In this document: one piece after another, positions 1-64,000 of the stretch
Layout of the letters: the number at the start of each line of letters is the position of its first letter
How positions within the stretch are numbered: the stretch's first letter is position 1
Source of the DNA: Olivibacter jilunii
GTDB taxonomy: Bacteria > Bacteroidota > Bacteroidia > Sphingobacteriales > Sphingobacteriaceae
Direction of reading: 5' to 3'
DNA: 64,000 nt
Assembly (NCBI RefSeq): GCF_900607235.1
Contig: NZ_LR027848.1
Span: forward strand, 124,001-188,000
Notes under the pieces: model-generated
Database searches by the model: none
The model's input: the letters and a program-made list of their open reading frames with translations, nothing else
Told to the model about the DNA's origin: nothing
Translations under genes and position numbers: made by a program

Positions 1-2281
<2,281 letters not shown>

Positions 2282-2359
2282 AGGCGTAGGGGGTGAAGGC
2301 ATAAGGTTTAGAAGGTTGTGCAGGTCGTACACCTTAAACCTCATACCTAAAATACCCCG
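2282..2359. repeat. Imperfect inverted word-repeat between convergent genes
   Basis: The left half carries iterated AAGG words (GGCATAAGGTTTAGAAGGT) and the right half their approximate complement (ACACCTTAAACCTCATACCT). The spacer can therefore fold into an imperfect hairpin between the stop codons of lacZ and gmd. A transcription-terminator role is an inference. It belongs to the set of intergenic word elements described in the findings. Confidence 0.5.
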
Positions 2360-3496
2360 CTACTCAAAGTAATTCATCGTTTTAAAGCCGCCCTTTTTAA
2401 GGTATTCCTCTTTACGCATGAGGTGTAGATCAGACTCCATCATGTCAGCTACCAAGCTTTCGAGATTGTATTTTGGTTTCCATCCAAGTTTAGTCCGCGC
2501 TTTTGTGGCATCGCCGATAAGTAAATCGACTTCCGTTGGTCTAAAATAAGTAGGGTCTACTTTAACAACCGTTTGACCGAATTTGATGTTAGCCGGGTCT
2601 ATTCCCAGTGCCGTCAATCTTTGCTCATCTGCATCTATAATAACACCCTTCTCCTGCTCATCCTTTCCACTGAATTCAATTTCGATACCTACATGGGCAA
2701 AACTCATTCGCACAAAATCACGTACGGTAGCCGTAACACCTGTCGCAATTACATAATCCTCCGCCTGCTCCTGCTGGAGAATCAGCCACATGGCTTCAAT
2801 ATAATCTTTAGCATGCCCCCAATCGCGTTGCGCAGAGAGGTTCCCTAAATATAACCGGTCTTGCAACCCTAGTGCAATCTTGGATACTGCGCGGGTAATC
2901 TTTCTCGTCACAAAAGTTTCGCCCCTTATTGGGCTTTCATGATTAAATAGAATACCATTACATGCGTACATTTTATAGGCTTCACGGTAATTGACCGTTA
3001 TCCAATAGGCATACAATTTTGCTACCGCGTAAGGAGATCGGGGATAGAACGGAGTTGTTTCACTTTGAGGTACTGCTTGTACGAGCCCATAGAGTTCAGA
3101 AGTGGAAGCTTGGTAGATACGGCATTTCGCTGTCATTCCTAACAATCTGACTGCTTCCAATAAGCGGAGCATACCTAAACCATCGGCATTGGCTGTATAT
3201 TCGGGGGTATCAAAACTGACCTTTACATGGCTTTGGGCTGCAAGGTTGTAAATTTCATCCGGTTGGGTTTCCTGCACTAAACGAATCAGATTCGTTGAAT
3301 CGGTCAAGTCGCCGTAGTGCAAAGTAAATTTCGGATTCGCTTCATGGGGATCCTGATAGAGATGGTCGATCCGATCTGTATTAAAAAGCGAGCTTCTCCG
3401 CTTCACACCGTGGACACGGTAACCCTTTTTTAGCAGAAATTCGGCTAAATATGCACCGTCCTGTCCGGTAATTCCTGTTATTAATGCTGTTTTCAT
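2360..3496 (-). CDS. gmd: GDP-mannose 4,6-dehydratase
   Basis: This enzyme converts GDP-D-mannose to GDP-4-keto-6-deoxy-D-mannose, the first step towards GDP-L-fucose and related deoxysugars for surface polysaccharide. It is an extended short-chain dehydrogenase/reductase of 378 residues, the normal length. The NADP-binding glycine motif GITGQDG is at residues 8-14, TSE at 132-134, and the YxxxK catalytic pair is Tyr156/Lys160 in YAVAK. The motif [16 protein letters not shown] is typical of GMD. rmlA lies upstream on the same strand with a 212-bp spacer, so the two may be transcribed separately. No fcl (GDP-fucose synthase) is visible next to it, which is unusual for a fucose pathway but may be a window-edge effect. 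Confidence 0.97.
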
Positions 3497-3708
3497 TTTT
3501 ATAGCAATCAGCTGTCAGTTATCGACCGCCAGCCTTTTTGTATTTTTTATTAGCCTTTACTCAAGCTATACCCTGAGTACTCATATTAGTTGAGAGTTTA
3601 AACAGTGTTAGCTACTTAAATTTTATTTACTAACCACTTAATTGCTCAATCACGAAGCACACCCTAGTTTTATTCATCACTCAAAATTCATCACTCATCA
3701 TTAACAAA
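3497..3708. repeat. Intergenic spacer with direct word repeats
   Basis: The spacer between rmlA and gmd contains TCAGCTGTCAG near 3509-3519 and a repeated ATTCATCACTCA word near 3672-3702. No ORF and no consensus promoter (TAnnTTTG read on the minus strand) stands out. It is part of the intergenic word-repeat family. Confidence 0.4.
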
Positions 3709-4575
3709 CTACTTCCTTCCCACTAGTCGCAATAGGTATTCCCCATAACCACTCTTTACCAAAGGTTCAGCGATGGTCCGTAATTGATCGGCGTTAATAT
3801 ATTTCATACGATAGGCTACTTCTTCGATGCACCCTATTTTCAAGCCCTGGCGCTCCTCAATAACTTGCACGAATTGACCTGCCTGCATTAAAGAAGGAAT
3901 GGTACCCGTGTCCAACCAGGCCGTGCCACGACTGAAAACCCCTACTTTTAAACGACCCGCTTCTAAATATTTTTTATTCACGTCAGTGATCTCATACTCA
4001 CCCCTTGCAGACGGCTCGATATTCTTGGCAATCGATACGACCGAGTTATCATAGAAATAAATACCCGGAACGGCATAATTTGATTTGGGTTCTTTTGGCT
4101 TTTCTTCGATCGATAGCACATTCTTGTCCTCATCGAACTCAACAACACCATAACGTTCGGGATCGGACACGGGATAAGCGAAAACGACGCCGCCTTCCGG
4201 ATTAACACTCTGTTGCAACAACTTAGACAAGCCATCACCATAAAAAATATTATCTCCCAAAATCAGCGCCACCTTATCCTCACCGATAAATTTTTCTCCT
4301 ATAACAAAGGCTTGCGCTAAGCCATTGGGTTCTGCCTGAACGGCATAAGAAAACTTGCAACCAATCTGCGAGCCATCGCCTAACAATTTTTCAAAGTTGG
4401 GCAAATCGTGTGGCGTGGATATAATCAAAATCTCATTTATACCCGCTAGCATCAGTGTTGATAAGGGGTAGTAAATCATCGGTTTGTCATACACAGGCAT
4501 CAGTTGCTTGCTTACCGCCAGTGTTAAGGGATGTAAACGGGTACCTGATCCTCCTGCTAAAATAATACCTTTCAT
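3709..4575 (-). CDS. rmlA: Glucose-1-phosphate thymidylyltransferase
   Basis: This enzyme makes dTDP-glucose from glucose-1-phosphate and dTTP, the entry reaction for dTDP-rhamnose and other dTDP-deoxysugars. It is 288 residues long, typical for RmlA/RfbA. The N-terminal nucleotide-binding signature [11 protein letters not shown] begins at residue 8, followed by Lys23 in SKQLMP and KPMIYYPL at 31-38. The central motifs [15 protein letters not shown] and EEKP are all present, and GTAWLDTG is near residue 220. rmlB, rmlC and rmlD are not adjacent, so the pathway must be completed elsewhere. It shares strand with gmd, which suggests a surface-polysaccharide neighbourhood; whether they form one operon is unclear. 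Confidence 0.97.
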
Positions 4576-4894
4576 GAATTATATTTTTTCTTATTTAGAT
4601 GATTGTTCTATTCTTTTTTCCAATTATTTTATCGTAAAAGTATTGATTTTTTGCCATATCAAAGAACGATGGATAAACAAGCCCGGATTTCCCGTTCAAC
4701 TTACATTAGTCCTTGCAATTAAAAGAACGTATTTACACATATGGCACTTCGTTCTTAACGGCGAATACTCAGTTTTTTATATCTCATGTTAGGTATTTCG
4801 GGCAATTATTGGCATATTGCAGCTATTTTTAATCACCTAATATAATTGGCTCACGATCGACCATTTTAACAGTATTTTAATTAAAATAATATAC
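4576..4894. other. Divergent intergenic region, no clear element
   Basis: This is a 319-bp AT-rich spacer between divergent rmlA and an S9 peptidase gene. I searched both strands for TAnnTTTG -7 elements and for strong hairpins and found none. Promoters for both flanking genes presumably lie here but are not recognisable by eye. Confidence 0.5.
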
Positions 4895-7321
4895 ATGAAG
4901 AAAACACTACTTAGCCTCTTAATTTTTGCTGCTACTATATCCGCCCGAGCGCAGGAGCAAAAGGGTTATCAAAGCCCACCCGCCAGTATTCAAGAGCTCT
5001 TGAACGCACCGAATACACCGGTTGTCCGGTTTAATAAGAGTGGTACCAAGTTATTGCTTTTACGCGTGCCTGATTATCCATCCATTGAAGATGTTTCCCA
5101 GCCCATTCTTGGCCTCGCCGGTTTACGTATTAATCCATTGAATAATTCTTCAGCCGTATCTACTACTTATACATCGATGGCGATCCAAGAAGTAAATTCA
5201 ACCAATGAAAAACTGGTGGAAGGTTTACCAAAGTCGGCAAAGATTGGCAATATTACTTGGAGTCCGAATGAACAGTATCTTGCTTTCACGAATGCAACAA
5301 AAGAAGGAGTAGAGCTGTGGCTCGTCGATATCGAAAAGTTACAGGCCAAAAGAATATCCGAAAGATATGTAAATGATGCCTATGGGCGAACCTTACAATG
5401 GGCTCCTGAGGGTAATCAATTATTGGTACAGCTGCTTGTGGATGCAAGAGGTACGCAACCCCGGGAGAGCCTGGTCCCAAGTGGACCGATTATTCAGGAG
5501 AACATTGGCTTGGCGGCTCCATCCAGAACTTATCAGAATCTGCTAAAGAATCCTTACGACGAGACGCTTATGGATTACTTCTTAACTTCTCAACCTGCCT
5601 TGGTAAGTCTAAACGGTGAAGTGGAAAAGATCTTAGCTCCAGGAATTTATCGTGACCTAGCTTATTCTCCCAACGGTAAATATATACTTGCTCAAAAGGT
5701 GATACGCCCGTATTCTTATTTAGTGCCTATTTATTCCTTCCCATTTGAAAATATTATTTATACCGCTTGGGGAAAGGAAGTGAAAAAATTGGCGACATCT
5801 CCTTTAGCTGAAAATCTTCCAACCGGCTTTGATGCTGTCATTAGTGGCGCTAGGGAGTTTGGATGGCGGACCGATGCACCTGCCACTTTATACTGGGTAG
5901 AAGCACAGGATGGAGGTGACCCAAACAAAGAACAAGCCATCCGCGATGTAGTCTTTACCTTGAAAGCACCTTTTAATCGAGAGGCCGTTAAATTGACGTC
6001 AACCACTTTGCGATATCAAGGGATTGAATGGGGCAATAAGCAGTATGCTGTTTTAAAAGAAGAGTGGCGGAAAGATAGAAAAGAAAAGATGACGCTGATC
6101 CATCCGGAAACGGGAAAGATCGTTAAAGTCATTGCCGACCGCTCGTCTGAGGACAGTTATACCGATCCAGGCCAGTTCGTCCATGCTGACGGACCTTACG
6201 ACAGACCTGTCCTGTTATTCGAAAAAGAAGCAGAGCCTATGGCTTTCAGTATAGGAGTCGGATCTTCCCCAGAGGGCGATCGTCCCTTTTTGATGAAGTG
6301 GGGTTTGTTAAGCGATCGAAAGGACACCCTCTTTAAGTCTAAAGCCCCCTATTATGAAGAGCCCTTATTTTTTAATAATAAAGGCGTTGTATATGTTTCC
6401 CGCGAGTCCATAGAACAAGCACCGAACATTTATCGGATAGATTTGAAAAATGGCAATGGTATGTCGTTGACTACCTTTCCCGATCCTTATCCAAGTCTCA
6501 AAGGAGTTAGTAAACAGCAGTTATCTTATCCGCGTAAGGATGGCATTAAACTAACAGCAACCTTGTATTTACCCAAGGGTTATACCAAGGAACAAGGCCC
6601 GCTACCGGTTTTGATATGGGCTTACCCTAAAGAGTTTAAAAGTTTAAAGGCAGCAGGACAGGTAAAAGGCTCTCCATACCGTTTTACACGGCTTGCTTTT
6701 CGATCGCCCGTCTATTGGGTAACCCGTGGCTATGCGATTTTGGATCAAACCGACATGCCTATTGTGGGTGAAGGTAAGGAAGAGCCCAATGATACCTTTA
6801 TCCAGCAAATTCAAGATAATGCGCAAGCCGTAATTGATTATGTTGTGGATATGGGTATTGCCGATCGAAACAGAATTGCTGTTGGAGGGCACTCTTATGG
6901 AGCTTTTATGACGGCAAATCTGTTAGCCCATACCAATCTTTTTGCTGCGGGAATAGCTCGAAGTGGTGCGTATAATAGAACCCTTACACCTTTTGGTTTT
7001 CAGTATGAATCGAGGACCTATTGGGAGGCTCCCGAGGTGTATTACCAAATGTCGCCTTTCAGCTATGCAAATAAAATAAAAACACCTTTATTGATGACCC
7101 ATGGCTTGGATGACGAAAATTCCGGGACTTTCCCTATACAAAGTGAAAGACTTTACAACGCCATTAAAGGCCATGGAGGAACGGTCCGTTTAGTACTGCT
7201 CCCGAAGGAGTTCCATGGTTATCGAGCAAAGGAATCCATTATGCATACATTCTGGGAAATGGATTGTTGGCTTGAAAAATATGTCAAGAATAGAAAAGTA
7301 ACCGATAAACAAACGGAATAA
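4895..7321 (+). CDS. Secreted S9-family serine peptidase (prolyl oligopeptidase fold, glutamyl-endopeptidase-like)
   Basis: This is a predicted exported serine peptidase of 808 residues. A classical signal peptide ends near residue 20 (LLIFAATISARAQ). The middle of the protein is a beta-propeller-like segment with repeated WSPN/YSPNGKY motifs. The C-terminal alpha/beta-hydrolase domain has nucleophile Ser667 in GGHSYGAF, acid Asp739/740 in HGLDDEN and His774 in FHGY. GHSYGAFM and the overall length resemble the S9D glutamyl endopeptidase-like subgroup, but specificity cannot be read from sequence. It probably acts in the periplasm on peptides. It stands alone between divergent rmlA and a HerA-like ATPase gene. 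A second, only distantly related S9 peptidase follows at 10025. Confidence 0.9.
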   Translation: MKKTLLSLLIFAATISARAQEQKGYQSPPASIQELLNAPNTPVVRFNKSGTKLLLLRVPDYPSIEDVSQPILGLAGLRINPLNNSSAVSTTYTSMAIQEVNSTNEKLVEGLPKSAKIGNITWSPNEQYLAFTNATKEGVELWLVDIEKLQAKRISERYVNDAYGRTLQWAPEGNQLLVQLLVDARGTQPRESLVPSGPIIQENIGLAAPSRTYQNLLKNPYDETLMDYFLTSQPALVSLNGEVEKILAPGIYRDLAYSPNGKYILAQKVIRPYSYLVPIYSFPFENIIYTAWGKEVKKLATSPLAENLPTGFDAVISGAREFGWRTDAPATLYWVEAQDGGDPNKEQAIRDVVFTLKAPFNREAVKLTSTTLRYQGIEWGNKQYAVLKEEWRKDRKEKMTLIHPETGKIVKVIADRSSEDSYTDPGQFVHADGPYDRPVLLFEKEAEPMAFSIGVGSSPEGDRPFLMKWGLLSDRKDTLFKSKAPYYEEPLFFNNKGVVYVSRESIEQAPNIYRIDLKNGNGMSLTTFPDPYPSLKGVSKQQLSYPRKDGIKLTATLYLPKGYTKEQGPLPVLIWAYPKEFKSLKAAGQVKGSPYRFTRLAFRSPVYWVTRGYAILDQTDMPIVGEGKEEPNDTFIQQIQDNAQAVIDYVVDMGIADRNRIAVGGHSYGAFMTANLLAHTNLFAAGIARSGAYNRTLTPFGFQYESRTYWEAPEVYYQMSPFSYANKIKTPLLMTHGLDDENSGTFPIQSERLYNAIKGHGGTVRLVLLPKEFHGYRAKESIMHTFWEMDCWLEKYVKNRKVTDKQTE

Positions 7322-7346
7322 TAATTGCAAAGGCGAAATTGCCAAT

Positions 7347-7376
7347 TTTGTAAGCAATAAAAATTGTGTAATTTGC
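7347..7376 (+). promoter_or_regulatory. Putative Bacteroidota sigma-A promoter for the HerA-like gene
   Basis: TTTG at 7347-7350 is followed after 18 bases by TAATTTGC at 7369-7376, close to the -33/-7 consensus. It overlaps a possible TTG start at 7364 and so favours the ATG at 7397 as the true translation start. Confidence 0.55.
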
Positions 7377-7396
7377 ATCGGCTTAAATTATTAAAT

Positions 7397-8938
7397 ATGG
7401 CTGATATCGACCAGTTTATTGCAAAAATAACCGCTTCCTATCAACCGAAGGGCGAATTTATCTATCTTGGGGCCGGGATATTGGATGGAAACATTGTAGC
7501 ACAAGCAGAGGTAAATCTTGCTTTAAAGATGATGAATCGGCATGGCCTGATCGCGGGCGCGACAGGTACCGGAAAGACACGTACACTTCAGCTCATCGCT
7601 GAGCAATTATCGGATGCCAATGTGCCTGTTTTTATGCTCGATGTAAAAGGCGATTTATCGGGTTTACATGAACCCGGAAAAACGAATGCGGCATTGGAAG
7701 AGCGGGGAAAAGCGCTTGGTAAACCATTTGTACCGGCAGGTTTTCCTATTGCGCTTTATTCGCTTTCGGGAGAACTTGGTGCACCGATGCGCGTCAAGAT
7801 CAGTGATTTTGGACCCATCTTATTGGGACGGATTCTCGAGTTGAATGATACACAGACAGGCGTTCTTTCCGTTTTATTTAAGTATGCGGCGGACAAATCC
7901 TACCCTGTAATAGATCTGGAAGATCTAAAGAAATTATTAAATTACTTAACGTCAGAAGATGGTGCGCTCGAAATAAAGGAGAGCTACGGAAAAATCAGCA
8001 GTGCTACCTCTACTACCATTTTACGCAAAATCGTGGCTATAGAGCAACAAGGGCTTGGCCACATTTTTGGAGAGCCTGCATTGGACCTAAACGATTTGTT
8101 TGAACGCGTAGATGGGAAGGGGGTCGTCAGTCTGCTGAATATTTCGGATATTCAAAGTCAACCGCTTTTATTTTCTACTTTTCTGTTAAGCTTACTATCC
8201 CAATTGTTTGAACAGATGCCGGAAGTAGGCGACTTAGATAAACCTAAGCTTATCTTCTTTTTTGATGAGGCACACCTTCTCTTCAATGGAGCTTCGAAAG
8301 CGTTTTTGGGTAAAATAGAGCAAATTATCCGCCTCATACGATCAAAAGGAATAGGTGTATTTTTTTGCACGCAAGCAGCTACTGATGTGCCTGACACCGT
8401 GTTGGGCCAACTGGGAAATCGCGTTCAGCATGCCTTACGAGCGTTCACACCGAATGATGCGGAAGCATTGCGCAAAACAGCAAAAACCTATCCGCATTCC
8501 GACTTTTACGAAATAGACAAAACCCTAACCGGTTTAGGTACCGGACAGGCCATCATTACGGTCTTAAATGACAAAGGAATCCCCACGGAAGTGGTAGCGA
8601 CTCACCTTATTCCGCCGAGAGCGGTCATGGGGCCTTTGGATAAAGCTAGCTACGATGCCCTGGTAAATGAGTCGGCCATTTATGGCAAATACAAGGAGGC
8701 TGTTAACACACGAAGTGCAGCTGATATATTGGAGGAAAATGAAAAGGAAACAATCGTAGCGGAAGAGGAAAAACCGATACAAAAAAAAGGGGCAGGTAGT
8801 AGCTCGAGAGAAACACCTATGGAGGCCATGGCTAAGAGCGCATCACGGACACTCGGACGTGAGGGCATCAAGTTTTTAACCAAACTCGGAACTGCAATTA
8901 TAGCATCGCTTATTGGCGGAAAAAAAAGAAAAAACTAA
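7397..8938 (+). CDS. HerA-like / DUF853 family ATPase
   Basis: This is a cytoplasmic P-loop ATPase of the DUF853 (YjgR-like) family, related to HerA/FtsK motor proteins; its cellular role is unproven. It is 513 residues from ATG 7397. I prefer this start over an upstream TTG at 7364 because the TTG falls within a promoter-like sequence. Walker A is GATGTGKT at residues 54-61, and Walker B is LIFFFDEAH, followed by an arginine-rich IRLIRSKGIGVFF segment and the sensor-like FCTQAATDVPD. The C-terminal 90 residues are charged and low-complexity, ending in KKRKN. The next gene, a sugar nucleotidyltransferase, is 42 bp downstream on the same strand; no functional link is evident. Confidence 0.88.
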   Translation: MADIDQFIAKITASYQPKGEFIYLGAGILDGNIVAQAEVNLALKMMNRHGLIAGATGTGKTRTLQLIAEQLSDANVPVFMLDVKGDLSGLHEPGKTNAALEERGKALGKPFVPAGFPIALYSLSGELGAPMRVKISDFGPILLGRILELNDTQTGVLSVLFKYAADKSYPVIDLEDLKKLLNYLTSEDGALEIKESYGKISSATSTTILRKIVAIEQQGLGHIFGEPALDLNDLFERVDGKGVVSLLNISDIQSQPLLFSTFLLSLLSQLFEQMPEVGDLDKPKLIFFFDEAHLLFNGASKAFLGKIEQIIRLIRSKGIGVFFCTQAATDVPDTVLGQLGNRVQHALRAFTPNDAEALRKTAKTYPHSDFYEIDKTLTGLGTGQAIITVLNDKGIPTEVVATHLIPPRAVMGPLDKASYDALVNESAIYGKYKEAVNTRSAADILEENEKETIVAEEEKPIQKKGAGSSSRETPMEAMAKSASRTLGREGIKFLTKLGTAIIASLIGGKKRKN

Positions 8939-8980
8939 AGAAAAATAACAACGTTAACTAATAATAAATTAAAGAAAAGA

Positions 8981-9889
8981 ATGAAACCCACCTTATTGAT
9001 TTTAGCAGCAGGTATGGCTAGCCGTTACGGAAGTATGAAACAAATCGATGCCTTTGGTCCCAATGGGGAAACGATCATTGATTATTCGATTTATGATGCG
9101 ATCAAGGCGGGATTTGGAAAGGTAAGCTTTATTATCCGTGAAGAGTTTGCCGAACCATTTAAAGCTATTTTTGAACCTAAACTAAAGGGGAAAATAGAAA
9201 CTGACTATGTTTATCAAGGCACGGATCTTCGAAAATATGGCATTGATAAAGATATTGAAAGAGCAAAACCTTGGGGAACGGCACATGCTGTTTTAGAGGC
9301 CCACAATCAGATAAACGAACCTTTTTGTGTGATTAATGCGGATGATTTTTACGGTTATGATGCTTTCGAAAAAATGGCGAAATTTTTGACTACGGAGGTG
9401 TCGGACGAAACATTCTCGTTGATGGGCTATCAGGTTGATAAAACCTTATCAGACCATGGTACTGTTTCACGCGGTGTATGTGCGGTGAACAGTCAAGGAA
9501 ATATGACGGCCATTAATGAACGCACGCAAGTGTACTTCAAAGAGGTTAACGGCGAAAAGAAAGTTTTTTATGAGGAAAATGGTGTAGAGACTGAAATCCC
9601 CAACGATACACGTGTATCTATGAACTTTTGGGGTTTTACACCGGCTGTATTTGAAGAAACGAAAAAGCTTTTTATCGATTTTGTAGAAGCCAATCAGCAC
9701 AATCCGAAAGCAGAATTTTTTATTCCTTTAGTAGCTGATAGTCTAATCCAATCCGGCAAAGCGGCTTTTAAAGTAATTCCAACGGCTGAAGAGTGGTTCG
9801 GTGTTACTTATAAAGAAGATAAACCGATTGTTCAAAAATGTATTTCTACGCTCGTTGAAAAAGGAGTTTATCCTGCTAAGTTATTTTAG
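8981..9889 (+). CDS. Sugar nucleotidyltransferase-family protein
   Basis: This is a 302-residue member of the nucleotidyl transferase superfamily (GT-A-like Rossmann fold). The N-terminal signature LAAGMASRYGSMKQ at residues 8-21 corresponds to the GxGxR-K nucleotide-binding loop. NADDFYGYDAF near residue 119 supplies the metal-binding aspartates. It probably transfers NMP onto a sugar phosphate, but the sugar and nucleotide are unknown; this subgroup is frequent in Bacteroidota and lacks the C-terminal hexapeptide repeat of GlmU. It is co-directional with the HerA-like gene (42-bp gap) and convergent with the next peptidase. It is not an RmlA orthologue: the acceptor motifs differ from the protein encoded at 3709-4575. 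Confidence 0.85.
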   Translation: MKPTLLILAAGMASRYGSMKQIDAFGPNGETIIDYSIYDAIKAGFGKVSFIIREEFAEPFKAIFEPKLKGKIETDYVYQGTDLRKYGIDKDIERAKPWGTAHAVLEAHNQINEPFCVINADDFYGYDAFEKMAKFLTTEVSDETFSLMGYQVDKTLSDHGTVSRGVCAVNSQGNMTAINERTQVYFKEVNGEKKVFYEENGVETEIPNDTRVSMNFWGFTPAVFEETKKLFIDFVEANQHNPKAEFFIPLVADSLIQSGKAAFKVIPTAEEWFGVTYKEDKPIVQKCISTLVEKGVYPAKLF

Positions 9890-10024
9890 CGCAAGGTTAA
9901 GTAGTTAAGTGGCGAAGTAGTTAAGTAGTTAGTAAATGGCGGGAATTGGTTAATATGGAGTAGTTAATAAGGGCTATTCACTATTCCCTTATTAACTATT
10001 TAACTACTCTACTACTCAACGAAC
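9890..10024. repeat. Intergenic word repeat with a perfect 13-bp inverted repeat
   Basis: The word AAGTAGTTAAG is iterated near 9899-9930. A perfect inverted repeat TAGTTAATAAGGG (9961-9973) / CCCTTATTAACTA (9986-9998) with a 12-base loop follows, then more complementary words (TTTAACTACTC). It lies between the stop codons of two convergent genes, so a bidirectional terminator is likely. The same word family recurs in the 24-bp tandem repeat near 48.7 kb. Confidence 0.7.
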
Positions 10025-12055
10025 CTAAAGCGTTTCCTTCAACCAAGTGAAGAATTCACGTTGCCATACAATGGCATTCTGAGGTTGCAATACCCAATGG
10101 TTCTCTTCGGGGAAATAAAGCAATCTGCTTTTTATTCCTTTTAGCTGCGCCAACTGGAAAGCTCCTAAACCTTGTTCGATGCCCACACGAAAATCCTTCC
10201 CGCCCTGTACAATTAATATAGGTGTGTCCCATTTATCTGCGTAGCTTATCGGATTAAATTGTGTATAAGCTTTCGGTGTGGGTTGCTGCCAATAGTTGCC
10301 TCCCAGTTCCTTGTTGGCAAAGAAAAGTTCTTCCGTAGTGCCATACCAACTGCGTGTATCGAAGAGGCCATCATGTGCAATAAAGGTTTTGAATCTATTT
10401 TCGTGTACTCCTGCAAGCATAAATACCGAATAGCCTCCGTAGCTTGCACCTACAGCACCCAATCGATTCTTGTCGACATAAGGCTCTTTGGCGACATCAT
10501 CAATCGCACTTAAATAATCGCGAATAGGCTGTCCTCCCCAATCGCCGCTAATAGAGCGATTCCATTCCACACCGTGTCCGGGCATTCCTCTCCTGTTGGG
10601 TGCTACCACAATATAGCCTTGTGCGGCGATTAACTGCATATTCCATCGGAAAGAGTAGAATTGCGATAAAGCTGCCTGTGGCCCGCCTTGACAATACAAC
10701 AAAGTCGGATATTTCTTATTGGCATCAAAATCAGGTGGGTAAATGACCCACGAAAAGAGATCTTTTCCGTCTGTTGCTTTGGTGATACGACCTACCACCT
10801 TGCTCTGGGCGATCGAAGCGTTCAATTCATCGTTTACATGGCTCAATTGCTTCAGTTCTTTAGATTTACGGTTAAATGTGTAGAGTTCGGCTGCATGGTT
10901 CATATCGGTCCGACTTACAAGCAATAGGTCACCGCTTTCACCATTTACCGAAGTGATATCATAATCGCCCTTGGTTAATTGTTTCACCTGTTTAGCGCCA
11001 ACTTTGCTTAAATCTTTTGAAAGTGCGATTTCAAAAAGTTGAATCGTTCCTGCGGTGGGCGCTGTAAACCAAATTTTGGAGCCGTCTGCACTCCAAAGGA
11101 AACCACCTACCGTCTCATCCCAATCCTTGGTTAAGTTATAGGTTGTTGACGTTTTCAGATCGCGGACAATTAGATCATTTTTATCCGATTCGTAACCATC
11201 TTCTTTCATGCTCAACCAAGCCAGGTAGTTAGCATCCTTACTAAAAGCCGGCGCTACATCGTAACCCATCATTCCGTCGCTTAGATTTTTGGTTTGTTTG
11301 CGCTCGATATCGTAAGCATAGAGATCGGTATTGGTACTTTGTGCATAGTCTGTTCCGAATTTCTTTTTGCAAACATAGATGATTTGCTTACTGTCGGGGC
11401 TCCAAACCATATCTTCCGCACCTCCGAATGGTTGTTGCGGGGTGAAGTAAGGCTCATCAGCCATGATGTCAACCGGCTTACCAATTATGCCGTTTTGATA
11501 GCTTGCATAAAAAACGTGGGAAAACTTCCCATTAAACCAAGTGTCCCAATGGCGATTATTCAAGGAATTGAAAATGTAGGCATCGGATTTCTTAAGATCC
11601 TCATACTTATCGGCGCTTTGCACTTTTTGCAAGGCTACTTCCTGAGAGAATAAGATATACTGTCCGTTGGGTGAAATTTTAACATTACTCAATTCCCCAT
11701 CAAATTTCGTCAGCTGTTTAGGTTCTTCTTTACCCGATTCCAGAAGCCACAATTGGCCCTTACTTAAGTAAAGTATATTGCCGTTTTGTTCCAAATGAAC
11801 GAGTGTTTCACCTCCTTGGCTTTTAGTCAGTTGCAAGGCCTTGCCACCATTTAACGGAATTTTATAAAGATTACGTTCACTATTATTTTCCGCCAGATTG
11901 TAGTGTGTAACGCCATAAATGGCATATTTCTTATCGGGCGTTACCGCCTCTGCGCTAACCCGTCCCAATTTCCATAATAGTTCGGGCGTGAGCGGTTGCT
12001 GTGCTTTTACAGATCCTGCTGCCAAAATAGTCGCTAAAATTAAGGTTTTGTTCAT
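10025..12055 (-). CDS. Secreted S9-family serine peptidase (DPP/acylaminoacyl-peptidase-like)
   Basis: This is a predicted exported exopeptidase-like enzyme of 676 residues. I chose the ATG at 12055 because it opens a good signal peptide (MNKTLILATILAAGSVKAQ); an upstream in-frame start would add eight residues in front of it. The N-terminal part contains TolB-like beta-propeller repeats (WSPDSKQI, ISPNGQYILFS). The catalytic domain carries Ser538 in GASYGGY, Asp621 in QGGKDFRV and His653 in ENHWVL, and an oxyanion-side YCQGGPQAA motif. This arrangement is typical of S9B/S9C peptidases of Bacteroidota. The upstream spacer carries an AT-rich repeat with a TAATTTTG motif. Confidence 0.9.
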   Translation of the reverse strand: MNKTLILATILAAGSVKAQQPLTPELLWKLGRVSAEAVTPDKKYAIYGVTHYNLAENNSERNLYKIPLNGGKALQLTKSQGGETLVHLEQNGNILYLSKGQLWLLESGKEEPKQLTKFDGELSNVKISPNGQYILFSQEVALQKVQSADKYEDLKKSDAYIFNSLNNRHWDTWFNGKFSHVFYASYQNGIIGKPVDIMADEPYFTPQQPFGGAEDMVWSPDSKQIIYVCKKKFGTDYAQSTNTDLYAYDIERKQTKNLSDGMMGYDVAPAFSKDANYLAWLSMKEDGYESDKNDLIVRDLKTSTTYNLTKDWDETVGGFLWSADGSKIWFTAPTAGTIQLFEIALSKDLSKVGAKQVKQLTKGDYDITSVNGESGDLLLVSRTDMNHAAELYTFNRKSKELKQLSHVNDELNASIAQSKVVGRITKATDGKDLFSWVIYPPDFDANKKYPTLLYCQGGPQAALSQFYSFRWNMQLIAAQGYIVVAPNRRGMPGHGVEWNRSISGDWGGQPIRDYLSAIDDVAKEPYVDKNRLGAVGASYGGYSVFMLAGVHENRFKTFIAHDGLFDTRSWYGTTEELFFANKELGGNYWQQPTPKAYTQFNPISYADKWDTPILIVQGGKDFRVGIEQGLGAFQLAQLKGIKSRLLYFPEENHWVLQPQNAIVWQREFFTWLKETL

Positions 12056-12201
12056 GTGTGTGAAAAGTTCAAAAGTCAAAATTAAAAATTCAAAAGGAAA
12101 AAAGCTACCGTTCGCATCTGCTCATTGGCTGGCTTTCACTATATCTAAGCTATAAACACCGTACTTTACGGGTGTGCCCGAGCTCCGCTTGCCGGACACC
12201 A
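12056..12201. repeat. Dispersed AT-rich repeat, copy 1, with -7-like motif
   Basis: TTCAAAAGTC directly followed by AAAATTAAAAA (12068-12088) is closely matched at 19161-19189, in front of rplQ. Read on the minus strand it contains TAATTTTG (complement of 12077-12084), a match to the -7 consensus 22 bases before the peptidase start codon. No -33 motif is found at the usual distance. Confidence 0.45.
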
Positions 12202-13596
12202 TTAAAATATCTTTCCCGGATTCAGGATGCCTTTCGGGTCAAACACCTTTTTAATACCGCGCATGAGGTCTAAATGGAGGGTGGAATACTTTAAGGGCAT
12301 ATATTCTTTTTGAACCAAACCGATGCCATGTTCGCCGGAAATAGTTCCGCCCAGTTCGATGGTTAAGTCGAATATTTCTTTGATTCCTTCCTTCAGCTTA
12401 TGGTGCCAGTCGTGCTCAGTCATTTCTCCCTTGATGATATTAACATGCAGATTGCCATCGCCTGCATGACCGTAACAGATCGATTCAAAGCCATAGCGTG
12501 TGCCGATTGCTTTTATACCTTTAATCAAGGTAGGCAGCGTTGCACGTGGAACTACCGTATCTTCTTCTTTATAAATGGAATTGGCTTTCACCGACACAGG
12601 CATGGTACGACGTAGGCGCCACAAGATTTCTTTCTGGTTAGCCGTGTCTGCCAACAAAACATCCAAGCAGTTTTTTTCTTCCAGTACTTCGTTCACCTCT
12701 TCACATTGCAGCATCAGCTCGTCGAGGCTATTTCCATCCAACTCAATTAATAAGAAAGCTTCCATTTCCGGAAGAAGATTAAATTGAACCTGATCATAAG
12801 AGATGACCCATTCAACGCCCTTTCGCTCCATAAACTCTACAGCGGATGGAATAATACCTTTTCTAAAAATGGCACCAACTGCTTCGCAGGCTTCCTCATT
12901 GGATGCAAAGGAAGCGAAAAGTAATAAGTCTTGCTTAGGTTTCGGAATTAATTTAAGCACTGCTTTACAAATAATACCCAAGGTGCCTTCTGAACCGATA
13001 AATAGTTGAGTAAGGTTATAGCCCGACGCATATTTCAAGGTGTTTGCACCTGTCCAAATCAGTTCTCCCGTAGGGAGGGCCACCTGTAAATTGAGTACAT
13101 ATTCGCGGATTGTTCCGTATTTCACAACACGCGGGCCACCGCTGCCATGAGAAATGTTCCCGCCGATGAAGCAAGATCCTTTGCTGGCCGGATCAACGGG
13201 GTACAGAAGATCCTTCGTAGCAGCTAAATTGATTAACTCTTCTGTAACAACACCGGTTTCAACAGTCGCCTGCAAATTTCTTTCATCGATGGCTATAATC
13301 TTGTTCATACGTTGCATCGCGATCATCAAGCCTCCATAAATAGCCAGGGAGCCGCCCGATAGTCCGGTACCGGCGCCCCGAGGTGTAACAGGGATGCTGT
13401 GCTCATGGCAGATTTTTAGCAGAGCAGCTACCTCTTCTGCCGTTTCCGGTAGGGCAATAAGGTCTGGTGAATAGTGTAAGTCTTCTGTCTCGTCATGCGC
13501 GTAGTCTGCCAATACAGCGGGATCGCTCACTAAACGATCTTCGTTGATTGCCTGCTTGAATAATTGCAGAATATCCGGTGTAATTTTATTCAACAT
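12202..13596 (-). CDS. FAD-linked oxidase, GlcD family (glycolate / D-lactate dehydrogenase-like)
   Basis: This is a flavoprotein oxidising a 2-hydroxy acid such as glycolate or D-lactate to the 2-oxo acid; the exact substrate is not readable from sequence. It has 464 residues. The FAD-binding PCMH domain (residues 1-220) contains the loop PRGAGTGLSGGS at 72-83 and GGNISHGSGGPR. The FAD-oxidase C-terminal domain has GHAGDGNLHVNI and the terminal signature ISGEHGIGLVQKEYM. There is no iron-sulfur GlcF-like partner adjacent, so it resembles the single-subunit GlcD-type enzymes that pass electrons to the quinone pool or a ferredoxin domain protein. Its upstream neighbour folB is co-directional, with an 80-bp spacer containing a small inverted word. 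Confidence 0.92.
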   Translation of the reverse strand: MLNKITPDILQLFKQAINEDRLVSDPAVLADYAHDETEDLHYSPDLIALPETAEEVAALLKICHEHSIPVTPRGAGTGLSGGSLAIYGGLMIAMQRMNKIIAIDERNLQATVETGVVTEELINLAATKDLLYPVDPASKGSCFIGGNISHGSGGPRVVKYGTIREYVLNLQVALPTGELIWTGANTLKYASGYNLTQLFIGSEGTLGIICKAVLKLIPKPKQDLLLFASFASNEEACEAVGAIFRKGIIPSAVEFMERKGVEWVISYDQVQFNLLPEMEAFLLIELDGNSLDELMLQCEEVNEVLEEKNCLDVLLADTANQKEILWRLRRTMPVSVKANSIYKEEDTVVPRATLPTLIKGIKAIGTRYGFESICYGHAGDGNLHVNIIKGEMTEHDWHHKLKEGIKEIFDLTIELGGTISGEHGIGLVQKEYMPLKYSTLHLDLMRGIKKVFDPKGILNPGKIF

Positions 13597-13676
13597 GTTT
13601 TAGCGTTCAGCTTTCGGCTGTCAGAAGTCAGCCCGATTTCGGTTTATATTACGAAGCTATAAGTGGAAACAAGTCT
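13597..13676. repeat. Short inverted word (CAGC-TTTCG-GCTG)
   Basis: CAGC (13608-13611) and GCTG (13617-13620) enclose TTTCG, followed by TCAG and GTCAGC words. The sequence resembles the words in the rmlA-gmd spacer. No function can be assigned; it belongs to the intergenic word family. Confidence 0.35.
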
Positions 13677-14051
13677 TTAAGTGCCCGATTGCCAGTATAA
13701 ACTTACTTCAGCAGTTGCAGCATCTCCACCGAAAGGCGGATTACTTTTTCTCAGGGATACCTCTATTTCATTTACCTCGTGGAAATTTACCTTAATACTA
13801 TTAAGTATGTTATCCACAACCGTTTCCAACAGTTTTTTCGGTTGAGCCATCTCCTCTTTGGCAATGCGATAAAGCTCTTCATAATTGATCGTTTTCACCA
13901 AATTATCATCCGTATTCAATGTAGGGTTGCTTACAAAGCAAATGATATCTAAAAAAAACTCGTTTCCAAGCATCTGCTCTTCGTGATAATAGCCATGGTA
14001 AGCATAAAAACGAGCATTTGTCAGTGCTATTTTTCTCTTATATTGCTCCAT
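13677..14051 (-). CDS. folB: Dihydroneopterin aldolase
   Basis: This enzyme cleaves 7,8-dihydroneopterin to 6-hydroxymethyl-7,8-dihydropterin and glycolaldehyde in folate synthesis. It is 124 residues, the usual FolB length. The N-terminal ALTNARFYAYHGYYHEEQ contains the conserved HGYY-E substrate-binding segment. The C-terminal VSLRKSNPPFGG supplies the family's conserved Lys and Pro-Pro turn, and TINYEELYRIAKEEM matches the central helix. The protein normally forms a ring-shaped octamer in the cytoplasm. The downstream FAD oxidase is co-directional but separated by 80 bp, and the small lipoprotein gene upstream is divergent. A -7-like TAAGTTTG (complement of 14056-14063) abuts the start codon but has no matching -33 element. 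Confidence 0.93.
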   Translation of the reverse strand: MEQYKRKIALTNARFYAYHGYYHEEQMLGNEFFLDIICFVSNPTLNTDDNLVKTINYEELYRIAKEEMAQPKKLLETVVDNILNSIKVNFHEVNEIEVSLRKSNPPFGGDAATAEVSLYWQSGT

Positions 14052-14121
14052 CCAACAAACTTAAGCATTTTCCTACTCAAAACTTTTTTGCCTGTCGGAT
14101 GGTTGTATAAAAAAAGATTTT

Positions 14122-14292
14122 ATGAGTCGAAGCAATTATATCATTTGGCCGGCAGCAATTATCCTGCTCACAAGCATTAGCAGTTGTGACTTTATTGCCG
14201 GAGTATTTAAAGGCGGCGTGTATGTTGGCGTCTTTTTAGTTATCATCGTCATTGCCATTATCGTATGGCTGATCAGTAAAGCAAGGCGTTAG
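14122..14292 (+). CDS. Small lipoprotein-like membrane protein, 56 residues
   Basis: This short gene begins at the ATG at 14122 and stops at TAG 14290-14292. The product starts MSRSNYIIWPAAIILL, then has a lipobox ISSC at residues 18-21, a short FIAGVFKGGVYVG linker, a strongly hydrophobic helix (residues 34-50) and a basic end SKARR. It may be a lipidated inner-membrane peptide, or have two short membrane segments. Similar tiny Bacteroidota proteins with a Cys-D/E, FK-G-V-VGV and hydrophobic tail are often given the misleading name phosphatidate cytidylyltransferase, from memory; they are too short to be that enzyme. Its stop codon directly abuts the stop codon of the convergent HAD gene with no base between. 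Confidence 0.75.
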   Translation: MSRSNYIIWPAAIILLTSISSCDFIAGVFKGGVYVGVFLVIIVIAIIVWLISKARR

Positions 14293-14898
14293 TTATAAAA
14301 CCTGTAAACGAATCAGTTCTTCCTTCAACTGATCGGGGTTTTCAAAAGTAATACTTTGTATACCGAATTGACGGGCCGCATCTGTGTTTCTTATATTGTC
14401 GTCGATAAAAAGGCATTCATTCGCCATTAAATGATATCGATCCAGCAATAACTGATAGAAGGCGGGATGTGGCTTTCTTAAACGTTCGGTACCTGAAACT
14501 AGGATGCCGTCAAAAAGGCTAAAGAAGTCAAATCGCCGTAGAGCAATGGGGAATGTTTCTGCCGACCAATTCGTGAGTCCGAACAATTTGTGTTTTCCGG
14601 ATTTTTTCAACTGTTCCAGGATCGCAACGGTTCCTGCTATCGGTCCTGCCAACATCTCTTCCCAACGGCCATAATAGGCTTCAATTAGCTCCTTTTTTTC
14701 CGGAAAACATTGAACAAGGGCCTCAGTTCCTTCCTTGAGGGTTCGGCCTTCATCTTGCTGCTCATTCCAGTCGGATGTACAAATATTCCCCAGGAATTCC
14801 TCCATCGCTGCCTCCTCAGCAAAAAGTTTTTTATAAAGATACTTGGGGTTCCAGTCGACTAAAACGCCTCCGAAATCGAAGATAATGTTCTTGAACAT
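14293..14898 (-). CDS. HAD-superfamily hydrolase, subfamily IA (YihX-like phosphatase)
   Basis: This is a cytoplasmic phosphatase of 201 residues. Motif I is FDFGGVLVDWNP with nucleophile Asp8; the D-x-G form, instead of DxD, is as in E. coli YihX (glucose-1-phosphatase). Motif II is LFGLTNWS, motif III the Lys in LRKPHPAFYQLL, and motif IV LFIDDNIRNTDAA. The alpha-helical cap lies between residues 15 and 90. The physiological substrate is not determined; a sugar phosphate is the best guess. The gene is monocistronic and convergent with the small lipoprotein gene, their stop codons touching. The start ATG at 14898 gives the standard family N-terminus. Confidence 0.9.
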   Translation of the reverse strand: MFKNIIFDFGGVLVDWNPKYLYKKLFAEEAAMEEFLGNICTSDWNEQQDEGRTLKEGTEALVQCFPEKKELIEAYYGRWEEMLAGPIAGTVAILEQLKKSGKHKLFGLTNWSAETFPIALRRFDFFSLFDGILVSGTERLRKPHPAFYQLLLDRYHLMANECLFIDDNIRNTDAARQFGIQSITFENPDQLKEELIRLQVL

Positions 14899-15013
14899 AG
14901 CTAAAGTTTATTGGCTAAACTTAGCTAATTTGTCTGAATATGCAAAAAAGCGCTACACTTGTTTGTTCCCAAAAAGGAACTAATAAAAAAATGCGAAACA
15001 CAATTATCGAACA

Positions 15014-15042
15014 TAAAAAAAGCCGCAATGAATATTGCGGCT
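15014..15042 (-). terminator. Rho-independent terminator of dnaK
   Basis: Perfect 9-bp stem AGCCGCAAT (15021-15029) / ATTGCGGCT (15034-15042) with loop GAAT. On the minus strand it is followed by a run of U (complement of the A-run ending at 15020). It lies 26 bp after the dnaK stop codon. Confidence 0.93.
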
Positions 15043-15067
15043 TCTTTATTAAGAATTGAAAAAAAAC

Positions 15068-16984
15068 TTATTTTTTATCATCATCTTTTACTTCCTCAAA
15101 ATCTACATCAGTTACTTCATCTCCGGTATTGCCAGGCTGTTGTGCTTCTCCCTGAGGGGCACCCTGAGCACCGGCTTCCTGAGAAGCTTTGTACATTTCT
15201 TCAGAAGCTGCATTCCAAGATGCTTGCAATTCTGTTTGTGCAGTTTCCAAGGCCGCGAAATCTTTAGCAGCGTAAGCCTCTTTTAATTTGGCCAAACCAC
15301 TTTCGATCGGTGCTTTCTTGTCGGCACTGATTTTATCGCCATACTCTTTCAACTGTTTCTCTGTGGAGAAGATAAGCGCATCTGCTGCATTTAGCTTATC
15401 CACTTCTTCTTTGGCTTTTCTATCTGCGTCAGCATTCGCTTCTGCGTCGGCCTTCATTTTCTTGATTTCCTCATCACTTAAGCCTGAAGAAGCTTCGATA
15501 CGGATTTTTTGTTCTTTCCCGGTTGCTTTATCTTTCGCGGATACGTGTAAAATACCGTTTGCATCAATATCAAATGTTACTTCAATTTGTGGCACGCCAC
15601 GAGGTGCTGCCGGAATTCCATCTAAGTGGAAACGACCAATCGTACGGTTCTGTGCCGCCATAGGACGTTCCCCTTGCAAAATATGAATCTCTACCGAGGG
15701 CTGGTTATCCGAAGCCGTGGAGAACACTTCCGATTTTTTAGTTGGGATCGTTGTATTTGCTTCAATCAGCTTAGTCATTACACCTCCCATGGTTTCAATA
15801 CCCAATGACAAAGGCGTTACGTCTAATAGCAATACATCTTTCACTTCACCGGTTAATACACCGCCTTGAATAGCTGCCCCTAAAGCAACCACCTCATCCG
15901 GGTTAACCCCTTTAGAAGGCTCCTTACCGAAGAAGCTCTTCACTGCTTCTTGTATAGCCGGAATACGAGTAGAACCACCTACCAGAATAATTTCATCGAT
16001 TTCACTGGTTGAAAGACCGGCATTTTTCAAGGCTGATCTACAAGGATCGATGGTACGTTTGATTAAGTCTGAAGCCAAAGACTCGAATTTAGCACGGCTT
16101 AAGTTACGCACCAAGTGCTTTGGCCCGGTTGCATCAGCCGTGATATATGGTAAATTGATTTCGGTAGAAGATGTGCTGGAAAGTTCGATCTTTGCTTTCT
16201 CTGCAGCTTCTTTCAAGCGTTGCAAAGCCATGGCATCTTTACTTAAATCCAATCCGCCATTATCGCTCTTAAATTCTTCAACTAACCAATCAATAATTAC
16301 TTGATCGAAGTCGTCCCCCCCTAGATGGGTATCGCCGTCTGTAGATTTCACTTCAAATACACCATCACCTAACTCAAGAACGGAAACGTCATGCGTACCA
16401 CCACCGCAGTCGAACACAACAATCTTCATGTCCTTGTGCGCCTTATCCAAACCATAAGCTAAGGCAGCGGCTGTAGGCTCATTAATGATACGTTTAACAT
16501 TTAACCCGGCGATTTCGCCTGCTTCTTTAGTAGCCTGGCGTTCGGCATCGTTAAAGTAGGCTGGAACAGTAATAACGGCTTCTGTTACCTCCTGACCCAA
16601 AAAATCTTCTGCCGTCTTTTTCATCTTCTGCAAAATCATGGCAGAAAGCTCTTGTGGTGTGTATTTCCGATCACCAATTTCAACGCGAGGTGTATTATTG
16701 TCGCCTTTTACTACTTTATAAGGTACTCGGGCGGCTTCTTCGGTCACTTCATCAAAACGTCTACCCATAAAGCGCTTAATGGAGTAAACAGTCTTTTGAG
16801 GATTGGTAATGGCCTGACGTTTAGCAGGATCTCCCACCTTACGTTCACCATTATCTACAAAACCTATGATAGAAGGTGTGGTACGTTTACCTTCATTGTT
16901 TGCTATAACTACCGGCTCATTACCTTCCATTACAGCGACGCAAGAGTTGGTAGTACCTAAGTCAATTCCAATAATTTTAGACAT
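15068..16984 (-). CDS. dnaK: Molecular chaperone DnaK (Hsp70)
   Basis: This is an ATP-dependent chaperone that binds exposed hydrophobic segments of client proteins together with DnaJ and GrpE in the cytoplasm. It has 638 residues, full length. The N-terminal phosphate-binding motif [17 protein letters not shown] begins at residue 4, the second signature [17 protein letters not shown] is near residue 195 (Cys-Gly in place of the usual Leu-Gly), and the third, [14 protein letters not shown], is near residue 335. The linker [16 protein letters not shown] joins the substrate-binding domain, and the tail is Ala/Gly/Gln-rich ending in an acidic EEVKDDDKK. dnaJ and grpE are not adjacent. No CIRCE-type operator is visible upstream. 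Confidence 0.98.
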
Positions 16985-17225
16985 ATCTTATTTGTTTATA
17001 TTTACAATTTGCTGTTTTCTAATACAAATTATCAATGCCTGTGCCAAGTTCACGTTTACGACATAATGTCAGCCCGCTTGCCTCTCAGGCGAAGGCTCCT
17101 TTTTATGATACGAAAAAGTATAGCAGCGTTATGTGAAGCTATTCTTCAACAAAGCTACTGAATGATGCAAGCAGGGTCAACTTAGTTTTCGATAACCTAG
17201 TAAACAGCATCACAATGCGTATCAA

Positions 17226-18425
17226 TTAGTTCTCCAATTGCAATAAAGACTCCAAATAGTGTTTCTCCAAACCAAAAAAAGCCTTTGTTTGGTTAATCTG
17301 TAATAGAATCTGCTTTCGGCGTTCTGCCGGTATGGATGATGTTTTACTGGCCACGATCAGCACATTTTTTGGTGTGTGTGCATCGGATATAAATTCGAGC
17401 ACTTTGGTTTTATAGCCGTAATACTCCAGGAATAACGTCCTTAAAGCATCTGTCAACATTTCAGCCTGTCGTTCTAAAAAGATGCCAAATCGCGTAATAG
17501 GTTGAATTTCGGCAGTCATCACAGCCCTTTCCATTTGCCGTCTGACTTGTTTGTGACAGCAAGGCGCTACGACTATAAGCTTTGCGCCGGCCTTAATACC
17601 TTGATAGATTGCATCATCAGTCGCCGTGTCACAGGCATGTAAAGCCACTAACATATCCATGTTTGGCTCATCATACTCCACAATGGCACCTTGCTGAAAC
17701 TTTAACAAAGGAAATGCAGCTTGTTGTGCAATGCGGTTACACAAGCTTACTAAATCTTCGCGAAATTCAACACCTGTAACTTCCACTTCCTTCAATCCCA
17801 ACACGTTGTAGAGGTAGTCATAGAGTGCAAAGGTCAAATAGCCTTTTCCCGACCCCATATCCACCACTTTCTTCAGGTTTTCCTTGCCTATATCCTGAAT
17901 CAAAGGACGCAATAGCTCTATATAGTGATTAATTTGCTTAAATTTATCTTGGGCATTTTTATAGACTTGCCCGGTGGCGTCCGTAATTCTTAGCTCGTGC
18001 AAGTAGCTTTTGTTAGCCCCCGGTTTAATCAGTCGATGCTTTTCTTTATCGTGCGCCAAAGATGGCTGCTGTTTAATAGACGCCGTTTTAACCTGGAGTC
18101 TCTCCTGCCCACTTTGGTTACGCGTCCAATAAAAGTCATTATTTGTAGTAAATAAGGTAGCAGCATAAAATCCATGCTTCAGGTAGCTCTCAACTTGGGC
18201 GACACCTGTTTCAATATCCAAATTTTTAACCAGGTCGCGCCGACGGAAGCGATGGGTAAAGTTTAACTTGAGCTCGCGTTTCACCAGGATGAGTCTTACC
18301 TGGATTTGTTTTAACTCATGCTCATCTCCCCGGTAATTTCCGAGCGACAATTTAACAAAGTTATCTTGCTGTAGGCTCGACTTCAACTGAAAAATGAATG
18401 TTTCGATCGATGTGGGATTTTCCAT
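17226..18425 (-). CDS. SAM-dependent methyltransferase, Methyltransf_32 / METTL25-like
   Basis: This is a predicted class I S-adenosylmethionine-dependent methyltransferase of 399 residues with unknown substrate. The SAM-binding motif I is VVDMGSGKGYLTFALYDYL at about residue 188, with motif II VTGVEFRED. The LHACDTATDDAI and VVAPCCHKQ motifs are characteristic of Methyltransf_32, the domain shared with METTL25/RRNAD1. The N-terminal 170 residues form a less conserved region rich in basic residues, possibly nucleic-acid binding. The gene is monocistronic between dnaK and the terminator of the ribosomal cluster. By analogy with relatives an RNA or protein substrate is plausible, but this is inference. 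Confidence 0.85.
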   Translation of the reverse strand: MENPTSIETFIFQLKSSLQQDNFVKLSLGNYRGDEHELKQIQVRLILVKRELKLNFTHRFRRRDLVKNLDIETGVAQVESYLKHGFYAATLFTTNNDFYWTRNQSGQERLQVKTASIKQQPSLAHDKEKHRLIKPGANKSYLHELRITDATGQVYKNAQDKFKQINHYIELLRPLIQDIGKENLKKVVDMGSGKGYLTFALYDYLYNVLGLKEVEVTGVEFREDLVSLCNRIAQQAAFPLLKFQQGAIVEYDEPNMDMLVALHACDTATDDAIYQGIKAGAKLIVVAPCCHKQVRRQMERAVMTAEIQPITRFGIFLERQAEMLTDALRTLFLEYYGYKTKVLEFISDAHTPKNVLIVASKTSSIPAERRKQILLQINQTKAFFGLEKHYLESLLQLEN

Positions 18426-18474
18426 ACAATTGCCTTTTTATAAAAGCTTCCGGTTGATCTTGCATATGCGATAA

Positions 18475-18500
18475 ACAAAAAATCCCCTAAAAAGGGGATT
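18475..18500 (-). terminator. Rho-independent terminator of the ribosomal protein cluster
   Basis: Perfect 8-bp stem AATCCCCT (18481-18488) / AGGGGATT (18493-18500) with an AAAA loop, followed on the minus strand by a U-run (complement of the A-run at 18477-18482). It lies 26 bp after the rplQ stop and closes the 15.6-kb cluster. Confidence 0.93.
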
Positions 18501-18526
18501 TTCGATGATTAAATGCTACAAAGCAA

Positions 18527-19126
18527 TTACTCGGCATCCTTTGCCTCTTCAGCGGAAGCTTCCGGTTCAGCTTTTGCCTTTGCTTTTTTCTGTTTAGGAG
18601 CCTCTTCAGCAGTTTCTTCTGCGGCAGGAGCTTCCTCAACTGGTGCAGTAGCTTCTTCAGCAGTAGCTACTACTTCTTGCTCATCAGCCTTTGCCGATGC
18701 CTTTTTCTTTGCACCACGACGACGAGTCGATTTCTTCTCAACCTTCGCACCACCGGTAGCGTATACTTCGTTGTAGTCGACCAATTCGATCAATGCTACT
18801 TCTGCATTGTCGCCGGGACGGTTTGCCAACTTGATAATACGTGTATAACCACCCGGACGATTAGCCACTTTCTCGGAAATCTCGCGGAACAGGATGGTTA
18901 CTGCTTCTTTGTCTTTTACGTAGCTGAATACAGTACGACGAGAATGCGTAGTATCGCTCTTTGATTTAGTGATCAAAGGCTCTACATATGTACGAAGCGC
19001 CTTTGCTTTTGCTAAGGTAGTTACGATGCGCTTATGTTTGATAAGCGATACGGCCATGTTAGACAATAGGGCCTTACGATGGCTAGCTGTGCGGCCTAAG
19101 TGATTAATTTTTTTTCCGTGTCTCAT
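18527..19126 (-). CDS. rplQ: 50S ribosomal protein L17 with long charged C-terminal tail
   Basis: L17 binds 23S rRNA near the exit-tunnel side of the large subunit. The globular core (residues 1-118) has the family start [20 protein letters not shown]. After residue 125 comes an extension of about 70 residues, first basic ([12 protein letters not shown]), then Ala/Glu-rich with the repeated [13 protein letters not shown] style. E. coli L17 is 127 residues, so this protein is about 1.6 times longer; such tails are common in Bacteroidota L17. The tail is probably disordered and surface-exposed. It is the last gene of the cluster, 191 bp after rpoA and followed by a strong terminator. Confidence 0.97.
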
Positions 19127-19317
19127 TGTTCTTTGTTTTGTGCATACCGTTCTTGTCTAATTCAAAAGTCAAAAGCCAAAATTAAAAAACCATTACAGCT
19201 CATCTTTCATGCGGCACAAAGCGTACCTTTTTAATTTTTACCGTCCCTACGGGAGGCAAGCTTTTACTTTTTACTTTACAAGAGGAATTATGCAACAGGT
19301 CGCTTAATTATTCCTAT
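19127..19317. repeat. rpoA-rplQ spacer with dispersed AT-rich repeat, copy 2
   Basis: TTCAAAAGTC at 19161-19170 and CAAAATTAAAAA at 19177-19188 closely match the repeat at 12068-12088 before a peptidase gene. Read on the minus strand it holds TAATTTTG (complement of 19177-19184) 51 bases before the rplQ start. A second part near 19236-19276 has TTTTTAATTTTTACC and CTTTTACTTTTTACTTTAC words around CCGTCCCTACGGGAGG, which can form a small hairpin. It may hold a secondary promoter for rplQ. Confidence 0.45.
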
Positions 19318-20310
19318 TTATTCTTCATCCAGTTTGTATTTCGACAAATTCATACCGAAGGACAAACCTTTAGATTTTACAAGTTCTTGAATCTCTGTAA
19401 GAGATTTTTTACCGAAGTTTCTAAACTTAAGCATATCAGCTACATCATAAGAAACCAACTCGGCTAAGCTACGGATGTCAGCAGCTTTTAAACAATTTAA
19501 TGCACGTACAGAAAGATCTAAGTCAACCAATTCAGTTTTCAAGATCTTACGCATATGCAAGATTTCCTCATCCACCTCTTTTGTCTCCTCCTTCGTTTGA
19601 GATTCCAATAGAATGTTCTCATCCGAGAATAACATAAAGTGATGAATTAAGATTTTAGCAGCTTCTTTCAATGCATCTTCCGGATGGATTGAACCATCAG
19701 TAGAAATATCCAATAAAAGCTTCTCGTAATCTGTTTTCTGCTCTACACGGAAGTTCTCGATCGTATATTTCACATTCTTGATCGGTGTATAGATAGAGTC
19801 AATTGCGATAACCCCTACTGCTGCATCGGCAACTTTATTCTCTTCAGCATTGACATAACCACGGCCTTTGTTTACGGTTAACTCTACTTCCAAAGTTACA
19901 GAGCTCTCCATATTACAAATAACCAAGTCAGGATTGAGTACAGTAAAGTTGTTAGAATGACTGGTAATATCTCCAGCTTTAAATTGATCTTGACCGTTGA
20001 TTACAACAAAAATCTTTTCTGAATCTCCTGATTCTCCTGTTTTCTTAAAACGTACCTGTTTAAGATTCAGGATAATCTCAGTCACATCCTCTACTACCCC
20101 AGTGATGGTAGAAAATTCATGTGAGACACCGGAGAAACGAACAGAAGTAATTGCATAACCTTCTAATGAAGATAACAAAATACGGCGTAGAGCATTACCT
20201 ATGGTTACACCGAAACCCGGCTCTAACGGTCGAAATTCAAACGTTCCGTCAAAATCCGTGGATTTTTGCATAATAACTTTATCCGGTTTCTGAAATGCTA
20301 AGATTGCCAT
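19318..20310 (-). CDS. rpoA: DNA-directed RNA polymerase subunit alpha
   Basis: The alpha subunit dimerises to nucleate RNA polymerase assembly and its C-terminal domain contacts activators and upstream DNA. It has 330 residues. The N-terminal domain contains [26 protein letters not shown] (residues 27-52) and the insert domain near residue 120-150. The alpha-CTD helix-hairpin-helix segment lies near residues 258-318, with [16 protein letters not shown] and [12 protein letters not shown]. It sits in the conserved rpsM-rpsK-rpsD-rpoA-rplQ order. An imperfect 17-bp hairpin lies between rpsD and this gene. Confidence 0.99.
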
Positions 20311-20346
20311 TTATTTCTAATTAATTGTTTGATTGAAATGATTGCA

Positions 20347-20386
20347 AGCAAACAAGTACCCGGAATGAACCGGATACTGGTTTGCT
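20347..20386 (-). promoter_or_regulatory. Hairpin between rpsD and rpoA
   Basis: Arms 20347-20363 and 20370-20386 (17 nt each) with loop AATGAA pair with one mismatch and one G-U wobble when transcribed on the minus strand. It begins 8 bases after the rpsD stop. There is no U-run, so it is not an intrinsic terminator. A role in transcript processing, stability or alpha-operon control is conjecture. Confidence 0.6.
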
Positions 20387-20393
20387 GTATAAA

Positions 20394-21002
20394 CTATTTA
20401 GAATACAACTCAACGATTAGCTGTTCCTTGATATTTTCAGGAATCTCATCGCGGTTAGGATAATTCAAGAACTTACCTGTAAGTCCGTTAGCATCCCATT
20501 CTAACCAGCTATATTTATTTTGTTTTCTACCGGCAACGGAATTCGCAACAGCTTCCAACGTTTTAGAACGCTCTCTAACAGCGATAACATCGCCGGGGCG
20601 TACGCTGTACGAAGGAATGTTGACTACCTGACCGTTTACGGTGATATGTTTGTGTCCTACTAATTGACGGGCTCCGGCACGTGTAGGTGCAATACCTAAA
20701 CGAAAGACCGTATTATCTAAACGAGCCTCTAAGAATTTGAGCAAGTTCTCCCCTGTAATGCCTTCTTTTGAAGCAGCTTTATCGAAAAGGTTAGCGAACT
20801 GACGCTCTAATACACCATAGGTATATTTTGCTTTTTGTTTTTCTTGCAGCTGAATAGCGTATTCAGACTGTTTACCACGGCGTTTTGAAACTCCGTGCAT
20901 ACCCGGAGGGTAATTTTTACGCTCTAATGCTTTATCAGGACCAAAAATCGGTTCTCTGAATTTACGGGCTATTTTGGACTTAGGTCCGGTATATCTTGCC
21001 AT
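20394..21002 (-). CDS. rpsD: 30S ribosomal protein S4
   Basis: S4 nucleates assembly of the 30S body by binding the 16S 5' domain and helps keep decoding accurate. It has 202 residues. The N-terminal [18 protein letters not shown] and the S4 RNA-binding domain ([20 protein letters not shown] followed by [14 protein letters not shown], residues 92-128) are clear. No N-terminal zinc-binding cysteine cluster is present, so it is the C-minus type. In E. coli S4 represses its own alpha operon; whether that holds here is unknown. It lies between rpsK and rpoA. Confidence 0.99.
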
Positions 21003-21068
21003 TTTTTTTCTCTTTTAAAGTATCATCTAACCCAAGGCTAGAGAATCTTAGCTTTAAAAATCCGTTAA

Positions 21069-21458
21069 TTAAACTCTTCTCCTTTTTGGTGGACGACAAC
21101 CATTGTGCGGAAGTGGGGTAATATCTTTTATTGAAGTCACCTCAATACCCTGAGTTTGTAAAGTACGAATGGCAGACTCACGTCCGGCACCTGGTCCTTT
21201 TACAAAAACTTCAACTTTACGCAAGCCTAAATCATGCGCAACTTTACCACAATCGCTAGCAGCCTGTGAGGCAGCATAAGGGGTGTTCTTTTTCGAACCT
21301 TTGAAGCCCATTTTACCGGCAGACGACCAAGAAATTGTTTGACCTTGGTTGTTGGTAAGTGTTACAATGATATTGTTAAAGGTTGCATTGATATGAGCCT
21401 GACCAACAGGTTCAATCACCACAATACGCTTCTTGGTTACTTTTTTACTTTTAGCCAT
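21069..21458 (-). CDS. rpsK: 30S ribosomal protein S11
   Basis: S11 sits on the platform of the 30S subunit near the mRNA exit site. It is 129 residues, the normal length. The glycine-rich signature [18 protein letters not shown] (residues 90-107) and the basic C-terminus [12 protein letters not shown] are diagnostic. It follows rpsM after 16 bp and precedes rpsD by 66 bp in the conserved alpha-operon order. Confidence 0.99.
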
Positions 21459-21474
21459 TGTATTGTATCAATTA

Positions 21475-21852
21475 TTATTTAGTAGCTTTTTTCTTGTTAG
21501 CAACAGTCTTACGCTTTCCTTTACGGGTACGTGAGTTGTTCTTTGTACGTTGCCCACGAAGTGGTAAACCCTTACGATGACGTAAACCACGGTAACAGCC
21601 GATATCCATTAAACGCTTAATGTTTAGCTGTACCTCCGAACGCAAAGCACCTTCTACTTTTACACGATCGTTGATGATTGTACGAATTGCTGTTAACTGA
21701 TCATCAGTCCATTCCTGTACCTTTGTATCCTCATCAATACCCGCTTCAGCTAAAATGCTCTTTGCGGTTGAAAGACCGATACCATAGATATAAGTAAGTC
21801 CGATTACTCCTCTTTTGTTTCTTGGTAAATCTATACCTGCTATCCTTGCCAT
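21475..21852 (-). CDS. rpsM: 30S ribosomal protein S13
   Basis: S13 lies in the 30S head and forms intersubunit bridges with the 50S, contacting P-site tRNA through its basic tail. It has 125 residues starting [21 protein letters not shown]. The helix-two-turn-helix region is followed by [19 protein letters not shown] (residues 92-110), and the tail is Lys-rich ([16 protein letters not shown]). It is preceded by rpmJ across a 93-bp spacer containing complementary AAGG/CCTT words. Confidence 0.99.
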
Positions 21853-21945
21853 ATTTATTATTACGGTTAAAAGGCTTAAGGTTTAAGGTCTAAGCAATAA
21901 AGAAAACCTTTTGCCTTTTTCCTCACACCTATTTACCTCTAAATG
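21853..21945. repeat. rpmJ-rpsM spacer with complementary words
   Basis: AAAAGGC (21869-21875) pairs with GCCTTTT (21913-21919), and AAGGTTT (21878-21884) with AAACCTT (21904-21910), giving an imperfect nested hairpin. The left side iterates TTAAGG words. It is part of the intergenic word family inside the ribosomal cluster. Confidence 0.5.
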
Positions 21946-22062
21946 TTATCCCTGACGTTGTTTAAACTTAGGATTCTTTTTGTTAATTACAAATACTTTT
22001 CCTTTACGGCGGATGATTTTACAATCAGCGCTACGTTTTTTGATAGATGCTCTAACTTTCAT
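21946..22062 (-). CDS. rpmJ: 50S ribosomal protein L36, zinc-free form
   Basis: This 38-residue protein starts [14 protein letters not shown] and ends NPKFKQRQG. It aligns end to end with E. coli L36, but of the four zinc ligands (C11, C14, C27, H33) only Cys14 remains: the others are Ser, Asn and Phe. It is therefore a C-minus L36 that cannot bind zinc in the usual way. L36 binds 23S rRNA near the GTPase-associated region. It lies between infA and rpsM, the conserved position. The gap to infA is 144 bp, wide for this pair. Confidence 0.96.
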
Positions 22063-22206
22063 CTCTTATAATTATTCGTTATTATTCGTTTTGTTAACGG
22101 AATCTTTCTTTCGATGCCGTATTTATTATGTTCACCGAGAACAATCGTTTAAAACCTATAGATCACAAGCGAACAAAGGGCGCATCAATTGCCTGTTCTG
22201 TTCTCC

Positions 22207-22425
22207 TTATTTATACCGATATGTTATTCTACCTTTTGTTAAATCGTAAGGAGACATCTCTAACTTTACCCTATCCCCCGGCAATATCTTAATGTAATGC
22301 ATCCGCATCTTGCCGGATATATGTGCGATAATTTCGTGTCCATTTTCCAACTCTACACGAAACATAGCATTCGATAATGCTTCTTTAATGACGCCGTCTT
22401 GTTCAATAGAGGCTTGTTTAGCCAT
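22207..22425 (-). CDS. infA: Translation initiation factor IF-1
   Basis: IF-1 is a small OB-fold protein that occupies the A site of the 30S subunit during initiation. It is 72 residues, the canonical length, starting [17 protein letters not shown] with the core [20 protein letters not shown] and the C-terminal [12 protein letters not shown]. It has its own likely promoter (22473-22504) at the 3' end of map, so the infA-rpmJ-rpsM... segment can probably be transcribed independently of the upstream S10/spc genes. Confidence 0.99.
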
Positions 22426-22472
22426 ATGTTATTGATTATTATGTATTTATAAACCCTGCACAAACAGGGATG

Positions 22473-22504
22473 CAAAGTTAAAAATAAAAATGCTGATTAT
22501 CAAC
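22473..22504 (-). promoter_or_regulatory. Putative internal promoter before infA
   Basis: On the minus strand GTTG (complement of 22501-22504), 20 bases, then TAACTTTG (complement of 22473-22480), a full match to TAnnTTTG. It overlaps the map stop codon and lies about 48 bp before the infA start. A small CCCTG/CAGGG hairpin (22454-22469) follows in the leader. Confidence 0.6.
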
Positions 22505-23285
22505 CTTTTTTGTTTAAAACTTCTTCAATGTATGAAAAGGTGGTTAAAACATCAGCTTTGCCTTTACTTACTGCTACGGTATGCTCAAAATGAGCCGATG
22601 GTTTTTCATCAATTGTACTGACGGTCCAACCATCCTCCCAAAAACGAACGCCGGCTTTCCCTAAATTGATCATAGGCTCGATCGCGATGACCATTCCCCG
22701 CTCCAACTTCGTTCCCTTGCCGCGCTGTCCATAATTTGGCACTTCCGGTTTCTCATGAAGGTGGATCCCCACCCCATGGCCAACCAACTCCTTTACAATT
22801 CCATAGCCGTAAGTACGCACATGCTCCTGTACAGCAAAGGAAATATCGCCTACCCGCTTTCCCACAACTGCCTGTTCTACGCCTTTATCCAAACTCTCCT
22901 TCGTTACACGCAAGAGTTGCTCTACCTCTGCAGATACGGCTCCTACGGAAAACGTATAAGCTGAATCACTGATGTAACCATTCAATACTACACCGCCATC
23001 GACACTGATGATATCTCCCTCTTTCAATTCATAACTCCCGGGGAAACCATGAACAATCTGGTCGTTTACTGAAATACAAAGCGAATATGGGAATCCGTTA
23101 TAGTTGAGAAAAGCGGGAGTTCCGCCATGGTCCTGAATAAATGTAAATGCTAATTTATCCAAGTCAATGGTTTTTACTCCCGGTTCTATTTCTTTTGCTA
23201 TTTCCGCCAGTGTTCTGGAAAGTACATCGGCACTTTTGCGGATCTGTTCGATATCTTCGTCTGACTTATAAATCAATTTCGACAT
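22500..23285 (-). CDS. map: Type I methionine aminopeptidase
   Basis: This enzyme removes the initiator methionine from nascent proteins in the cytoplasm. It has 261 residues. The metal ligands can be followed: Asp in SVDGGVVLNGYISDSAYTF (two Asp, near residues 95 and 106), His in GHGVGIHLHEKPEV (near 169), Glu in AIEPMIN (near 202) and Glu in FEHTVAV (near 233). It lacks the N-terminal SH3-binding extension of type Ib enzymes. It sits between secY (8-bp gap) and infA, a standard Bacteroidota order, and is presumably co-translated with secY. Confidence 0.98.
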   Translation of the reverse strand: MSKLIYKSDEDIEQIRKSADVLSRTLAEIAKEIEPGVKTIDLDKLAFTFIQDHGGTPAFLNYNGFPYSLCISVNDQIVHGFPGSYELKEGDIISVDGGVVLNGYISDSAYTFSVGAVSAEVEQLLRVTKESLDKGVEQAVVGKRVGDISFAVQEHVRTYGYGIVKELVGHGVGIHLHEKPEVPNYGQRGKGTKLERGMVIAIEPMINLGKAGVRFWEDGWTVSTIDEKPSAHFEHTVAVSKGKADVLTTFSYIEEVLNKKG

Positions 23286-23293
23286 GCTCGCCT

Positions 23294-24625
23294 CTATATT
23301 GTTGGATCTGCTACACCACTTGCTACAGCAGTACGACCCTTAACGCGACCGGTTTTCATCAAACCGTCATAGTGGCGCATGAGCAAATGACTTTCTATCT
23401 GTTGAAGTGTATCAAGCACTACTCCTACTAAAATCAGTAAAGAAGTACCTCCGTAAAAATGTGCAAATTGACTGTTAACGCCTAATAAACTAGCAATCGC
23501 GGGCAATATTGCAATGATTGCTAAGAAAATCGATCCCGGCAATGTGATTTTGGATATGACACTATCAATATAACCACTGGTAGCCAAACCGGGTTTTACC
23601 CCAGGAATGAAACCTCCATTTTTCTTCATGTCATCCGACATCTGCTGAGGGTTCACCATAATAGCTGTATAGAAAAACGTAAAGGCAATAATTAAAATCG
23701 CAAACGTTACATTATACGCTACGGAAGTAAAGTTACTCAATGAAGTCAAAAACGATGATTGAAGATTCGGAAAAAATTGGGCCAACGTAGTGGGTATAAA
23801 CATAATTGCTTGCGCAAAGATGATGGGCATTACACCGGCTGAGTTCACTTTTAATGGTATGTATTGCCGTACCCCCCCGTATTGCTTGTTACCAACAATT
23901 TTCTTGGCGTACTGTACCGGGATCTTACGGACACCTTGTACGATAAGGATCGTAAACACCACCACAAAGAACAAAGCTGCTATCTCAACAATGAAGGGAA
24001 TTAAGCCACCATGACCATCCATGCGTGAAGCCCATTCACTCAACATACCACTCGGCAATTGTGCAATGATACCCACCATGATGATCAAAGAAATACCGTT
24101 CCCGATACCTTTATCAGTAATCTTCTCCCCTAACCACATCACAAACATGGTTCCTGCGGTTAAAATGAAGGTACCAACAAGCGTAAAGAACGGTTCATCC
24201 ATCGTTTTGGCTTCCGGGCTAATCTGCGACCTTAAATAAGCTACGGCTTGAACAAGGGTAATAGCAAGGGTCAAGTAACGGGTTATCTGTGTCATCTTCT
24301 TCCGTCCACTTTCGCCTTCTTTTTGTAGTTTCTGAAAATACGGAACGGCAATACCTAAGAGCTGCACCACGATGGATGCAGAGATGTAAGGCATTACCCC
24401 TAACGCAAATATTGCCGAACGGGAGAAAGACCCACCGGCAAACATATTAAGTAAACCCAATATACCATCCTTCGCTTCCTGACTGAGCGACTGCGGATTA
24501 ACACCGGGTAATACGATATGAGAACCTACACGGTAAATCAAAAGAAATAGAAGCGTATTTAAAATACGCGTTCTTAAGTCTTCGATCTTCCATATATTGG
24601 TTAAGGTTGTGATTAGCTTCTTCAT
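23294..24625 (-). CDS. secY: Protein translocase subunit SecY
   Basis: SecY is the channel subunit of the SecYEG translocon in the inner membrane. It has 443 residues with ten predicted membrane segments. Recognisable pieces are the early TYRVGSHIVLPGVNP-type segment (here LIYRVGSHIVLPGVNP, near residues 29-44), the plug region GLLNMFAGGSFSRSAIFALGV, and the cytoplasmic loop RKIPVQYAKKIVG near residue 232. It follows rplO after 4 bp in the spc-type order, which keeps membrane-protein export capacity in step with ribosome synthesis. A terminator-like hairpin upstream of rplO could set its relative level. Confidence 0.99.
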   Translation of the reverse strand: MKKLITTLTNIWKIEDLRTRILNTLLFLLIYRVGSHIVLPGVNPQSLSQEAKDGILGLLNMFAGGSFSRSAIFALGVMPYISASIVVQLLGIAVPYFQKLQKEGESGRKKMTQITRYLTLAITLVQAVAYLRSQISPEAKTMDEPFFTLVGTFILTAGTMFVMWLGEKITDKGIGNGISLIIMVGIIAQLPSGMLSEWASRMDGHGGLIPFIVEIAALFFVVVFTILIVQGVRKIPVQYAKKIVGNKQYGGVRQYIPLKVNSAGVMPIIFAQAIMFIPTTLAQFFPNLQSSFLTSLSNFTSVAYNVTFAILIIAFTFFYTAIMVNPQQMSDDMKKNGGFIPGVKPGLATSGYIDSVISKITLPGSIFLAIIAILPAIASLLGVNSQFAHFYGGTSLLILVGVVLDTLQQIESHLLMRHYDGLMKTGRVKGRTAVASGVADPTI

Positions 24626-24629
24626 TTAA

Positions 24630-25076
24630 TTAAAGTTTTACGATCGAACCGCCTGCAGCTTCAATTTGCTTTTGCGCAGTAGCAGAGAATGCATGTGCTT
24701 TAACTTCTAATTTTGCTTTAAGTTCCCCGCGGCCGAGTATTTTAACAAGGTCTTTTTTCGATACCAAGCCGTGTTCTCTCAGCGACTCAAAATCAATACT
24801 CGTTAAATTATACTTCTCTGCCAAACCTTGCAATACATCTAGGTTGATACCTATATATTCTACACGGTTAGGATTCTTAAAACCAACTTTAGGAAGCCTA
24901 CGTTGAAGCGGCATCTGCCCACCTTCAAACCCGATTTTTGTACTGGTTCCGGAACGTGACCCGGCACCTTTATGTCCACGTGTTGATGTTCCACCACGGC
25001 CTGAACCTGTACCACGACCAATACGTTTTCTACTCTTAACTGAACCTGCAGCAGGTTTTAAATTTGATAAGTTCAT
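24630..25076 (-). CDS. rplO: 50S ribosomal protein L15
   Basis: L15 is a late-assembly 23S rRNA-binding protein. It has 148 residues. The glycine/arginine-rich extended N-terminus GRGTGSGRGGTSTRGHKG (residues 20-37) that threads into rRNA is followed by a globular domain ending in QIEAAGGSIVKL. It precedes secY by 4 bp and follows rpmD after a 135-bp spacer that is far wider than usual for these genes and holds a terminator-like hairpin. Confidence 0.99.
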   Translation of the reverse strand: MNLSNLKPAAGSVKSRKRIGRGTGSGRGGTSTRGHKGAGSRSGTSTKIGFEGGQMPLQRRLPKVGFKNPNRVEYIGINLDVLQGLAEKYNLTSIDFESLREHGLVSKKDLVKILGRGELKAKLEVKAHAFSATAQKQIEAAGGSIVKL

Positions 25077-25148
25077 GATTAATACAAACTTCTATGTTTC
25101 CCTTCGCTTTCACTAATCAGGGAGAACGGTTAAAACGATAAAATTACC

Positions 25149-25192
25149 TAAAAATTGTCATCCTTTCCACCAAAAGGGAAAAGGACGACAAT
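25149..25192 (-). terminator. Terminator/attenuator-like hairpin between rpmD and rplO
   Basis: Arms 25154-25166 and 25180-25192 form a 13-bp stem; the only non-Watson-Crick pair becomes a G-U wobble in minus-strand RNA. The loop is 13 nt. A run of five U (complement of the A-run 25150-25154) follows directly. It has the form of an intrinsic terminator but sits inside the ribosomal operon, so partial termination or attenuation upstream of rplO-secY is the inference. Confidence 0.65.
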
Positions 25193-25211
25193 CTATAAAA
25201 ATAATTTTAAA

Positions 25212-25391
25212 TTATAAACTCTCAACGGCAACTAAATGGTTAACTTTTCTAACCATCCCAATAATCGCTGGGGTAGCCTCAACCTCTACAGACTTATTGA
25301 TCTTGGTTAAACCAAGAGCCTGCATGGTTCTTTTCTGGCGCTCGCTTCTGTCGATTACGCTTTTAATCTGTGTGATTTTTATCTTCGCCAT
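25212..25391 (-). CDS. rpmD: 50S ribosomal protein L30
   Basis: L30 is a small 23S rRNA-binding protein. I use the ATG at 25391 (MAKIKITQIKS), giving 59 residues, exactly the E. coli length; an upstream ATG would add four residues and overlap rpsE. The motif QKRTMQALGLTKINKSVE is the L30 signature. It starts 4 bp after the rpsE stop and is presumably translationally coupled to it. Confidence 0.98.
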   Translation of the reverse strand: MAKIKITQIKSVIDRSERQKRTMQALGLTKINKSVEVEATPAIIGMVRKVNHLVAVESL

Positions 25392-25395
25392 TTGC

Positions 25396-25914
25396 TTATC
25401 CATTAAATACTTTATTTAGATCAACACCGCGGTTTTGAGCTACTGTATAAGCATCACGCATTTTTGTCAACGCATCGATTGTCGCTTTCACCACGTTATG
25501 AGGGTTTGAAGAACCGGTTGATTTTGCCAATACGTCGGTGATACCGGCACTTTCCAAAACGGCACGCATCGCACCGCCTGCTAGTACTCCTGTACCGTGA
25601 ACTGCCGGCTTAATCAAAACGGAACCACCGGAATATTTACCCAATTGCGCATGAGGAACTGTTCCTTTGATTACAGGAACTTTGACCAAGTTCTTTTTAG
25701 CGTCATCAACACCTTTGGCGATGGCTTCGGTAACCTCTTTCGCTTTACCTAAACCATAACCTACTACACCGTTCTCATCCCCTACTACTACAATAGCCGA
25801 GAAACTAAACGTACGACCACCTTTAGTCACTTTAGCAACACGTTGAATACTAACCAAACGGTCTTTTAGTTCGATTTCGCTTGATTTTACTCGTTTAATA
25901 TTATTTACTGACAT
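25396..25914 (-). CDS. rpsE: 30S ribosomal protein S5
   Basis: S5 is at the back of the 30S subunit near the mRNA entry site and affects decoding accuracy. It has 172 residues. The N-terminal double-stranded-RNA-binding-like domain contains [21 protein letters not shown], and the C-terminal domain carries [19 protein letters not shown] followed by [17 protein letters not shown]. It lies 13 bp after rplR and 4 bp before rpmD, in the spc order. Confidence 0.99.
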
Positions 25915-25927
25915 CTCTCTGTTTTAA

Positions 25928-26281
25928 TTAAAAGTCTAAACCGCCTTCACGAGCACCTTCGGCCAACGACTTAACGCGGCCGTGGTATAAATACCCGTTA
26001 CGGTCAAAAACTACTTGGTTAATTCCTGCTGCTTTAGCTTTCTCGGCAATTAATTTACCGACAGCTTTAGACTGCTCAGATTTCGTGCCACTTGCACTGA
26101 AATCTTTTGATGAAGAGGATGCGGAAACTAAGGTTTTACCAGTAACATCATCGATAACCTGTGCATAGATTCCTTTATTGCTTCTATATACAGAAAGACG
26201 AGGACGCTCTGCAGAACCGGATAAGTGTTTTCTGATCCCTTTTTTAATTCGCTCTCTGCGAGATGATTTACTTCCTGCCAT
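25928..26281 (-). CDS. rplR: 50S ribosomal protein L18
   Basis: L18 binds 5S rRNA with L5 and L25 to form the central protuberance. It has 117 residues: a basic N-terminus ([17 protein letters not shown]), then [20 protein letters not shown] and the C-terminal [20 protein letters not shown], all typical. It lies 5 bp after rplF and 13 bp before rpsE. Confidence 0.99.
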
Positions 26282-26286
26282 GATGA

Positions 26287-26841
26287 TTATTTTTTAGCTG
26301 ATTTACCTGCTTTTCTTCTTAATACTTCACCAGCAAACTTGATACCCTTACCTTTGTATGGCTCAGGTGCACGTAACGAACGGATTTTCGCTGCTACTTG
26401 ACCAATCAATTGCTTATCGATAGATTCTAACGTGATTGTCGGGTTTTTTCCCTTTTCTGCCGTAGTAGTTACCTTTACTTCTTTAGGTAATACCATAACG
26501 ATATGGTGAGAATAACCTAAAATTAGGTCTAAGGTACTTCCTTGATGACTTGCGCGGTAACCTACACCCACTAGCTCCTGGGTAGTTTTGTATCCTTCGG
26601 TAACACCAATCACCATGTTATTGATCAAGGCTCTGTATAAACCGTGCAATGACTTGTGATTTTTGCTATCTGTAGGACGTTTGATTACAATATTACCGTT
26701 CTCTTGTGATACAGTGATCGCTGAATCAACTTGCTGTGTTAATTCACCTTTTGGCCCTTTGACAGTTACCAGGTTCTTTTCAGAAACAGTAACGGTAACA
26801 CCGGCAGGGATCGCAATAGGTGCTTTTCCAATTCTTGACAT
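26287..26841 (-). CDS. rplF: 50S ribosomal protein L6
   Basis: L6 lies near the factor-binding site of the 50S subunit, next to the sarcin-ricin loop. It has 184 residues with two tandem homologous domains, starting [19 protein letters not shown]. The second domain ends in the conserved [24 protein letters not shown] (split here across residues 155-180). It lies 18 bp after rpsH and 5 bp before rplR. Confidence 0.99.
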
Positions 26842-26859
26842 CGTGTGTTTTCCTCCTGA

Positions 26860-27258
26860 TTAATAAACGTAACATAAAACTTCACCACCAATGTTTAGGT
26901 TCTTTGCTTCCTTATCGGTCATGACTCCTTTTGAAGTCGATAAGATGGCAATCCCTAATCCATTTAATACACGTGGCATAGTTTCCACACCTGCATACTT
27001 TCTTAAACCTGGTTTACTCACACGTGTCAAAGTGCGAATAGCAGGAACTTTGGTTATCGGATGATATTTCAAGGCAATCTTAATCGACCCTTGAACGTTT
27101 TTCTCCTCAAACTTGTAGTTCGCGATGTAACCTTTGTCAAAAAGAACTTTAGTGATTTCCTTTTTTAGGTTTGATGCAGGAATTTCAACAACCCTGTGGT
27201 TGGCCTTAATGGCATTCCTTACTCGTGTAAGGTAATCTGCTATTGAATCTGTATTCAT
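26860..27258 (-). CDS. rpsH: 30S ribosomal protein S8
   Basis: S8 is a primary 16S rRNA-binding protein of the central domain. It has 132 residues, starting MNTDSIADYLTRVRNAIKANH and ending with the diagnostic STSKGVMTDKEAKNLNIGGEVLCYVY. In E. coli S8 represses the spc operon by binding near the L5 start; no equivalent site is evident here by eye. It is separated from rpsN by a 142-bp spacer dominated by a long inverted repeat. Confidence 0.99.
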   Translation of the reverse strand: MNTDSIADYLTRVRNAIKANHRVVEIPASNLKKEITKVLFDKGYIANYKFEEKNVQGSIKIALKYHPITKVPAIRTLTRVSKPGLRKYAGVETMPRVLNGLGIAILSTSKGVMTDKEAKNLNIGGEVLCYVY

Positions 27259-27334
27259 TTGTTAAAAATTTGATAGTGGTTTCCATTGCCCCCATGGCCC
27301 CAGACCTGCTATCGGTTAATAGTATTATAAGTAA

Positions 27335-27394
27335 TAAGTTATAAGTTGTACGTAGTAAGTTTTAAGGCCTTGCTAACGTATAACTTATAACTTA
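27335..27394 (-). repeat. 18-bp inverted repeat between rpsN and rpsH
   Basis: Arms 27335-27352 (T-AAGTTATAAGTT-g-TACG) and 27377-27394 pair over 18 bp with one mismatch, loop 24 nt. The left arm is surrounded by iterated AAGT words (TAATAAGTTATAAGTT). It lies inside the spc operon. There is no U-run directly after it on the minus strand. Its function is unknown. Confidence 0.75.
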
Positions 27395-27400
27395 AAAAAA

Positions 27401-27670
27401 CTACCAAGAAGCTTTTTTCACTCCCGGGATCTTACCAGCTAGGGCCATTTCACGGAAAGTAACCCGTGAAATACCAAACTGACGCATATACCCCTTAGGA
27501 CGTCCTGTCAATTTGCAACGGTTGTGCAAGCGGACAGGAGAAGCATTTTTTGGTAATTTATCTAATGCTGCATAATCACCTTCTGCTTTTAAAGCAGCAC
27601 GCTTCTCAGCGTATTTGGCAACCAATCTGGCACGTTTAACTTCACGTGCTTTAATTCCTTCTTTAGCCAT
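27401..27670 (-). CDS. rpsN: 30S ribosomal protein S14, zinc-free long form
   Basis: S14 assembles late into the 30S head. I use the ATG at 27670 ([16 protein letters not shown]), giving 89 residues, the standard long bacterial form; the longer frame upstream would overlap rplE by 68 bases. The C-terminal [20 protein letters not shown] and [15 protein letters not shown] are diagnostic. It lacks the two CxxC pairs of zinc-type S14. The start overlaps the rplE stop region by 8 bases, indicating coupled translation. Confidence 0.98.
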
Positions 27671-28229
27671 TAGTAGTATTTTGATTTTTGAATGGTAAAC
27701 CGAACTGTTTAAGTAATTCCAGCGCTTCAACGTCTGTGTTTGCCGTTGTTACAAAAGTAATATCCATACCCATAATTTTATTGATCTTGTCAATATTGAT
27801 TTCAGGGAAGATAATTTGCTCTGTTACACCCAGGGTATAGTTACCACGGCCGTCAAACCCTTTATCGTTAATACCTTTAAAGTCGCGGATACGTGGTAAA
27901 GCGACAGCGATTAGACGATCCAGGAATTCATACATTTTGCTATCGCGTAAAGTTACGTGCACACCAACCGGCATACCCTTACGCAATTTAAAGTTTGAAA
28001 TATCCTTTTTCGATTTTGCTGCTACAGCCTGTTGTCCTGTGATGGTGGTCATTTCGTTGACAGCCGTTTCAATTAACTTCTTGTCGGTGGTAGCGCCACC
28101 TACTCCTTGGTTAACTGAAATCTTCACCAACTTAGGAACCTGCATAACGCTTTTATACTGAAACTTCTCTTTCAGTGCGCTGCGAATCTCTTCTTTATAT
28201 TTTGCTTTTAATCTTGGTACGTAAGTCAT
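27663..28229 (-). CDS. rplE: 50S ribosomal protein L5
   Basis: L5 binds 5S rRNA in the central protuberance and contacts P-site tRNA. It has 188 residues. [21 protein letters not shown] (in two pieces near residues 31-51), [19 protein letters not shown] and the [21 protein letters not shown] block identify it. It overlaps the last base of rplX's frame region and the first bases of rpsN, so translation is probably coupled along rplX-rplE-rpsN. Confidence 0.99.
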
Positions 28230-28555
28230 TACTTAATCTCCTCCCCTGATTTTTTAGCCACACGAACTAACTTTCCTTCGCTATTTTTCTGACGGCCTAC
28301 ACGGGTAATTTTACCCGACTTAGGGTCGATCAATGCCAAGTTAGAAATGTGAATTGGTGCTTCCTTTTTAATAATACCACCGTTAGGGTTGGCTGCATTA
28401 GGTTTTGTATGTTTAGATACTAAATTAGCACCTTCAACAACTGCACGATTCTTATCGATAATTACTTCCAAAACCTTACCCTGTGTTCCTTTAGAATCAC
28501 CGGCAATAACCTGTACCAAATCGCCTTTACGGATTTTTAATTTAATCTTTCTCAT
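28229..28555 (-). CDS. rplX: 50S ribosomal protein L24
   Basis: L24 is an assembly-initiator protein for the 50S subunit. It has 108 residues. The KOW motif is at residues 8-32 ([21 protein letters not shown], taken in two parts), followed by [20 protein letters not shown] and [19 protein letters not shown]. It lies 1 bp after rplN and overlaps rplE at the stop/start. Confidence 0.99.
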
Positions 28556-28556
28556 T

Positions 28557-28925
28557 TTATAAAACCTCCGGTGCTAATGATACAATTTTCATGAACTGTT
28601 TTTCACGAAGTTCTCTGGCAACAGGGCCGAAGATACGTGTACCACGTGGTTCATCCTGATTATTTAACAATACAGCCGCATTGTCATCAAAACGGATGTA
28701 GGAACCGTCTTTACGACGAACTTCCTTCTTCGTTCTAACAACCACTGCTTTAGAGACTGTTCCTTTCTTTACGTTTCCGGAAGGGATAGCACTTTTAACG
28801 GTTACAACGATCTTGTCGCCTAATGATGCATAACGCTTACCGGTACCGCCCAATACACGGATCACTAAAACTTCTTTAGCTCCGCTGTTGTCGGCCACTG
28901 TTAGTCTTGATTCCTGTTGTACCAT
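28557..28925 (-). CDS. rplN: 50S ribosomal protein L14
   Basis: L14 lies at the subunit interface and forms bridges with 16S rRNA; it is also the docking site of RsfS. It has 122 residues, starting [20 protein letters not shown], with the signature [20 protein letters not shown] and [20 protein letters not shown]. It lies between rpsQ and rplX with 1-bp gaps. Confidence 0.99.
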
Positions 28926-28926
28926 G

Positions 28927-29181
28927 TTACTTAGCCCTTTCTAAAATTTCAACTAATCTCCAATTTTTAGTTTTACTCAGCGGACGAGTTTCCATAATCA
29001 ACACCGTATCGCCGATACCGCAGGTGTTTTGTTCGTCATGAGCCTTGAATTTGGTAGTTTTCTTTACGAACTTACCATAGATAGGGTGTTTTACTTTACG
29101 TTCAACAGCCACTACAATGGATTTATCCATTTTGTTGCTTACTACCAAGCCGATCCTTGTTTTTCTTAAATTTCTTTCCAT
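28927..29181 (-). CDS. rpsQ: 30S ribosomal protein S17
   Basis: S17 is an OB-fold primary 16S rRNA-binding protein. It has 84 residues, with [20 protein letters not shown] and [20 protein letters not shown] and the terminal [19 protein letters not shown]. It lies 12 bp after rpmC and 1 bp before rplN. Confidence 0.99.
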
Positions 29182-29193
29182 TTTCGACTTAAA

Positions 29194-29424
29194 TTATTGC
29201 GCTTCAGCGGCTGTTTCCTGTGCTTGTTTAGCTTCTGCATTTTTAATCGCAGAAAGTGCTGTATTTAAACGAGCAATTAACTTTCTAGCTGTTTTAATCC
29301 GAAGCGGATTCTCTATAGCAGAAACAGCATGAGCAAATTTCAACTTATTGAGGGCAGCCTTTTCTTCTGCGATACGGGCTACTAGTTCCTCTTTTGACAA
29401 TTCTAAAATTTCTGAATTTTTCAT
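29194..29424 (-). CDS. rpmC: 50S ribosomal protein L29
   Basis: L29 is a two-helix protein at the polypeptide exit, part of the docking platform for SRP and trigger factor. It has 76 residues; the core IAEEKAALNKLKFAHAVSAI and RIKTARKLIARLNT are followed by a short Ala/Glu-rich C-terminal tail. It is separated from rplP by an unusually wide 163-bp spacer holding three hairpins. Confidence 0.97.
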   Translation of the reverse strand: MKNSEILELSKEELVARIAEEKAALNKLKFAHAVSAIENPLRIKTARKLIARLNTALSAIKNAEAKQAQETAAEAQ

Positions 29425-29517
29425 TTGAATAATTCGTTTTAAAGTAATGGATCCACCTTTTAACAGGAATTATCCACCTTCTTATTTGTTGTTGTGTCTA
29501 TTTAACCAATTTGTTTA

Positions 29518-29579
29518 TGGCTTTTTCAAGCCAGTTAGTACGGGCCTGGTAACGGCAGGCCCGCCAACAAACGGCGGGC
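29518..29579 (-). promoter_or_regulatory. Three hairpins, two mutually exclusive, between rplP and rpmC
   Basis: On the minus strand the transcript leaves rplP and meets GCCCGCC/GGCGGGC (29559-29565 with 29573-29579, 7-nt loop). Then comes CGGGCCTG/CAGGCCCG (29541-29548 with 29556-29563, 7-nt loop), then TGGCTT/AAGCCA (29518-29523 with 29528-29533). The first two stems share bases 29559-29563 and cannot both form. There is no U-run. The GC-rich switch-like layout suggests regulation but is unproven. Confidence 0.6.
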
Positions 29580-29587
29580 TAGACGAT

Positions 29588-30010
29588 TTATGCTTCTACG
29601 TAATCTCTACGTATAACGAACTTGGTTTGTACCGGAAGCTTCTGAGCAGCTAAGCGCAAAGCTTCTTTCGCCACTTCCAAAGGAACCCCTTCTGCCTCAA
29701 ATAACATGCGGCCCGGGCGAACAACTGCTACCCAATACTCGGGTGCACCCTTACCCTTACCCATACGAACCTCAGCAGGTTTCTTTGTAACGGGTTTATC
29801 GGGGAAGATACGGATCCAAACTTGACCTTCACGTTTCATATAACGGGTTACCGCAATACGAGCCGCTTCAATCTGACGGCTGGTAATCCATGCCGGTTCT
29901 AATGATTTTATACCGAAAGATCCGAAAGCCAGCTCAGCACCACGTCCGGCATTACCCTTCATGCGGCCTTTCTGCATCTTTCTGAACTTCGTTCTTTTTG
30001 GCTGTAACAT
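29588..30010 (-). CDS. rplP: 50S ribosomal protein L16
   Basis: L16 organises the A-site tRNA and 5S/23S architecture of the large subunit. It has 140 residues, starting [20 protein letters not shown], with [40 protein letters not shown] and [21 protein letters not shown]. It lies 54 bp after rpsC, across a small GCTGTC/GACAGC hairpin (30033-30048). Confidence 0.99.
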
Positions 30011-30064
30011 TGTCTTTAATATGATTAAACAAGCTGTCTAATGACAGCATTCATGATACCTAAA

Positions 30065-30868
30065 TTAGTTTTTTCCCTTAGGAGCTCCACCACGGTTGCC
30101 ACCACGTCCGCCACGGCGATCGTTTCTTCCACCACTTCTGCGGTCGTTGCCACCTCTGTTACGATCTCCACCGCTAAAGTTGCTGGCACCTTCACCTCTA
30201 CCTTTAACATTTCCTTGACCTACATTCGGAGATAAATCACGCTTACCGTATACTTCTCCTTTACAGATCCATACTTTAACACCTATTTTTCCATAAGTAG
30301 TATGGGCTTCTGCCAATGCATAATCAATGTCGGCACGGAAGGTGTGCAAAGGAATTCTTCCTTCTTTGTATTGCTCGGTACGAGCCATTTCCGCACCACC
30401 TAAACGACCAGAGCACATGATTTTGATACCCTCTGCGCCCATACGCATGGTAGAAGCGATTGTGGTTTTCATGGCGCGACGGAAAGAGATACGAGCCTCT
30501 AACTGCTTCGCTACTCCATCAGCTACCAATTGAGCATCTAATTCCGGACGTTTAATCTCAAAGATGTTGATCTGAACATCTTTCTTTGTAAGCTTCTTAA
30601 GCTCTTCTTTTATCTTATCAACTTCCTGACCGCCTTTACCGATAACGATGCCCGGACGAGCGGTATGGATAGTCACGGTAAGACGTTTCAATGTACGCTC
30701 GATAACAACTTTTGCTACGCCACCTTTAGCGATACGAACAGAAAGATATTTTCTGATCTTCTCATCTTCAACTAATTTATCGGAGTAGTTGTTGCCACCG
30801 AACCAGTTAGAATCCCAACCTTTGATGATTCCTAATCTGTTACCTATTGGATGTGCTTTTTGTCCCAT
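30065..30868 (-). CDS. rpsC: 30S ribosomal protein S3 with RGG-like C-terminal extension
   Basis: S3 lines the mRNA entry channel and has helicase-assisting activity in the 30S head. It has 267 residues. The KH domain is visible as [20 protein letters not shown] (residues 73-92), and the C-terminal domain has [20 protein letters not shown] and [20 protein letters not shown]. From about residue 212 an extension of 55 residues rich in Gly, Arg, Asn and Ser follows ([22 protein letters not shown]). E. coli S3 is 233 residues. Such disordered basic tails occur in Bacteroidota S3; RNA contact is the likely role. It follows rplV after 9 bp. Confidence 0.98.
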
Positions 30869-30877
30869 TTCTCCTAA

Positions 30878-31312
30878 TTAGTTTTGTGGTTCAGTAGTTT
30901 TGCTGTCAACAACAATGGTTACGTGGTTAGAACGCTTGCGGATTCTATAGCCACGACCTTGCGGTGCAGGTCTTAATCTTTTTAATTGACGGCCGCCTCC
31001 AACAGATACTTCTTTTACATAAAGTTCACTATCTTCAACGCGCTTATCTTCGTTGTTCGCTTCCCAATTCTTGATCGCTGATAACAACAGCTTCTCAACC
31101 CTTAGGGCAGCTTCTTTATTTGTATATTTCAGAATATACAATGCTTTCTCAACTTTTTCACCTCTGATAAGATCCACTACCAAACGCATCTTACGTGGAG
31201 ACGTAGGGCAGTTTAATAATTTGGCAGTAGAAGCACCACCCTTCTGTGCCTGCTCTTTTCTTTCTCTTATCAGTACAGATTTTTTCTTCTTTACGTTATT
31301 TGTTGCTTCCAT
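30878..31312 (-). CDS. rplV: 50S ribosomal protein L22
   Basis: L22 has a globular part on the 50S surface and a beta-hairpin lining the exit tunnel (a macrolide-resistance site). It has 144 residues; the first 30 are a basic extension ([20 protein letters not shown]) not found in E. coli (110 residues). The core has [20 protein letters not shown], and the tunnel hairpin is [20 protein letters not shown]. It follows rpsS after 6 bp. Confidence 0.98.
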
Positions 31313-31318
31313 TGCCTA

Positions 31319-31585
31319 TTATTTTTTCTTTTCAGCGTGACCTCTAAATGTTCTAGTTGGAGCAAACTCCCCCAATTTATGGCCAACCATGTTCTCGGTT
31401 ACATACACCGGAATAAATTTATTTCCGTTGTGAACTGCGAAGGTATGACCAACAAAATCAGGTGAAATCATAGATCTACGTGACCAAGTTTTAACAACTG
31501 ATTTTTTATTGGTTTCATTCATAGAAAGAACTTTTCTTTCTAAGTTATGATCGATATAAGGACCTTTTTTAATTGAACGAGCCAT
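31319..31585 (-). CDS. rpsS: 30S ribosomal protein S19
   Basis: S19 is in the 30S head and pairs with S13 in bridging to the 50S. It has 88 residues, starting [20 protein letters not shown], with the signature [20 protein letters not shown] and [20 protein letters not shown]. It overlaps rplB by one base (TAATG-type junction), indicating coupled translation. Confidence 0.99.
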
Positions 31586-32409
31586 TATTTTTTCCTTCTC
31601 TCAATGATGTAACGATTCGATGTTTTTTTCTTTGACCGAGTCTTGAAGCCTTTTGCTAACAAGCCCTTACGTGAGCGTGGATGACCTCCGGATGCTCTAC
31701 CTTCACCACCACCCATAGGGTGATCTACCGGGTTCATAGCTACACCACGAACACGCGGACGGCGGCCCAACCAGCGTTTTCTACCTGCCTTACCTAACAC
31801 TTGGTTAGCTTTTTCGGCATTCGAAACCGCCCCGATTGTAGCAACACAGGTTGATAAAATCATCCTGGTTTCGCCGGAAGGCAATTTAATGATCGCATAT
31901 TTACCATCACGAGCAGAAAGCTGAGCATAAGTTCCGGCACTGCGCGCAATAGATCCACCCTGTCCCGGATTCAACTCGATATTGTGGATGATCGAACCTA
32001 GCGGAATATTTTTTAATGGTAATGTATTTCCTACTTCAGGGGCAACTTGTTCGCCGGCAACAATTGTCTGACCAACTTGTAAGCCCTCCGGAGCAATAAT
32101 GTAACGTTTTTCGCCATCTACATAATGCAACAAAGCAATACGTGCTGTACGGTTTGGATCGTATTCTATAGTGGCTACTTTTGCGGGGATATCTTTTTTA
32201 TCGCGTTTAAAATCTATCAATCGGTATGATTTCTTATGTCCCCCACCGAGATAACGCATAGTCATTTTACCGGTATTATTTCTACCTCCTGACTTTTTGA
32301 TTTTAACGACTAATGATTTTTCAGGTACATTAGTTGTTACATCGCTATAGTCAGCTCCTACCCGAAAACGAGTACCTGGAGTAACCGGTTTGAATCTTTT
32401 AACTGCCAT
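31585..32409 (-). CDS. rplB: 50S ribosomal protein L2
   Basis: L2 is a primary 23S rRNA-binding protein close to the peptidyl-transferase centre and needed for subunit joining. It has 274 residues. [20 protein letters not shown], the [20 protein letters not shown] segment and the conserved [17 protein letters not shown] (residues 220-236, with the catalytically studied His) are present. It follows rplW after 6 bp. Confidence 0.99.
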
Positions 32410-32415
32410 TTCTAA

Positions 32416-32706
32416 TTATATAGTACTGTAAAAGTCAATAGTTTCACCATCTTTCAATGTAATGATGGCTTTCTTATATTTAGGAGCACGGCCCGAGATA
32501 TTCCCTGCTTTTGTGTAACGGCTCTTGGTCTTTCCGCAAACAACCATGGTGTTTACAGACTCCACATTAACGCCGAACATTTGTTCAACTGCAGCTTTGA
32601 TCTGTATCTTATTGGCTCTATGGTCCACCTTAAATGTATAGCGATTCAACTTTTCTGTTAAAAGTGCCGCTTTTTCTGTTAATACGGGTTTCTTAATAAT
32701 CTCCAT
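32416..32706 (-). CDS. rplW: 50S ribosomal protein L23
   Basis: L23 lies at the tunnel exit and docks trigger factor and SRP. I use the ATG at 32706 (MEIIKKPVLTEKAALLTEK), giving 96 residues and avoiding overlap with rplD, whose stop is 1 bp upstream. The core NRYTFKVDHRANKIQIKAAV and VEQMFGVNVESVNTM is diagnostic. Confidence 0.98.
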   Translation of the reverse strand: MEIIKKPVLTEKAALLTEKLNRYTFKVDHRANKIQIKAAVEQMFGVNVESVNTMVVCGKTKSRYTKAGNISGRAPKYKKAIITLKDGETIDFYSTI

Positions 32707-32707
32707 G

Positions 32708-33337
32708 TTACTTGGCAAATGCCTCCTCCAATGTTTTAACAGTCTCGGTAGTCAACAAAAGTTTACCTGCATTTAATACGTCGTAGGTATTAATATCAGC
32801 TGCAGTAATCACTTTTGTTTTTTTCAAGTTTCTGCTAGATAAATAAACATTCTTGTTCAAAGCCGGTAAAACCAATAGGGTTTTCTCGTTCGCTACGTTT
32901 AAGTCGTTCACAAGCTTCACATAGTTTTTAGTTTTGATAGAATCGAAATTCACTTCATCCAAAACTACAATGTTGTTCTCTTGTGCTTTGTAACTTAAAG
33001 CAGATTTACGAGCTAAAGCTTTTAACTTTTTGTTCAATTTGAAGCTGTAATCACGGGGTTGAGGACCAAAGATACGGCCACCACCGTTGAACAAGGGTGA
33101 CTTAATACTACCGGCACGGGCTCCACCAGTACCTTTTTGTTTGTGTAATTTGCGGGTAGAACCGGCAATCTCGTTACGTTGCTTAGATTTGTGTGTACCT
33201 TGACGTTGATTAGCCAAGTACTGCTTAACATCTAAATAGATAGCGTGATCGTTGGGGGTTACACCGAATACCGCTTCAGGAAGTTGCACCTTGGCACCTG
33301 TTTCTTTACCTGAAATGTTTAAAACTTGTACTTCCAT
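32708..33337 (-). CDS. rplD: 50S ribosomal protein L4
   Basis: L4 binds 23S rRNA domain I, and its extended loop reaches the exit tunnel; in E. coli it also represses the S10 operon. It has 209 residues with [20 protein letters not shown] in the tunnel loop (residues 62-81) and [19 protein letters not shown]. It follows rplC after 4 bp. A small leader hairpin upstream of rplC is a candidate control site, unproven. Confidence 0.99.
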
Positions 33338-33341
33338 CTTC

Positions 33342-33959
33342 TTATTTATCTACGATTACGTAAGAACCCTTTGCACCCGGAACCGAACCGCTAACAACTA
33401 GCAAGTTTTTCTCTGGGTACACTTTCAACACTTGTAAGTTTTGAACCTTAACGCGGTCGCCACCTGTGCGGCCGGCCATACGCATACCCTTGAATACGCG
33501 AGAAGGCCAAGATGAAGCACCTAATGAACCCGGTGCACGCATACGGTTGTGCTGACCATGGGTTTGGCCACCTACACCACCGAAGCCGTGACGTTTCACA
33601 ACGCCCTGGAAACCTTTACCTTTAGAAGTACCTACTACATCGATATAATCGCCTTCAGCGAATATATCAACTGTAACAACATCTCCAAGATTTTTCTCCT
33701 CAGGGAAAACCTCAAATTCTACCAACTTACGCTTAGGCGTTGTATTTGCTTTCGCAAAGTGCCCTTTCAATGATGCGGTCGTGTTCTTCTCTTTCTTTTC
33801 GTCGAAAGCCAGCTGGATTGCTGTATAACCGTCATTTTCTACCGTGCGTATCTGCGTTACCACGCACGGGCCAGCTTCGATTACCGTACAAGGAATATTT
33901 TTTCCTTCGGCATCGAAAATGCTGGTCATTCCTACTTTTTTACCAATGATTCCTGACAT
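33342..33959 (-). CDS. rplC: 50S ribosomal protein L3
   Basis: L3 is one of the first proteins to bind 23S rRNA, and its extension reaches the peptidyl-transferase centre. It has 205 residues, starting [20 protein letters not shown]. The central [20 protein letters not shown] and [20 protein letters not shown] (residues 115-155) carry the Gln that is methylated in many bacteria. It is the first gene of the cluster here: a strong promoter stands directly upstream and rpsJ, its usual partner, is absent. Confidence 0.99.
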
Positions 33960-33985
33960 TTTATTTAATTTCTATTTTTGTCCAT

Positions 33986-34003
33986 CGAAGCAGTAGGGCT
34001 TCG
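33986..34003 (-). promoter_or_regulatory. Leader hairpin before rplC
   Basis: CGAAGC (33986-33991) and GCTTCG (33998-34003) enclose AGTAGG in the roughly 65-nt 5' leader of the S10-spc-alpha transcript, 26 bp before the rplC start. It could be a binding site for autogenous control by a ribosomal protein such as L4, but no known motif is recognised. Confidence 0.4.
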
Positions 34004-34034
34004 TTCAAGACATACTAATCCCACAAAGGGACGG

Positions 34035-34065
34035 CAAAGATAGAAAACTTCCTTTAACTATCAAA
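34035..34065 (-). promoter_or_regulatory. Sigma-A promoter of the ribosomal protein cluster
   Basis: On the minus strand TTTG (complement of 34062-34065), exactly 19 bases, then TATCTTTG (complement of 34035-34042). Both elements are perfect matches to the Bacteroidota -33/-7 consensus. It places rplC as first gene of the transcript. Confidence 0.88.
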
Positions 34066-34153
34066 TACTTAGCGAATTATTTTTTTAATTTTCTTGATGC
34101 GGGGAGCACCTTATTCGCTCTAGAAATTTTTTTTATTGAAATGATCTTAGCCA

Positions 34154-34816
34154 TCAAAGGCCTTCACTTGCCTCTTTTTGCTTGCTTTTACCCCTTAACA
34201 TCTCAATGAGAGGCGGTAATAGCGACAGCAGAATAATCGCAAATATCACATAGGTGAAGTTATTCTTTATAACGGGCAATCCACCAAAATAGTATCCTAA
34301 AAACAGAAAAGACGCTACCCAAAGGCAACCGCCCACTACGTTGTACGAGGCAAACTTGCCATAACTCATCGTGCCGATGCCTGCAACAAAGGGTGCAAAG
34401 GTTCTTACAATAGGAATAAAACGAGCATAAATAATGGTTTTACCGCCATGCTTAATATAGAAGCGTTGCGTTTTCTCCAAATACTCCTTTTTTAAAAGTT
34501 TATACTTTCCACTGAAGGCAACCGGACCTACATATTTACCTATATGGTAATTAACCAAGTCGCCCAATACAGCGGCAATGATCAGCAGTACGCACATTAG
34601 GAAAATATTCAAGTCCGTATCCGGCTTAGCAACAATCGCCCCCGCTGCAAAAAGCAAAGAATCGCCGGGCAGAAAGGGTGTTACCACCAAACCGGTTTCT
34701 GCAAAAATAATTAAGAAGAGTATTAGGTACGTCCACGTCTGGTACTCATTGACAATCTCTACGAGGTGCTTGTCGATATGCAGGATGAAATCAATGATTG
34801 AGCTAATTACTTCCAC
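34154..34816 (-). CDS. DedA/VTT-family inner membrane protein
   Basis: This is an integral membrane protein of 220 residues of the DedA superfamily; members act as lipid transporters or flippases (undecaprenyl phosphate, phosphatidylethanolamine) and support membrane homeostasis. Visible motifs are [20 protein letters not shown] (reentrant helix with Glu and Pro, residues 39-58), [20 protein letters not shown] (residues 130-149, with the conserved F/Y-x-R and R) and G-rich [14 protein letters not shown]. Five to six membrane spans are expected. It lies 29 bp after dnaN on the same strand, so it is probably co-transcribed with it, and ends before the promoter of the ribosomal cluster. Confidence 0.93.
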
Positions 34817-34845
34817 GTATTCTTCTTTTTTCCGAAATGACTAAA

Positions 34846-35970
34846 TTATCCTTGACTGTTCAGCATAACCGGCATCACCAGCATGAGTATGTTTTCATTT
34901 TCTTCCTCTACCGCAGGCAATAACAGACCGGCACGGTTTGGTGTACTCATCTCAAGGACAACTTCTTCACACTCCAGATTGCTAAGCATTTCGATTAAAA
35001 ACTTGGCGTTGAAGCCGATCTCCGTATCCTCTCCCTCATATTGACAGCTTAAGCGTTCATGTGCTTCGTTGGCAAAATCCAGGTCCTCTGAAGAAATATT
35101 GAGCTCGCTACCGGTTATTCTTAAACGTACCTGATGCGTCGTTTTATTAGCAAAAATGACAACCCGTCGAAGTGAGTTCAGCAACAACAAGCGATCAATC
35201 GTTAATTTATTGGGGTTTACCTGCGGAATGACTGCTTCGTAATCCGGATAACGTTCATCGATCAGGCGACAAATTAAATGGATATTACCGAATTTAAAGA
35301 AAGCACTGGTATTGTTATATTCAACAGCAACATCAACATCTTCTGAAGGTAAAGAGCTTTTTAGTAAAGTCAGTGCCTTCTTTGGAAGAATCATGGATGT
35401 TACCTGCTCTGATTTAACGTCTGCTCGACGGTAACGTACGAGCTTGTGGGCGTCAGTAGAAACAAAGGTTGTATTTTGGGGTGTTAGCTGGCAAAGCACA
35501 CCGGTCATCGCCGGCCGTAGCTCATCGTTGCTTACAGCAAAAATCGTTTTACTGATTGCCTCCGATAAAACAGACGCCGGAATACGGACGGTAGACGGGT
35601 TTTCGACAACGGGGATTTTCGGAAAATCATCGGCATTTTCGCCACTCAATTTATACTTTCCATCACCGGCGCTGATTTCGATCGCAAAAGTCTGTGTATC
35701 GACTGAAAATGCAATCGGTTGGTCCGGCAGTGTTTTCAAGGTTTCGATTAAGATCTTAGCGGGAACGGCAACCTTACCTTCTTCTTTCGACTCTACCTGT
35801 AAAGAGGTTATCATGCTCGTTTGCAGGTCGGTAGCCGAAATTGTAAGTGAATTATCTTTTATCTCAAACAGAAAATTCTCTAATATTGGCAACACAGTGC
35901 TGCTACTTGATGCACCATTTACGGCTTGTAATTGTTTAAGTAAAGTTGAAGTTGAAACGATGAATCTCAT
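34846..35970 (-). CDS. dnaN: DNA polymerase III sliding clamp, beta subunit
   Basis: The beta clamp encircles DNA and gives processivity to DNA polymerase III. I use the ATG at 35970 (MRFIVSTSTLLKQLQAVNG), giving 374 residues as in the family; an in-frame start at 35991 would add seven residues but lies on the other side of the -7 element. The three clamp domains are visible, with LPALTGVLCQ-type region RPAMTGVLCQLTP and DERYPDYEAVIPQ, ending in LLLPAVEEENENILMLVMPV. dnaA is not adjacent, so this is not the classical dnaA-dnaN origin locus. An AraC-type regulator lies upstream on the same strand and dedA downstream. Confidence 0.98.
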   Translation of the reverse strand: MRFIVSTSTLLKQLQAVNGASSSSTVLPILENFLFEIKDNSLTISATDLQTSMITSLQVESKEEGKVAVPAKILIETLKTLPDQPIAFSVDTQTFAIEISAGDGKYKLSGENADDFPKIPVVENPSTVRIPASVLSEAISKTIFAVSNDELRPAMTGVLCQLTPQNTTFVSTDAHKLVRYRRADVKSEQVTSMILPKKALTLLKSSLPSEDVDVAVEYNNTSAFFKFGNIHLICRLIDERYPDYEAVIPQVNPNKLTIDRLLLLNSLRRVVIFANKTTHQVRLRITGSELNISSEDLDFANEAHERLSCQYEGEDTEIGFNAKFLIEMLSNLECEEVVLEMSTPNRAGLLLPAVEEENENILMLVMPVMLNSQG

Positions 35971-35976
35971 ATCTGT

Positions 35977-35984
35977 CAAATATA
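35977..35984 (-). promoter_or_regulatory. -7 element directly before dnaN
   Basis: TATATTTG on the minus strand (complement of 35977-35984) is a perfect TAnnTTTG, ending 6 bases before the dnaN ATG. A start of transcription at the usual distance would fall on or next to the ATG, so the mRNA may be leaderless. No clear TTTG -33 motif is seen. Confidence 0.5.
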
Positions 35985-36025
35985 ACGGCAATGATAATAA
36001 AAAGAATGGAGAAAGTTAAAAAAAG

Positions 36026-36841
36026 TTATGAGTTGTCCCGTCCGCTCATCATATTCATCTTGATGTACTCACTTGGGCGAACACCAATTATTTTTTGAAA
36101 TGTATTGCTGAAGGTGGGTAAGCTACTATAGCCTACTTTAGATGCAACCTCATTAATGGATAATGACTTCTCCAACAGGAGTTGGAGGGCTTTCAACATG
36201 CGTAAAGCGGTTAAATACTGAATAAAGGACATGCCTAAGTCCTTTTGAAAGAGCCGCGAGAGCGAACGCGGGCTGAAACCAAACCCGGTGGCCAGATCGT
36301 TGAATAAAAAATCCTTACCCAAGTTCTCCTCTAAATACACCGTAACTTCTTTCAGGCGCTTATTTTTGGCTAAAGGCAACGATAAGGGCAGCGAAAAGTT
36401 ACTGATCTGTGGCAGTAGTACCTTAAAAGCATCCACAATTGTATAGGCTGTTCTATCTTGTGGGTCGATATGTCCGGTCCATCGATGCGTGAACAGCATA
36501 AGTTCCAATAGCAAATCGTTTACCGGATGGATACTGGTATTAAAATAGAAAGCATCGTCAGTGGCGTAAATCGGAAAATAGAGATTTCGCATAATCACTT
36601 CAGGCGAGCTCGGATGAATGCTGTGTTCCACGCCGGGGGCAATCCACATATAGTGTCTGGCAGGAAGGAAATACGATTTTTCTTGGGTTTTCACAAATAC
36701 AACGCCTCCTTCGGTATACAAAAATTGTCCCTTTTTGTGATGATGGCTGGGTATAAATTTCTCACCCATCTGGTTATGATAACAATATATACTGTCTTCT
36801 TTTTTATCTACGTCTGTGATGTAATATTTTTCGCCTGTCAT
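36026..36841 (-). CDS. AraC-family transcriptional regulator
   Basis: This is a predicted DNA-binding regulator of 271 residues. The N-terminal cupin-like sensing domain (residues 1-140) contains PSHHHKKGQFLYTEGG and PARHYMWIAPGVEHSIHP. The C-terminal double helix-turn-helix domain covers residues 168-265, with LATGFGFSPRSLSRLFQKDL and VASKVGYSSLPTFSNTFQKI, ending GVRPSEYIK, the AraC signature. It is divergent from a CoA-transferase gene across 170 bp, which makes that gene its most likely target; the ligand is unknown. A TATATTTG -7 element (complement of 36867-36874) precedes its start. Confidence 0.93.
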   Translation of the reverse strand: MTGEKYYITDVDKKEDSIYCYHNQMGEKFIPSHHHKKGQFLYTEGGVVFVKTQEKSYFLPARHYMWIAPGVEHSIHPSSPEVIMRNLYFPIYATDDAFYFNTSIHPVNDLLLELMLFTHRWTGHIDPQDRTAYTIVDAFKVLLPQISNFSLPLSLPLAKNKRLKEVTVYLEENLGKDFLFNDLATGFGFSPRSLSRLFQKDLGMSFIQYLTALRMLKALQLLLEKSLSINEVASKVGYSSLPTFSNTFQKIIGVRPSEYIKMNMMSGRDNS

Positions 36842-36866
36842 ACTGATTGATCACGAAGGTACAGAA

Positions 36867-36874
36867 CAAATATA
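36867..36874 (-). promoter_or_regulatory. -7 element of the araC-type gene
   Basis: TATATTTG on the minus strand is a perfect TAnnTTTG, 25 bases before the regulator's ATG. A -33 TTTG is not found at 19-21 bp. The remaining 137 bp towards the CoA-transferase gene show no clear -7 element. Confidence 0.45.
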
Positions 36875-37011
36875 ACAAACACATCTTTTTTGGCTACCCT
36901 CGATAAATCTATGTCTACCAAAAATAAACAGGACGATCGTAAAAATGGTATAATTGTAATATTTTAAAACGCTTGGGGCTAAATTATTATTTCCTAAATA
37001 AACAAATAACT

Positions 37012-38508
37012 ATGCATACCGATAGAATAAGAAACACCTCTTTGTTGGATCGGGTAAAAGAGGTAAGCGAAGTATTGGATTTATTTCAAGATGGGATGGT
37101 GATAGCCTCCAGCGGCTTCACCAAAGCAGGCGACAGTAAGGTTATTCTTCCCGCTTTGGCAGCGAACAACACCTCACGTCCTATAAAAATCACACTGATT
37201 ACCGGTGCGTCTTTGGGTCACGAAACAGATGCTAAACTCACAGAAGCGGGTGTCTTGGCTCGGCGCATGCCTTTTCAGGTAGATAAGGTATTACGGAAAG
37301 CCATCAACCGGGGCGACGTATTATTTGTGGATCAAAACTTAAGTGAAACCAGCGAAATGCTGTTAGATCATCATCTCCCGGAGATTGACATCGCAATTAT
37401 TGAAGCAGCCTATATTACCGCTGAAGGCGGAATTGTGCCCACCACTTCTGTTGGTAACTCGCCCATTTTTGCCGATAAAGCAAAAAAGGTGATCATTGAG
37501 ATTAATACAGCCGTACAGACAAATGTACATGGCTTACATGATATTTACCTTCCTGAGGCCTATCCCAATCGTAAAGCCATTGAGATTTTTCGACCGAACG
37601 ATCGCATTGGATCCGCTGTTATCAACGTCGAGCCCGAGAAAATTGCAGCCATTGTATTGAGTCATCAACAAGATAGCCCTGCCGATATTGCAGTAATTGA
37701 TGATAAAACTGCTGCTATTGCTCATCATTTAATCGACTTCTTTACCGAGGAAGTAAAAAACGGTCGTTTGTCAAAATCGCTGCGTCCTTTACAGGCAGGC
37801 ATTGGTAAGGTAGCTAATGCCGTGCTTACAGGACTCGCGGAAAGCGACTTTGAAGGGCTCACCATGTTCTCGGAAGTACTGCAAGACAGTGCTTTTGATT
37901 TAATTGACGCAGGCAAACTTACCTTTGCTTCCGCAGCTTCCATTACCGTATCCGCAGCGTGCTACCAACGGGTTTTTGACAATCTTGAAAAATACAAAGA
38001 CAAGGTGGTATTGCGCCCACAGAGCATTAGCAATGCCCCGGAAGTTATCCGGCGCTTGGGCATCATCGGCATCAATACGGCTATTGAATTCGACATCTAT
38101 GGCAATGTAAATTCTTCGCATATTGCGGGAACACAGATGATGAATGGCATCGGAGGTTCGGGCGATTTTGCCCGCAATGCGCATATTAGCATATTTGTCA
38201 CGCAAGCGGCCTCTAAAGAAAATAAAATCTCCCATGTGTTGCCGATGGTAACGCATGTCGACCACAATGAACATAATGTAGATGTTGTGGTAACCGATGT
38301 AGGTTATGCCGACCTACGAGGCTTAGCGCCACGAGAGCGAGCACTTAAGATTATTGGAAACTGCGTGCACCCGGATTATAAAGAAGAGTTGCAATCTTAC
38401 TTTGATCGCGCCGTCGCCGAAATTGGTGGTCAAACACCCCATCTCTTGGATGAAGCTTTCTTATGGCATAAACGATTCAGGGAAAACGGCTCCATGAAAG
38501 CTCGTTAA
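37012..38508 (+). CDS. Acetyl-CoA hydrolase/transferase family protein (succinyl-CoA:acetate CoA-transferase-like)
   Basis: This is a class I CoA-transferase of 498 residues, probably moving CoA between succinate/acetate or similar acids. The ATG at 37012 (MHTDRIRNTSLLDRVKEVS) fits the family N-terminus; the longer frame begins at a non-ATG codon. The N-terminal half contains SSGFTKAGDSKVILPALA. The C-terminal half has VLRPQSISNAPEVIRRLGI, followed by EFDIYGNVNSSHIAGTQ and NGIGGSGDFARNA, the glycine-rich loop that closes over CoA. The Glu in IEFDIYG is the plausible thioester-forming residue, but I did not align it. It ends with GNCVHPDYKEELQSYF. Divergent from an AraC-type regulator, which may control it. 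Confidence 0.92.
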   Translation: MHTDRIRNTSLLDRVKEVSEVLDLFQDGMVIASSGFTKAGDSKVILPALAANNTSRPIKITLITGASLGHETDAKLTEAGVLARRMPFQVDKVLRKAINRGDVLFVDQNLSETSEMLLDHHLPEIDIAIIEAAYITAEGGIVPTTSVGNSPIFADKAKKVIIEINTAVQTNVHGLHDIYLPEAYPNRKAIEIFRPNDRIGSAVINVEPEKIAAIVLSHQQDSPADIAVIDDKTAAIAHHLIDFFTEEVKNGRLSKSLRPLQAGIGKVANAVLTGLAESDFEGLTMFSEVLQDSAFDLIDAGKLTFASAASITVSAACYQRVFDNLEKYKDKVVLRPQSISNAPEVIRRLGIIGINTAIEFDIYGNVNSSHIAGTQMMNGIGGSGDFARNAHISIFVTQAASKENKISHVLPMVTHVDHNEHNVDVVVTDVGYADLRGLAPRERALKIIGNCVHPDYKEELQSYFDRAVAEIGGQTPHLLDEAFLWHKRFRENGSMKAR

Positions 38509-38520
38509 TTACAGAACTGT

Positions 38521-38570
38521 CTTCCCGACACACGGAAGCAGCTCTGATTTAGGAAAGCGGAAACACCGCT
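38521..38570. terminator. Two small hairpins between convergent genes
   Basis: CTTCC (38521-38525)/GGAAG (38534-38538) and AGCGG (38556-38560)/CCGCT (38566-38570) lie between the CoA-transferase and gldFG stop codons. Neither has a strong U-run, so a terminator role is tentative. Confidence 0.35.
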
Positions 38571-38574
38571 CCAT

Positions 38575-40980
38575 TTAATGGGCGTATTTCCGCTTCCGTA
38601 TCCAGTGCTGTAATAGGCCAAAAAGAAATAGCAGCAATAGCGGTCCTCCTACATTGAGTATTTGCCAAAAAAGTTTATCATTCTTGATGAGCAACTTATC
38701 CAACAAACGAAGTTTCACTTCTTTTTCACGTAAGGCAATAATTCCGCTTTCATCATTTAAATAATCAACCATATTCAGCAGCAAGGTCTTATTGCCATAC
38801 TGCTGTTGTGTAGCGCGGTCCCAACCTAAGCTATAGGGCATACGTTCTTGTTGATTGATCTCATTTTTAAGTATGTTACCGTCCGACAACACAATCATCT
38901 TACCGGACAATTGCGGGCTTTGCTGCCGACAGCTGAATGTATCAACAAGCGGTTCGGGAACGGGTCTGTTTTTAAACACTGAAGGAAACGCTCCTTCCAG
39001 TACCACGCCCACAGGATAGCCGGTACTCCTAAAATCTTCCGGCTTCGGATTTTGTGAAACCATATCAAGCGAAATTAGTGTCGGTACATTAAGCGCCTTA
39101 CTAAAGGGAGACGAACGCAGGATAATCTCTTTCTTGATATTGACGGCCGGCAATGTGTCAACCGTTCCCGAAAATTCACTACGTATGCCATCAATATTCT
39201 TTATAATCGGATGGGTAGCCTTCGGCACCAAAATAGGATAAAACAACCAGGGAACAAGCTGAAATTGATCGGCCCCTCCTACTTCACCAACCCGAAGCGG
39301 AATCTGTGCGCAATTGAGATCAGCTATCAAATTATAGTTCAGCCGCACACCGTATTTAAAGAGCATGTCATCTAAATTGAGCGACCGGGCTACTGCCACT
39401 TGATTGCCTGAGTTCCGCATACTGTCCAATTCGACCTGCGTCTGATTAACGGCCCACAAGACCTTGCCACCATGTTGCACAAAATAGTCAATTTTAAATT
39501 TATGAAGCTCGGGAAAAGCCTTTTGTGGCTTGGCTACCACCATCACCTTGATCTGTTTTAACGTTTCGAAAGAAATCGAATCTAAATTTAACCGGCCCAC
39601 CTGATAGGTGATTCCCAAACTATGCATTGCATCATAAACCTGTAGATCGTTCAGCTCACCATGCCCTTCAGTGAAAGCGACTATCGGCTTTCCACCGGAA
39701 GTTATTTTCTTAATACCGTTGATGAACGTGTACTCCAGATTCTGAACAGAATTATTCAATACATCTTCGGGATTAATAAATCGATTATTCTGCAAAAGCT
39801 GCACCGGTAGTTCCTCATCACCATACATCAATACCGCTACGGGGAAAATCGTTTTCTGTGACAACCCCTCGCTTGTTTTGACACTGAGATTGGTAGGCTC
39901 TATACCACGTGCAGCCAAAGCCTCTACATACGATTGTTCTTGTCCGCCGCTTTCGCTCAACGGGTTGATAAAAGTATATTTGATTTGCCCTCCTGCATAG
40001 GCTTTTAGATCGGCCAACATGTCTTTAGTAGCTCCTTTTAGCCGTTGGAATCCGGCAGGTAATTCGCCCTCTAAAAAGACAACTACGCGAAGGTCGTCCG
40101 TTAATGACCGCAACACATCTTTGGAAACCTCTGATAGCGTATACCTTTTTTCGCTGGTAAAATCTAGCCTGAAAAAATTATAATTGGCAAGAAAATTGAC
40201 ACCCAACAAGGCAACAAGTAGTAAAATGATTCCCTTCAGCTGCCCCCAAACTGTTTTTCTGCCTCTTTCGATAAAAAGATAGGTCAGTAAGAGAAATAGG
40301 GCGCTGAAACTTATAAAAAAGCAAAAATCGCGGAGATCGAGTACCCCACGACTAACCGAATCGTAATGAGCGAGTATGCCTAAATAAGTAAAGGCTTCCG
40401 AGAGGGCACTATCAACAAACAAAGTGGACAAATAATCAAACCCGATAAAGAGGGTGAAACACAAAAAGGCGCTTAGCAAAAAGGCGACTACCGCGTTGGT
40501 GCAAACGGCTGAGATAAAGATTCCAATCGCGCAAAATGCAGCTCCCAGCAAGAAGAGTCCGATATAGGAACCAATAACGGCCCCGGTATCGATATTGCCA
40601 ACCGGAGCACCTAAATAATAAATGCTTATATAATAAACACCGGTTGGTAAAATGGCCATAGTGACAATAAGTAAACAGCTTGCATATTTAGCGAGGATGA
40701 GCTGCCAATAACTTATGGGCTTTGTCATCAACCATTCGTAGGTACCCTCTTCCCGCTCTCCTGCAATAGCCCGCATGGTAATGGCGGGGATCAGAAACAT
40801 AAAGATATAGGGAGCTATAGAAAAAAAACCGGTTAGGGTGGCATATCCATATTCCGGAACGCTCGTTTCGGGAAAGACCCAAAGAAAGAGACCTGATACC
40901 ACTAAAAAAAGCGCAATGGTTAAATAGCCAACGAGTGAATGAAAAAAAATAGAAACGTCTTTTATCAGAATGCTGAACAC
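38575..40980 (-). CDS. gldG: GldF-GldG fusion, ABC-type membrane protein
   Basis: This 801-residue protein joins two components that are separate in Flavobacterium. Residues 1-240 are the GldF-type ABC-2 permease with six membrane spans (LTIALFLVVSGLFLWVF, SIAPYIFMFLIPAITMR with REEGTYEWLMTKPISYWQL). Residues 245-770 are the GldG-type part: a membrane anchor, LDFTSEKRYTLSEVSKDVL, and a periplasmic ABC-type-unknown domain with FTEGHGELN. A final span (GGPLLLLFLFGLLQHWI) precedes a basic tail. With GldA it should form an ABC transporter, which in flavobacteria is needed for gliding; the function in non-gliding relatives is uncertain. An outer-membrane barrel gene separates it from gldA. Confidence 0.92.
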   Translation of the reverse strand: MFSILIKDVSIFFHSLVGYLTIALFLVVSGLFLWVFPETSVPEYGYATLTGFFSIAPYIFMFLIPAITMRAIAGEREEGTYEWLMTKPISYWQLILAKYASCLLIVTMAILPTGVYYISIYYLGAPVGNIDTGAVIGSYIGLFLLGAAFCAIGIFISAVCTNAVVAFLLSAFLCFTLFIGFDYLSTLFVDSALSEAFTYLGILAHYDSVSRGVLDLRDFCFFISFSALFLLLTYLFIERGRKTVWGQLKGIILLLVALLGVNFLANYNFFRLDFTSEKRYTLSEVSKDVLRSLTDDLRVVVFLEGELPAGFQRLKGATKDMLADLKAYAGGQIKYTFINPLSESGGQEQSYVEALAARGIEPTNLSVKTSEGLSQKTIFPVAVLMYGDEELPVQLLQNNRFINPEDVLNNSVQNLEYTFINGIKKITSGGKPIVAFTEGHGELNDLQVYDAMHSLGITYQVGRLNLDSISFETLKQIKVMVVAKPQKAFPELHKFKIDYFVQHGGKVLWAVNQTQVELDSMRNSGNQVAVARSLNLDDMLFKYGVRLNYNLIADLNCAQIPLRVGEVGGADQFQLVPWLFYPILVPKATHPIIKNIDGIRSEFSGTVDTLPAVNIKKEIILRSSPFSKALNVPTLISLDMVSQNPKPEDFRSTGYPVGVVLEGAFPSVFKNRPVPEPLVDTFSCRQQSPQLSGKMIVLSDGNILKNEINQQERMPYSLGWDRATQQQYGNKTLLLNMVDYLNDESGIIALREKEVKLRLLDKLLIKNDKLFWQILNVGGPLLLLFLFGLLQHWIRKRKYAH

Positions 40981-41054
40981 GGATTCACGATTTATTTGTA
41001 GGTCTCGAAGTTACAAAAAAGCGCTAAAAACGGGAATGTGGTCGAAATTAAAAA

Positions 41055-41090
41055 CAAAAAAGAGGAAGCCCGTGGTTCGGAGCCTCCTCT
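41055..41090 (-). terminator. Rho-independent terminator of the outer-membrane barrel gene
   Basis: AGAGGAAGC (41061-41069) pairs with GCCTCCTCT (41082-41090) with one mismatch. On the minus strand it is followed by a U-run (complement of 41055-41060). It lies 22 bp after the barrel gene's stop and separates it from gldFG. Confidence 0.85.
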
Positions 41091-41112
41091 TCTTGTTCAT
41101 GTTAAGTGCTTT

Positions 41113-41700
41113 TTATCGGTTACCTTGTCCAGGAAGATAAATTTGGAAACCCAAATTAAACCCTAAACCATTTTGTGCCTGAGCGCTCGCATTGTTGGCC
41201 TTTGAATAATTATACCCTACAACTGCTTCCAATGCAACACTTCTCGTAATAAAGTGCGCATAACCTAAACCAACTCCGGCAGCAAAGGTTACATCACTTC
41301 CGTTATTAGCCCCTGCAATACCTACTTCTCCCTGACCAAAGAAACGTCCGGTAGCAGACGAACCTTCCGGGAAAAAGTAGCGAACAAAGGGAGCTACTCC
41401 ATAAGTCCAAATATCATCAGCATCTTTTACTGACTGGAATCCACCATTGAGTGATAAACCAATAGCTATACCGTCAGAAACAAAATAACCGGCTCGCGGG
41501 TTAATATTGACATTGAAAGATTCGCCTTCAAAACTATAGCCCATGGATCCTAAGCTTCCGCCAACCATCCAGTTACCTTTCTGTATAGGAACCATACCTA
41601 CACTTTCAGACATCTGTGGCTTGTTTACGTCCACGTTTTGGGCTTTTAGCCCTAGGAAACTTCCTAATACTAATGCAGAGAATAAAAATACACGCTTCAT
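41113..41700 (-). CDS. Outer membrane beta-barrel protein (porin-family, OmpA/OmpW-like small barrel)
   Basis: This is a 195-residue predicted outer-membrane protein. I use the ATG at 41700 (MKRVFLFSALVLGSFLGLKAQ) with signal-peptidase cleavage after about residue 21; the longer frame starts at TTG. The mature part alternates hydrophobic and polar residues in about eight strands (YFVSDGIAIGLSLNGG, FVRYFFPEGSSATG, GLGYAHFITRSVALEAVVGY) and ends with GLGFNLGFQIYLPG and the aromatic-poor tail GNR. It is a generic Bacteroidota barrel with no assigned substrate. It sits between gldA and gldFG and has its own terminator, so it is probably a later insertion into, or independent unit within, the gld region. 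Confidence 0.85.
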   Translation of the reverse strand: MKRVFLFSALVLGSFLGLKAQNVDVNKPQMSESVGMVPIQKGNWMVGGSLGSMGYSFEGESFNVNINPRAGYFVSDGIAIGLSLNGGFQSVKDADDIWTYGVAPFVRYFFPEGSSATGRFFGQGEVGIAGANNGSDVTFAAGVGLGYAHFITRSVALEAVVGYNYSKANNASAQAQNGLGFNLGFQIYLPGQGNR

Positions 41701-41799
41701 AGTTTTCAATTGTTAATTATCTAATTTGTTAATTGTTACTAGGTAATTAACATAAAACATGCCATAATGTTTTTTTGAAAACCGTTCGCTTTAAAAATA

Positions 41800-42507
41800 T
41801 TATTTGGTCAAATCGTAAAACACTTGCTCTAAGTTCTTGTTTTCGAACATCTCAGGCCTTTTTTCAATTGAAAAGTTTCCTACTAGCTTTCCTTTATTAA
41901 TAAAAATTACCTCTTGGCAAATGGCCTCTACTTCCTGCATTATGTGTGTGGATAAGACTACAACCTTTTCCTGCCCCAATAAACGGATCAAATTTCTGAT
42001 TTCATGCAATTGGTTTGGATCCAACCCCGCCGTCGGCTCATCCAAAATTAACACGGGTGGATTATGCAATAAGGTTTGCGCAATCCCCAAACGCTGCTTA
42101 TATCCCTTCGACAACTGTTTGATTTTTTTCTGCTGCTCGTCTCCTAAACCTACCATATCAATAACTTCTTCTATACGTTTAGATAAGTTAGGTAAGCGAT
42201 ATAGCTTCCCGGTATATTGCAAGCTCTCGCGAACATACATACTTCCATATAAAGGGTTATTTTCCGGCAGATAGCCTAGTAAACGTTTTGCTTCATATTC
42301 TTTTTCCTGCACATCGATCCCGTGAATGCTTACACTTCCTGTAGAAGGCCTGATAAATCCGGTAATCATTTTCATTGTAGTCGATTTCCCGGCCCCATTG
42401 GGACCTAAAAATCCAACGACCTTTGCTTCCTCGATACCGAAGGAGATATCATTGACGGCTACTTGATTTCCAAATGTTTTGGTGAGGTTCTTGACCGCTA
42501 GCAACAT
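41800..42507 (-). CDS. gldA: Gliding-motility ABC transporter ATP-binding protein GldA
   Basis: This is the ATPase of the Gld ABC transporter, partner of the fused GldF-GldG protein. I use the ATG at 42507 (MLLAVKNLTKTFGNQVAV), giving 235 residues; the longer frame starts at TTG and would overlap the upstream gene. Walker A is GPNGAGKST at 35-43, the Q-loop is LPENNPLYGSM, the signature LSKGYKQRLGIAQ, Walker B LILDEPTAGLD and the switch His in LSTHIMQEV. All catalytic parts are intact. It follows a GDPD lipoprotein gene after 20 bp and is probably co-transcribed with it. Confidence 0.93.
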   Translation of the reverse strand: MLLAVKNLTKTFGNQVAVNDISFGIEEAKVVGFLGPNGAGKSTTMKMITGFIRPSTGSVSIHGIDVQEKEYEAKRLLGYLPENNPLYGSMYVRESLQYTGKLYRLPNLSKRIEEVIDMVGLGDEQQKKIKQLSKGYKQRLGIAQTLLHNPPVLILDEPTAGLDPNQLHEIRNLIRLLGQEKVVVLSTHIMQEVEAICQEVIFINKGKLVGNFSIEKRPEMFENKNLEQVFYDLTK

Positions 42508-42527
42508 AGCAACTAAATTTTCAGTTA

Positions 42528-43454
42528 TCAATAAGCCCGAATCTGATGATCTTTACGGTATTTTGCCAGTTGCACGCCTGCTTCATTATGCCGATCGGTG
42601 GATAAAATATCGGCACCTCGTTCTATAAGTTGATAGTAAAGGCCATCACCCCGACTTTCCGCCCGTTTATCCAAGTTGCCCATAGTTCCTAATATACACA
42701 TAATCCCGTGCTCATGCAACCGCTTATATAAGGATGGCTCGGGCTCACTGACGCCTACAAAGGCGAGCAATCTGTTATCGGGAATACCGTAATCGTTCAA
42801 TCGCAACAAATCATCCATCTTTCGGATACTGGCCGATATCATCAAATCAGGAGCCAGTTGATGTACCTGAGCCGCTTGGGTGGCATTGTAGGTGATGATA
42901 ACGGAGTAAGAGGCCGCCTGATGACGCTTGACAGCGTCCACTACCAAATCCATCGGCACGCCTCTTTTTATATCCAACGTAAAGATTACTTTTCCCTTTC
43001 CCCACTTCAACACATCATCCAGTGTAGGAATTTTAAAGGATGTAACCTTACCTTCATTGTCTTTTAATTTTAGTGCCTTAAGTTCGGCCAAGGTATGATT
43101 GCTAAGCAACCCCTTGCCCGTCGTTGTACGATCTAGTTTATCATCGTGCATCATCACCAAAACGGAGTCTTTCGTTAACGCAATATCACATTCGATGATT
43201 AGCGGTTGTTTATTAGCACTATGTTGAAATGTTTCAATGGCATTTTCAGGATATCCCGGCTCGGGCCCACCGCGGTGTGCACTAACAAGGGGTACACGTC
43301 GATCACTATAGGTCATAAACCTATACAAGTCCTCAACTGAAGAAAGTGCTATTTTAGAAGCCTCACTGTAACCGTTGCCTGTCGCCTCCGTTAATGAGCA
43401 AGCGCTTATACCGATGCTCAGTAACCATAATAAACTTAAATATAACCGCTTCAT
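42528..43454 (-). CDS. Glycerophosphodiester phosphodiesterase-family lipoprotein
   Basis: This is a predicted exported lipoprotein of 308 residues cleaving glycerophosphodiesters to glycerol-3-phosphate and an alcohol. The ATG at 43454 opens a lipoprotein signal (MKRLYLSLLWLLSIGISAC, Cys at residue 19); an upstream frame lies beyond the promoter. The catalytic motifs of the GDPD TIM barrel are present: SAHRGGPEPGYPENAIETF with the catalytic His, IECDIALTKDSVLVMMHDDK with Glu, Asp and His, and LDRTTTGKG. It probably acts at the inner or outer membrane on phospholipid breakdown products. gldA follows after 20 bp. Confidence 0.92.
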   Translation of the reverse strand: MKRLYLSLLWLLSIGISACSLTEATGNGYSEASKIALSSVEDLYRFMTYSDRRVPLVSAHRGGPEPGYPENAIETFQHSANKQPLIIECDIALTKDSVLVMMHDDKLDRTTTGKGLLSNHTLAELKALKLKDNEGKVTSFKIPTLDDVLKWGKGKVIFTLDIKRGVPMDLVVDAVKRHQAASYSVIITYNATQAAQVHQLAPDLMISASIRKMDDLLRLNDYGIPDNRLLAFVGVSEPEPSLYKRLHEHGIMCILGTMGNLDKRAESRGDGLYYQLIERGADILSTDRHNEAGVQLAKYRKDHQIRAY

Positions 43455-43486
43455 GAAATTTTGTGATGCTGCTCGATTTGATCCTA

Positions 43487-43517
43487 CAAAGCTATTGACA
43501 AACACCTTGTAAAACAA
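43487..43517 (-). promoter_or_regulatory. Putative promoter of the GDPD-gldA unit
   Basis: TAGCTTTG on the minus strand (complement of 43487-43494) is a perfect TAnnTTTG, with GTTG about 20 bases upstream as a weak -33. It gives a leader of about 30 nt to ATG 43454 and argues against the longer frame starting at 43520. Confidence 0.55.
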
Positions 43518-43658
43518 CACTTCGCTTTCTTTTCTTATAATATGAACGCCATATTCTTATAAAACAAAAAAGTGTTTCCTATCTGAAGGGCTTAAAGGAA
43601 TTAAAGCGATTTCCCGGATAGGAATTTAATTTATAGCGAAAAATAAAAGAATTTTGTA

Positions 43659-43666
43659 TAGGTTTG
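43659..43666 (+). promoter_or_regulatory. -7 element upstream of glyS
   Basis: TAGGTTTG is a perfect TAnnTTTG. No TTTG is found 19-21 bp upstream. Transcription from here would begin just before a 22-codon upstream ORF and include a leader of about 120 nt before glyS. Confidence 0.45.
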
Positions 43667-43674
43667 TCTCTGCT

Positions 43675-43743
43675 ATGGAAAACGACAAGAGAACGATAGC
43701 TCAACCTGTTAAAATCCGTTTAAATTTATTTCAAAAGAAATAA
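43675..43743 (+). CDS. Possible 22-codon upstream ORF in the glyS leader
   Basis: An ATG 8 bases after the -7 element opens MENDKRTIAQPVKIRLNLF..., 22 residues ending at TAA 43741-43743. It is basic and has no glycine codons, so it is not a classical Gly attenuator peptide. The stop codon abuts a 7-bp hairpin (43744-43764), and glyS begins 49 bp after the stop. Translation is unproven; chance occurrence is quite possible. Confidence 0.25.
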   Translation: MENDKRTIAQPVKIRLNLFQKK

Positions 43744-43764
43744 GAGCTGTCGCTTTAACAGCTC
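43744..43764 (+). promoter_or_regulatory. Hairpin in the glyS leader
   Basis: GAGCTGT (43744-43750) and ACAGCTC (43758-43764) enclose CGCTTTA. It stands 28 bp before the glyS ATG and directly after the stop of the small upstream ORF. There is no U-run. No T-box sequence is recognised. Confidence 0.45.
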
Positions 43765-43792
43765 GTTTCGACGCTTATATAAAAAGGTAAGA

Positions 43793-45259
43793 ATGAAGAC
43801 TAACGACGAACTTTTTAAAAATGTTATATCACATGCAAAGGAATATGGTTTTGTATTCCCTTCCAGTGAAATCTACGATGGTTTAAGTGCCGTGTACGAT
43901 TACGGCCAATTAGGGGCTGAGTTGAAAAACAATATTAAAACCTATTGGTGGAAGGCTATGGTGCAGTTAAATGAGAATATTGTAGGGATAGATTCGGCTA
44001 TTTTTATGCATCCTAAAATATGGAAAGCTTCCGGCCATGTTGATGGTTTTAACGATCCGATGATTGATAACAAAGATTCAAAAAAACGTTACCGGGCAGA
44101 TCAGCTAATTGAAGATAAAATAGCACGGTATGAAAAGGATGGTAAAACCGATAAAGCGGCGAAACTCCAAGCCGATCTAGATGCTGCCTTAAACAGCGAT
44201 GATTTAGGTCGACTAAAATCCATCATTGAAGAACATGAAATTGCCTGCCCCGTTTCGGGAACGAAAAATTGGACCGAGGTCCGTCAGTTTAATTTAATGT
44301 TCAGTACGCAAATGGGTGCTATGGCCGATGGGTCTGAGGAGGTGTATCTTCGCCCGGAAACCGCGCAAGGTATTTTCGTCAATTTTCTGAATGTACAGAA
44401 AACCGGTAGGATGAAGATTCCTTTTGGTATCGCTCAAATCGGAAAAGCCTTCCGAAATGAAGTAATTGCTCGCCAGTTTATCATGCGTATGCGTGAATTT
44501 GAGCAAATGGAAATGCAATTTTTCGTTCGCCCGGGCACCGAGCTTGAGTGGTATAACCAATGGAAGGAAACACGTTTAAAGTGGCATTTAGCTTTAAAGC
44601 CGAATCCTTCGAAATACCGTTATCATGACCATGTAAAATTAGCACATTATGCCAATGCCGCAGTTGATATTGAATATGAATTCCCGTTCGGTTTCAAAGA
44701 AGTGGAAGGCATTCATTCCCGGACCGACTTTGATTTAAGTCAACATCAAACTTTTTCGGGAAAGAAACTGCAATATTTTGATCCGGAGATTAACCAGAAT
44801 TATGTTCCTTATGTTATTGAAACTTCCATTGGTTTGGATCGTATGTTCTTAACCATCCTTTGTAACGCTTATGAAGAGGAAGATTTGAGCACAGATGAAA
44901 AGCAGGATTCCCGCTCTGTATTACATCTTCATCCCGCGCTTGCCCCTATTAAAGCGGCGGTATTTCCCTTGACAAAAAAAGATGGCTTGCCTGAAAAAGC
45001 GAGGGAGGTAATGGATTTACTCAAAATCGACTATAATATTATTTACGAGGAGAAAGATGCGATCGGCAAACGCTATCGTCGGCAAGATGCGATTGGTACA
45101 CCAATCTGTATTACGGTAGATCATCAAAGTCTGCAAGATGATACTGTTACTATTCGGCATCGCGACAGCATGGAACAAGAGCGTGTAGCCATCAAAGACC
45201 TTGAAAAGTTATTGGACGGTATTGTTGGATGGAAACCTTTGCTACAAAGTTTGCTATAA
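43793..45259 (+). CDS. glyS: Glycyl-tRNA synthetase (single-chain, alpha2 type)
   Basis: This enzyme charges tRNA-Gly with glycine using ATP. It has 488 residues and is the homodimeric eukaryote/archaeon-like form, not the alpha2-beta2 GlyQ/GlyS pair. Class II motifs are visible: YDYGQLGAELKNNIKTYWW near residue 32, motif 2 FRNEVIARQFIMRMREFEQM near residues 222-241, RPETAQGIFVNFLNV near 183, and motif 3 in TSIGLDRMF near 343. The C-terminal anticodon-binding domain starts near residue 370. Preceded by a leader with a small ORF and a hairpin; followed by a strong bidirectional terminator shared with the convergent ndh. Confidence 0.98.
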   Translation: MKTNDELFKNVISHAKEYGFVFPSSEIYDGLSAVYDYGQLGAELKNNIKTYWWKAMVQLNENIVGIDSAIFMHPKIWKASGHVDGFNDPMIDNKDSKKRYRADQLIEDKIARYEKDGKTDKAAKLQADLDAALNSDDLGRLKSIIEEHEIACPVSGTKNWTEVRQFNLMFSTQMGAMADGSEEVYLRPETAQGIFVNFLNVQKTGRMKIPFGIAQIGKAFRNEVIARQFIMRMREFEQMEMQFFVRPGTELEWYNQWKETRLKWHLALKPNPSKYRYHDHVKLAHYANAAVDIEYEFPFGFKEVEGIHSRTDFDLSQHQTFSGKKLQYFDPEINQNYVPYVIETSIGLDRMFLTILCNAYEEEDLSTDEKQDSRSVLHLHPALAPIKAAVFPLTKKDGLPEKAREVMDLLKIDYNIIYEEKDAIGKRYRRQDAIGTPICITVDHQSLQDDTVTIRHRDSMEQERVAIKDLEKLLDGIVGWKPLLQSLL

Positions 45260-45274
45260 TATAATAGGCGTTCA

Positions 45275-45317
45275 TAAAAAAGCGTCCGTTTCAGTGCTGA
45301 AACGGACGCTTTTTTTA
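45275..45317. terminator. Bidirectional Rho-independent terminator (glyS / NADH dehydrogenase)
   Basis: A 14-bp perfect stem, AGCGTCCGTTTCAG (45281-45294) and CTGAAACGGACGCT (45297-45310), with A-run before and T-run after. It can stop transcription from both convergent genes. Confidence 0.95.
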
Positions 45318-45328
45318 TAAGAAGGAAA

Positions 45329-46624
45329 TTATTTTTTAACTTCTTCTACCATGGCGTCTTCGGTACTTTTGTGCTGATCAATAGGCCGAATAATTAGACG
45401 TAAACTTGGATTATTTGTTAAGAACGACCAGAACCAGCCGGTTACCAGCTTTATTTTATTGCGGAATCCGGCAATTGGTATAATGTGAATAAACAACCAA
45501 GTTAACCAGGCGAACCAACCGGTGAATGTAAATTTAGGTAAATCTACCACCGCTTTATTCTTGGTGATAATCGCCATGCTACCTTTATCATTGTATTTAA
45601 ATGCCTTCAAGGGTCGCTTTTCAACCATATTAACGAGGTTTTCTGCCAGCAGTTTTCCCTGTTGAATAGCAACTTGCGCCAATTGCGGGTGCCCATTAGG
45701 AAACGCGCTATCCGTTGTTTGCAAACAGATATCTCCGATAGCGAACACGTTATCCAAGCCTTTTACCCGGTTATATTCGTCCACCAAAATTCTTCTACCA
45801 CGACCAATCGCCTCTTTCGGTAAACCGGGTGCTTCTTTTGCAATGACACCTGATGACCAGATCAGTGTGTCGGTAGCGATGCTTGTTCCGTCAGCGAACA
45901 ACACCTTTCCATCTACGTAGTCTTTTACACCGGTGTTCAACTTTACTTCCACACCCATATCGCGCAGCACATCTAAAGCTTCTTGTTGTGACTTCTTACT
46001 CATCGGTCCTAATAACGTTGGCGCCATATCAACTAATACAATCCGCATTTTGCCATTCGGAGAAAATTCAGGGTACTCTTTCGCCAAAATTTTCTTATTC
46101 ATATAAGCTAACATACCCGCCAATTCAACCCCGGTTGGACCGCCTCCTGAAATAACGATTGTTGAAAACTTCTCACGTTCTTCATCATCATGTTCTTGGG
46201 CAGCACGCTCGCCATTGCGCAAAATGTGATTACGAAGATTGATCGCGTCGTCAATTGTTTTCATTGGTACGGCATGCTTCTCTACGTTGGCCATACCGAA
46301 ATAGTTAGTTTCGGTTCCCATCGCCAACACCAAGTAGTCATAAGACACTTTGCCTGACGTAGTGGTCACCACCTGGTTTTGGGTGTCAATATATTCCAAT
46401 CCTCCATAATGAAATCGAAAGTTGCGCGCACTACTGAACATTTTTCGAAACGGATAAGTAATAATCGATGTTTCAATAAAAGCAGTCGCTACCTGATAAA
46501 TTAGGGGAGGAAAGAAATGATAGTTATTTTTATCTATCAATGTAATGTTCAGGCTGCCGTCCTTTGACAATTGCTTGGCCAAATTCATCCCAGCAAAACC
46601 ACCGCCAACGATTACAATATTCAT
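45329..46624 (-). CDS. ndh: Type II NADH:quinone oxidoreductase (NDH-2)
   Basis: This is a peripheral inner-membrane flavoprotein that oxidises NADH and reduces the quinone without pumping protons. It has 431 residues. The FAD-binding motif VGGGFAGMNLAKQL is at residues 5-18, the NAD-binding motif ISGGGPTGVELAGML near 159, and the third FAD motif VFAIGDICLQ near 293. Between, IWSSGVIAKEAPGL is typical. The C-terminal segment (GWFAWLTWLFIHIIPIAG) is amphipathic/hydrophobic and should anchor the enzyme. It is convergent with glyS and shares its terminator. The upstream region has several overlapping TAnnTTTG-like elements. Confidence 0.93.
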   Translation of the reverse strand: MNIVIVGGGFAGMNLAKQLSKDGSLNITLIDKNNYHFFPPLIYQVATAFIETSIITYPFRKMFSSARNFRFHYGGLEYIDTQNQVVTTTSGKVSYDYLVLAMGTETNYFGMANVEKHAVPMKTIDDAINLRNHILRNGERAAQEHDDEEREKFSTIVISGGGPTGVELAGMLAYMNKKILAKEYPEFSPNGKMRIVLVDMAPTLLGPMSKKSQQEALDVLRDMGVEVKLNTGVKDYVDGKVLFADGTSIATDTLIWSSGVIAKEAPGLPKEAIGRGRRILVDEYNRVKGLDNVFAIGDICLQTTDSAFPNGHPQLAQVAIQQGKLLAENLVNMVEKRPLKAFKYNDKGSMAIITKNKAVVDLPKFTFTGWFAWLTWLFIHIIPIAGFRNKIKLVTGWFWSFLTNNPSLRLIIRPIDQHKSTEDAMVEEVKK

Positions 46625-46660
46625 AATATTAATTTTAAATGCCGATTCTTAAACGATGCG

Positions 46661-46696
46661 CAAAAGTGACAATTTTTAAGATGCTACGCAAAATTA
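46661..46696 (-). promoter_or_regulatory. Putative promoter(s) of the NDH-2 gene
   Basis: On the minus strand TTTG (complement of 46689-46692), 20 bases, then CACTTTTG (complement of 46661-46668), one base off TAnnTTTG. A second perfect TAATTTTG (complement of 46689-46696) overlaps the -33 and may be a separate -7 element. Confidence 0.45.
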
Positions 46697-47083
46697 TCTA
46701 CCTTTTTTATCGTCAAAAATACACGGACAAATATAGCATTAAATTTCAACAATAGTGTACAACAAACACTAAGAAAATAAAACGATATTCCGCGCAAATA
46801 CTTGATGGACAAAATCCATTGTTTTAAGCTAACAATTGGCCTTTTGTATTGTTTCGAGTGACACATATTCCACTATCGTGGCAGTCCGTGATCTCGACCG
46901 CAACGAAGTGTAATGGAAAGATTGATACGGATTGGTTCACATATCGATGTCTTGGCCCCCTGCCCTTCATCCAGCGCACTCTTCTCGACATAATGATTTG
47001 GAAAAGTGCTATTTTTTTCCTTCTGAAAATGAGCCTTCTAATTGATCAATTCGCTATAAGAAGCACAAAAAACAAAAAAATCG
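46697..47083. other. Intergenic region with a possible decayed palindromic repeat
   Basis: This stretch between the NDH-2 promoters and the tRNA-Asn promoter has no convincing gene. Near 46888-46996 it contains CTCGACCGCAACGAAGTG and, about 80 bp on, TTCTCGACATAATGA. These resemble from memory the ends of the abundant GTCATTTCGACCG-type palindromic repeats of Bacteroidota genomes, so this may be a degenerate copy. A 79-codon frame at 46849 runs across it and is probably an artefact of the repeat. Confidence 0.35.
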
Positions 47084-47114
47084 TTTGACAATTTAAAACA
47101 TTACCCTATATTTG
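47084..47114 (+). promoter_or_regulatory. Sigma-A promoter of tRNA-Asn
   Basis: TTTG (47084-47087), exactly 19 bases, then TATATTTG (47107-47114): a perfect Bacteroidota promoter. The 5' leader contains CACAAA/TTTGTG words (47126-47146) before the tRNA. Confidence 0.88.
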
Positions 47115-47167
47115 CATCGCAGTTCACAAAAGGACAATATTTGTGGACCGCAATAGCCAGAAAGCAC

Positions 47168-47241
47168 TCCTGAATAGCTCAGCTGGTTAGAGCATCTGAC
47201 TGTTAATCAGAGGGTCGCTGGTTCGAGCCCAGCTTCAGGAG
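47168..47241 (+). tRNA. tRNA-Asn (anticodon GTT)
   Basis: The cloverleaf is complete: acceptor TCCTGAA/TTCAGGA, D arm TAGCTCAGCTGGTTAGAGCA, anticodon stem TCTGA/TCAGA with loop CTGTTAA (anticodon GTT, Asn), T arm GCTGG-TTCGAGC-CCAGC, discriminator G. The following bases are CAAA, so the 3' CCA is not fully encoded and must be added by the nucleotidyltransferase. It is a single tRNA with its own perfect promoter and terminator. Confidence 0.97.
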
Positions 47242-47242
47242 C

Positions 47243-47270
47243 AAACCCCGTAAGTTTACGGGGTTTTTTT
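47243..47270 (+). terminator. Rho-independent terminator of tRNA-Asn
   Basis: AAACCCCGTAA (47243-47253) pairs perfectly with TTACGGGGTTT (47256-47266), followed by a T-run to 47270. It begins right after the tRNA 3' end. Confidence 0.93.
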
Positions 47271-47295
47271 GTTTACATAGGTTACAAACAATAGT

Positions 47296-48210
47296 ATGAG
47301 CTTGATCATCCTCGGATCCGTGGCTTTCGATGCCCTGGAAACTCCTTTTGGTAAAACTGATAAAATTGTCGGCGGTGCCGCCAGTTATGCAGCTCTTGCT
47401 GCTTCCTATCTTTACGATGATGTTAAGATAATCAGTGTAGTTGGTGAAGATTTTGGCCAGGGCAACCTCGAAAAATTCACTGATAAACATATTGATATTT
47501 CAGGGATCCAGATCAAAGCGGGAGAAAAGTCATTCTTCTGGTCGGGAAAGTACCATAACGACATGAATACACGTGATACCCTTGTTACGGAGCTGAATGT
47601 TTTAGGCGACTTTGACCCCATCATACCGAGCAGTTACCAAATGGCCGAATACATCCTATTAGGCAATTTAAGTCCACAGGTTCAACTCACAGCGCTTGAA
47701 CGGTTGACAAGGCGGCCCAAGCTCGTGGTTATGGACACCATGAACTTCTGGATGAACATTGCGCTTGACGACCTGAAAAAAGTACTTCGTCAAGTGGATG
47801 TGTTAACGATAAACGACGAAGAGGCCCGTCAGCTATCCGGTCAATATTCATTAGTCAAAGCTGCTGAACTCATTTTGAATATGGGACCAAAATATTTGAT
47901 TATTAAAAAAGGTGAACATGGCGCTCTTTTATTTGGCGAAAACAGCATATTCGCTGCTCCTGCCCTCCCGTTAGCAGAAGTTTTTGATCCAACCGGTGCC
48001 GGCGACACCTTCGCAGGTGGATTTATTGGTTATTTAGCCAATAAGGGTTTTATTAATTTTGAAAGCATGAAAGCTGCCGTGATTTACGGTTCTGCATTAG
48101 CTTCCTTTTGCGTAGAAAAGTTCGGAACCGAACGGATCGAATCGCTCAGTGCACAGGAGATTCACGAACGGGTTCAAACATTCAGCACCCTTACTTCTTT
48201 TATTATTTAA
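47296..48210 (+). CDS. PfkB-family carbohydrate/nucleoside kinase
   Basis: This is an ATP-dependent kinase of the ribokinase/PfkB fold, 304 residues, phosphorylating a sugar or nucleoside of unknown identity. The N-terminal ILGSVAFDALETPFGK includes the substrate-binding start, GGAASYAALAASYLYDD is the PfkB signature 1 equivalent, and DPTGAGDTFAGGFIGYL (residues 231-247) holds the anion hole and catalytic Asp237. Members of this Bacteroidota group are often annotated as sugar kinases without proof. It starts 26 bp after the tRNA terminator; no separate promoter is obvious, so it could depend on read-through. Confidence 0.9.
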   Translation: MSLIILGSVAFDALETPFGKTDKIVGGAASYAALAASYLYDDVKIISVVGEDFGQGNLEKFTDKHIDISGIQIKAGEKSFFWSGKYHNDMNTRDTLVTELNVLGDFDPIIPSSYQMAEYILLGNLSPQVQLTALERLTRRPKLVVMDTMNFWMNIALDDLKKVLRQVDVLTINDEEARQLSGQYSLVKAAELILNMGPKYLIIKKGEHGALLFGENSIFAAPALPLAEVFDPTGAGDTFAGGFIGYLANKGFINFESMKAAVIYGSALASFCVEKFGTERIESLSAQEIHERVQTFSTLTSFII

Positions 48211-48289
48211 TATAAGGATAGAAACTACCTACTGAGTAGCTAGCTCAAGGTTTCAGTATAGGCGATAATTTTCGGATTCTCAACGGTTA

Positions 48290-48520
48290 TCAATCCTCGA
48301 GCATTCCAACTACCTCAAAACGCTCAAAGACCAGGGCCGTGTGTGGGGCAGCTGTCAACTCTTCCGTCAAATCCTGACCCGCCCAATGTTCATAATGGGT
48401 TCCGTTTCGCCACAGACGACTGTCTGTCACATCGTAAATCTTGCCTTTGAAAGCTATCCAAATTTCATCCCGATCCTGTCCATTTCGTTTGGCAAGCTGC
48501 GCTTTGCTATATGTTTGCAT
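48290..48520 (-). CDS. Cytochrome b5-like heme-binding domain protein
   Basis: This is a small stand-alone cytochrome b5-like domain (76 residues from the ATG at 48520: MQTYSKAQLAKRNGQDRDE). An ATG at 48550 would give 86 residues, but a TATTTTTG -7 element (complement of 48536-48543) lies between the two starts and favours the shorter form. IWIAFKGKIYDVTDSRLW and THYEHWAGQDLTEELTAAPH match b5-domain proteins of Bacteroidota; the classical HPGG heme ligand motif is replaced by THYEHWAG, so heme or steroid binding is possible but not assured. It is cytoplasmic and alone, convergent with the PfkB gene. Confidence 0.85.
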   Translation of the reverse strand: MQTYSKAQLAKRNGQDRDEIWIAFKGKIYDVTDSRLWRNGTHYEHWAGQDLTEELTAAPHTALVFERFEVVGMLED

Positions 48521-48610
48521 AAAGGTATTTTCGAATTCAAAAATACGCATAATATTACTTTGGTATCATCCCGTGATAACCCCATTTAGGCTTAACAACG
48601 CAACTATTTT

Positions 48611-48838
48611 CCTACTTAACTACTCAACTACTTTCCTTCTTAACTACTCAACTACTTTCCAACTTAACTACTCAACTACTTTCCTACTCAACTACTCAAC
48701 TACTTTCCTACTCAACTACTCAACTACTTTCCAACTCAACCACTCAACTACTTTCCAACTCAACTACTCAACTACTTTCCAACTCAACCACTCAACTACT
48801 TTCCAACTCAACTACTCAACTACTTTCCAACTTAACAA
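48611..48838. repeat. 24-bp tandem repeat, nine full copies plus a partial
   Basis: The unit is CC[T/A]ACT[C/T]AAC[T/C]ACTCAACTACTTT (given here with variable bases), 24 bp, in nine contiguous copies from 48611 to 48826 and a degenerate tenth. Internally the unit is itself built of the word ACT(C/T)AACTA. Reverse-complemented, the word is the AGTAGTTAAG type seen at 9.9 kb. Because 24 is divisible by three, an artefactual frame encoding an octapeptide repeat runs through it. There are no spacers, so it is not CRISPR. Confidence 0.95.
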
Positions 48839-48986
48839 CTCCCCCTCCATCAACGCTAAAACATTTGAGCAGGCGAGCAACTCCTTAAATTTTAACTAAA
48901 AAGAAATCGCATTAAAAAGAGGAAAGACAAATCTTATGATCCGAGCTTCCCTCTTTATACTTATATTTTTAACGAAATAATTTTTT

Positions 48987-49529
48987 TTAAATAGCTGCAG
49001 CAGCGTAGGCGTGCGACTTATCTCTTGATTGATAAGGCTTTAACGACTTTTTCAATGTTTTACGAGCTACGTGTATCCGGGTTTTCACCGTACCGATAGG
49101 TATATCTAGGTGGTCTGCAATCTCATGATATTTATACCCTTCAAAATACATCGTAAAGGGGACATAATAATCATCGGAAAGATTGGTCATGGCATGTTTG
49201 ATGTCATCCATTACGAACTTATTTTCTCCATTATTACCAGTCGCACTATAGGCTAAATTGGCTGAAGAAATTTCATCAGACTTCGTAACAAAGGTGCTGA
49301 TTTTTACAAATCGGCGGTAATTATTAATGAAGGTATTCTTCATAATAGTGTACAGCCAACCTTTCAAATTAGTACCTTCTTTGAACTTCTCATAATAAGT
49401 AATTGCCTTGAGCACAGTATCCTGAACTAAATCATTTGCGTCCTCGTCATCATGGGTAAAGTGTAATGCATACATTTTCAACGAGTCCGACTGCTGGGTT
49501 ACCATGGTGTTAAATTCTAGCTTTGTCAT
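48987..49529 (-). CDS. ECF-type sigma-70 factor
   Basis: This is an extracytoplasmic-function sigma factor of 180 residues from the ATG at 49529 (MTKLEFNTMVTQQSDSLKMY). Region 2 contains AYALHFTHDDEDANDLVQDTVLKA-type residues (here MYALHFTHDDEDANDLVQ and TVLKAITYYEKF, residues 20-50), and region 4 near residues 125-170 has YHEIADHLDIPIGTVKTRIH, the helix-turn-helix for the -35 element. No anti-sigma factor gene is adjacent, so its control is unclear; an orphan ECF of this type is common and highly expressed in Sphingobacteria. A 7-bp hairpin lies in its leader (49549-49566). Confidence 0.93.
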   Translation of the reverse strand: MTKLEFNTMVTQQSDSLKMYALHFTHDDEDANDLVQDTVLKAITYYEKFKEGTNLKGWLYTIMKNTFINNYRRFVKISTFVTKSDEISSANLAYSATGNNGENKFVMDDIKHAMTNLSDDYYVPFTMYFEGYKYHEIADHLDIPIGTVKTRIHVARKTLKKSLKPYQSRDKSHAYAAAAI

Positions 49530-49548
49530 ACTGTTTAGGGTTTGTGGA

Positions 49549-49566
49549 AACAAGGCTTTCCTTGTT
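49549..49566 (-). promoter_or_regulatory. Leader hairpin of the ECF sigma gene
   Basis: AACAAGG (49549-49555) and CCTTGTT (49560-49566) enclose four bases, 20 bp before the start codon. No U-run follows. It could influence mRNA stability or translation. Confidence 0.4.
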
Positions 49567-49703
49567 ACCGAGTTTAATACAATCGCATTTTAAATAGCTT
49601 AATTATTTATAATACCTTAACGACTATATCAATACAACTATCTCGCCAAAACAATGACAAAGTTTCAAAAGAAAATAATTTTTAATGAATAGTTAATTTT
49701 TAC

Positions 49704-50723
49704 TTAAACCCCAATGACGTTTACTTCTCGCTCTAGGCAAACACCGAAACGTTTTTTCACACTTTCAATAATGGTTTCGGACAGCTTATAAATCTCTAAA
49801 CCTGTGGCGTTTCCGTCGTTAACAAGCACTAAAGCTTGATTTTTCCAAGTACCAACATTTCCCACTACCTTTCCTTTCCATCCACATTGTTCAATAAGCC
49901 AACCCGCGGCAAGCTTATATTGATTCAATCCAAAAGGATAGTAAACAATGTCTACAAAATCAGACACTAAGGTCCTAAAAGTGTCCTCAGATACAACAGG
50001 ATTCTTAAAAAAGGATCCTGCATTTCCGATTGTACTTGGATCCGGTAACTTGCTCTGCCGAATGGAAGATACTACCTCCGAAATCTCTTTGATAGTCGGT
50101 TGCGCAATCCCCCGTCTATTTAGTTCTTCATTAATTGCCCCATATGTTGTATTGAGTTTAGACTGCTTCGACAATAAAAGGTTTACTTCTGTAATAATAT
50201 ATTTTCCTTTCAACGCACCTTTAAATATACTTTCTCGATAACCGAATTGGCAATCCTCCTTATAAAAGGTTTTAAAAGTACCGGTGGCCAATTCAAAAGC
50301 ACGACAACTTAGAAACACATCTTGGAGCTCGACACCGTAGGCTCCTATATTTTGAACAGGTGCGGCCCCAACCGTTCCCGGAATAAGACTGAGATTTTCA
50401 ATTCCTCCAAAACCTCTGTCGACACAATAGCGCACCAAATGATGCCAAACCTCGCCGCCTGCGGCCTGAACCTCGACAGCCCCGGCCCGTTCGCGATGCT
50501 TAATGCCTTTTATCGCCATATGGACTATCAATCCATCGTAATCCCGGACGAACAACATATTGCTGCCTCCGCCGATGAATAAGAGCTTATCGCGATGCAG
50601 CGCGCCTGTATCATACAATTGCGTTAGATCCTTTTCGTGCTCAATATGTACCAATTGCTCGGCTTTTACGTCCACACCGAAGGTATTATACGTCTTTAAT
50701 GAGACTTGTTTTACTATATTCAT
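49704..50723 (-). CDS. murB: UDP-N-acetylenolpyruvoylglucosamine reductase
   Basis: MurB reduces UDP-GlcNAc-enolpyruvate to UDP-N-acetylmuramate with NADPH and FAD, the second committed step of peptidoglycan synthesis. It has 339 residues and is of the type I (E. coli) architecture. KTYNTFGVDVKAEQLV opens the FAD-binding domain; FIGGGSNMLFVRDYDGL and LSLIPGTVGAAPVQNIGAYG carry the flavin-binding loops; the catalytic Ser is in GNAGSFFKNPVVS and the Glu in the C-terminal LEREVNVIG. It is monocistronic between the ECF sigma factor and the tetR genes. Confidence 0.97.
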   Translation of the reverse strand: MNIVKQVSLKTYNTFGVDVKAEQLVHIEHEKDLTQLYDTGALHRDKLLFIGGGSNMLFVRDYDGLIVHMAIKGIKHRERAGAVEVQAAGGEVWHHLVRYCVDRGFGGIENLSLIPGTVGAAPVQNIGAYGVELQDVFLSCRAFELATGTFKTFYKEDCQFGYRESIFKGALKGKYIITEVNLLLSKQSKLNTTYGAINEELNRRGIAQPTIKEISEVVSSIRQSKLPDPSTIGNAGSFFKNPVVSEDTFRTLVSDFVDIVYYPFGLNQYKLAAGWLIEQCGWKGKVVGNVGTWKNQALVLVNDGNATGLEIYKLSETIIESVKKRFGVCLEREVNVIGV

Positions 50724-50849
50724 TCTTAAATCTTGTCACTAAATGATGCTTAACTGTTTTTGGAACCAAAGGAGAATTTTAGTTTATTGACTTTTTCTTT
50801 CAATTTTTCAATTTTTGCGTATATTTATATGATACTTGTTGAATACAAT

Positions 50850-50883
50850 TAATAGCTTAGCCCCCGGTAGGCGCTATTATTTG
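50850..50883 (+). promoter_or_regulatory. Palindrome over the presumed promoter of the first tetR gene
   Basis: TAATAGC (50850-50856) and GCTATTA (50873-50879) are perfect arms, with an inner GCC/GGC pair (50860-50862/50870-50872) offset by three bases on the left. The right arm overlaps the -7-like TATTATTTG (50875-50883). The arrangement suits a repressor operator, probably for the TetR-type protein encoded 56 bp downstream; this is inference. Confidence 0.45.
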
Positions 50884-50938
50884 CATCGTTCAAATATAAG
50901 CTAATTAATTCATCAGTATTCCAGAACACAAGACACGA

Positions 50939-51556
50939 ATGGATAACCACGATAAAAAGCGGACGCTTATTATAGAAGCAGCTACCAAACGTTTTGCACA
51001 TTTCGGCATTGCCAAAACCACCATGACCGAAATCGCTAAAGACCTATCCCTCTCCAAAGCGCTCCTCTACTATTACTTTCCCGATAAAATAAGTTTATAT
51101 GCCGCTGTATTAGAAAACATTGCAAAAAAAATGTTCTCTAAAATCCAACAGGGTTTAAAAGACATCGATGAAAGTGAGGATGCGGTATTGCACCTGATCG
51201 ACATGTGGCTGGCCTTCACCATGAAGTATTATAATTTATTTGACCAGGGTCTTAATTCACTCATGGAAATGCCCGATGAGCTAGCGCGAGTTATGCAACT
51301 TGTAAGCAATTTAGAGATCAAGATTTTGGCAGAAATTTTTAAAAAAGCCAATCAGCGAGACGAAATCCGTGTTGATGATCCGGTACAAACTGCAGAAATA
51401 TTTTTGAATGCCATGATCGGCATGCGATTCTGTGTACTGAAAGACAAAAAAGTCATGTTTATTCCGACCAAAGAGGAATTTGATGAAATATCAAAAATGC
51501 AAAAAAAGTTAGCCGTTATTTTTCTGAACGGCTTGCGATTCCAAAAAACGTCATAG
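50939..51556 (+). CDS. TetR/AcrR-family regulator, first of a tandem pair
   Basis: This is a predicted repressor of 205 residues. The helix-turn-helix lies at residues 27-50 (TTMTEIAKDLSLSKALLYYYF), followed by the PDKISLYAAVLENIAKKM ligand-domain start. The C-terminal ligand-binding domain (residues 65-205) is all helical. It shares clear similarity with the next regulator (FAHFGIAKTTMTEIA versus FSHFGINKTTMNEIA), so the two are a tandem duplication. The likely target is the RND efflux operon downstream; the inducer is unknown. Confidence 0.92.
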   Translation: MDNHDKKRTLIIEAATKRFAHFGIAKTTMTEIAKDLSLSKALLYYYFPDKISLYAAVLENIAKKMFSKIQQGLKDIDESEDAVLHLIDMWLAFTMKYYNLFDQGLNSLMEMPDELARVMQLVSNLEIKILAEIFKKANQRDEIRVDDPVQTAEIFLNAMIGMRFCVLKDKKVMFIPTKEEFDEISKMQKKLAVIFLNGLRFQKTS

Positions 51557-51588
51557 AAAAGTCATATTGCATTATTTAATCTGTTTTT

Positions 51589-51620
51589 TTTGATGCGTAA
51601 CTTTTTGCATTTTATTTTTG
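51589..51620 (+). promoter_or_regulatory. Sigma-A promoter between the two tetR genes
   Basis: TTTG (51589-51592), 20 bases, then TATTTTTG (51613-51620), both perfect. It is 47 bp before the GTG start of the second regulator, so it should drive tetR2-tolC-adaptor-pump. TTGACC (51618-51623) and GGTCAA (51661-51666) flank the leader as possible operator halves. Confidence 0.75.
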
Positions 51621-51667
51621 ACCAATACAGATAAAAAGTAAAATAGTTAAAAAGTAAGTAGGTCAAC

Positions 51668-52288
51668 GTGGACATAGAAGTAAAAAGGCAACACATCATT
51701 GAGGCGGCTTTAAGAAGATTTTCTCATTTCGGTATTAACAAAACCACCATGAACGAAATTGCTGAGGACATCTCCGTATCAAAAGCAAACCTCTATTATT
51801 ATTTTCCGGACAAATCCGCATTGGTAGTAGATGTTATTAAACATCTAATTGAAGAAGGGATGGAAGCCTACCACCGTATTATTCAAGAGTCGAATCAAAT
51901 CCTGGATACCTTGACCGGCTTTTTAAGGATCAAGAAGAACTTTTTTGAAAAGCATTACCTACTCCATGTTACCATGGGCTATGCCGACAGTAACTTAAAT
52001 ATCGATGCGTTAAACGCATTAGGCCGTTATGCTGAAACCAAAGAATTAACGGCGATCAGTCTGGCATTTACGAAAGCGATCGGAACGGGCGAGCTTGTAA
52101 CATTTGATGTTGAAAAAACGTCTCAAATATATTTCACCGTCTTAAAAGGTATCTCGATGGTTTCCATAGCAAAAGTTACGAACAAGGACATTCCGGAAAT
52201 TTCGATCTTCAGCGAAATCTTTGAAAAACAGAAAATTGCCTCTGCGATATTTGTAAATGGACTAAGGCATAAAATGATAACAAATTGA
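51668..52288 (+). CDS. TetR/AcrR-family regulator, second of a tandem pair
   Basis: This is a predicted repressor of 206 residues, GTG start at 51668. The helix-turn-helix is TTMNEIAEDISVSKANLYYY (residues 27-46) followed by FPDKSALVVDVIKHLIEEG. The C-terminal domain differs from that of the first regulator, so they may sense different ligands. tolC begins 22 bp after the stop, so it is the first gene of the efflux operon and probably autoregulates it. Confidence 0.92.
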   Translation: MDIEVKRQHIIEAALRRFSHFGINKTTMNEIAEDISVSKANLYYYFPDKSALVVDVIKHLIEEGMEAYHRIIQESNQILDTLTGFLRIKKNFFEKHYLLHVTMGYADSNLNIDALNALGRYAETKELTAISLAFTKAIGTGELVTFDVEKTSQIYFTVLKGISMVSIAKVTNKDIPEISIFSEIFEKQKIASAIFVNGLRHKMITN

Positions 52289-52309
52289 CATTATAACACA
52301 ACATCTCAT

Positions 52310-53662
52310 ATGAAATCTATAAAACCCTTATTGGTTTTCGCATTTATATTGATTTCCTCTTTAGGTTTAAAAGCGCAAGACTCCTTAACGCTCAGGCAGG
52401 CGCTCAACTATGCTATAAAAAACAGTGAGGTCCTTGAAAAAGCCAGATTGGACATCCTGAACGGTCGGCATAAAGTAGCTGAAGTAAGGGCCGGCGCGCT
52501 TCCGCAAGTTGATCTCACCAGTAGCCTTACACGAAATTTGATTTTGCCACAATTTGTAGTTCCGGCTGAATTCATGGGCGGCCAGCCCGGTGAATTCGTC
52601 GCCATTGCGGGGGGCCAATATTGGACGGGCCTTACACAAGTCCAATTGAACCAGGAACTCTTCAACCAATCCGTTTTTACGGGATTAAAAGCGGCTAAAA
52701 GTTCAGAAGAGTATTACAAATTGGCCGCAGAGGTAAGTGAAGAGAATGTGATACAACAAGTTGCTTCCGCCTACTATCAGGTAATCATCAATCAAGAAAA
52801 GATGAAGGTGATTGATGCCAATATAGATCGTACGCAGAAATTGCTCACGATGACCTCCAGTCAATATGATCTCGGCCTGGCAAAGAAAATCGATCTGGAT
52901 CGAGTGAAAGTGAACTTAAGCAATCTCGAATCTCAAAAACAGGATTTATCAACCGCTATCACCCAACAGAATAACTTGCTTAAATACTATATGGGTATGC
53001 CCATTAACGAAAACATTCAAATTCCACAAAGTGAATTACAGACCTTAAAACAGGAAGCCTTTGCCTTGGATGGCAATGGTTTCAATTTGGATCGAATGGC
53101 GCAATACAAAGTACTAAAAAGCCAAGAGTCCTTATTAAGTTACCAAAAAAAGGCCAGAATTGCGGAATATTACCCTAGCTTATCACTTGGCGCCAACTAT
53201 ATTTATAATACACAGAGTAATAGATTTAATCCCTATTCGTCCAAAGCGCTGAATTTTGATATGTCTGCCATCACGCTGACCTTGAAAGTGCCGCTATTTG
53301 ACGGTTTTGCCAGACGCTCCAGAGTTAGGCAAGCGGATGTTGAGATACAAAAAAATTATCAAGACATAAAAAACACCTCTAACTCTTTAAAAATGGCTTA
53401 TGAAAATGCAAACAATCAACTTAAGAACAGCTTGACAACGATCCGAACACAAGAAGAAAATAAGAAACTGGCCGAAGAAGTATTCTATAGCACGCAAAAC
53501 AATTATCGCAATGGCTTAGCAAGCTTAACCGATCTATTAACGGCAGAAACGGATCTCGTATCGGCGCAGAACAGTTATAACGAGGCACTACTCAATTATA
53601 AAGTAGCGCAAATCGAACTGATTAAGTCAAACGGCAATATCAAATCACTCTTAACAGAATAA
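52310..53662 (+). CDS. TolC-family outer membrane efflux protein
   Basis: This is the outer-membrane channel of a tripartite RND efflux system. It has 450 residues with a signal peptide ending near residue 22 (AFILISSLGLKAQD). The two TolC-like repeats are seen as DSLTLRQALNYAIKNSEVLE and, later, FDGFARRSRVRQADVEIQKN, with NLLKYYMGMPINE and AETDLVSAQNSYNEALLNYK in helical coiled-coil regions. It is the first structural gene after tetR2 (22-bp gap) and precedes the adaptor gene by 121 bp, a spacer holding an inverted repeat. Confidence 0.93.
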   Translation: MKSIKPLLVFAFILISSLGLKAQDSLTLRQALNYAIKNSEVLEKARLDILNGRHKVAEVRAGALPQVDLTSSLTRNLILPQFVVPAEFMGGQPGEFVAIAGGQYWTGLTQVQLNQELFNQSVFTGLKAAKSSEEYYKLAAEVSEENVIQQVASAYYQVIINQEKMKVIDANIDRTQKLLTMTSSQYDLGLAKKIDLDRVKVNLSNLESQKQDLSTAITQQNNLLKYYMGMPINENIQIPQSELQTLKQEAFALDGNGFNLDRMAQYKVLKSQESLLSYQKKARIAEYYPSLSLGANYIYNTQSNRFNPYSSKALNFDMSAITLTLKVPLFDGFARRSRVRQADVEIQKNYQDIKNTSNSLKMAYENANNQLKNSLTTIRTQEENKKLAEEVFYSTQNNYRNGLASLTDLLTAETDLVSAQNSYNEALLNYKVAQIELIKSNGNIKSLLTE

Positions 53663-53698
53663 AATACAAACCGATCATTCTCATTCCATAGATAGATT

Positions 53699-53758
53699 CA
53701 AATGAAGCACCCGTACCTTAACATGCAAGTTTTAAACAGATATGGTACACTTCATTTG
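53699..53758. repeat. Inverted repeat in the tolC-adaptor spacer
   Basis: CAAATGAAG (53699-53707) pairs with CTTCATTTG (53750-53758), and inside it GTACC (53713-53717) with GGTAC (53744-53748), spaced unequally. It may be a transcript hairpin or operator-like element between the outer-membrane channel and the adaptor gene. Confidence 0.45.
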
Positions 53759-53783
53759 GCAAGTAAAACATAAATATATACAG

Positions 53784-54875
53784 ATGAAAAGAATCATTTT
53801 TACTCTACTTATTGTCCTCGGTGCCCTGGCGATAATCGCGTGGGTATTGAATAACAACAAAAAAGAGAACCAAGCCAAAACGGATATCGTAGCAAAGGGT
53901 ACAGGTGCTGTTGTGGTGCGTACAACCACTGCTAGCAAATCGGCTATCAATCTCGATTTTTCTTCCAATGGCAACTTCGCTGCTTGGCAAGATTTGAGCC
54001 TGTTAGCAGAAAATAGCGGACGAGTTACACAAATCCTGGTAGATGAAGGGTCCCATGTTAGCCGTGGGCAACTATTAACGCGAATAGATGATGAATATCT
54101 TAATTTAGATCTGGAAGCGGCAGAAGACGCATTGAGTAAATTAAAGACTGATCAGCAACGATACGAAAGCTCCTTTAAAACCGGTGGTGTTACCAAGGCC
54201 CAACTTGACGAAATCAATCTCAACGTACGCAATGCCGAAAATAAAGTACAACAAGCTAAACGCCGATTAGCTGATGCTTATATCAAAGCGCCCATATCGG
54301 GTATTGTTAACAAGCGGAATATCGAAGTGGGTACGTATGTTTCGCCCGGCACAGCGTTATTTGATATAGTAGATGTTTCGAGGCTCAAATTACTTGTTAA
54401 TGCCAATGAATCACAGGTAGTGAACTTGAAAGTTGGCGATCCGGTAAGCATCACAACTACCGTATTTCCGGACAAAAAATTCAGTGGTAAAATTTCCTTT
54501 ATTGCTGCAAAAGCTGACAATACCCTGAACTATCCGGTAGAAATTCAAGTGGAAAATTCCAGCACTCAACAATTAAAGGCGGGTATGTATGCAACGGCTA
54601 CGTTCGATTTACCTGAACAGCAACCCACAATTGTTATACCACGAAGTGCTTTTGTGGGAAGTGTAAGTAGTAATGAAATATTTGTTTTGCAAAATGGCAA
54701 TACTGCTCGACTCCGGAAAGTAACTGCAGGACGCATTTTAGGTGAACAGGTAGAGATCATAGACGGCCTGAAAGAAGGCGAAACCGTAATAACCAGCGGC
54801 CAGATCAATCTTGTTGATGGCACGGAAGTGAAACCACAGGCAAATGAAAACGCACGTAATAACACGACTAAATAG
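53784..54875 (+). CDS. RND efflux periplasmic adaptor (membrane fusion protein)
   Basis: This is the adaptor joining an RND pump to a TolC channel. It has 363 residues from the ATG at 53784 (MKRIIFTLLIVLGALAIIAW), whose N-terminal hydrophobic helix anchors it or acts as an uncleaved signal. The biotinyl-lipoyl-like domain shows VTQILVDEGSHVSRGQLLTR, the coiled-coil hairpin covers about residues 100-160 (AEDALSKLKTDQQRYESSF), and YIKAPISGIVNKRNIEVG closes the lipoyl domain. IVIPRSAFVGSV and the C-terminal VKPQANENARN tail follow. It is 43 bp upstream of the pump gene. Confidence 0.93.
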   Translation: MKRIIFTLLIVLGALAIIAWVLNNNKKENQAKTDIVAKGTGAVVVRTTTASKSAINLDFSSNGNFAAWQDLSLLAENSGRVTQILVDEGSHVSRGQLLTRIDDEYLNLDLEAAEDALSKLKTDQQRYESSFKTGGVTKAQLDEINLNVRNAENKVQQAKRRLADAYIKAPISGIVNKRNIEVGTYVSPGTALFDIVDVSRLKLLVNANESQVVNLKVGDPVSITTTVFPDKKFSGKISFIAAKADNTLNYPVEIQVENSSTQQLKAGMYATATFDLPEQQPTIVIPRSAFVGSVSSNEIFVLQNGNTARLRKVTAGRILGEQVEIIDGLKEGETVITSGQINLVDGTEVKPQANENARNNTTK

Positions 54876-54918
54876 GGCATAAAACCCTTGTCACTTAAAT
54901 GAATAAACAATTATTCGA

Positions 54919-57900
54919 ATGAAAATTGCTGAAATATCTATAAAGCGCCCCTCTATTGTTATCGTGGTCTTTACCGCCTTAACCTTACTGGGAATCATTA
55001 GTTATTTGTCATTGAATTATGAGATGCTTCCTAAGTTTAATCCGGGAGTCGTATCGATTTCAACGATTTATCCGGGCGCCTCACCGAATGAAGTAGAAAA
55101 CACCGTTACTAAGAAGTTGGAGGACGCAGTGTCTTCCATGGAGAATATTAAAAAACTGGAAGCGACTTCTTTTGAAGGGCTTTCTGTTATTACTATTACG
55201 CTTACCAGTGAAGCGGATGTCGATTATGCGATCAATGATGCGCAACGTAAAGTCAACGCAGTATTGTCAGACCTGCCCGATGACGCGGAAACGCCCTCAT
55301 TGGCCAAGTTCTCGCTTGATGATCTCCCCATCATTACGCTGTCTGCTACAGCCAATATGGATGATGCGCAATTTTTTGATTTAATTGATAAACGCATTCA
55401 GCCCATTGTTTCTCGTGTAAATGGTGTAGCGCAGGTGAATTTAATCGGCGGTCAGGAGCGTGAGATACAAGTAAACCTAAACGCGGCGAAATTGGAAGCC
55501 TATGGTTTGTCTGCACTGGACGTACAACAGGTAATTCTCAACTCGAACCTGGATTTTCCAACAGGAAGTGTAAAAACCAAGAATCAAGATATCTTAATCC
55601 GCTTGGCCGGTAAATACAAATCGGTTAATGAATTACGAAATTTAGTCATAAGTACGGCAGACGACGGTGCACAAATACGACTAATGGACGTTGCTGACGT
55701 ACAGGATGCACAGGAGGATGCTGAAAAAATAGCGCGACTAAATAGAAGTGGCTCCATTATATTGCAGATCCTTAAAACCTCGGACGCAAATGCGGTAAAA
55801 GTAAGTGAAGGAGTACGGGCAATTGTTGAACGTTTGACCACTGATTACCAAAAAGAAAATCTTCAGATTGTTATCGCCAATGATACGTCCGACTATACGC
55901 TTGAATCAGCCGATGCGGTGGTACATGACTTATTCCTCGCCGTTATCTTAGTTGCGGTGGTGATGCTATTCTTTTTACATAGTTTACGAAATGCCGTCAT
56001 CGTTATGGTGGCTATACCTGCCTCACTTGTCGCAACCTTTATTGGAATCTACCTTTTTGGTTTCACATTAAACCTCATGTCTTTACTCGGTTTATCGCTT
56101 GTGGTAGGTATTTTGGTAGATGACGCTATTGTTGTTATTGAAAACATCTATCGGCATATGGAGATGGGAAAGAATAAAGTGAGGGCTTCTTATGACGCAA
56201 CCAAGGAAATTGGTTTTACCGTTGTGTCTATCACCATGGTTATCGTGGTCGTGTTCCTTCCGATTTCAGTGAGTACCGGTTTAGTATCTGATATTCTTCG
56301 GGAGTTTTGTGTGGTAGTGATGATCTCTACACTTTTGAGTTTATTGGCCTCTTTCTCCATCGTACCACTACTCACCTCTCGATTTGGAAAACTTGAACGC
56401 ATATCAAACCGTAATTTTATCGGAAGGTTTATTCTTTGGTTTGAAAAGCAGTTGCATCGTTTCACTAATTGGGTAACGGGTATATTAAACTGGGCTTTGG
56501 ATCATAAAGCAATCACGCTCGTTACGGTTTCACTTTTACTGGTTTCGTCTTGCGGATTAACTTTTGGTGGTTTTATTGGAGCAGAATTCTTCGCACAGAG
56601 TGATCGTGGGGAGTTTTTGGTCCAAATCGAATTGCCAAAAGATGCTTCTCTTGAATTAACGAACCAAGTTACTAGAAAGGCGGAGGACTTCTTAAGCAAG
56701 AAGAAAGAAATTGTTTCTTTAATCACGACCGTCGGTCAGTCGAGCGACAACCTTGGTGCTGATCAATCGACTGCGTACAAAGCAGAAATTACCGTAAAAC
56801 TCACTCCCAAAGAAGAACGGGATGAATCATCTGATATTTACGCTGCCAAGCTAAAAGGAGAAATTCAAAAGTTATTGGTAGGAGCCAAGGTGAAAACCGT
56901 ACCGATTGATATTTTAGGAGCCGCGCAGCAAGCACCAATTGAAATGGTCGTTACCGGTTCGGATCTGGATAGCGTATTGGCTTATGCCGAAAAGGCAAGA
57001 GCGCTTTTAGCGAAAGTTCCCGGTGCTGCCGAAACAAAACTTTCAGTGGAAAGTGGAAATCCCGAAATCACGGTAGAAGTAGACCGCGATAAAATGACCG
57101 CGCTTGGTTTATCGCTGCAAACTGTTGGAGGTACCATGCAAACCGCTTTTAATGGTAATACGGATGGTAAATATCGCCAGGGCGAGTATGAGTATGATAT
57201 CAATATTCGCTTTGAAGATTATGACCGGAAGAATATTGACGATGTACGGAATCTTTATTTCACAAACAAGGACGGTAAGCTCATTAAGCTTTCTCAATTT
57301 GCTGTAGTAAAAGAAGGTTCGGGACCTAGCCAACTGGAGCGCAGGGACAAAAGTACTTCGGTTAAAGTGCAATCGCAAGCCGTGGGGCGTCCATCGGGTA
57401 CCGTTATTCAGGAATTTGAAGGAAAGTTAGGGTCAATTCCGAAGCCGACGGGTGTCAGCTATGTTTGGGGTGGTGATATGGAAAATCAATCGGAGGGCTT
57501 CGGAACCTTAGGCGTTGCCTTGATGGTTTCCATCGTCTTGGTATATTTGATTATGGTAGCATTGTATGATAGCTTTGTGTACCCATTTGTGGTGATGTTC
57601 TCCATTCCATTATCCGTTATCGGTGCATTGCTTGCCCTGGCATTGACGAATAATTCATTGAATATCTTTACTATTCTGGGCTTGATCATGCTTATCGGAC
57701 TCGTTGCCAAAAATGCGATCATTTTGGTGGATTTTACCAACCAAATGAAAGCGGAAGGGAATAGCACACGGCAGGCCCTTATCCATGCAAACCATGCCCG
57801 TTTGCGTCCCATCTTGATGACAACTATTGCAATGGTAATAGGGATGCTGCCCATCGCATTGGCTTCAAGTGCCGGCTCTGAATGGAAAAATGGCCTTGCT

Positions 57901-58089
57901 TGGGTTATTATAGGTGGTTTGATCAGCTCGCTTTTCTTAACTTTGATTATTGTGCCTGTAGTATATCAAGTGGTAGATAACATTTTACACCGCTTGGGAT
58001 GGGATAAAAAGGGTAGGCCAATCGAAGAGTTAATGGTTGAGGAATACGATCATAAAGAAGTAAAAGAGTATGAAAGCCACCACGGCTAA
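54919..58089 (+). CDS. RND-family efflux transporter permease (HAE1/AcrB-like)
   Basis: This is the inner-membrane proton-driven pump of the system, 1056 residues and 12 predicted spans. The proton-relay aspartates are Asp401/Asp402 in GILVDDAIVVIENI, and Lys931 in LIGLVAKNAIILVDF matches AcrB Lys940. The two large periplasmic loops follow span 1 and span 7 (residues 40-335 and 555-860). The motif STIYPGASPNEVENTV near residue 48 is typical of the family. The C-terminus is charged (EYDHKEVKEYESHHG). It ends the operon, followed 6 bp later by a perfect 17-bp hairpin. Substrates cannot be told from sequence; drugs, dyes or cell-envelope compounds are all possible. Confidence 0.95.
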   Translation: MKIAEISIKRPSIVIVVFTALTLLGIISYLSLNYEMLPKFNPGVVSISTIYPGASPNEVENTVTKKLEDAVSSMENIKKLEATSFEGLSVITITLTSEADVDYAINDAQRKVNAVLSDLPDDAETPSLAKFSLDDLPIITLSATANMDDAQFFDLIDKRIQPIVSRVNGVAQVNLIGGQEREIQVNLNAAKLEAYGLSALDVQQVILNSNLDFPTGSVKTKNQDILIRLAGKYKSVNELRNLVISTADDGAQIRLMDVADVQDAQEDAEKIARLNRSGSIILQILKTSDANAVKVSEGVRAIVERLTTDYQKENLQIVIANDTSDYTLESADAVVHDLFLAVILVAVVMLFFLHSLRNAVIVMVAIPASLVATFIGIYLFGFTLNLMSLLGLSLVVGILVDDAIVVIENIYRHMEMGKNKVRASYDATKEIGFTVVSITMVIVVVFLPISVSTGLVSDILREFCVVVMISTLLSLLASFSIVPLLTSRFGKLERISNRNFIGRFILWFEKQLHRFTNWVTGILNWALDHKAITLVTVSLLLVSSCGLTFGGFIGAEFFAQSDRGEFLVQIELPKDASLELTNQVTRKAEDFLSKKKEIVSLITTVGQSSDNLGADQSTAYKAEITVKLTPKEERDESSDIYAAKLKGEIQKLLVGAKVKTVPIDILGAAQQAPIEMVVTGSDLDSVLAYAEKARALLAKVPGAAETKLSVESGNPEITVEVDRDKMTALGLSLQTVGGTMQTAFNGNTDGKYRQGEYEYDINIRFEDYDRKNIDDVRNLYFTNKDGKLIKLSQFAVVKEGSGPSQLERRDKSTSVKVQSQAVGRPSGTVIQEFEGKLGSIPKPTGVSYVWGGDMENQSEGFGTLGVALMVSIVLVYLIMVALYDSFVYPFVVMFSIPLSVIGALLALALTNNSLNIFTILGLIMLIGLVAKNAIILVDFTNQMKAEGNSTRQALIHANHARLRPILMTTIAMVIGMLPIALASSAGSEWKNGLAWVIIGGLISSLFLTLIIVPVVYQVVDNILHRLGWDKKGRPIEELMVEEYDHKEVKEYESHHG

Positions 58090-58094
58090 TTAGC

Positions 58095-58132
58095 TTATTA
58101 GTCAATTGGCTAATCAGCCAATTGACTAATAA
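58095..58132. repeat. Perfect 17-bp hairpin after the efflux operon
   Basis: TTATTAGTCAATTGGCT (58095-58111) pairs perfectly with AGCCAATTGACTAATAA (58116-58132), loop AATC. It lies directly after the RND pump stop and has no U-run, so it is either a Rho-independent-like terminator lacking the tail or a repeat element of the intergenic word family. Words such as CTAATTAGCTTATTAG precede it. Confidence 0.85.
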
Positions 58133-58217
58133 ATTGACTCGTCCGACTCACAGTCACTGCTGCCGTCATAAATAAGTCAAACCTTCTAAAGAATTAAGAA
58201 TCAATAGATAGATCCCC

Positions 58218-58225
58218 TACCTTTG
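58218..58225 (+). promoter_or_regulatory. -7 element of the DUF3817 gene
   Basis: TACCTTTG is a perfect TAnnTTTG, 31 bases before the ATG at 58257. No TTTG -33 element is found at 19-21 bp. Confidence 0.4.
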
Positions 58226-58256
58226 CTGCATTTAACAAAATATTAACATATTTATA

Positions 58257-58568
58257 ATGTCAGCAAATACTGCAGCCAACAAAAGTACAGTCCGTAGATT
58301 TCGAAAAATAGCCTTACTGGAAGGGATTTCCTTTATCTTGTTGGTATTTATTGCCATGCCGCTTAAGTACTGGGCAGATTTTCCACTCGCAGTTAAATAT
58401 GTAGGCTGGGCACACGGTGTTCTCTTTATTGCTTATGTATTTTCGCTAATTCAATGCTGGACAGAATATAGTTGGAAATTTGGAAGAGTCCTTTTATTTT
58501 TCTTTGCCTCGCTCTTGCCATTTGCACCATTTGTTGTAGAAAAAAGATTAAAGACCGAAGCTAACTAA
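58257..58568 (+). CDS. DUF3817 integral membrane protein
   Basis: This is a 103-residue membrane protein with three predicted spans (ISFILLVFIAMPLKYW, VGWAHGVLFIAYVFSLI, VLLFFFASLLPFAPFVV) and a basic N-terminus (VRRFRKIALLEG). The EGISF near residue 21 and the WAHG near residue 52 are the hallmarks of DUF3817, whose function is unknown. It precedes an LtaS-like gene by 16 bp on the same strand and is likely co-transcribed. Confidence 0.88.
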   Translation: MSANTAANKSTVRRFRKIALLEGISFILLVFIAMPLKYWADFPLAVKYVGWAHGVLFIAYVFSLIQCWTEYSWKFGRVLLFFFASLLPFAPFVVEKRLKTEAN

Positions 58569-58584
58569 ATCTATACCAATAAAC

Positions 58585-60519
58585 ATGAGGGTCGGATCGG
58601 TTAAAATGCCCATATACGGAGCATTGATAGCTAGGTTTATATTTTTACTGGTGCTTTACAGTTTACTGAGGCTTGGATTTTATTTAGGCAATCAGTCGTT
58701 ATTTCCAAACATTAGCACCTCGCAATTCAGTAGTATTTTTCTGGGTGGCATCAAATTCGACCTATCGGCTTTACTTTACATCAATATTCTTTACATTTTA
58801 CTCCAGGTTCTACCTTTTCCATTTCGATATCATGTACTTTATCAAAAGGTAGCCAAATGGTTGTTTATCGTTACGAACAGCGTCGGCATTGCTGCTAACC
58901 TAATCGATATTGCTTATTATAAGTTCACGCTCAAGCGTACTACCGGTACTGTGTTCAGTCAATTTATCAATGAACAGAATAAATGGAAGTTAACGGTTGA
59001 TTTTTTACTCGGCTATTGGTACCTCCTTATTCTATTTATTTTTTTGATTTATTTGTTTATTCGCCTTTACGATTGCATTCGTTTGAAGAATCCAATGAAA
59101 CGAAATGCTCGGTATTATCTCAGTCATACGATTTTGTTTTTTGCTTTCGCTTATTTAACGGTTGTGGGCATGCGCGGAGGATGGCGCCACAGCACACGTC
59201 CTATCACATTAAGCAATGCCGGTGAATTCGTCCAGTCGCCCAATCAAATGAGCATCGTACTGAATACACCCTTCGCAATTATACGAACCTTAAAAGCAGT
59301 CAGTTTAAAACCGGTTCATTATTACGATGAGGCGACGCTTCAAGGGATATATAATCCGATTCACCTACCACACGATACAGCTGCCTTTAAACCGCTTAAT
59401 GTGGTTTTTTTGATTATTGAAAGTTTAGGAAAGGAACATGTAGGAGCGTTAAATCGAGATTTAGCCAACGGAACCTATAAAGGTTATACTCCTTTTATTG
59501 ATTCGCTGGTTGAAAACAGTTACACTTTTACACATACATATGCTAATGGGCGAAAGTCCATTGATGCACTGCCATCGATTATTTCCGGTATCCCCTCCAT
59601 CCGGGAACCCTTTGTTCTTTCCGCTTATTCCGGTAACAAGACAACGAGCATTGCGAAATTACTGGCCGATAAAGGTTACGAAACGGCCTTTTTTCACGGA
59701 GCACCCAACGGCTCCATGGGATTTTCCTCGTATACAAAACTTGCAGGTATCGAGCACTATTACGGCAAAACCGAATATAACAACGATGCCGATTTCGATG
59801 GCATTTGGGGCATTTGGGACGAACCTTTTATGCAATTTATGGCTAAAACCATCAATACGTTCCATCAACCCTTTTTTACGGCTTTTTTTTCCTTGTCTTC
59901 TCACCATCCTTTTAAAGTACCGGCCAAGTATGCCGGCAAATTTCCGAGAGGGCCGTTGGAAGTGCAGGAACCGATGGGTTATACGGACATGGCATTGAGG
60001 AAATTCTTCGAAACCGCCTCGAGGATGCCCTGGTTTAAACAAACGCTTTTTGTACTTTGCGCTGATCATGCAACCGTTTCATACTTCCCCGAGTATCAAA
60101 CCATCCCCGGTGCGTTTTCTATTCCGATACTATTTTATTATCCCGGAGGAAACCTAAAAGGAAAAGCCGACAAGCTTGTACAACAGATTGACATTATGCC
60201 CAGCGTATTAAGTTATCTACACTATGATAAACCTTATTTTGCGTTTGGATTCAATGCTTTCTCACCGCAAACAGACAATTTTGTCATAAATAATAATGAC
60301 GGCACCTTTAGTCTTTATCATGGTGATTACCTTTTGCTAAACGATGGACAGGTTAGTACCGCTTTGTATAACCTAAAGGAGGACCGACTCACTAAGCATA
60401 ACCTAATTAAGGACGAACCGATCGTATTGGCAAAAATGGAAACTTATCTAAACGCTTTTATTCAACAATACAATAACCGGATGATTCAGGATGAATTAAC
60501 CTATCATCCGATCAAGTAA
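58585..60519 (+). CDS. LtaS-like membrane sulfatase-fold protein (LTA synthase family), Ser-type
   Basis: This is a polytopic inner-membrane protein with an outward sulfatase-fold catalytic domain; 644 residues. Five membrane spans lie in residues 10-200 (LIARFIFLLVLYSLLRLGF, FIFLIYLFIRLYDCI). The catalytic part has the metal-binding Glu in FLIIESLGKEHVGALN, the candidate nucleophile Ser in ANGRKSIDALPSIISG, and the DH metal ligands in LCADHATVSYF. Relatives transfer glycerophosphate, ethanolamine phosphate or sulfate onto glycans or lipids in the periplasm. As Bacteroidota lack lipoteichoic acid, an OpgB-like or phosphoethanolamine-transfer role is more likely than LTA synthesis. It is convergent with a paralogue 52 bp away. 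Confidence 0.88.
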   Translation: MRVGSVKMPIYGALIARFIFLLVLYSLLRLGFYLGNQSLFPNISTSQFSSIFLGGIKFDLSALLYINILYILLQVLPFPFRYHVLYQKVAKWLFIVTNSVGIAANLIDIAYYKFTLKRTTGTVFSQFINEQNKWKLTVDFLLGYWYLLILFIFLIYLFIRLYDCIRLKNPMKRNARYYLSHTILFFAFAYLTVVGMRGGWRHSTRPITLSNAGEFVQSPNQMSIVLNTPFAIIRTLKAVSLKPVHYYDEATLQGIYNPIHLPHDTAAFKPLNVVFLIIESLGKEHVGALNRDLANGTYKGYTPFIDSLVENSYTFTHTYANGRKSIDALPSIISGIPSIREPFVLSAYSGNKTTSIAKLLADKGYETAFFHGAPNGSMGFSSYTKLAGIEHYYGKTEYNNDADFDGIWGIWDEPFMQFMAKTINTFHQPFFTAFFSLSSHHPFKVPAKYAGKFPRGPLEVQEPMGYTDMALRKFFETASRMPWFKQTLFVLCADHATVSYFPEYQTIPGAFSIPILFYYPGGNLKGKADKLVQQIDIMPSVLSYLHYDKPYFAFGFNAFSPQTDNFVINNNDGTFSLYHGDYLLLNDGQVSTALYNLKEDRLTKHNLIKDEPIVLAKMETYLNAFIQQYNNRMIQDELTYHPIK

Positions 60520-60571
60520 ACTGCGTCTCACTTAGAGTCTGCCGGCACTTAAAGCTCATTGCGCCTCTCAA

Positions 60572-62443
60572 TTAATAAGCTAAGTATTGATTATACACCT
60601 CTTGCATATACGCTTTTCCTTGATGAAGCAAATCTTCTTTACTGCGTTGGCACGAATCCAAACTCTTCTGGTAACTCATTACTTTTCCGACATTATCAAA
60701 AGCCACCCGGCAATGTCCATTCACCGCTCCCCAGCCGTCAGACCAACTGAAAAAAGCAAAGGGAACGGTACTGTCATTCAGCAAATCTCTGCTCCATGTA
60801 TACGGTTTAGCGTCGTAGCCTAATTGGTTTAATAAAGTTGCCGCTAGATCAACTTGGCTTCCTATCTTATTGATTCGCTTTCCGCGATAGGCAGGTTGCA
60901 ACGCATCTCCATACAATAACAAAGGTATACGATAACGCTTGGGGCAATTACTTTCCCATTGTTCCAATGGCAAACGATGGCCATGATCGGCCACAATAAT
61001 AAAGAGCGTGTTTTTATACCAAGGCTTCGTTTTGGCTTGTTTTAAATAACTACATAAAACCGAGTCGGTATAAAAAGCCGTACTCCTAAAAAGATTGGGC
61101 AGATTATCCGTTCCAAAACGATGCACACCCGGTAGGTCAAAAGGTTCATGATTATTCAGCGTCAGTAAAGTAGAGAAAAAAGGTTGTTTTTCTTTATCGA
61201 GGCCGCGCAGCTGTTTACCGAATGTCGCATGGTCGAATACTCCCCATTTCGATCGGGCTTCACGATGTGGAAAACAGAGCTGGTCGACGATCTTCCTACA
61301 TCCATGACTTAACATATAGCCTTTGAAGTTGTAAAATTCACTTTCTCCCCCATAATAAAAAGAAGTATGGTATCCCTTTTCTTTAAAATCGCTCATTAAT
61401 GAAGGAAGCTCAGCCTGTTTTTGGATATTCTTTATAATACTTTTGGATGATTGGGTCGGAAAAGCACTCAAGATGGCAATCATTCCCTTATCCGTCCGAT
61501 CTCCTGATGCATATATGTGATCAAACAATAAACCGTCCGCAATGAGCTTTTCCAAACCTGGTGCCACTCCCCTCTCACCTCCAAGTGATTGCACCAGATC
61601 GGCTGTAAAACTTTCCAGGATAATTAAAACCACATTGGGTTTTGATCGACTTAGAATTCGTGTAGTGTGCCCTGCTGTAGTTTTAAGTAACGGAGCGATC
61701 GCTTGCTTGGCCTCCGTATTTTTCATGCTGATATAAGGATTACGATGTAATCCGCCGGCATGTAAGATATCATTAATAAAATACCAAGATACATTGGTAG
61801 CTGCATGGTTGGGGAAGGCATTGGTAGCGAAATAGACCATAGACGGGTTTAGCGGTGTCAGCCCCCATCCTCCACGTATTAATAGAAAAACCACGGATAG
61901 AAGCCCCAGCGATGTGAAAGTTTTTTTATACCATTTGTTTATGCCGACAAAAGTGCATTGGTAAATCTTCATCCATCTAGCCAGGTAAATGCCAAGACAA
62001 CTTAAACTCAGCAATAAGAGCGAGGATAAAAAAATAGGAGACGAGGCGGCGGAAGCAATGGCTAAATGAGGTGAATCTAAAAATAAATCGACCGCCTTGT
62101 ATGATATTAATGTATCCCATTCCCGGTAAATATTAAAATTAATAATATTGATCAGGGAGCAAGCGATTACTACGCTCCATACATACAGGCGAGATAGACG
62201 TTGAGAAATATGCAAGCGATCAACCCAGACCCTCAAAATCAGCACTAAAGTGGGGATGGCACAAATATAAGCAGCCATGGAAGCGTCCATACGCATCCCA
62301 TATGCAAATATTTTCAGGACTTCCATCCAAGGTAACAGGTGGAGTTGTTCGTGAAAATAAGCCAGAAAAAAGGCTCTACAAAGGATAGCAAAAAGCATCC
62401 AAAAGGCGAAGTATCGCCATAGGATGCCGAATAATTTATTCAT
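60572..62443 (-). CDS. LtaS-like membrane sulfatase-fold protein (LTA synthase family), Thr-type
   Basis: This is the paralogue of the preceding protein in the opposite direction, 623 residues. The N-terminal half has about five membrane spans (ILWRYFAFWMLFAILCRAFF, VWSVVIACSLINIINF). The catalytic Glu is in LIILESFTADLVQSLGG, the nucleophile position is Thr in ASGDRTDKGMIAILSAFP, and metal ligands appear in IIVADHGHRLPLE. Here Thr replaces the Ser of the neighbour, as in true LtaS/EptA families. It probably acts on envelope lipid or glycan. It lies 18 bp after an acyl-CoA thioesterase gene on the same strand. Confidence 0.88.
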   Translation of the reverse strand: MNKLFGILWRYFAFWMLFAILCRAFFLAYFHEQLHLLPWMEVLKIFAYGMRMDASMAAYICAIPTLVLILRVWVDRLHISQRLSRLYVWSVVIACSLINIINFNIYREWDTLISYKAVDLFLDSPHLAIASAASSPIFLSSLLLLSLSCLGIYLARWMKIYQCTFVGINKWYKKTFTSLGLLSVVFLLIRGGWGLTPLNPSMVYFATNAFPNHAATNVSWYFINDILHAGGLHRNPYISMKNTEAKQAIAPLLKTTAGHTTRILSRSKPNVVLIILESFTADLVQSLGGERGVAPGLEKLIADGLLFDHIYASGDRTDKGMIAILSAFPTQSSKSIIKNIQKQAELPSLMSDFKEKGYHTSFYYGGESEFYNFKGYMLSHGCRKIVDQLCFPHREARSKWGVFDHATFGKQLRGLDKEKQPFFSTLLTLNNHEPFDLPGVHRFGTDNLPNLFRSTAFYTDSVLCSYLKQAKTKPWYKNTLFIIVADHGHRLPLEQWESNCPKRYRIPLLLYGDALQPAYRGKRINKIGSQVDLAATLLNQLGYDAKPYTWSRDLLNDSTVPFAFFSWSDGWGAVNGHCRVAFDNVGKVMSYQKSLDSCQRSKEDLLHQGKAYMQEVYNQYLAY

Positions 62444-62461
62444 GAAAATATTAAAATCTTC

Positions 62462-62851
62462 TTAAGGTCTATCGCCGGCAAAAGCGTAAGTAATTTCGGT
62501 CTTTCCGTGAGGAACCGGATTCCCGTTATCATCAAGATTTACAAACACCAATTTATCAATGGTCAGGATACTCTTTCTTGTAATTTTGTTCCGTACTTCA
62601 CAGGTCAGCGTAATTGAAGTAGTTCCAAAATGTGTAGCTTGAATACCCAATTCAATGATATCCCCAGCCTTTGCAGAACTCACAAAATTAATCTCCGAAA
62701 TAAATTTCGTCACAACTTTGGAGTTCCCTAACTGCACAATGGCATAAATCACAGCCTCCTCGTCGATCCAGCGTAACAAGGTCCCGCCGAACAGGGTGCC
62801 GTTTGGGTTTAAATCTTCGGGTTTTACCCATTTTCTTGTATGAAAATTCAT
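62462..62851 (-). CDS. Acyl-CoA thioesterase, hotdog fold (YciA-like)
   Basis: This is a cytoplasmic thioesterase of 129 residues hydrolysing acyl-CoA. It has the single hotdog domain with NPNGTLFGGTLLRWIDEEA (residues 16-34, containing the conserved Asp) and FISEINFVSSAKAGDIIELG. The C-terminus is short. The chain length accepted is not known. It precedes the LtaS-like gene by 18 bp; a link to lipid-anchor synthesis is conceivable but unproven. Upstream is a word-repeat spacer shared with lpdA. Confidence 0.9.
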   Translation of the reverse strand: MNFHTRKWVKPEDLNPNGTLFGGTLLRWIDEEAVIYAIVQLGNSKVVTKFISEINFVSSAKAGDIIELGIQATHFGTTSITLTCEVRNKITRKSILTIDKLVFVNLDDNGNPVPHGKTEITYAFAGDRP

Positions 62852-62948
62852 GTGTTAAAGGAGTAAGTTAAGGTGTAAGAGATAAGGTGTAAGGTATAAA
62901 GCGATGGTAGCCTTACCGTAAACCTTACACCCTACGCCTTTTACCTTA
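62852..62948. repeat. Intergenic word repeat between lpdA and the thioesterase gene
   Basis: GGTGTAAGGT (62886-62895) is matched by ACCTTACACC (62922-62931), and the surrounding AAGG/CCTT words continue on both sides (AGTTAAGGTGTAAGAG, CCTACGCCTTTTACCTTAC). It forms an imperfect hairpin of about 28 bp per arm. Confidence 0.6.
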
Positions 62949-64000
62949 CTAAATATGAATTGCTCTATTTCCCGTCGCTGCTAGAGCTGCTTCTTTAAAT
63001 GATTCAGTAAATGTTGGGTGTGCATGGCAAATACGTGCAATATCTTCCGCTGACGCACGATATTCCATACCAACAACTGCTTCTGCAATCATGTCGGCCA
63101 CACGTGGTCCGATCATATGAACGCCTAAAATTTCATCGGTACCGGCATCGGCTAGCACTTTAACGAAACCTTCGGTATCCATGCTTGCGCGTGCTCTCCC
63201 ACTTGCTTTGAAAGGGAAAGACCCGGCTTTATACTTTATACCGTCGTTTTTTAACTGTTCTTCGGTTGCACCTACGCTGGCAACTTCCGGCCATGTATAT
63301 ACGACACCGGGAATAAGATTGTAATTGATATGTGGCTTTTGCCCGGCAATGAGTTCAGCAACATAAACACCTTCCTCCTCCGCTTTATGCGCAAGCATTG
63401 CCCCTCGAATCACATCACCAATTGCATATATACCGGCAACAGGCGTTTCCAAGTGCTCATTAACCGGCACTTTTTTACCTCGTTCTTCTAATTTAATACC
63501 AACGGCATCCAAATTCAAGCCTTCTGTATAGGCTGTACGTCCTACGGCTACTAAGCAGTAATCGCCCTCTACTTTTACCGGATTTCCTTTTGTATCTTCA
63601 GCAGTTACGGTGACTGTTTTTCCCTTTACACTTGCTCCGGTTACTTTATGACTTAACAAGAATTCAAAACCTAGATTTTTTAGCGATTTCTGCAATTCCT
63701 TTCCTAAGCCTTTATCCATTGTAGGAATAATGGAATCGAGGTACTCGATCACCGTCACTTTCGCACCCAAACGTGCATATACCGATCCCAGTTCCAAGCC
63801 AATAACCCCTCCACCGATCAAGACCAAATGTTTTGGCACTTCAGTTAGATTAAGTGCTTCTGTTGAGGTAATGATTCTTTTTTTGTCAATGGTAATAAAG
63901 GGTAATGATGCCGGTTTTGATCCCGTTGCAATAATGACGTTCTTCGTGGTAATTTCTTCCGTTGTTTTATCATCCTTCGTAATTTTGATGGTATTCTTGT
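62949..64000 (-). CDS. lpdA: Dihydrolipoyl dehydrogenase, C-terminal part (5'-truncated by window edge)
   Basis: This is the E3 component of 2-oxo-acid dehydrogenase complexes, oxidising dihydrolipoamide with NAD. The frame is open through the window end (GTG at 63839 is internal: ...ITSTEALNLTEVPKHLVL), so about 350 of roughly 465 residues are present. The NAD-binding motif LVLIGGGVIGLELGSVYARL and the second FAD motif AGIYAIGDVIRGAMLAHKA are visible. The dimer-interface active-site His-Glu is in CHAHPTFTESF. The N-terminal FAD motif and the CxxxxC redox disulfide lie outside the window. The gene is not clustered here with E1 and E2 genes. Confidence 0.96.
   Translation of the reverse strand, partial: KNTIKITKDDKTTEEITTKNVIIATGSKPASLPFITIDKKRIITSTEALNLTEVPKHLVLIGGGVIGLELGSVYARLGAKVTVIEYLDSIIPTMDKGLGKELQKSLKNLGFEFLLSHKVTGASVKGKTVTVTAEDTKGNPVKVEGDYCLVAVGRTAYTEGLNLDAVGIKLEERGKKVPVNEHLETPVAGIYAIGDVIRGAMLAHKAEEEGVYVAELIAGQKPHINYNLIPGVVYTWPEVASVGATEEQLKNDGIKYKAGSFPFKASGRARASMDTEGFVKVLADAGTDEILGVHMIGPRVADMIAEAVVGMEYRASAEDIARICHAHPTFTESFKEAALAATGNRAIHI

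Follow-up and report, generated by a model that had tools for sequence, protein, structure and literature searches.

We observed directly that the spacer between rplP and rpmC in the window (the whole 64,000-nucleotide stretch of DNA analysed here) encodes a hairpin with a covarying stem and a constant seven-nucleotide loop, CCGUUAC, and that the same hairpin stands at the same place, between rplP and rpmC, in two further groups of Bacteroidota. A stem that changes freely around a constant seven-letter loop in distant Bacteroidota lineages suggests a control element that is recognised by something, perhaps rRNA. We consider it probable that the spacer contains an undescribed ribosomal leader that controls rpmC-rpsQ and is recognised in trans through the fixed loop CCGUUAC. 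We infer this recognition in trans, the level at which control would act (translation, rather than transcription or decay) and the sign of control.

The rplP-rpmC spacer and its hairpins

Since rplP and rpmC are both encoded on the minus strand, the mRNA carries the reverse complement of the letters as first viewed. In the direction of the mRNA, the rplP stop is followed by arm a (GCCCGCC), arm b (GGCGGGC, continuing into CTG), the loop CCGTTAC, arm c (CAGGCCCG), a third stem and rpmC (Table 1). In forward-strand letters, the main hairpin is formed by the perfectly complementary strands CGGGCCTG (29541–29548) and CAGGCCCG (29556–29563), which enclose the 7 nt loop CCGUUAC in the mRNA, and the second by the equally perfect pair GCCCGCC (29559–29565) and GGCGGGC (29573–29579). 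The two hairpins overlap at 29559–29563, so that arm b can pair with either a or c; the initial annotation had pointed out both stems and their shared bases, and its letters and coordinates are correct. The third stem that it listed (29518–29523 with 29528–29533) exists, but is not conserved between close relatives. Folding of the RNA from 29425 to 29590, the spacer plus stop codon, gave a predicted energy of −50.1 kcal/mol compared with −33.7 ± 4.0 kcal/mol for shuffled sequences (z −4.1), and none of 200 shuffles was as low. The predicted outer helix P1 is missing from the fold of the leader cut at 115 nt; an analogous P1 covaries in Sphingobacterium.

Table 1. Features of the rplP-rpmC region, in positions of the window.
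Feature	Position	Strand	Basis or remark
rplP (L16), gene before the leader	29588–30010	−	ORF
rplP-rpmC spacer holding the leader	29425–29587	−	163 bp; ORF calls; one genomic copy
Predicted outer helix P1, 5' arm GUCUA	29580–29584 (3' arm 29496–29500)	−	Minimum-energy fold of full spacer
Arm a (GCCCGCC), competitor able to pair with arm b	29573–29579	−	Found in 4 of 5 own-genus genomes
Predicted inner helix P2, 5' arm	29566–29575 (3' arm 29505–29515)	−	Minimum-energy fold only
Arm b (GGCGGGC), common to the a-b hairpin and P3	29559–29565	−	
Apical hairpin P3	29540–29564	−	5' arm 29556–29564, loop 29549–29555, 3' arm 29540–29548; fold and covariation (40 and 37 related hairpins)
Heptaloop CCGUUAC	29549–29555	−	Fully complementary to GUAACGG, the 7-nt loop at 257 in the genome's own 16S rRNA
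Third hairpin TGGCTT/AAGCCA, 4-nt loop	29518–29533 (arms 29518–29523, 29528–29533)	−	Fold
rpmC (L29), first gene behind the leader	29194–29424	−	ORF; tblastn in relatives
rpsQ (S17), second gene behind the leader	28927–29181	−	ORF

The second ORF behind the leader is one that we take, from its sequence, to be rpsQ; a tblastn search with it recovered the same gene order in two Sphingobacterium loci. Farther down the same operon stands rpsH. The distance from the end of P1 to the rpmC start has a median of 16 nt in Sphingobacterium (63 leaders, range 13–77) and is 71 nt in the window. Some 50–65 nt of extra sequence lies between leader and rpmC start in the window (29425–29477, minus strand) and in seven other loci (L003, L174, L186, L191–L193 and L215). 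These stretches look like independent insertions, and some of them make a mini-ORF near the old start position, which in the window reads GTG GAT AAT TCC TGT TAA (29460–29477).

Neither a repeat nor a known RNA family accounts for the spacer. A dispersed palindromic repeat, which had been named as a possible refutation of a regulatory role, was ruled out, as both the spacer and the a-b palindrome are unique in the 6.7-Mb genome. Although the genome holds 51 GCCGTTACC sites, among the 30 inspected the leader alone has a stem of more than four pairs. Searches against Rfam found nothing but a tRNA across the window, with no match to the spacer at gathering score, and six related loci gave none at or below E 0.1.

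Distribution and covariation of the CCGUUAC hairpin

The initial annotation had remarked on the width of the spacer, and it is indeed unusual: among 80 named Bacteroidota-type loci, 79 had measurable spacers, 50 of which are 15 nt or shorter. Within the Sphingobacteriaceae, where the spacer was read in 107 genomes from 21 genera (a subset of the 380 genomes in which rplP was matched, skewed to Sphingobacterium, g16), spacer length runs from 20 to 174 nt. CCGTTAC is present in the spacer of 81 of these 107 genomes, from 6 of the 21 genera, namely Sphingobacterium (63/63), Parapedobacter (g4, 9/9), the window's own genus (g1, 5/5), g17 (2/2), g18 (1/1) and g19 (1/1). It is absent from the other 26 genomes (15 genera), whose spacers often hold other hairpins. 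The stems vary in sequence yet pair, with the exceptions of one g17 genome (L009), which has a mismatch beside the closing pair, and the g19 genome (L016), which has only three unbroken pairs.

Of the 79 measurable spacers from named loci, 7 carry the loop, these being four Sphingobacterium or Parapedobacter loci together with L069, L083 and L095, and 72 lack it. Relatives of L069 have it in 27 of 30 loci, which are all 27 of the spacers of at least 40 nt; in this lineage the stem is nearly pure A-T and the loop, which remains CCGTTAC, keeps its G+C. Relatives of L083, a Bacteroidales-type set, have the loop in 10 of 30 loci and lack it in 20, and in the loop-bearers a promoter-like sequence, TTG...TAACTTTG, precedes the hairpin within the spacer. 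When 110 loci of about 2.6–4.4 kb (L003–L112) were searched on either strand for CCGTTAC hairpins with at least four stem pairs, all 15 that were found sit on the coding strand between rplP and rpmC; the loci were chosen around rplP, and this count is uninformative for the rest of the genomes.

A class-wide search of 396 genomes with a model of the hairpin, under stricter filters, missed the window's own site and is thus uninformative on absence or on other places. It gave 44 matches in 40 genomes. Among 30 inspected, two were Sphingobacterium rpmC leaders, one (L257) was a 16S gene read in antisense, and ORFs of the window's ribosomal-protein operon matched none of the remaining 27; the match in L230 falls within coding sequence.

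Other structures were seen in spacers of this junction. Thirteen loci from other Sphingobacteriaceae genera (L012, L014, L017, L018, L216–L218, L220–L224 and L226) have AAGTTGTAAGTT-like repeat units that fold as A-T-rich hairpins, and four Pedobacter or Pedobacter-like loci (L019, L039, L040 and L042) have a different hairpin that is similar among the four. In the Bacteroidales-type loci L289–L318 nearly all long spacers contain a promoter-like TAAC/TATCTTTGCA followed by CCTTTTT, and relatives there that have no heptaloop bear another hairpin, for example CCCC-TGAAA-CGGGG in L299.

The initial annotation had proposed a covariation analysis of the spacer and had named a lack of conservation or compensatory change in relatives as a refutation; compensatory changes are strong in relatives. 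The first alignment (A1) comprised 40 distinct hairpins, mostly from Sphingobacteriaceae, each with at least three pairs beside the loop, a requirement that leaves the six outer pairs unbiased. In it 94.2% of cells are paired, all nine pairs have double changes (112 double-changed cells compared with 25.2 after shuffling), and the covariation score is 0.934 compared with 0.243 for shuffled alignments and at most 0.204 for slid controls. A further alignment across three lineages (A3) comprised 37 hairpins out of about 54 distinct ones, near-duplicates, L009 and the bulged L356 having been left out; here 92.5% of cells are paired, 146 cells are double-changed compared with 45.6 in shuffled alignments, the score is 1.110 compared with 0.257, and all nine stem pairs covary. 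The closing pair in the first set of hairpins collected is G-C in 70 cases, A-T in 14 and T-A in 3.

In both alignments the seven loop bases are the sole invariant columns. Since the hairpins were collected via CCGTTAC, this constancy is partly by construction. Independent support comes from the presence of the loop in every spacer read from Sphingobacterium, Parapedobacter and the window's own genus (63/63, 9/9 and 5/5) and from the finding of only a single near-variant hairpin loop in spacers without CCGTTAC, a CCGAAAC with four pairs in L307.

For 51 Sphingobacterium leaders the whole structure could be aligned (P1, an internal loop UAA/AC, P2 and P3), with 98.9% of cells paired and double changes at 13 of 18 pairs. 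The outer helices differ from genus to genus. Outside the window's own genus the hairpin is predicted at a probability of 0.5 or less in 9 of 104 leaders. A pseudoknot between the loop and an upstream GGUAAU was considered and rejected as a general feature: it is possible in Sphingobacterium, where both parts are invariant, but g17 and the window's own genus have no GGUAAU.

Readings of the constant loop

In a ribosomal leader of the kind that we favour, an RNA operator placed within a ribosomal-protein mRNA or at its head would control rpmC-rpsQ and probably the genes behind as well. The RNA would fold as outer helices and an apical hairpin, a ligand that reports on ribosome assembly would bind the loop CCGUUAC in trans, and binding would alter the access of ribosomes to the rpmC start. 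The candidate ligand would be a ribosomal protein of the operon or helix 11 of 16S rRNA. Two properties that mark ribosomal leaders are found here, a conserved RNA structure that covaries and a consistent position upstream of ribosomal-protein genes, in loci that were chosen around rplP.

The stable fold and the site within a long operon would also suit a hairpin that serves mRNA processing or stability at an operon junction and has no specific ligand. Such a hairpin, however, would leave unexplained both the constant 7-nt loop on freely varying stems and the same loop in a lineage with a promoter-like sequence ahead of the hairpin in the spacer, and we think this account quite unlikely. The initial annotation had guessed at an RNA switch or a protein-binding leader on the strength of the overlapping stems. 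The leader half of its second suggestion is the better part of that guess, given that the CCGUUAC hairpin is conserved, with strong compensatory change, at the same place in three lineages; a co-transcriptional switch or attenuator made of the two overlapping hairpins appears improbable. In the four own-genus genomes that have arm a, the a-b pairing is predicted at 0.94–0.995 at 48 nt, when arm c has just been made, and at no more than 0.004 in the complete leader, so that the competing hairpin would form first and then yield, and one substitution in arm b has its counterpart in a as well as in c. That change in arm a, though, fits helix P2 equally and is a single event, and the fifth genome of the genus has no arm a. 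Moreover, with a competitor defined as an arm at least 0.7 paired and at −10 kcal/mol or below before the 3' arm exists, no equally strong one was found in 104 other distinct leaders (two, L010 and L214, are partial and five have weak helices of 7–10 pairs), and a search of 29400–29620 for terminator-like sites, including an alternative hairpin with a T-run, returned none. The conserved element is the b-c hairpin; a-b is a local addition, which may have a role or none.

Among ligands for the proposed leader, we explored mimicry of rRNA. CCGTTAC does not occur on the sense strand of the rRNA operon, and the loop was rejected as an rRNA mimic; two single-mismatch forms among those tried do occur there, CCGTAAC within the 23S part and CCCTTAC within 16S. 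Mimicry by the outer helices of the S8 site in 16S helix 21, giving a uS8 operator like that of the Escherichia coli spc operon, is highly improbable. The Sphingobacterium strands GGUAAUGUC and GAUAACCC do recall the 16S strands UAAGUC and GAUAC, which we take to be those of the S8 site, and rpsH lies farther down the operon. Against this, Parapedobacter has a regular helix at the same place (UGUC/GACA, UGCC/GGUA), two Sphingobacterium leaders change G-U to A-U at the S8-like strands, the Sphingobacterium leader model matches nothing in the rRNA operon up to E 10, and the window's own genus is without such strands. What was found is a partial likeness to the helix 21 S8 core, in Sphingobacterium only.

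A more specific form of the leader reading, which we put forward tentatively and hold to be possible rather than probable, is that the leader senses rRNA, CCGUUAC kissing the GUAACGG loop of helix 11 (as we name the 16S loop at position 257) on rRNA or on pre-30S particles without S17. Free helix 11 would then tune the synthesis of L29 and S17, and binding of S17 to helix 11 would end the signal. S17 contacts 16S helices 7, 9, 11 and 21, as described in PMC3359968, and its gene, rpsQ, stands second behind the leader. Both loops have 7 nt and are exactly complementary, the predicted 7-bp duplex has an energy of −8.2 kcal/mol, and the chance that a random 7-mer complements an rRNA heptaloop with at least three stem pairs is about 1.0%. 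GUAACGG is present in all 15 loop-bearing genomes with a readable 16S gene, all of them Sphingobacteriaceae. The phylum also offers an analogue in rpsU, autoregulated through mRNA-16S pairing that is otherwise blocked by bS21, which would be a precedent for the idea of sensing rRNA rather than evidence for the helix 11 case.

Several observations weigh against the helix 11 match, which is itself post hoc. No covariation between the leader loop and helix 11 was seen, and none of the 15 readable loop-bearing genomes has a variant helix 11. A readable 16S was available for eight loop-less genera; the helix 11 loop is GUAACGG in five of them, GUAAUGG (which might still pair with the leader loop through wobble) in two and GCAACGG in one, and the association by genus is not significant (about 0.15). 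Besides its 16S position, the heptamer is found once in the 23S part, and 26% of all 7-mers have a match somewhere along the rRNA operon transcript. The helix 11 loop of the genome itself has only three unbroken stem pairs and drops out of the set of heptaloops at a cut-off of four. In the Bacteroidales-type set, where the search pattern was too loose and most genomes yielded no 16S, G789 and G804, both loop-less, have likely real 16S genes with GUAACGG. Loops complementary to variant helix 11 (CCATTAC, CCGTTGC) were not found as spacer hairpins in seven loci of variant-bearing or related genera. One CCATTAC, the complement of GUAAUGG, was set aside: it has eight flanking pairs including G-T and lies at about position 3873 in L039 and L040, roughly 1.4 kb downstream of the spacer, where we took it as coding, since it reads as TTITGQQ of rplE.

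Across 93 Sphingobacterium genomes, of which drafts without 16S cannot show variants, there was one match to the variant helix 11 pattern (L288, G277:C130). The 16S gene concerned is only about 73–76% identical to Sphingobacteriaceae 16S genes although it lies within a Sphingobacterium assembly, and its contig is probably a contaminant.

Relation to known ribosomal leaders

Ribosomal leaders without resemblance to rRNA have been described before in Bacteroidia (PMC7247131). Table 1 of Eckert and Weinberg (2020, PMC7247131) includes leaders in Bacteroidia/Flavobacteria (L13, S4, S15, S16) and none for rpmC/uL29 or rpsQ/uS17, and the main text of that article contains none of the terms uL29, uS17, rpmC and Sphingobacteri. 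A 2024 review has no mention of uL29 and one incidental mention of uS17 (PMC10931766), and rpmC and rplP are absent from the main text of a human-microbiome survey and of a 50-genome survey. Our literature search found no rpmC/rpsQ leader and no mRNA-16S kissing in these operons.

How the S10/spc cluster is balanced outside the gamma-proteobacteria is little known, as the same review says for spc (PMC10931766), and the leader would give a concrete, sequence-defined handle on control of this cluster in cultivable Sphingobacterium. The E. coli spc operator for uS8 sits at rplE and mimics helix 21, as outlined in that review (PMC10931766). The leader proposed here would likewise control the same gene cluster through one RNA site, but it lies upstream of rpmC, and helix 21 mimicry is unsupported. 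Like the listed ribosomal leaders, it has an RNA structure that covaries and lies immediately ahead of ribosomal-protein genes; unlike them, all lineages here have in common a single hairpin with an unchanging 7-nt loop, and this loop copies no rRNA sequence.

Bacteroidota hardly use Shine-Dalgarno pairing. In Flavobacterium johnsoniae, the rpsU mRNA base-pairs with a part of 16S rRNA that becomes accessible in the absence of bS21, and the gene thereby regulates itself, an arrangement that the same article predicts widely in Bacteroidota (PMC9976891). If the leader loop pairs with helix 11, a ribosomal-protein mRNA of the same phylum would similarly pair with a part of 16S that the encoded protein masks, and the state of assembly would be read by RNA-RNA contact rather than by a free ribosomal protein. 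The two cases differ in that in rpsU an extended Shine-Dalgarno sequence pairs linearly with the 3' tail of 16S, which that article reports as experimentally proven (PMC9976891), whereas a loop-loop contact with helix 11 is predicted here. Were that prediction true, direct pairing of an mRNA with 16S, at the place that the encoded protein occupies, would with the leader and rpsU become a recurring principle of feedback in Bacteroidota. In its geometry the contact would resemble the kissing of RNA I and RNA II of ColE1, a plasmid antisense pair with two fully complementary 7-nt loops, except that the partner here would be rRNA.
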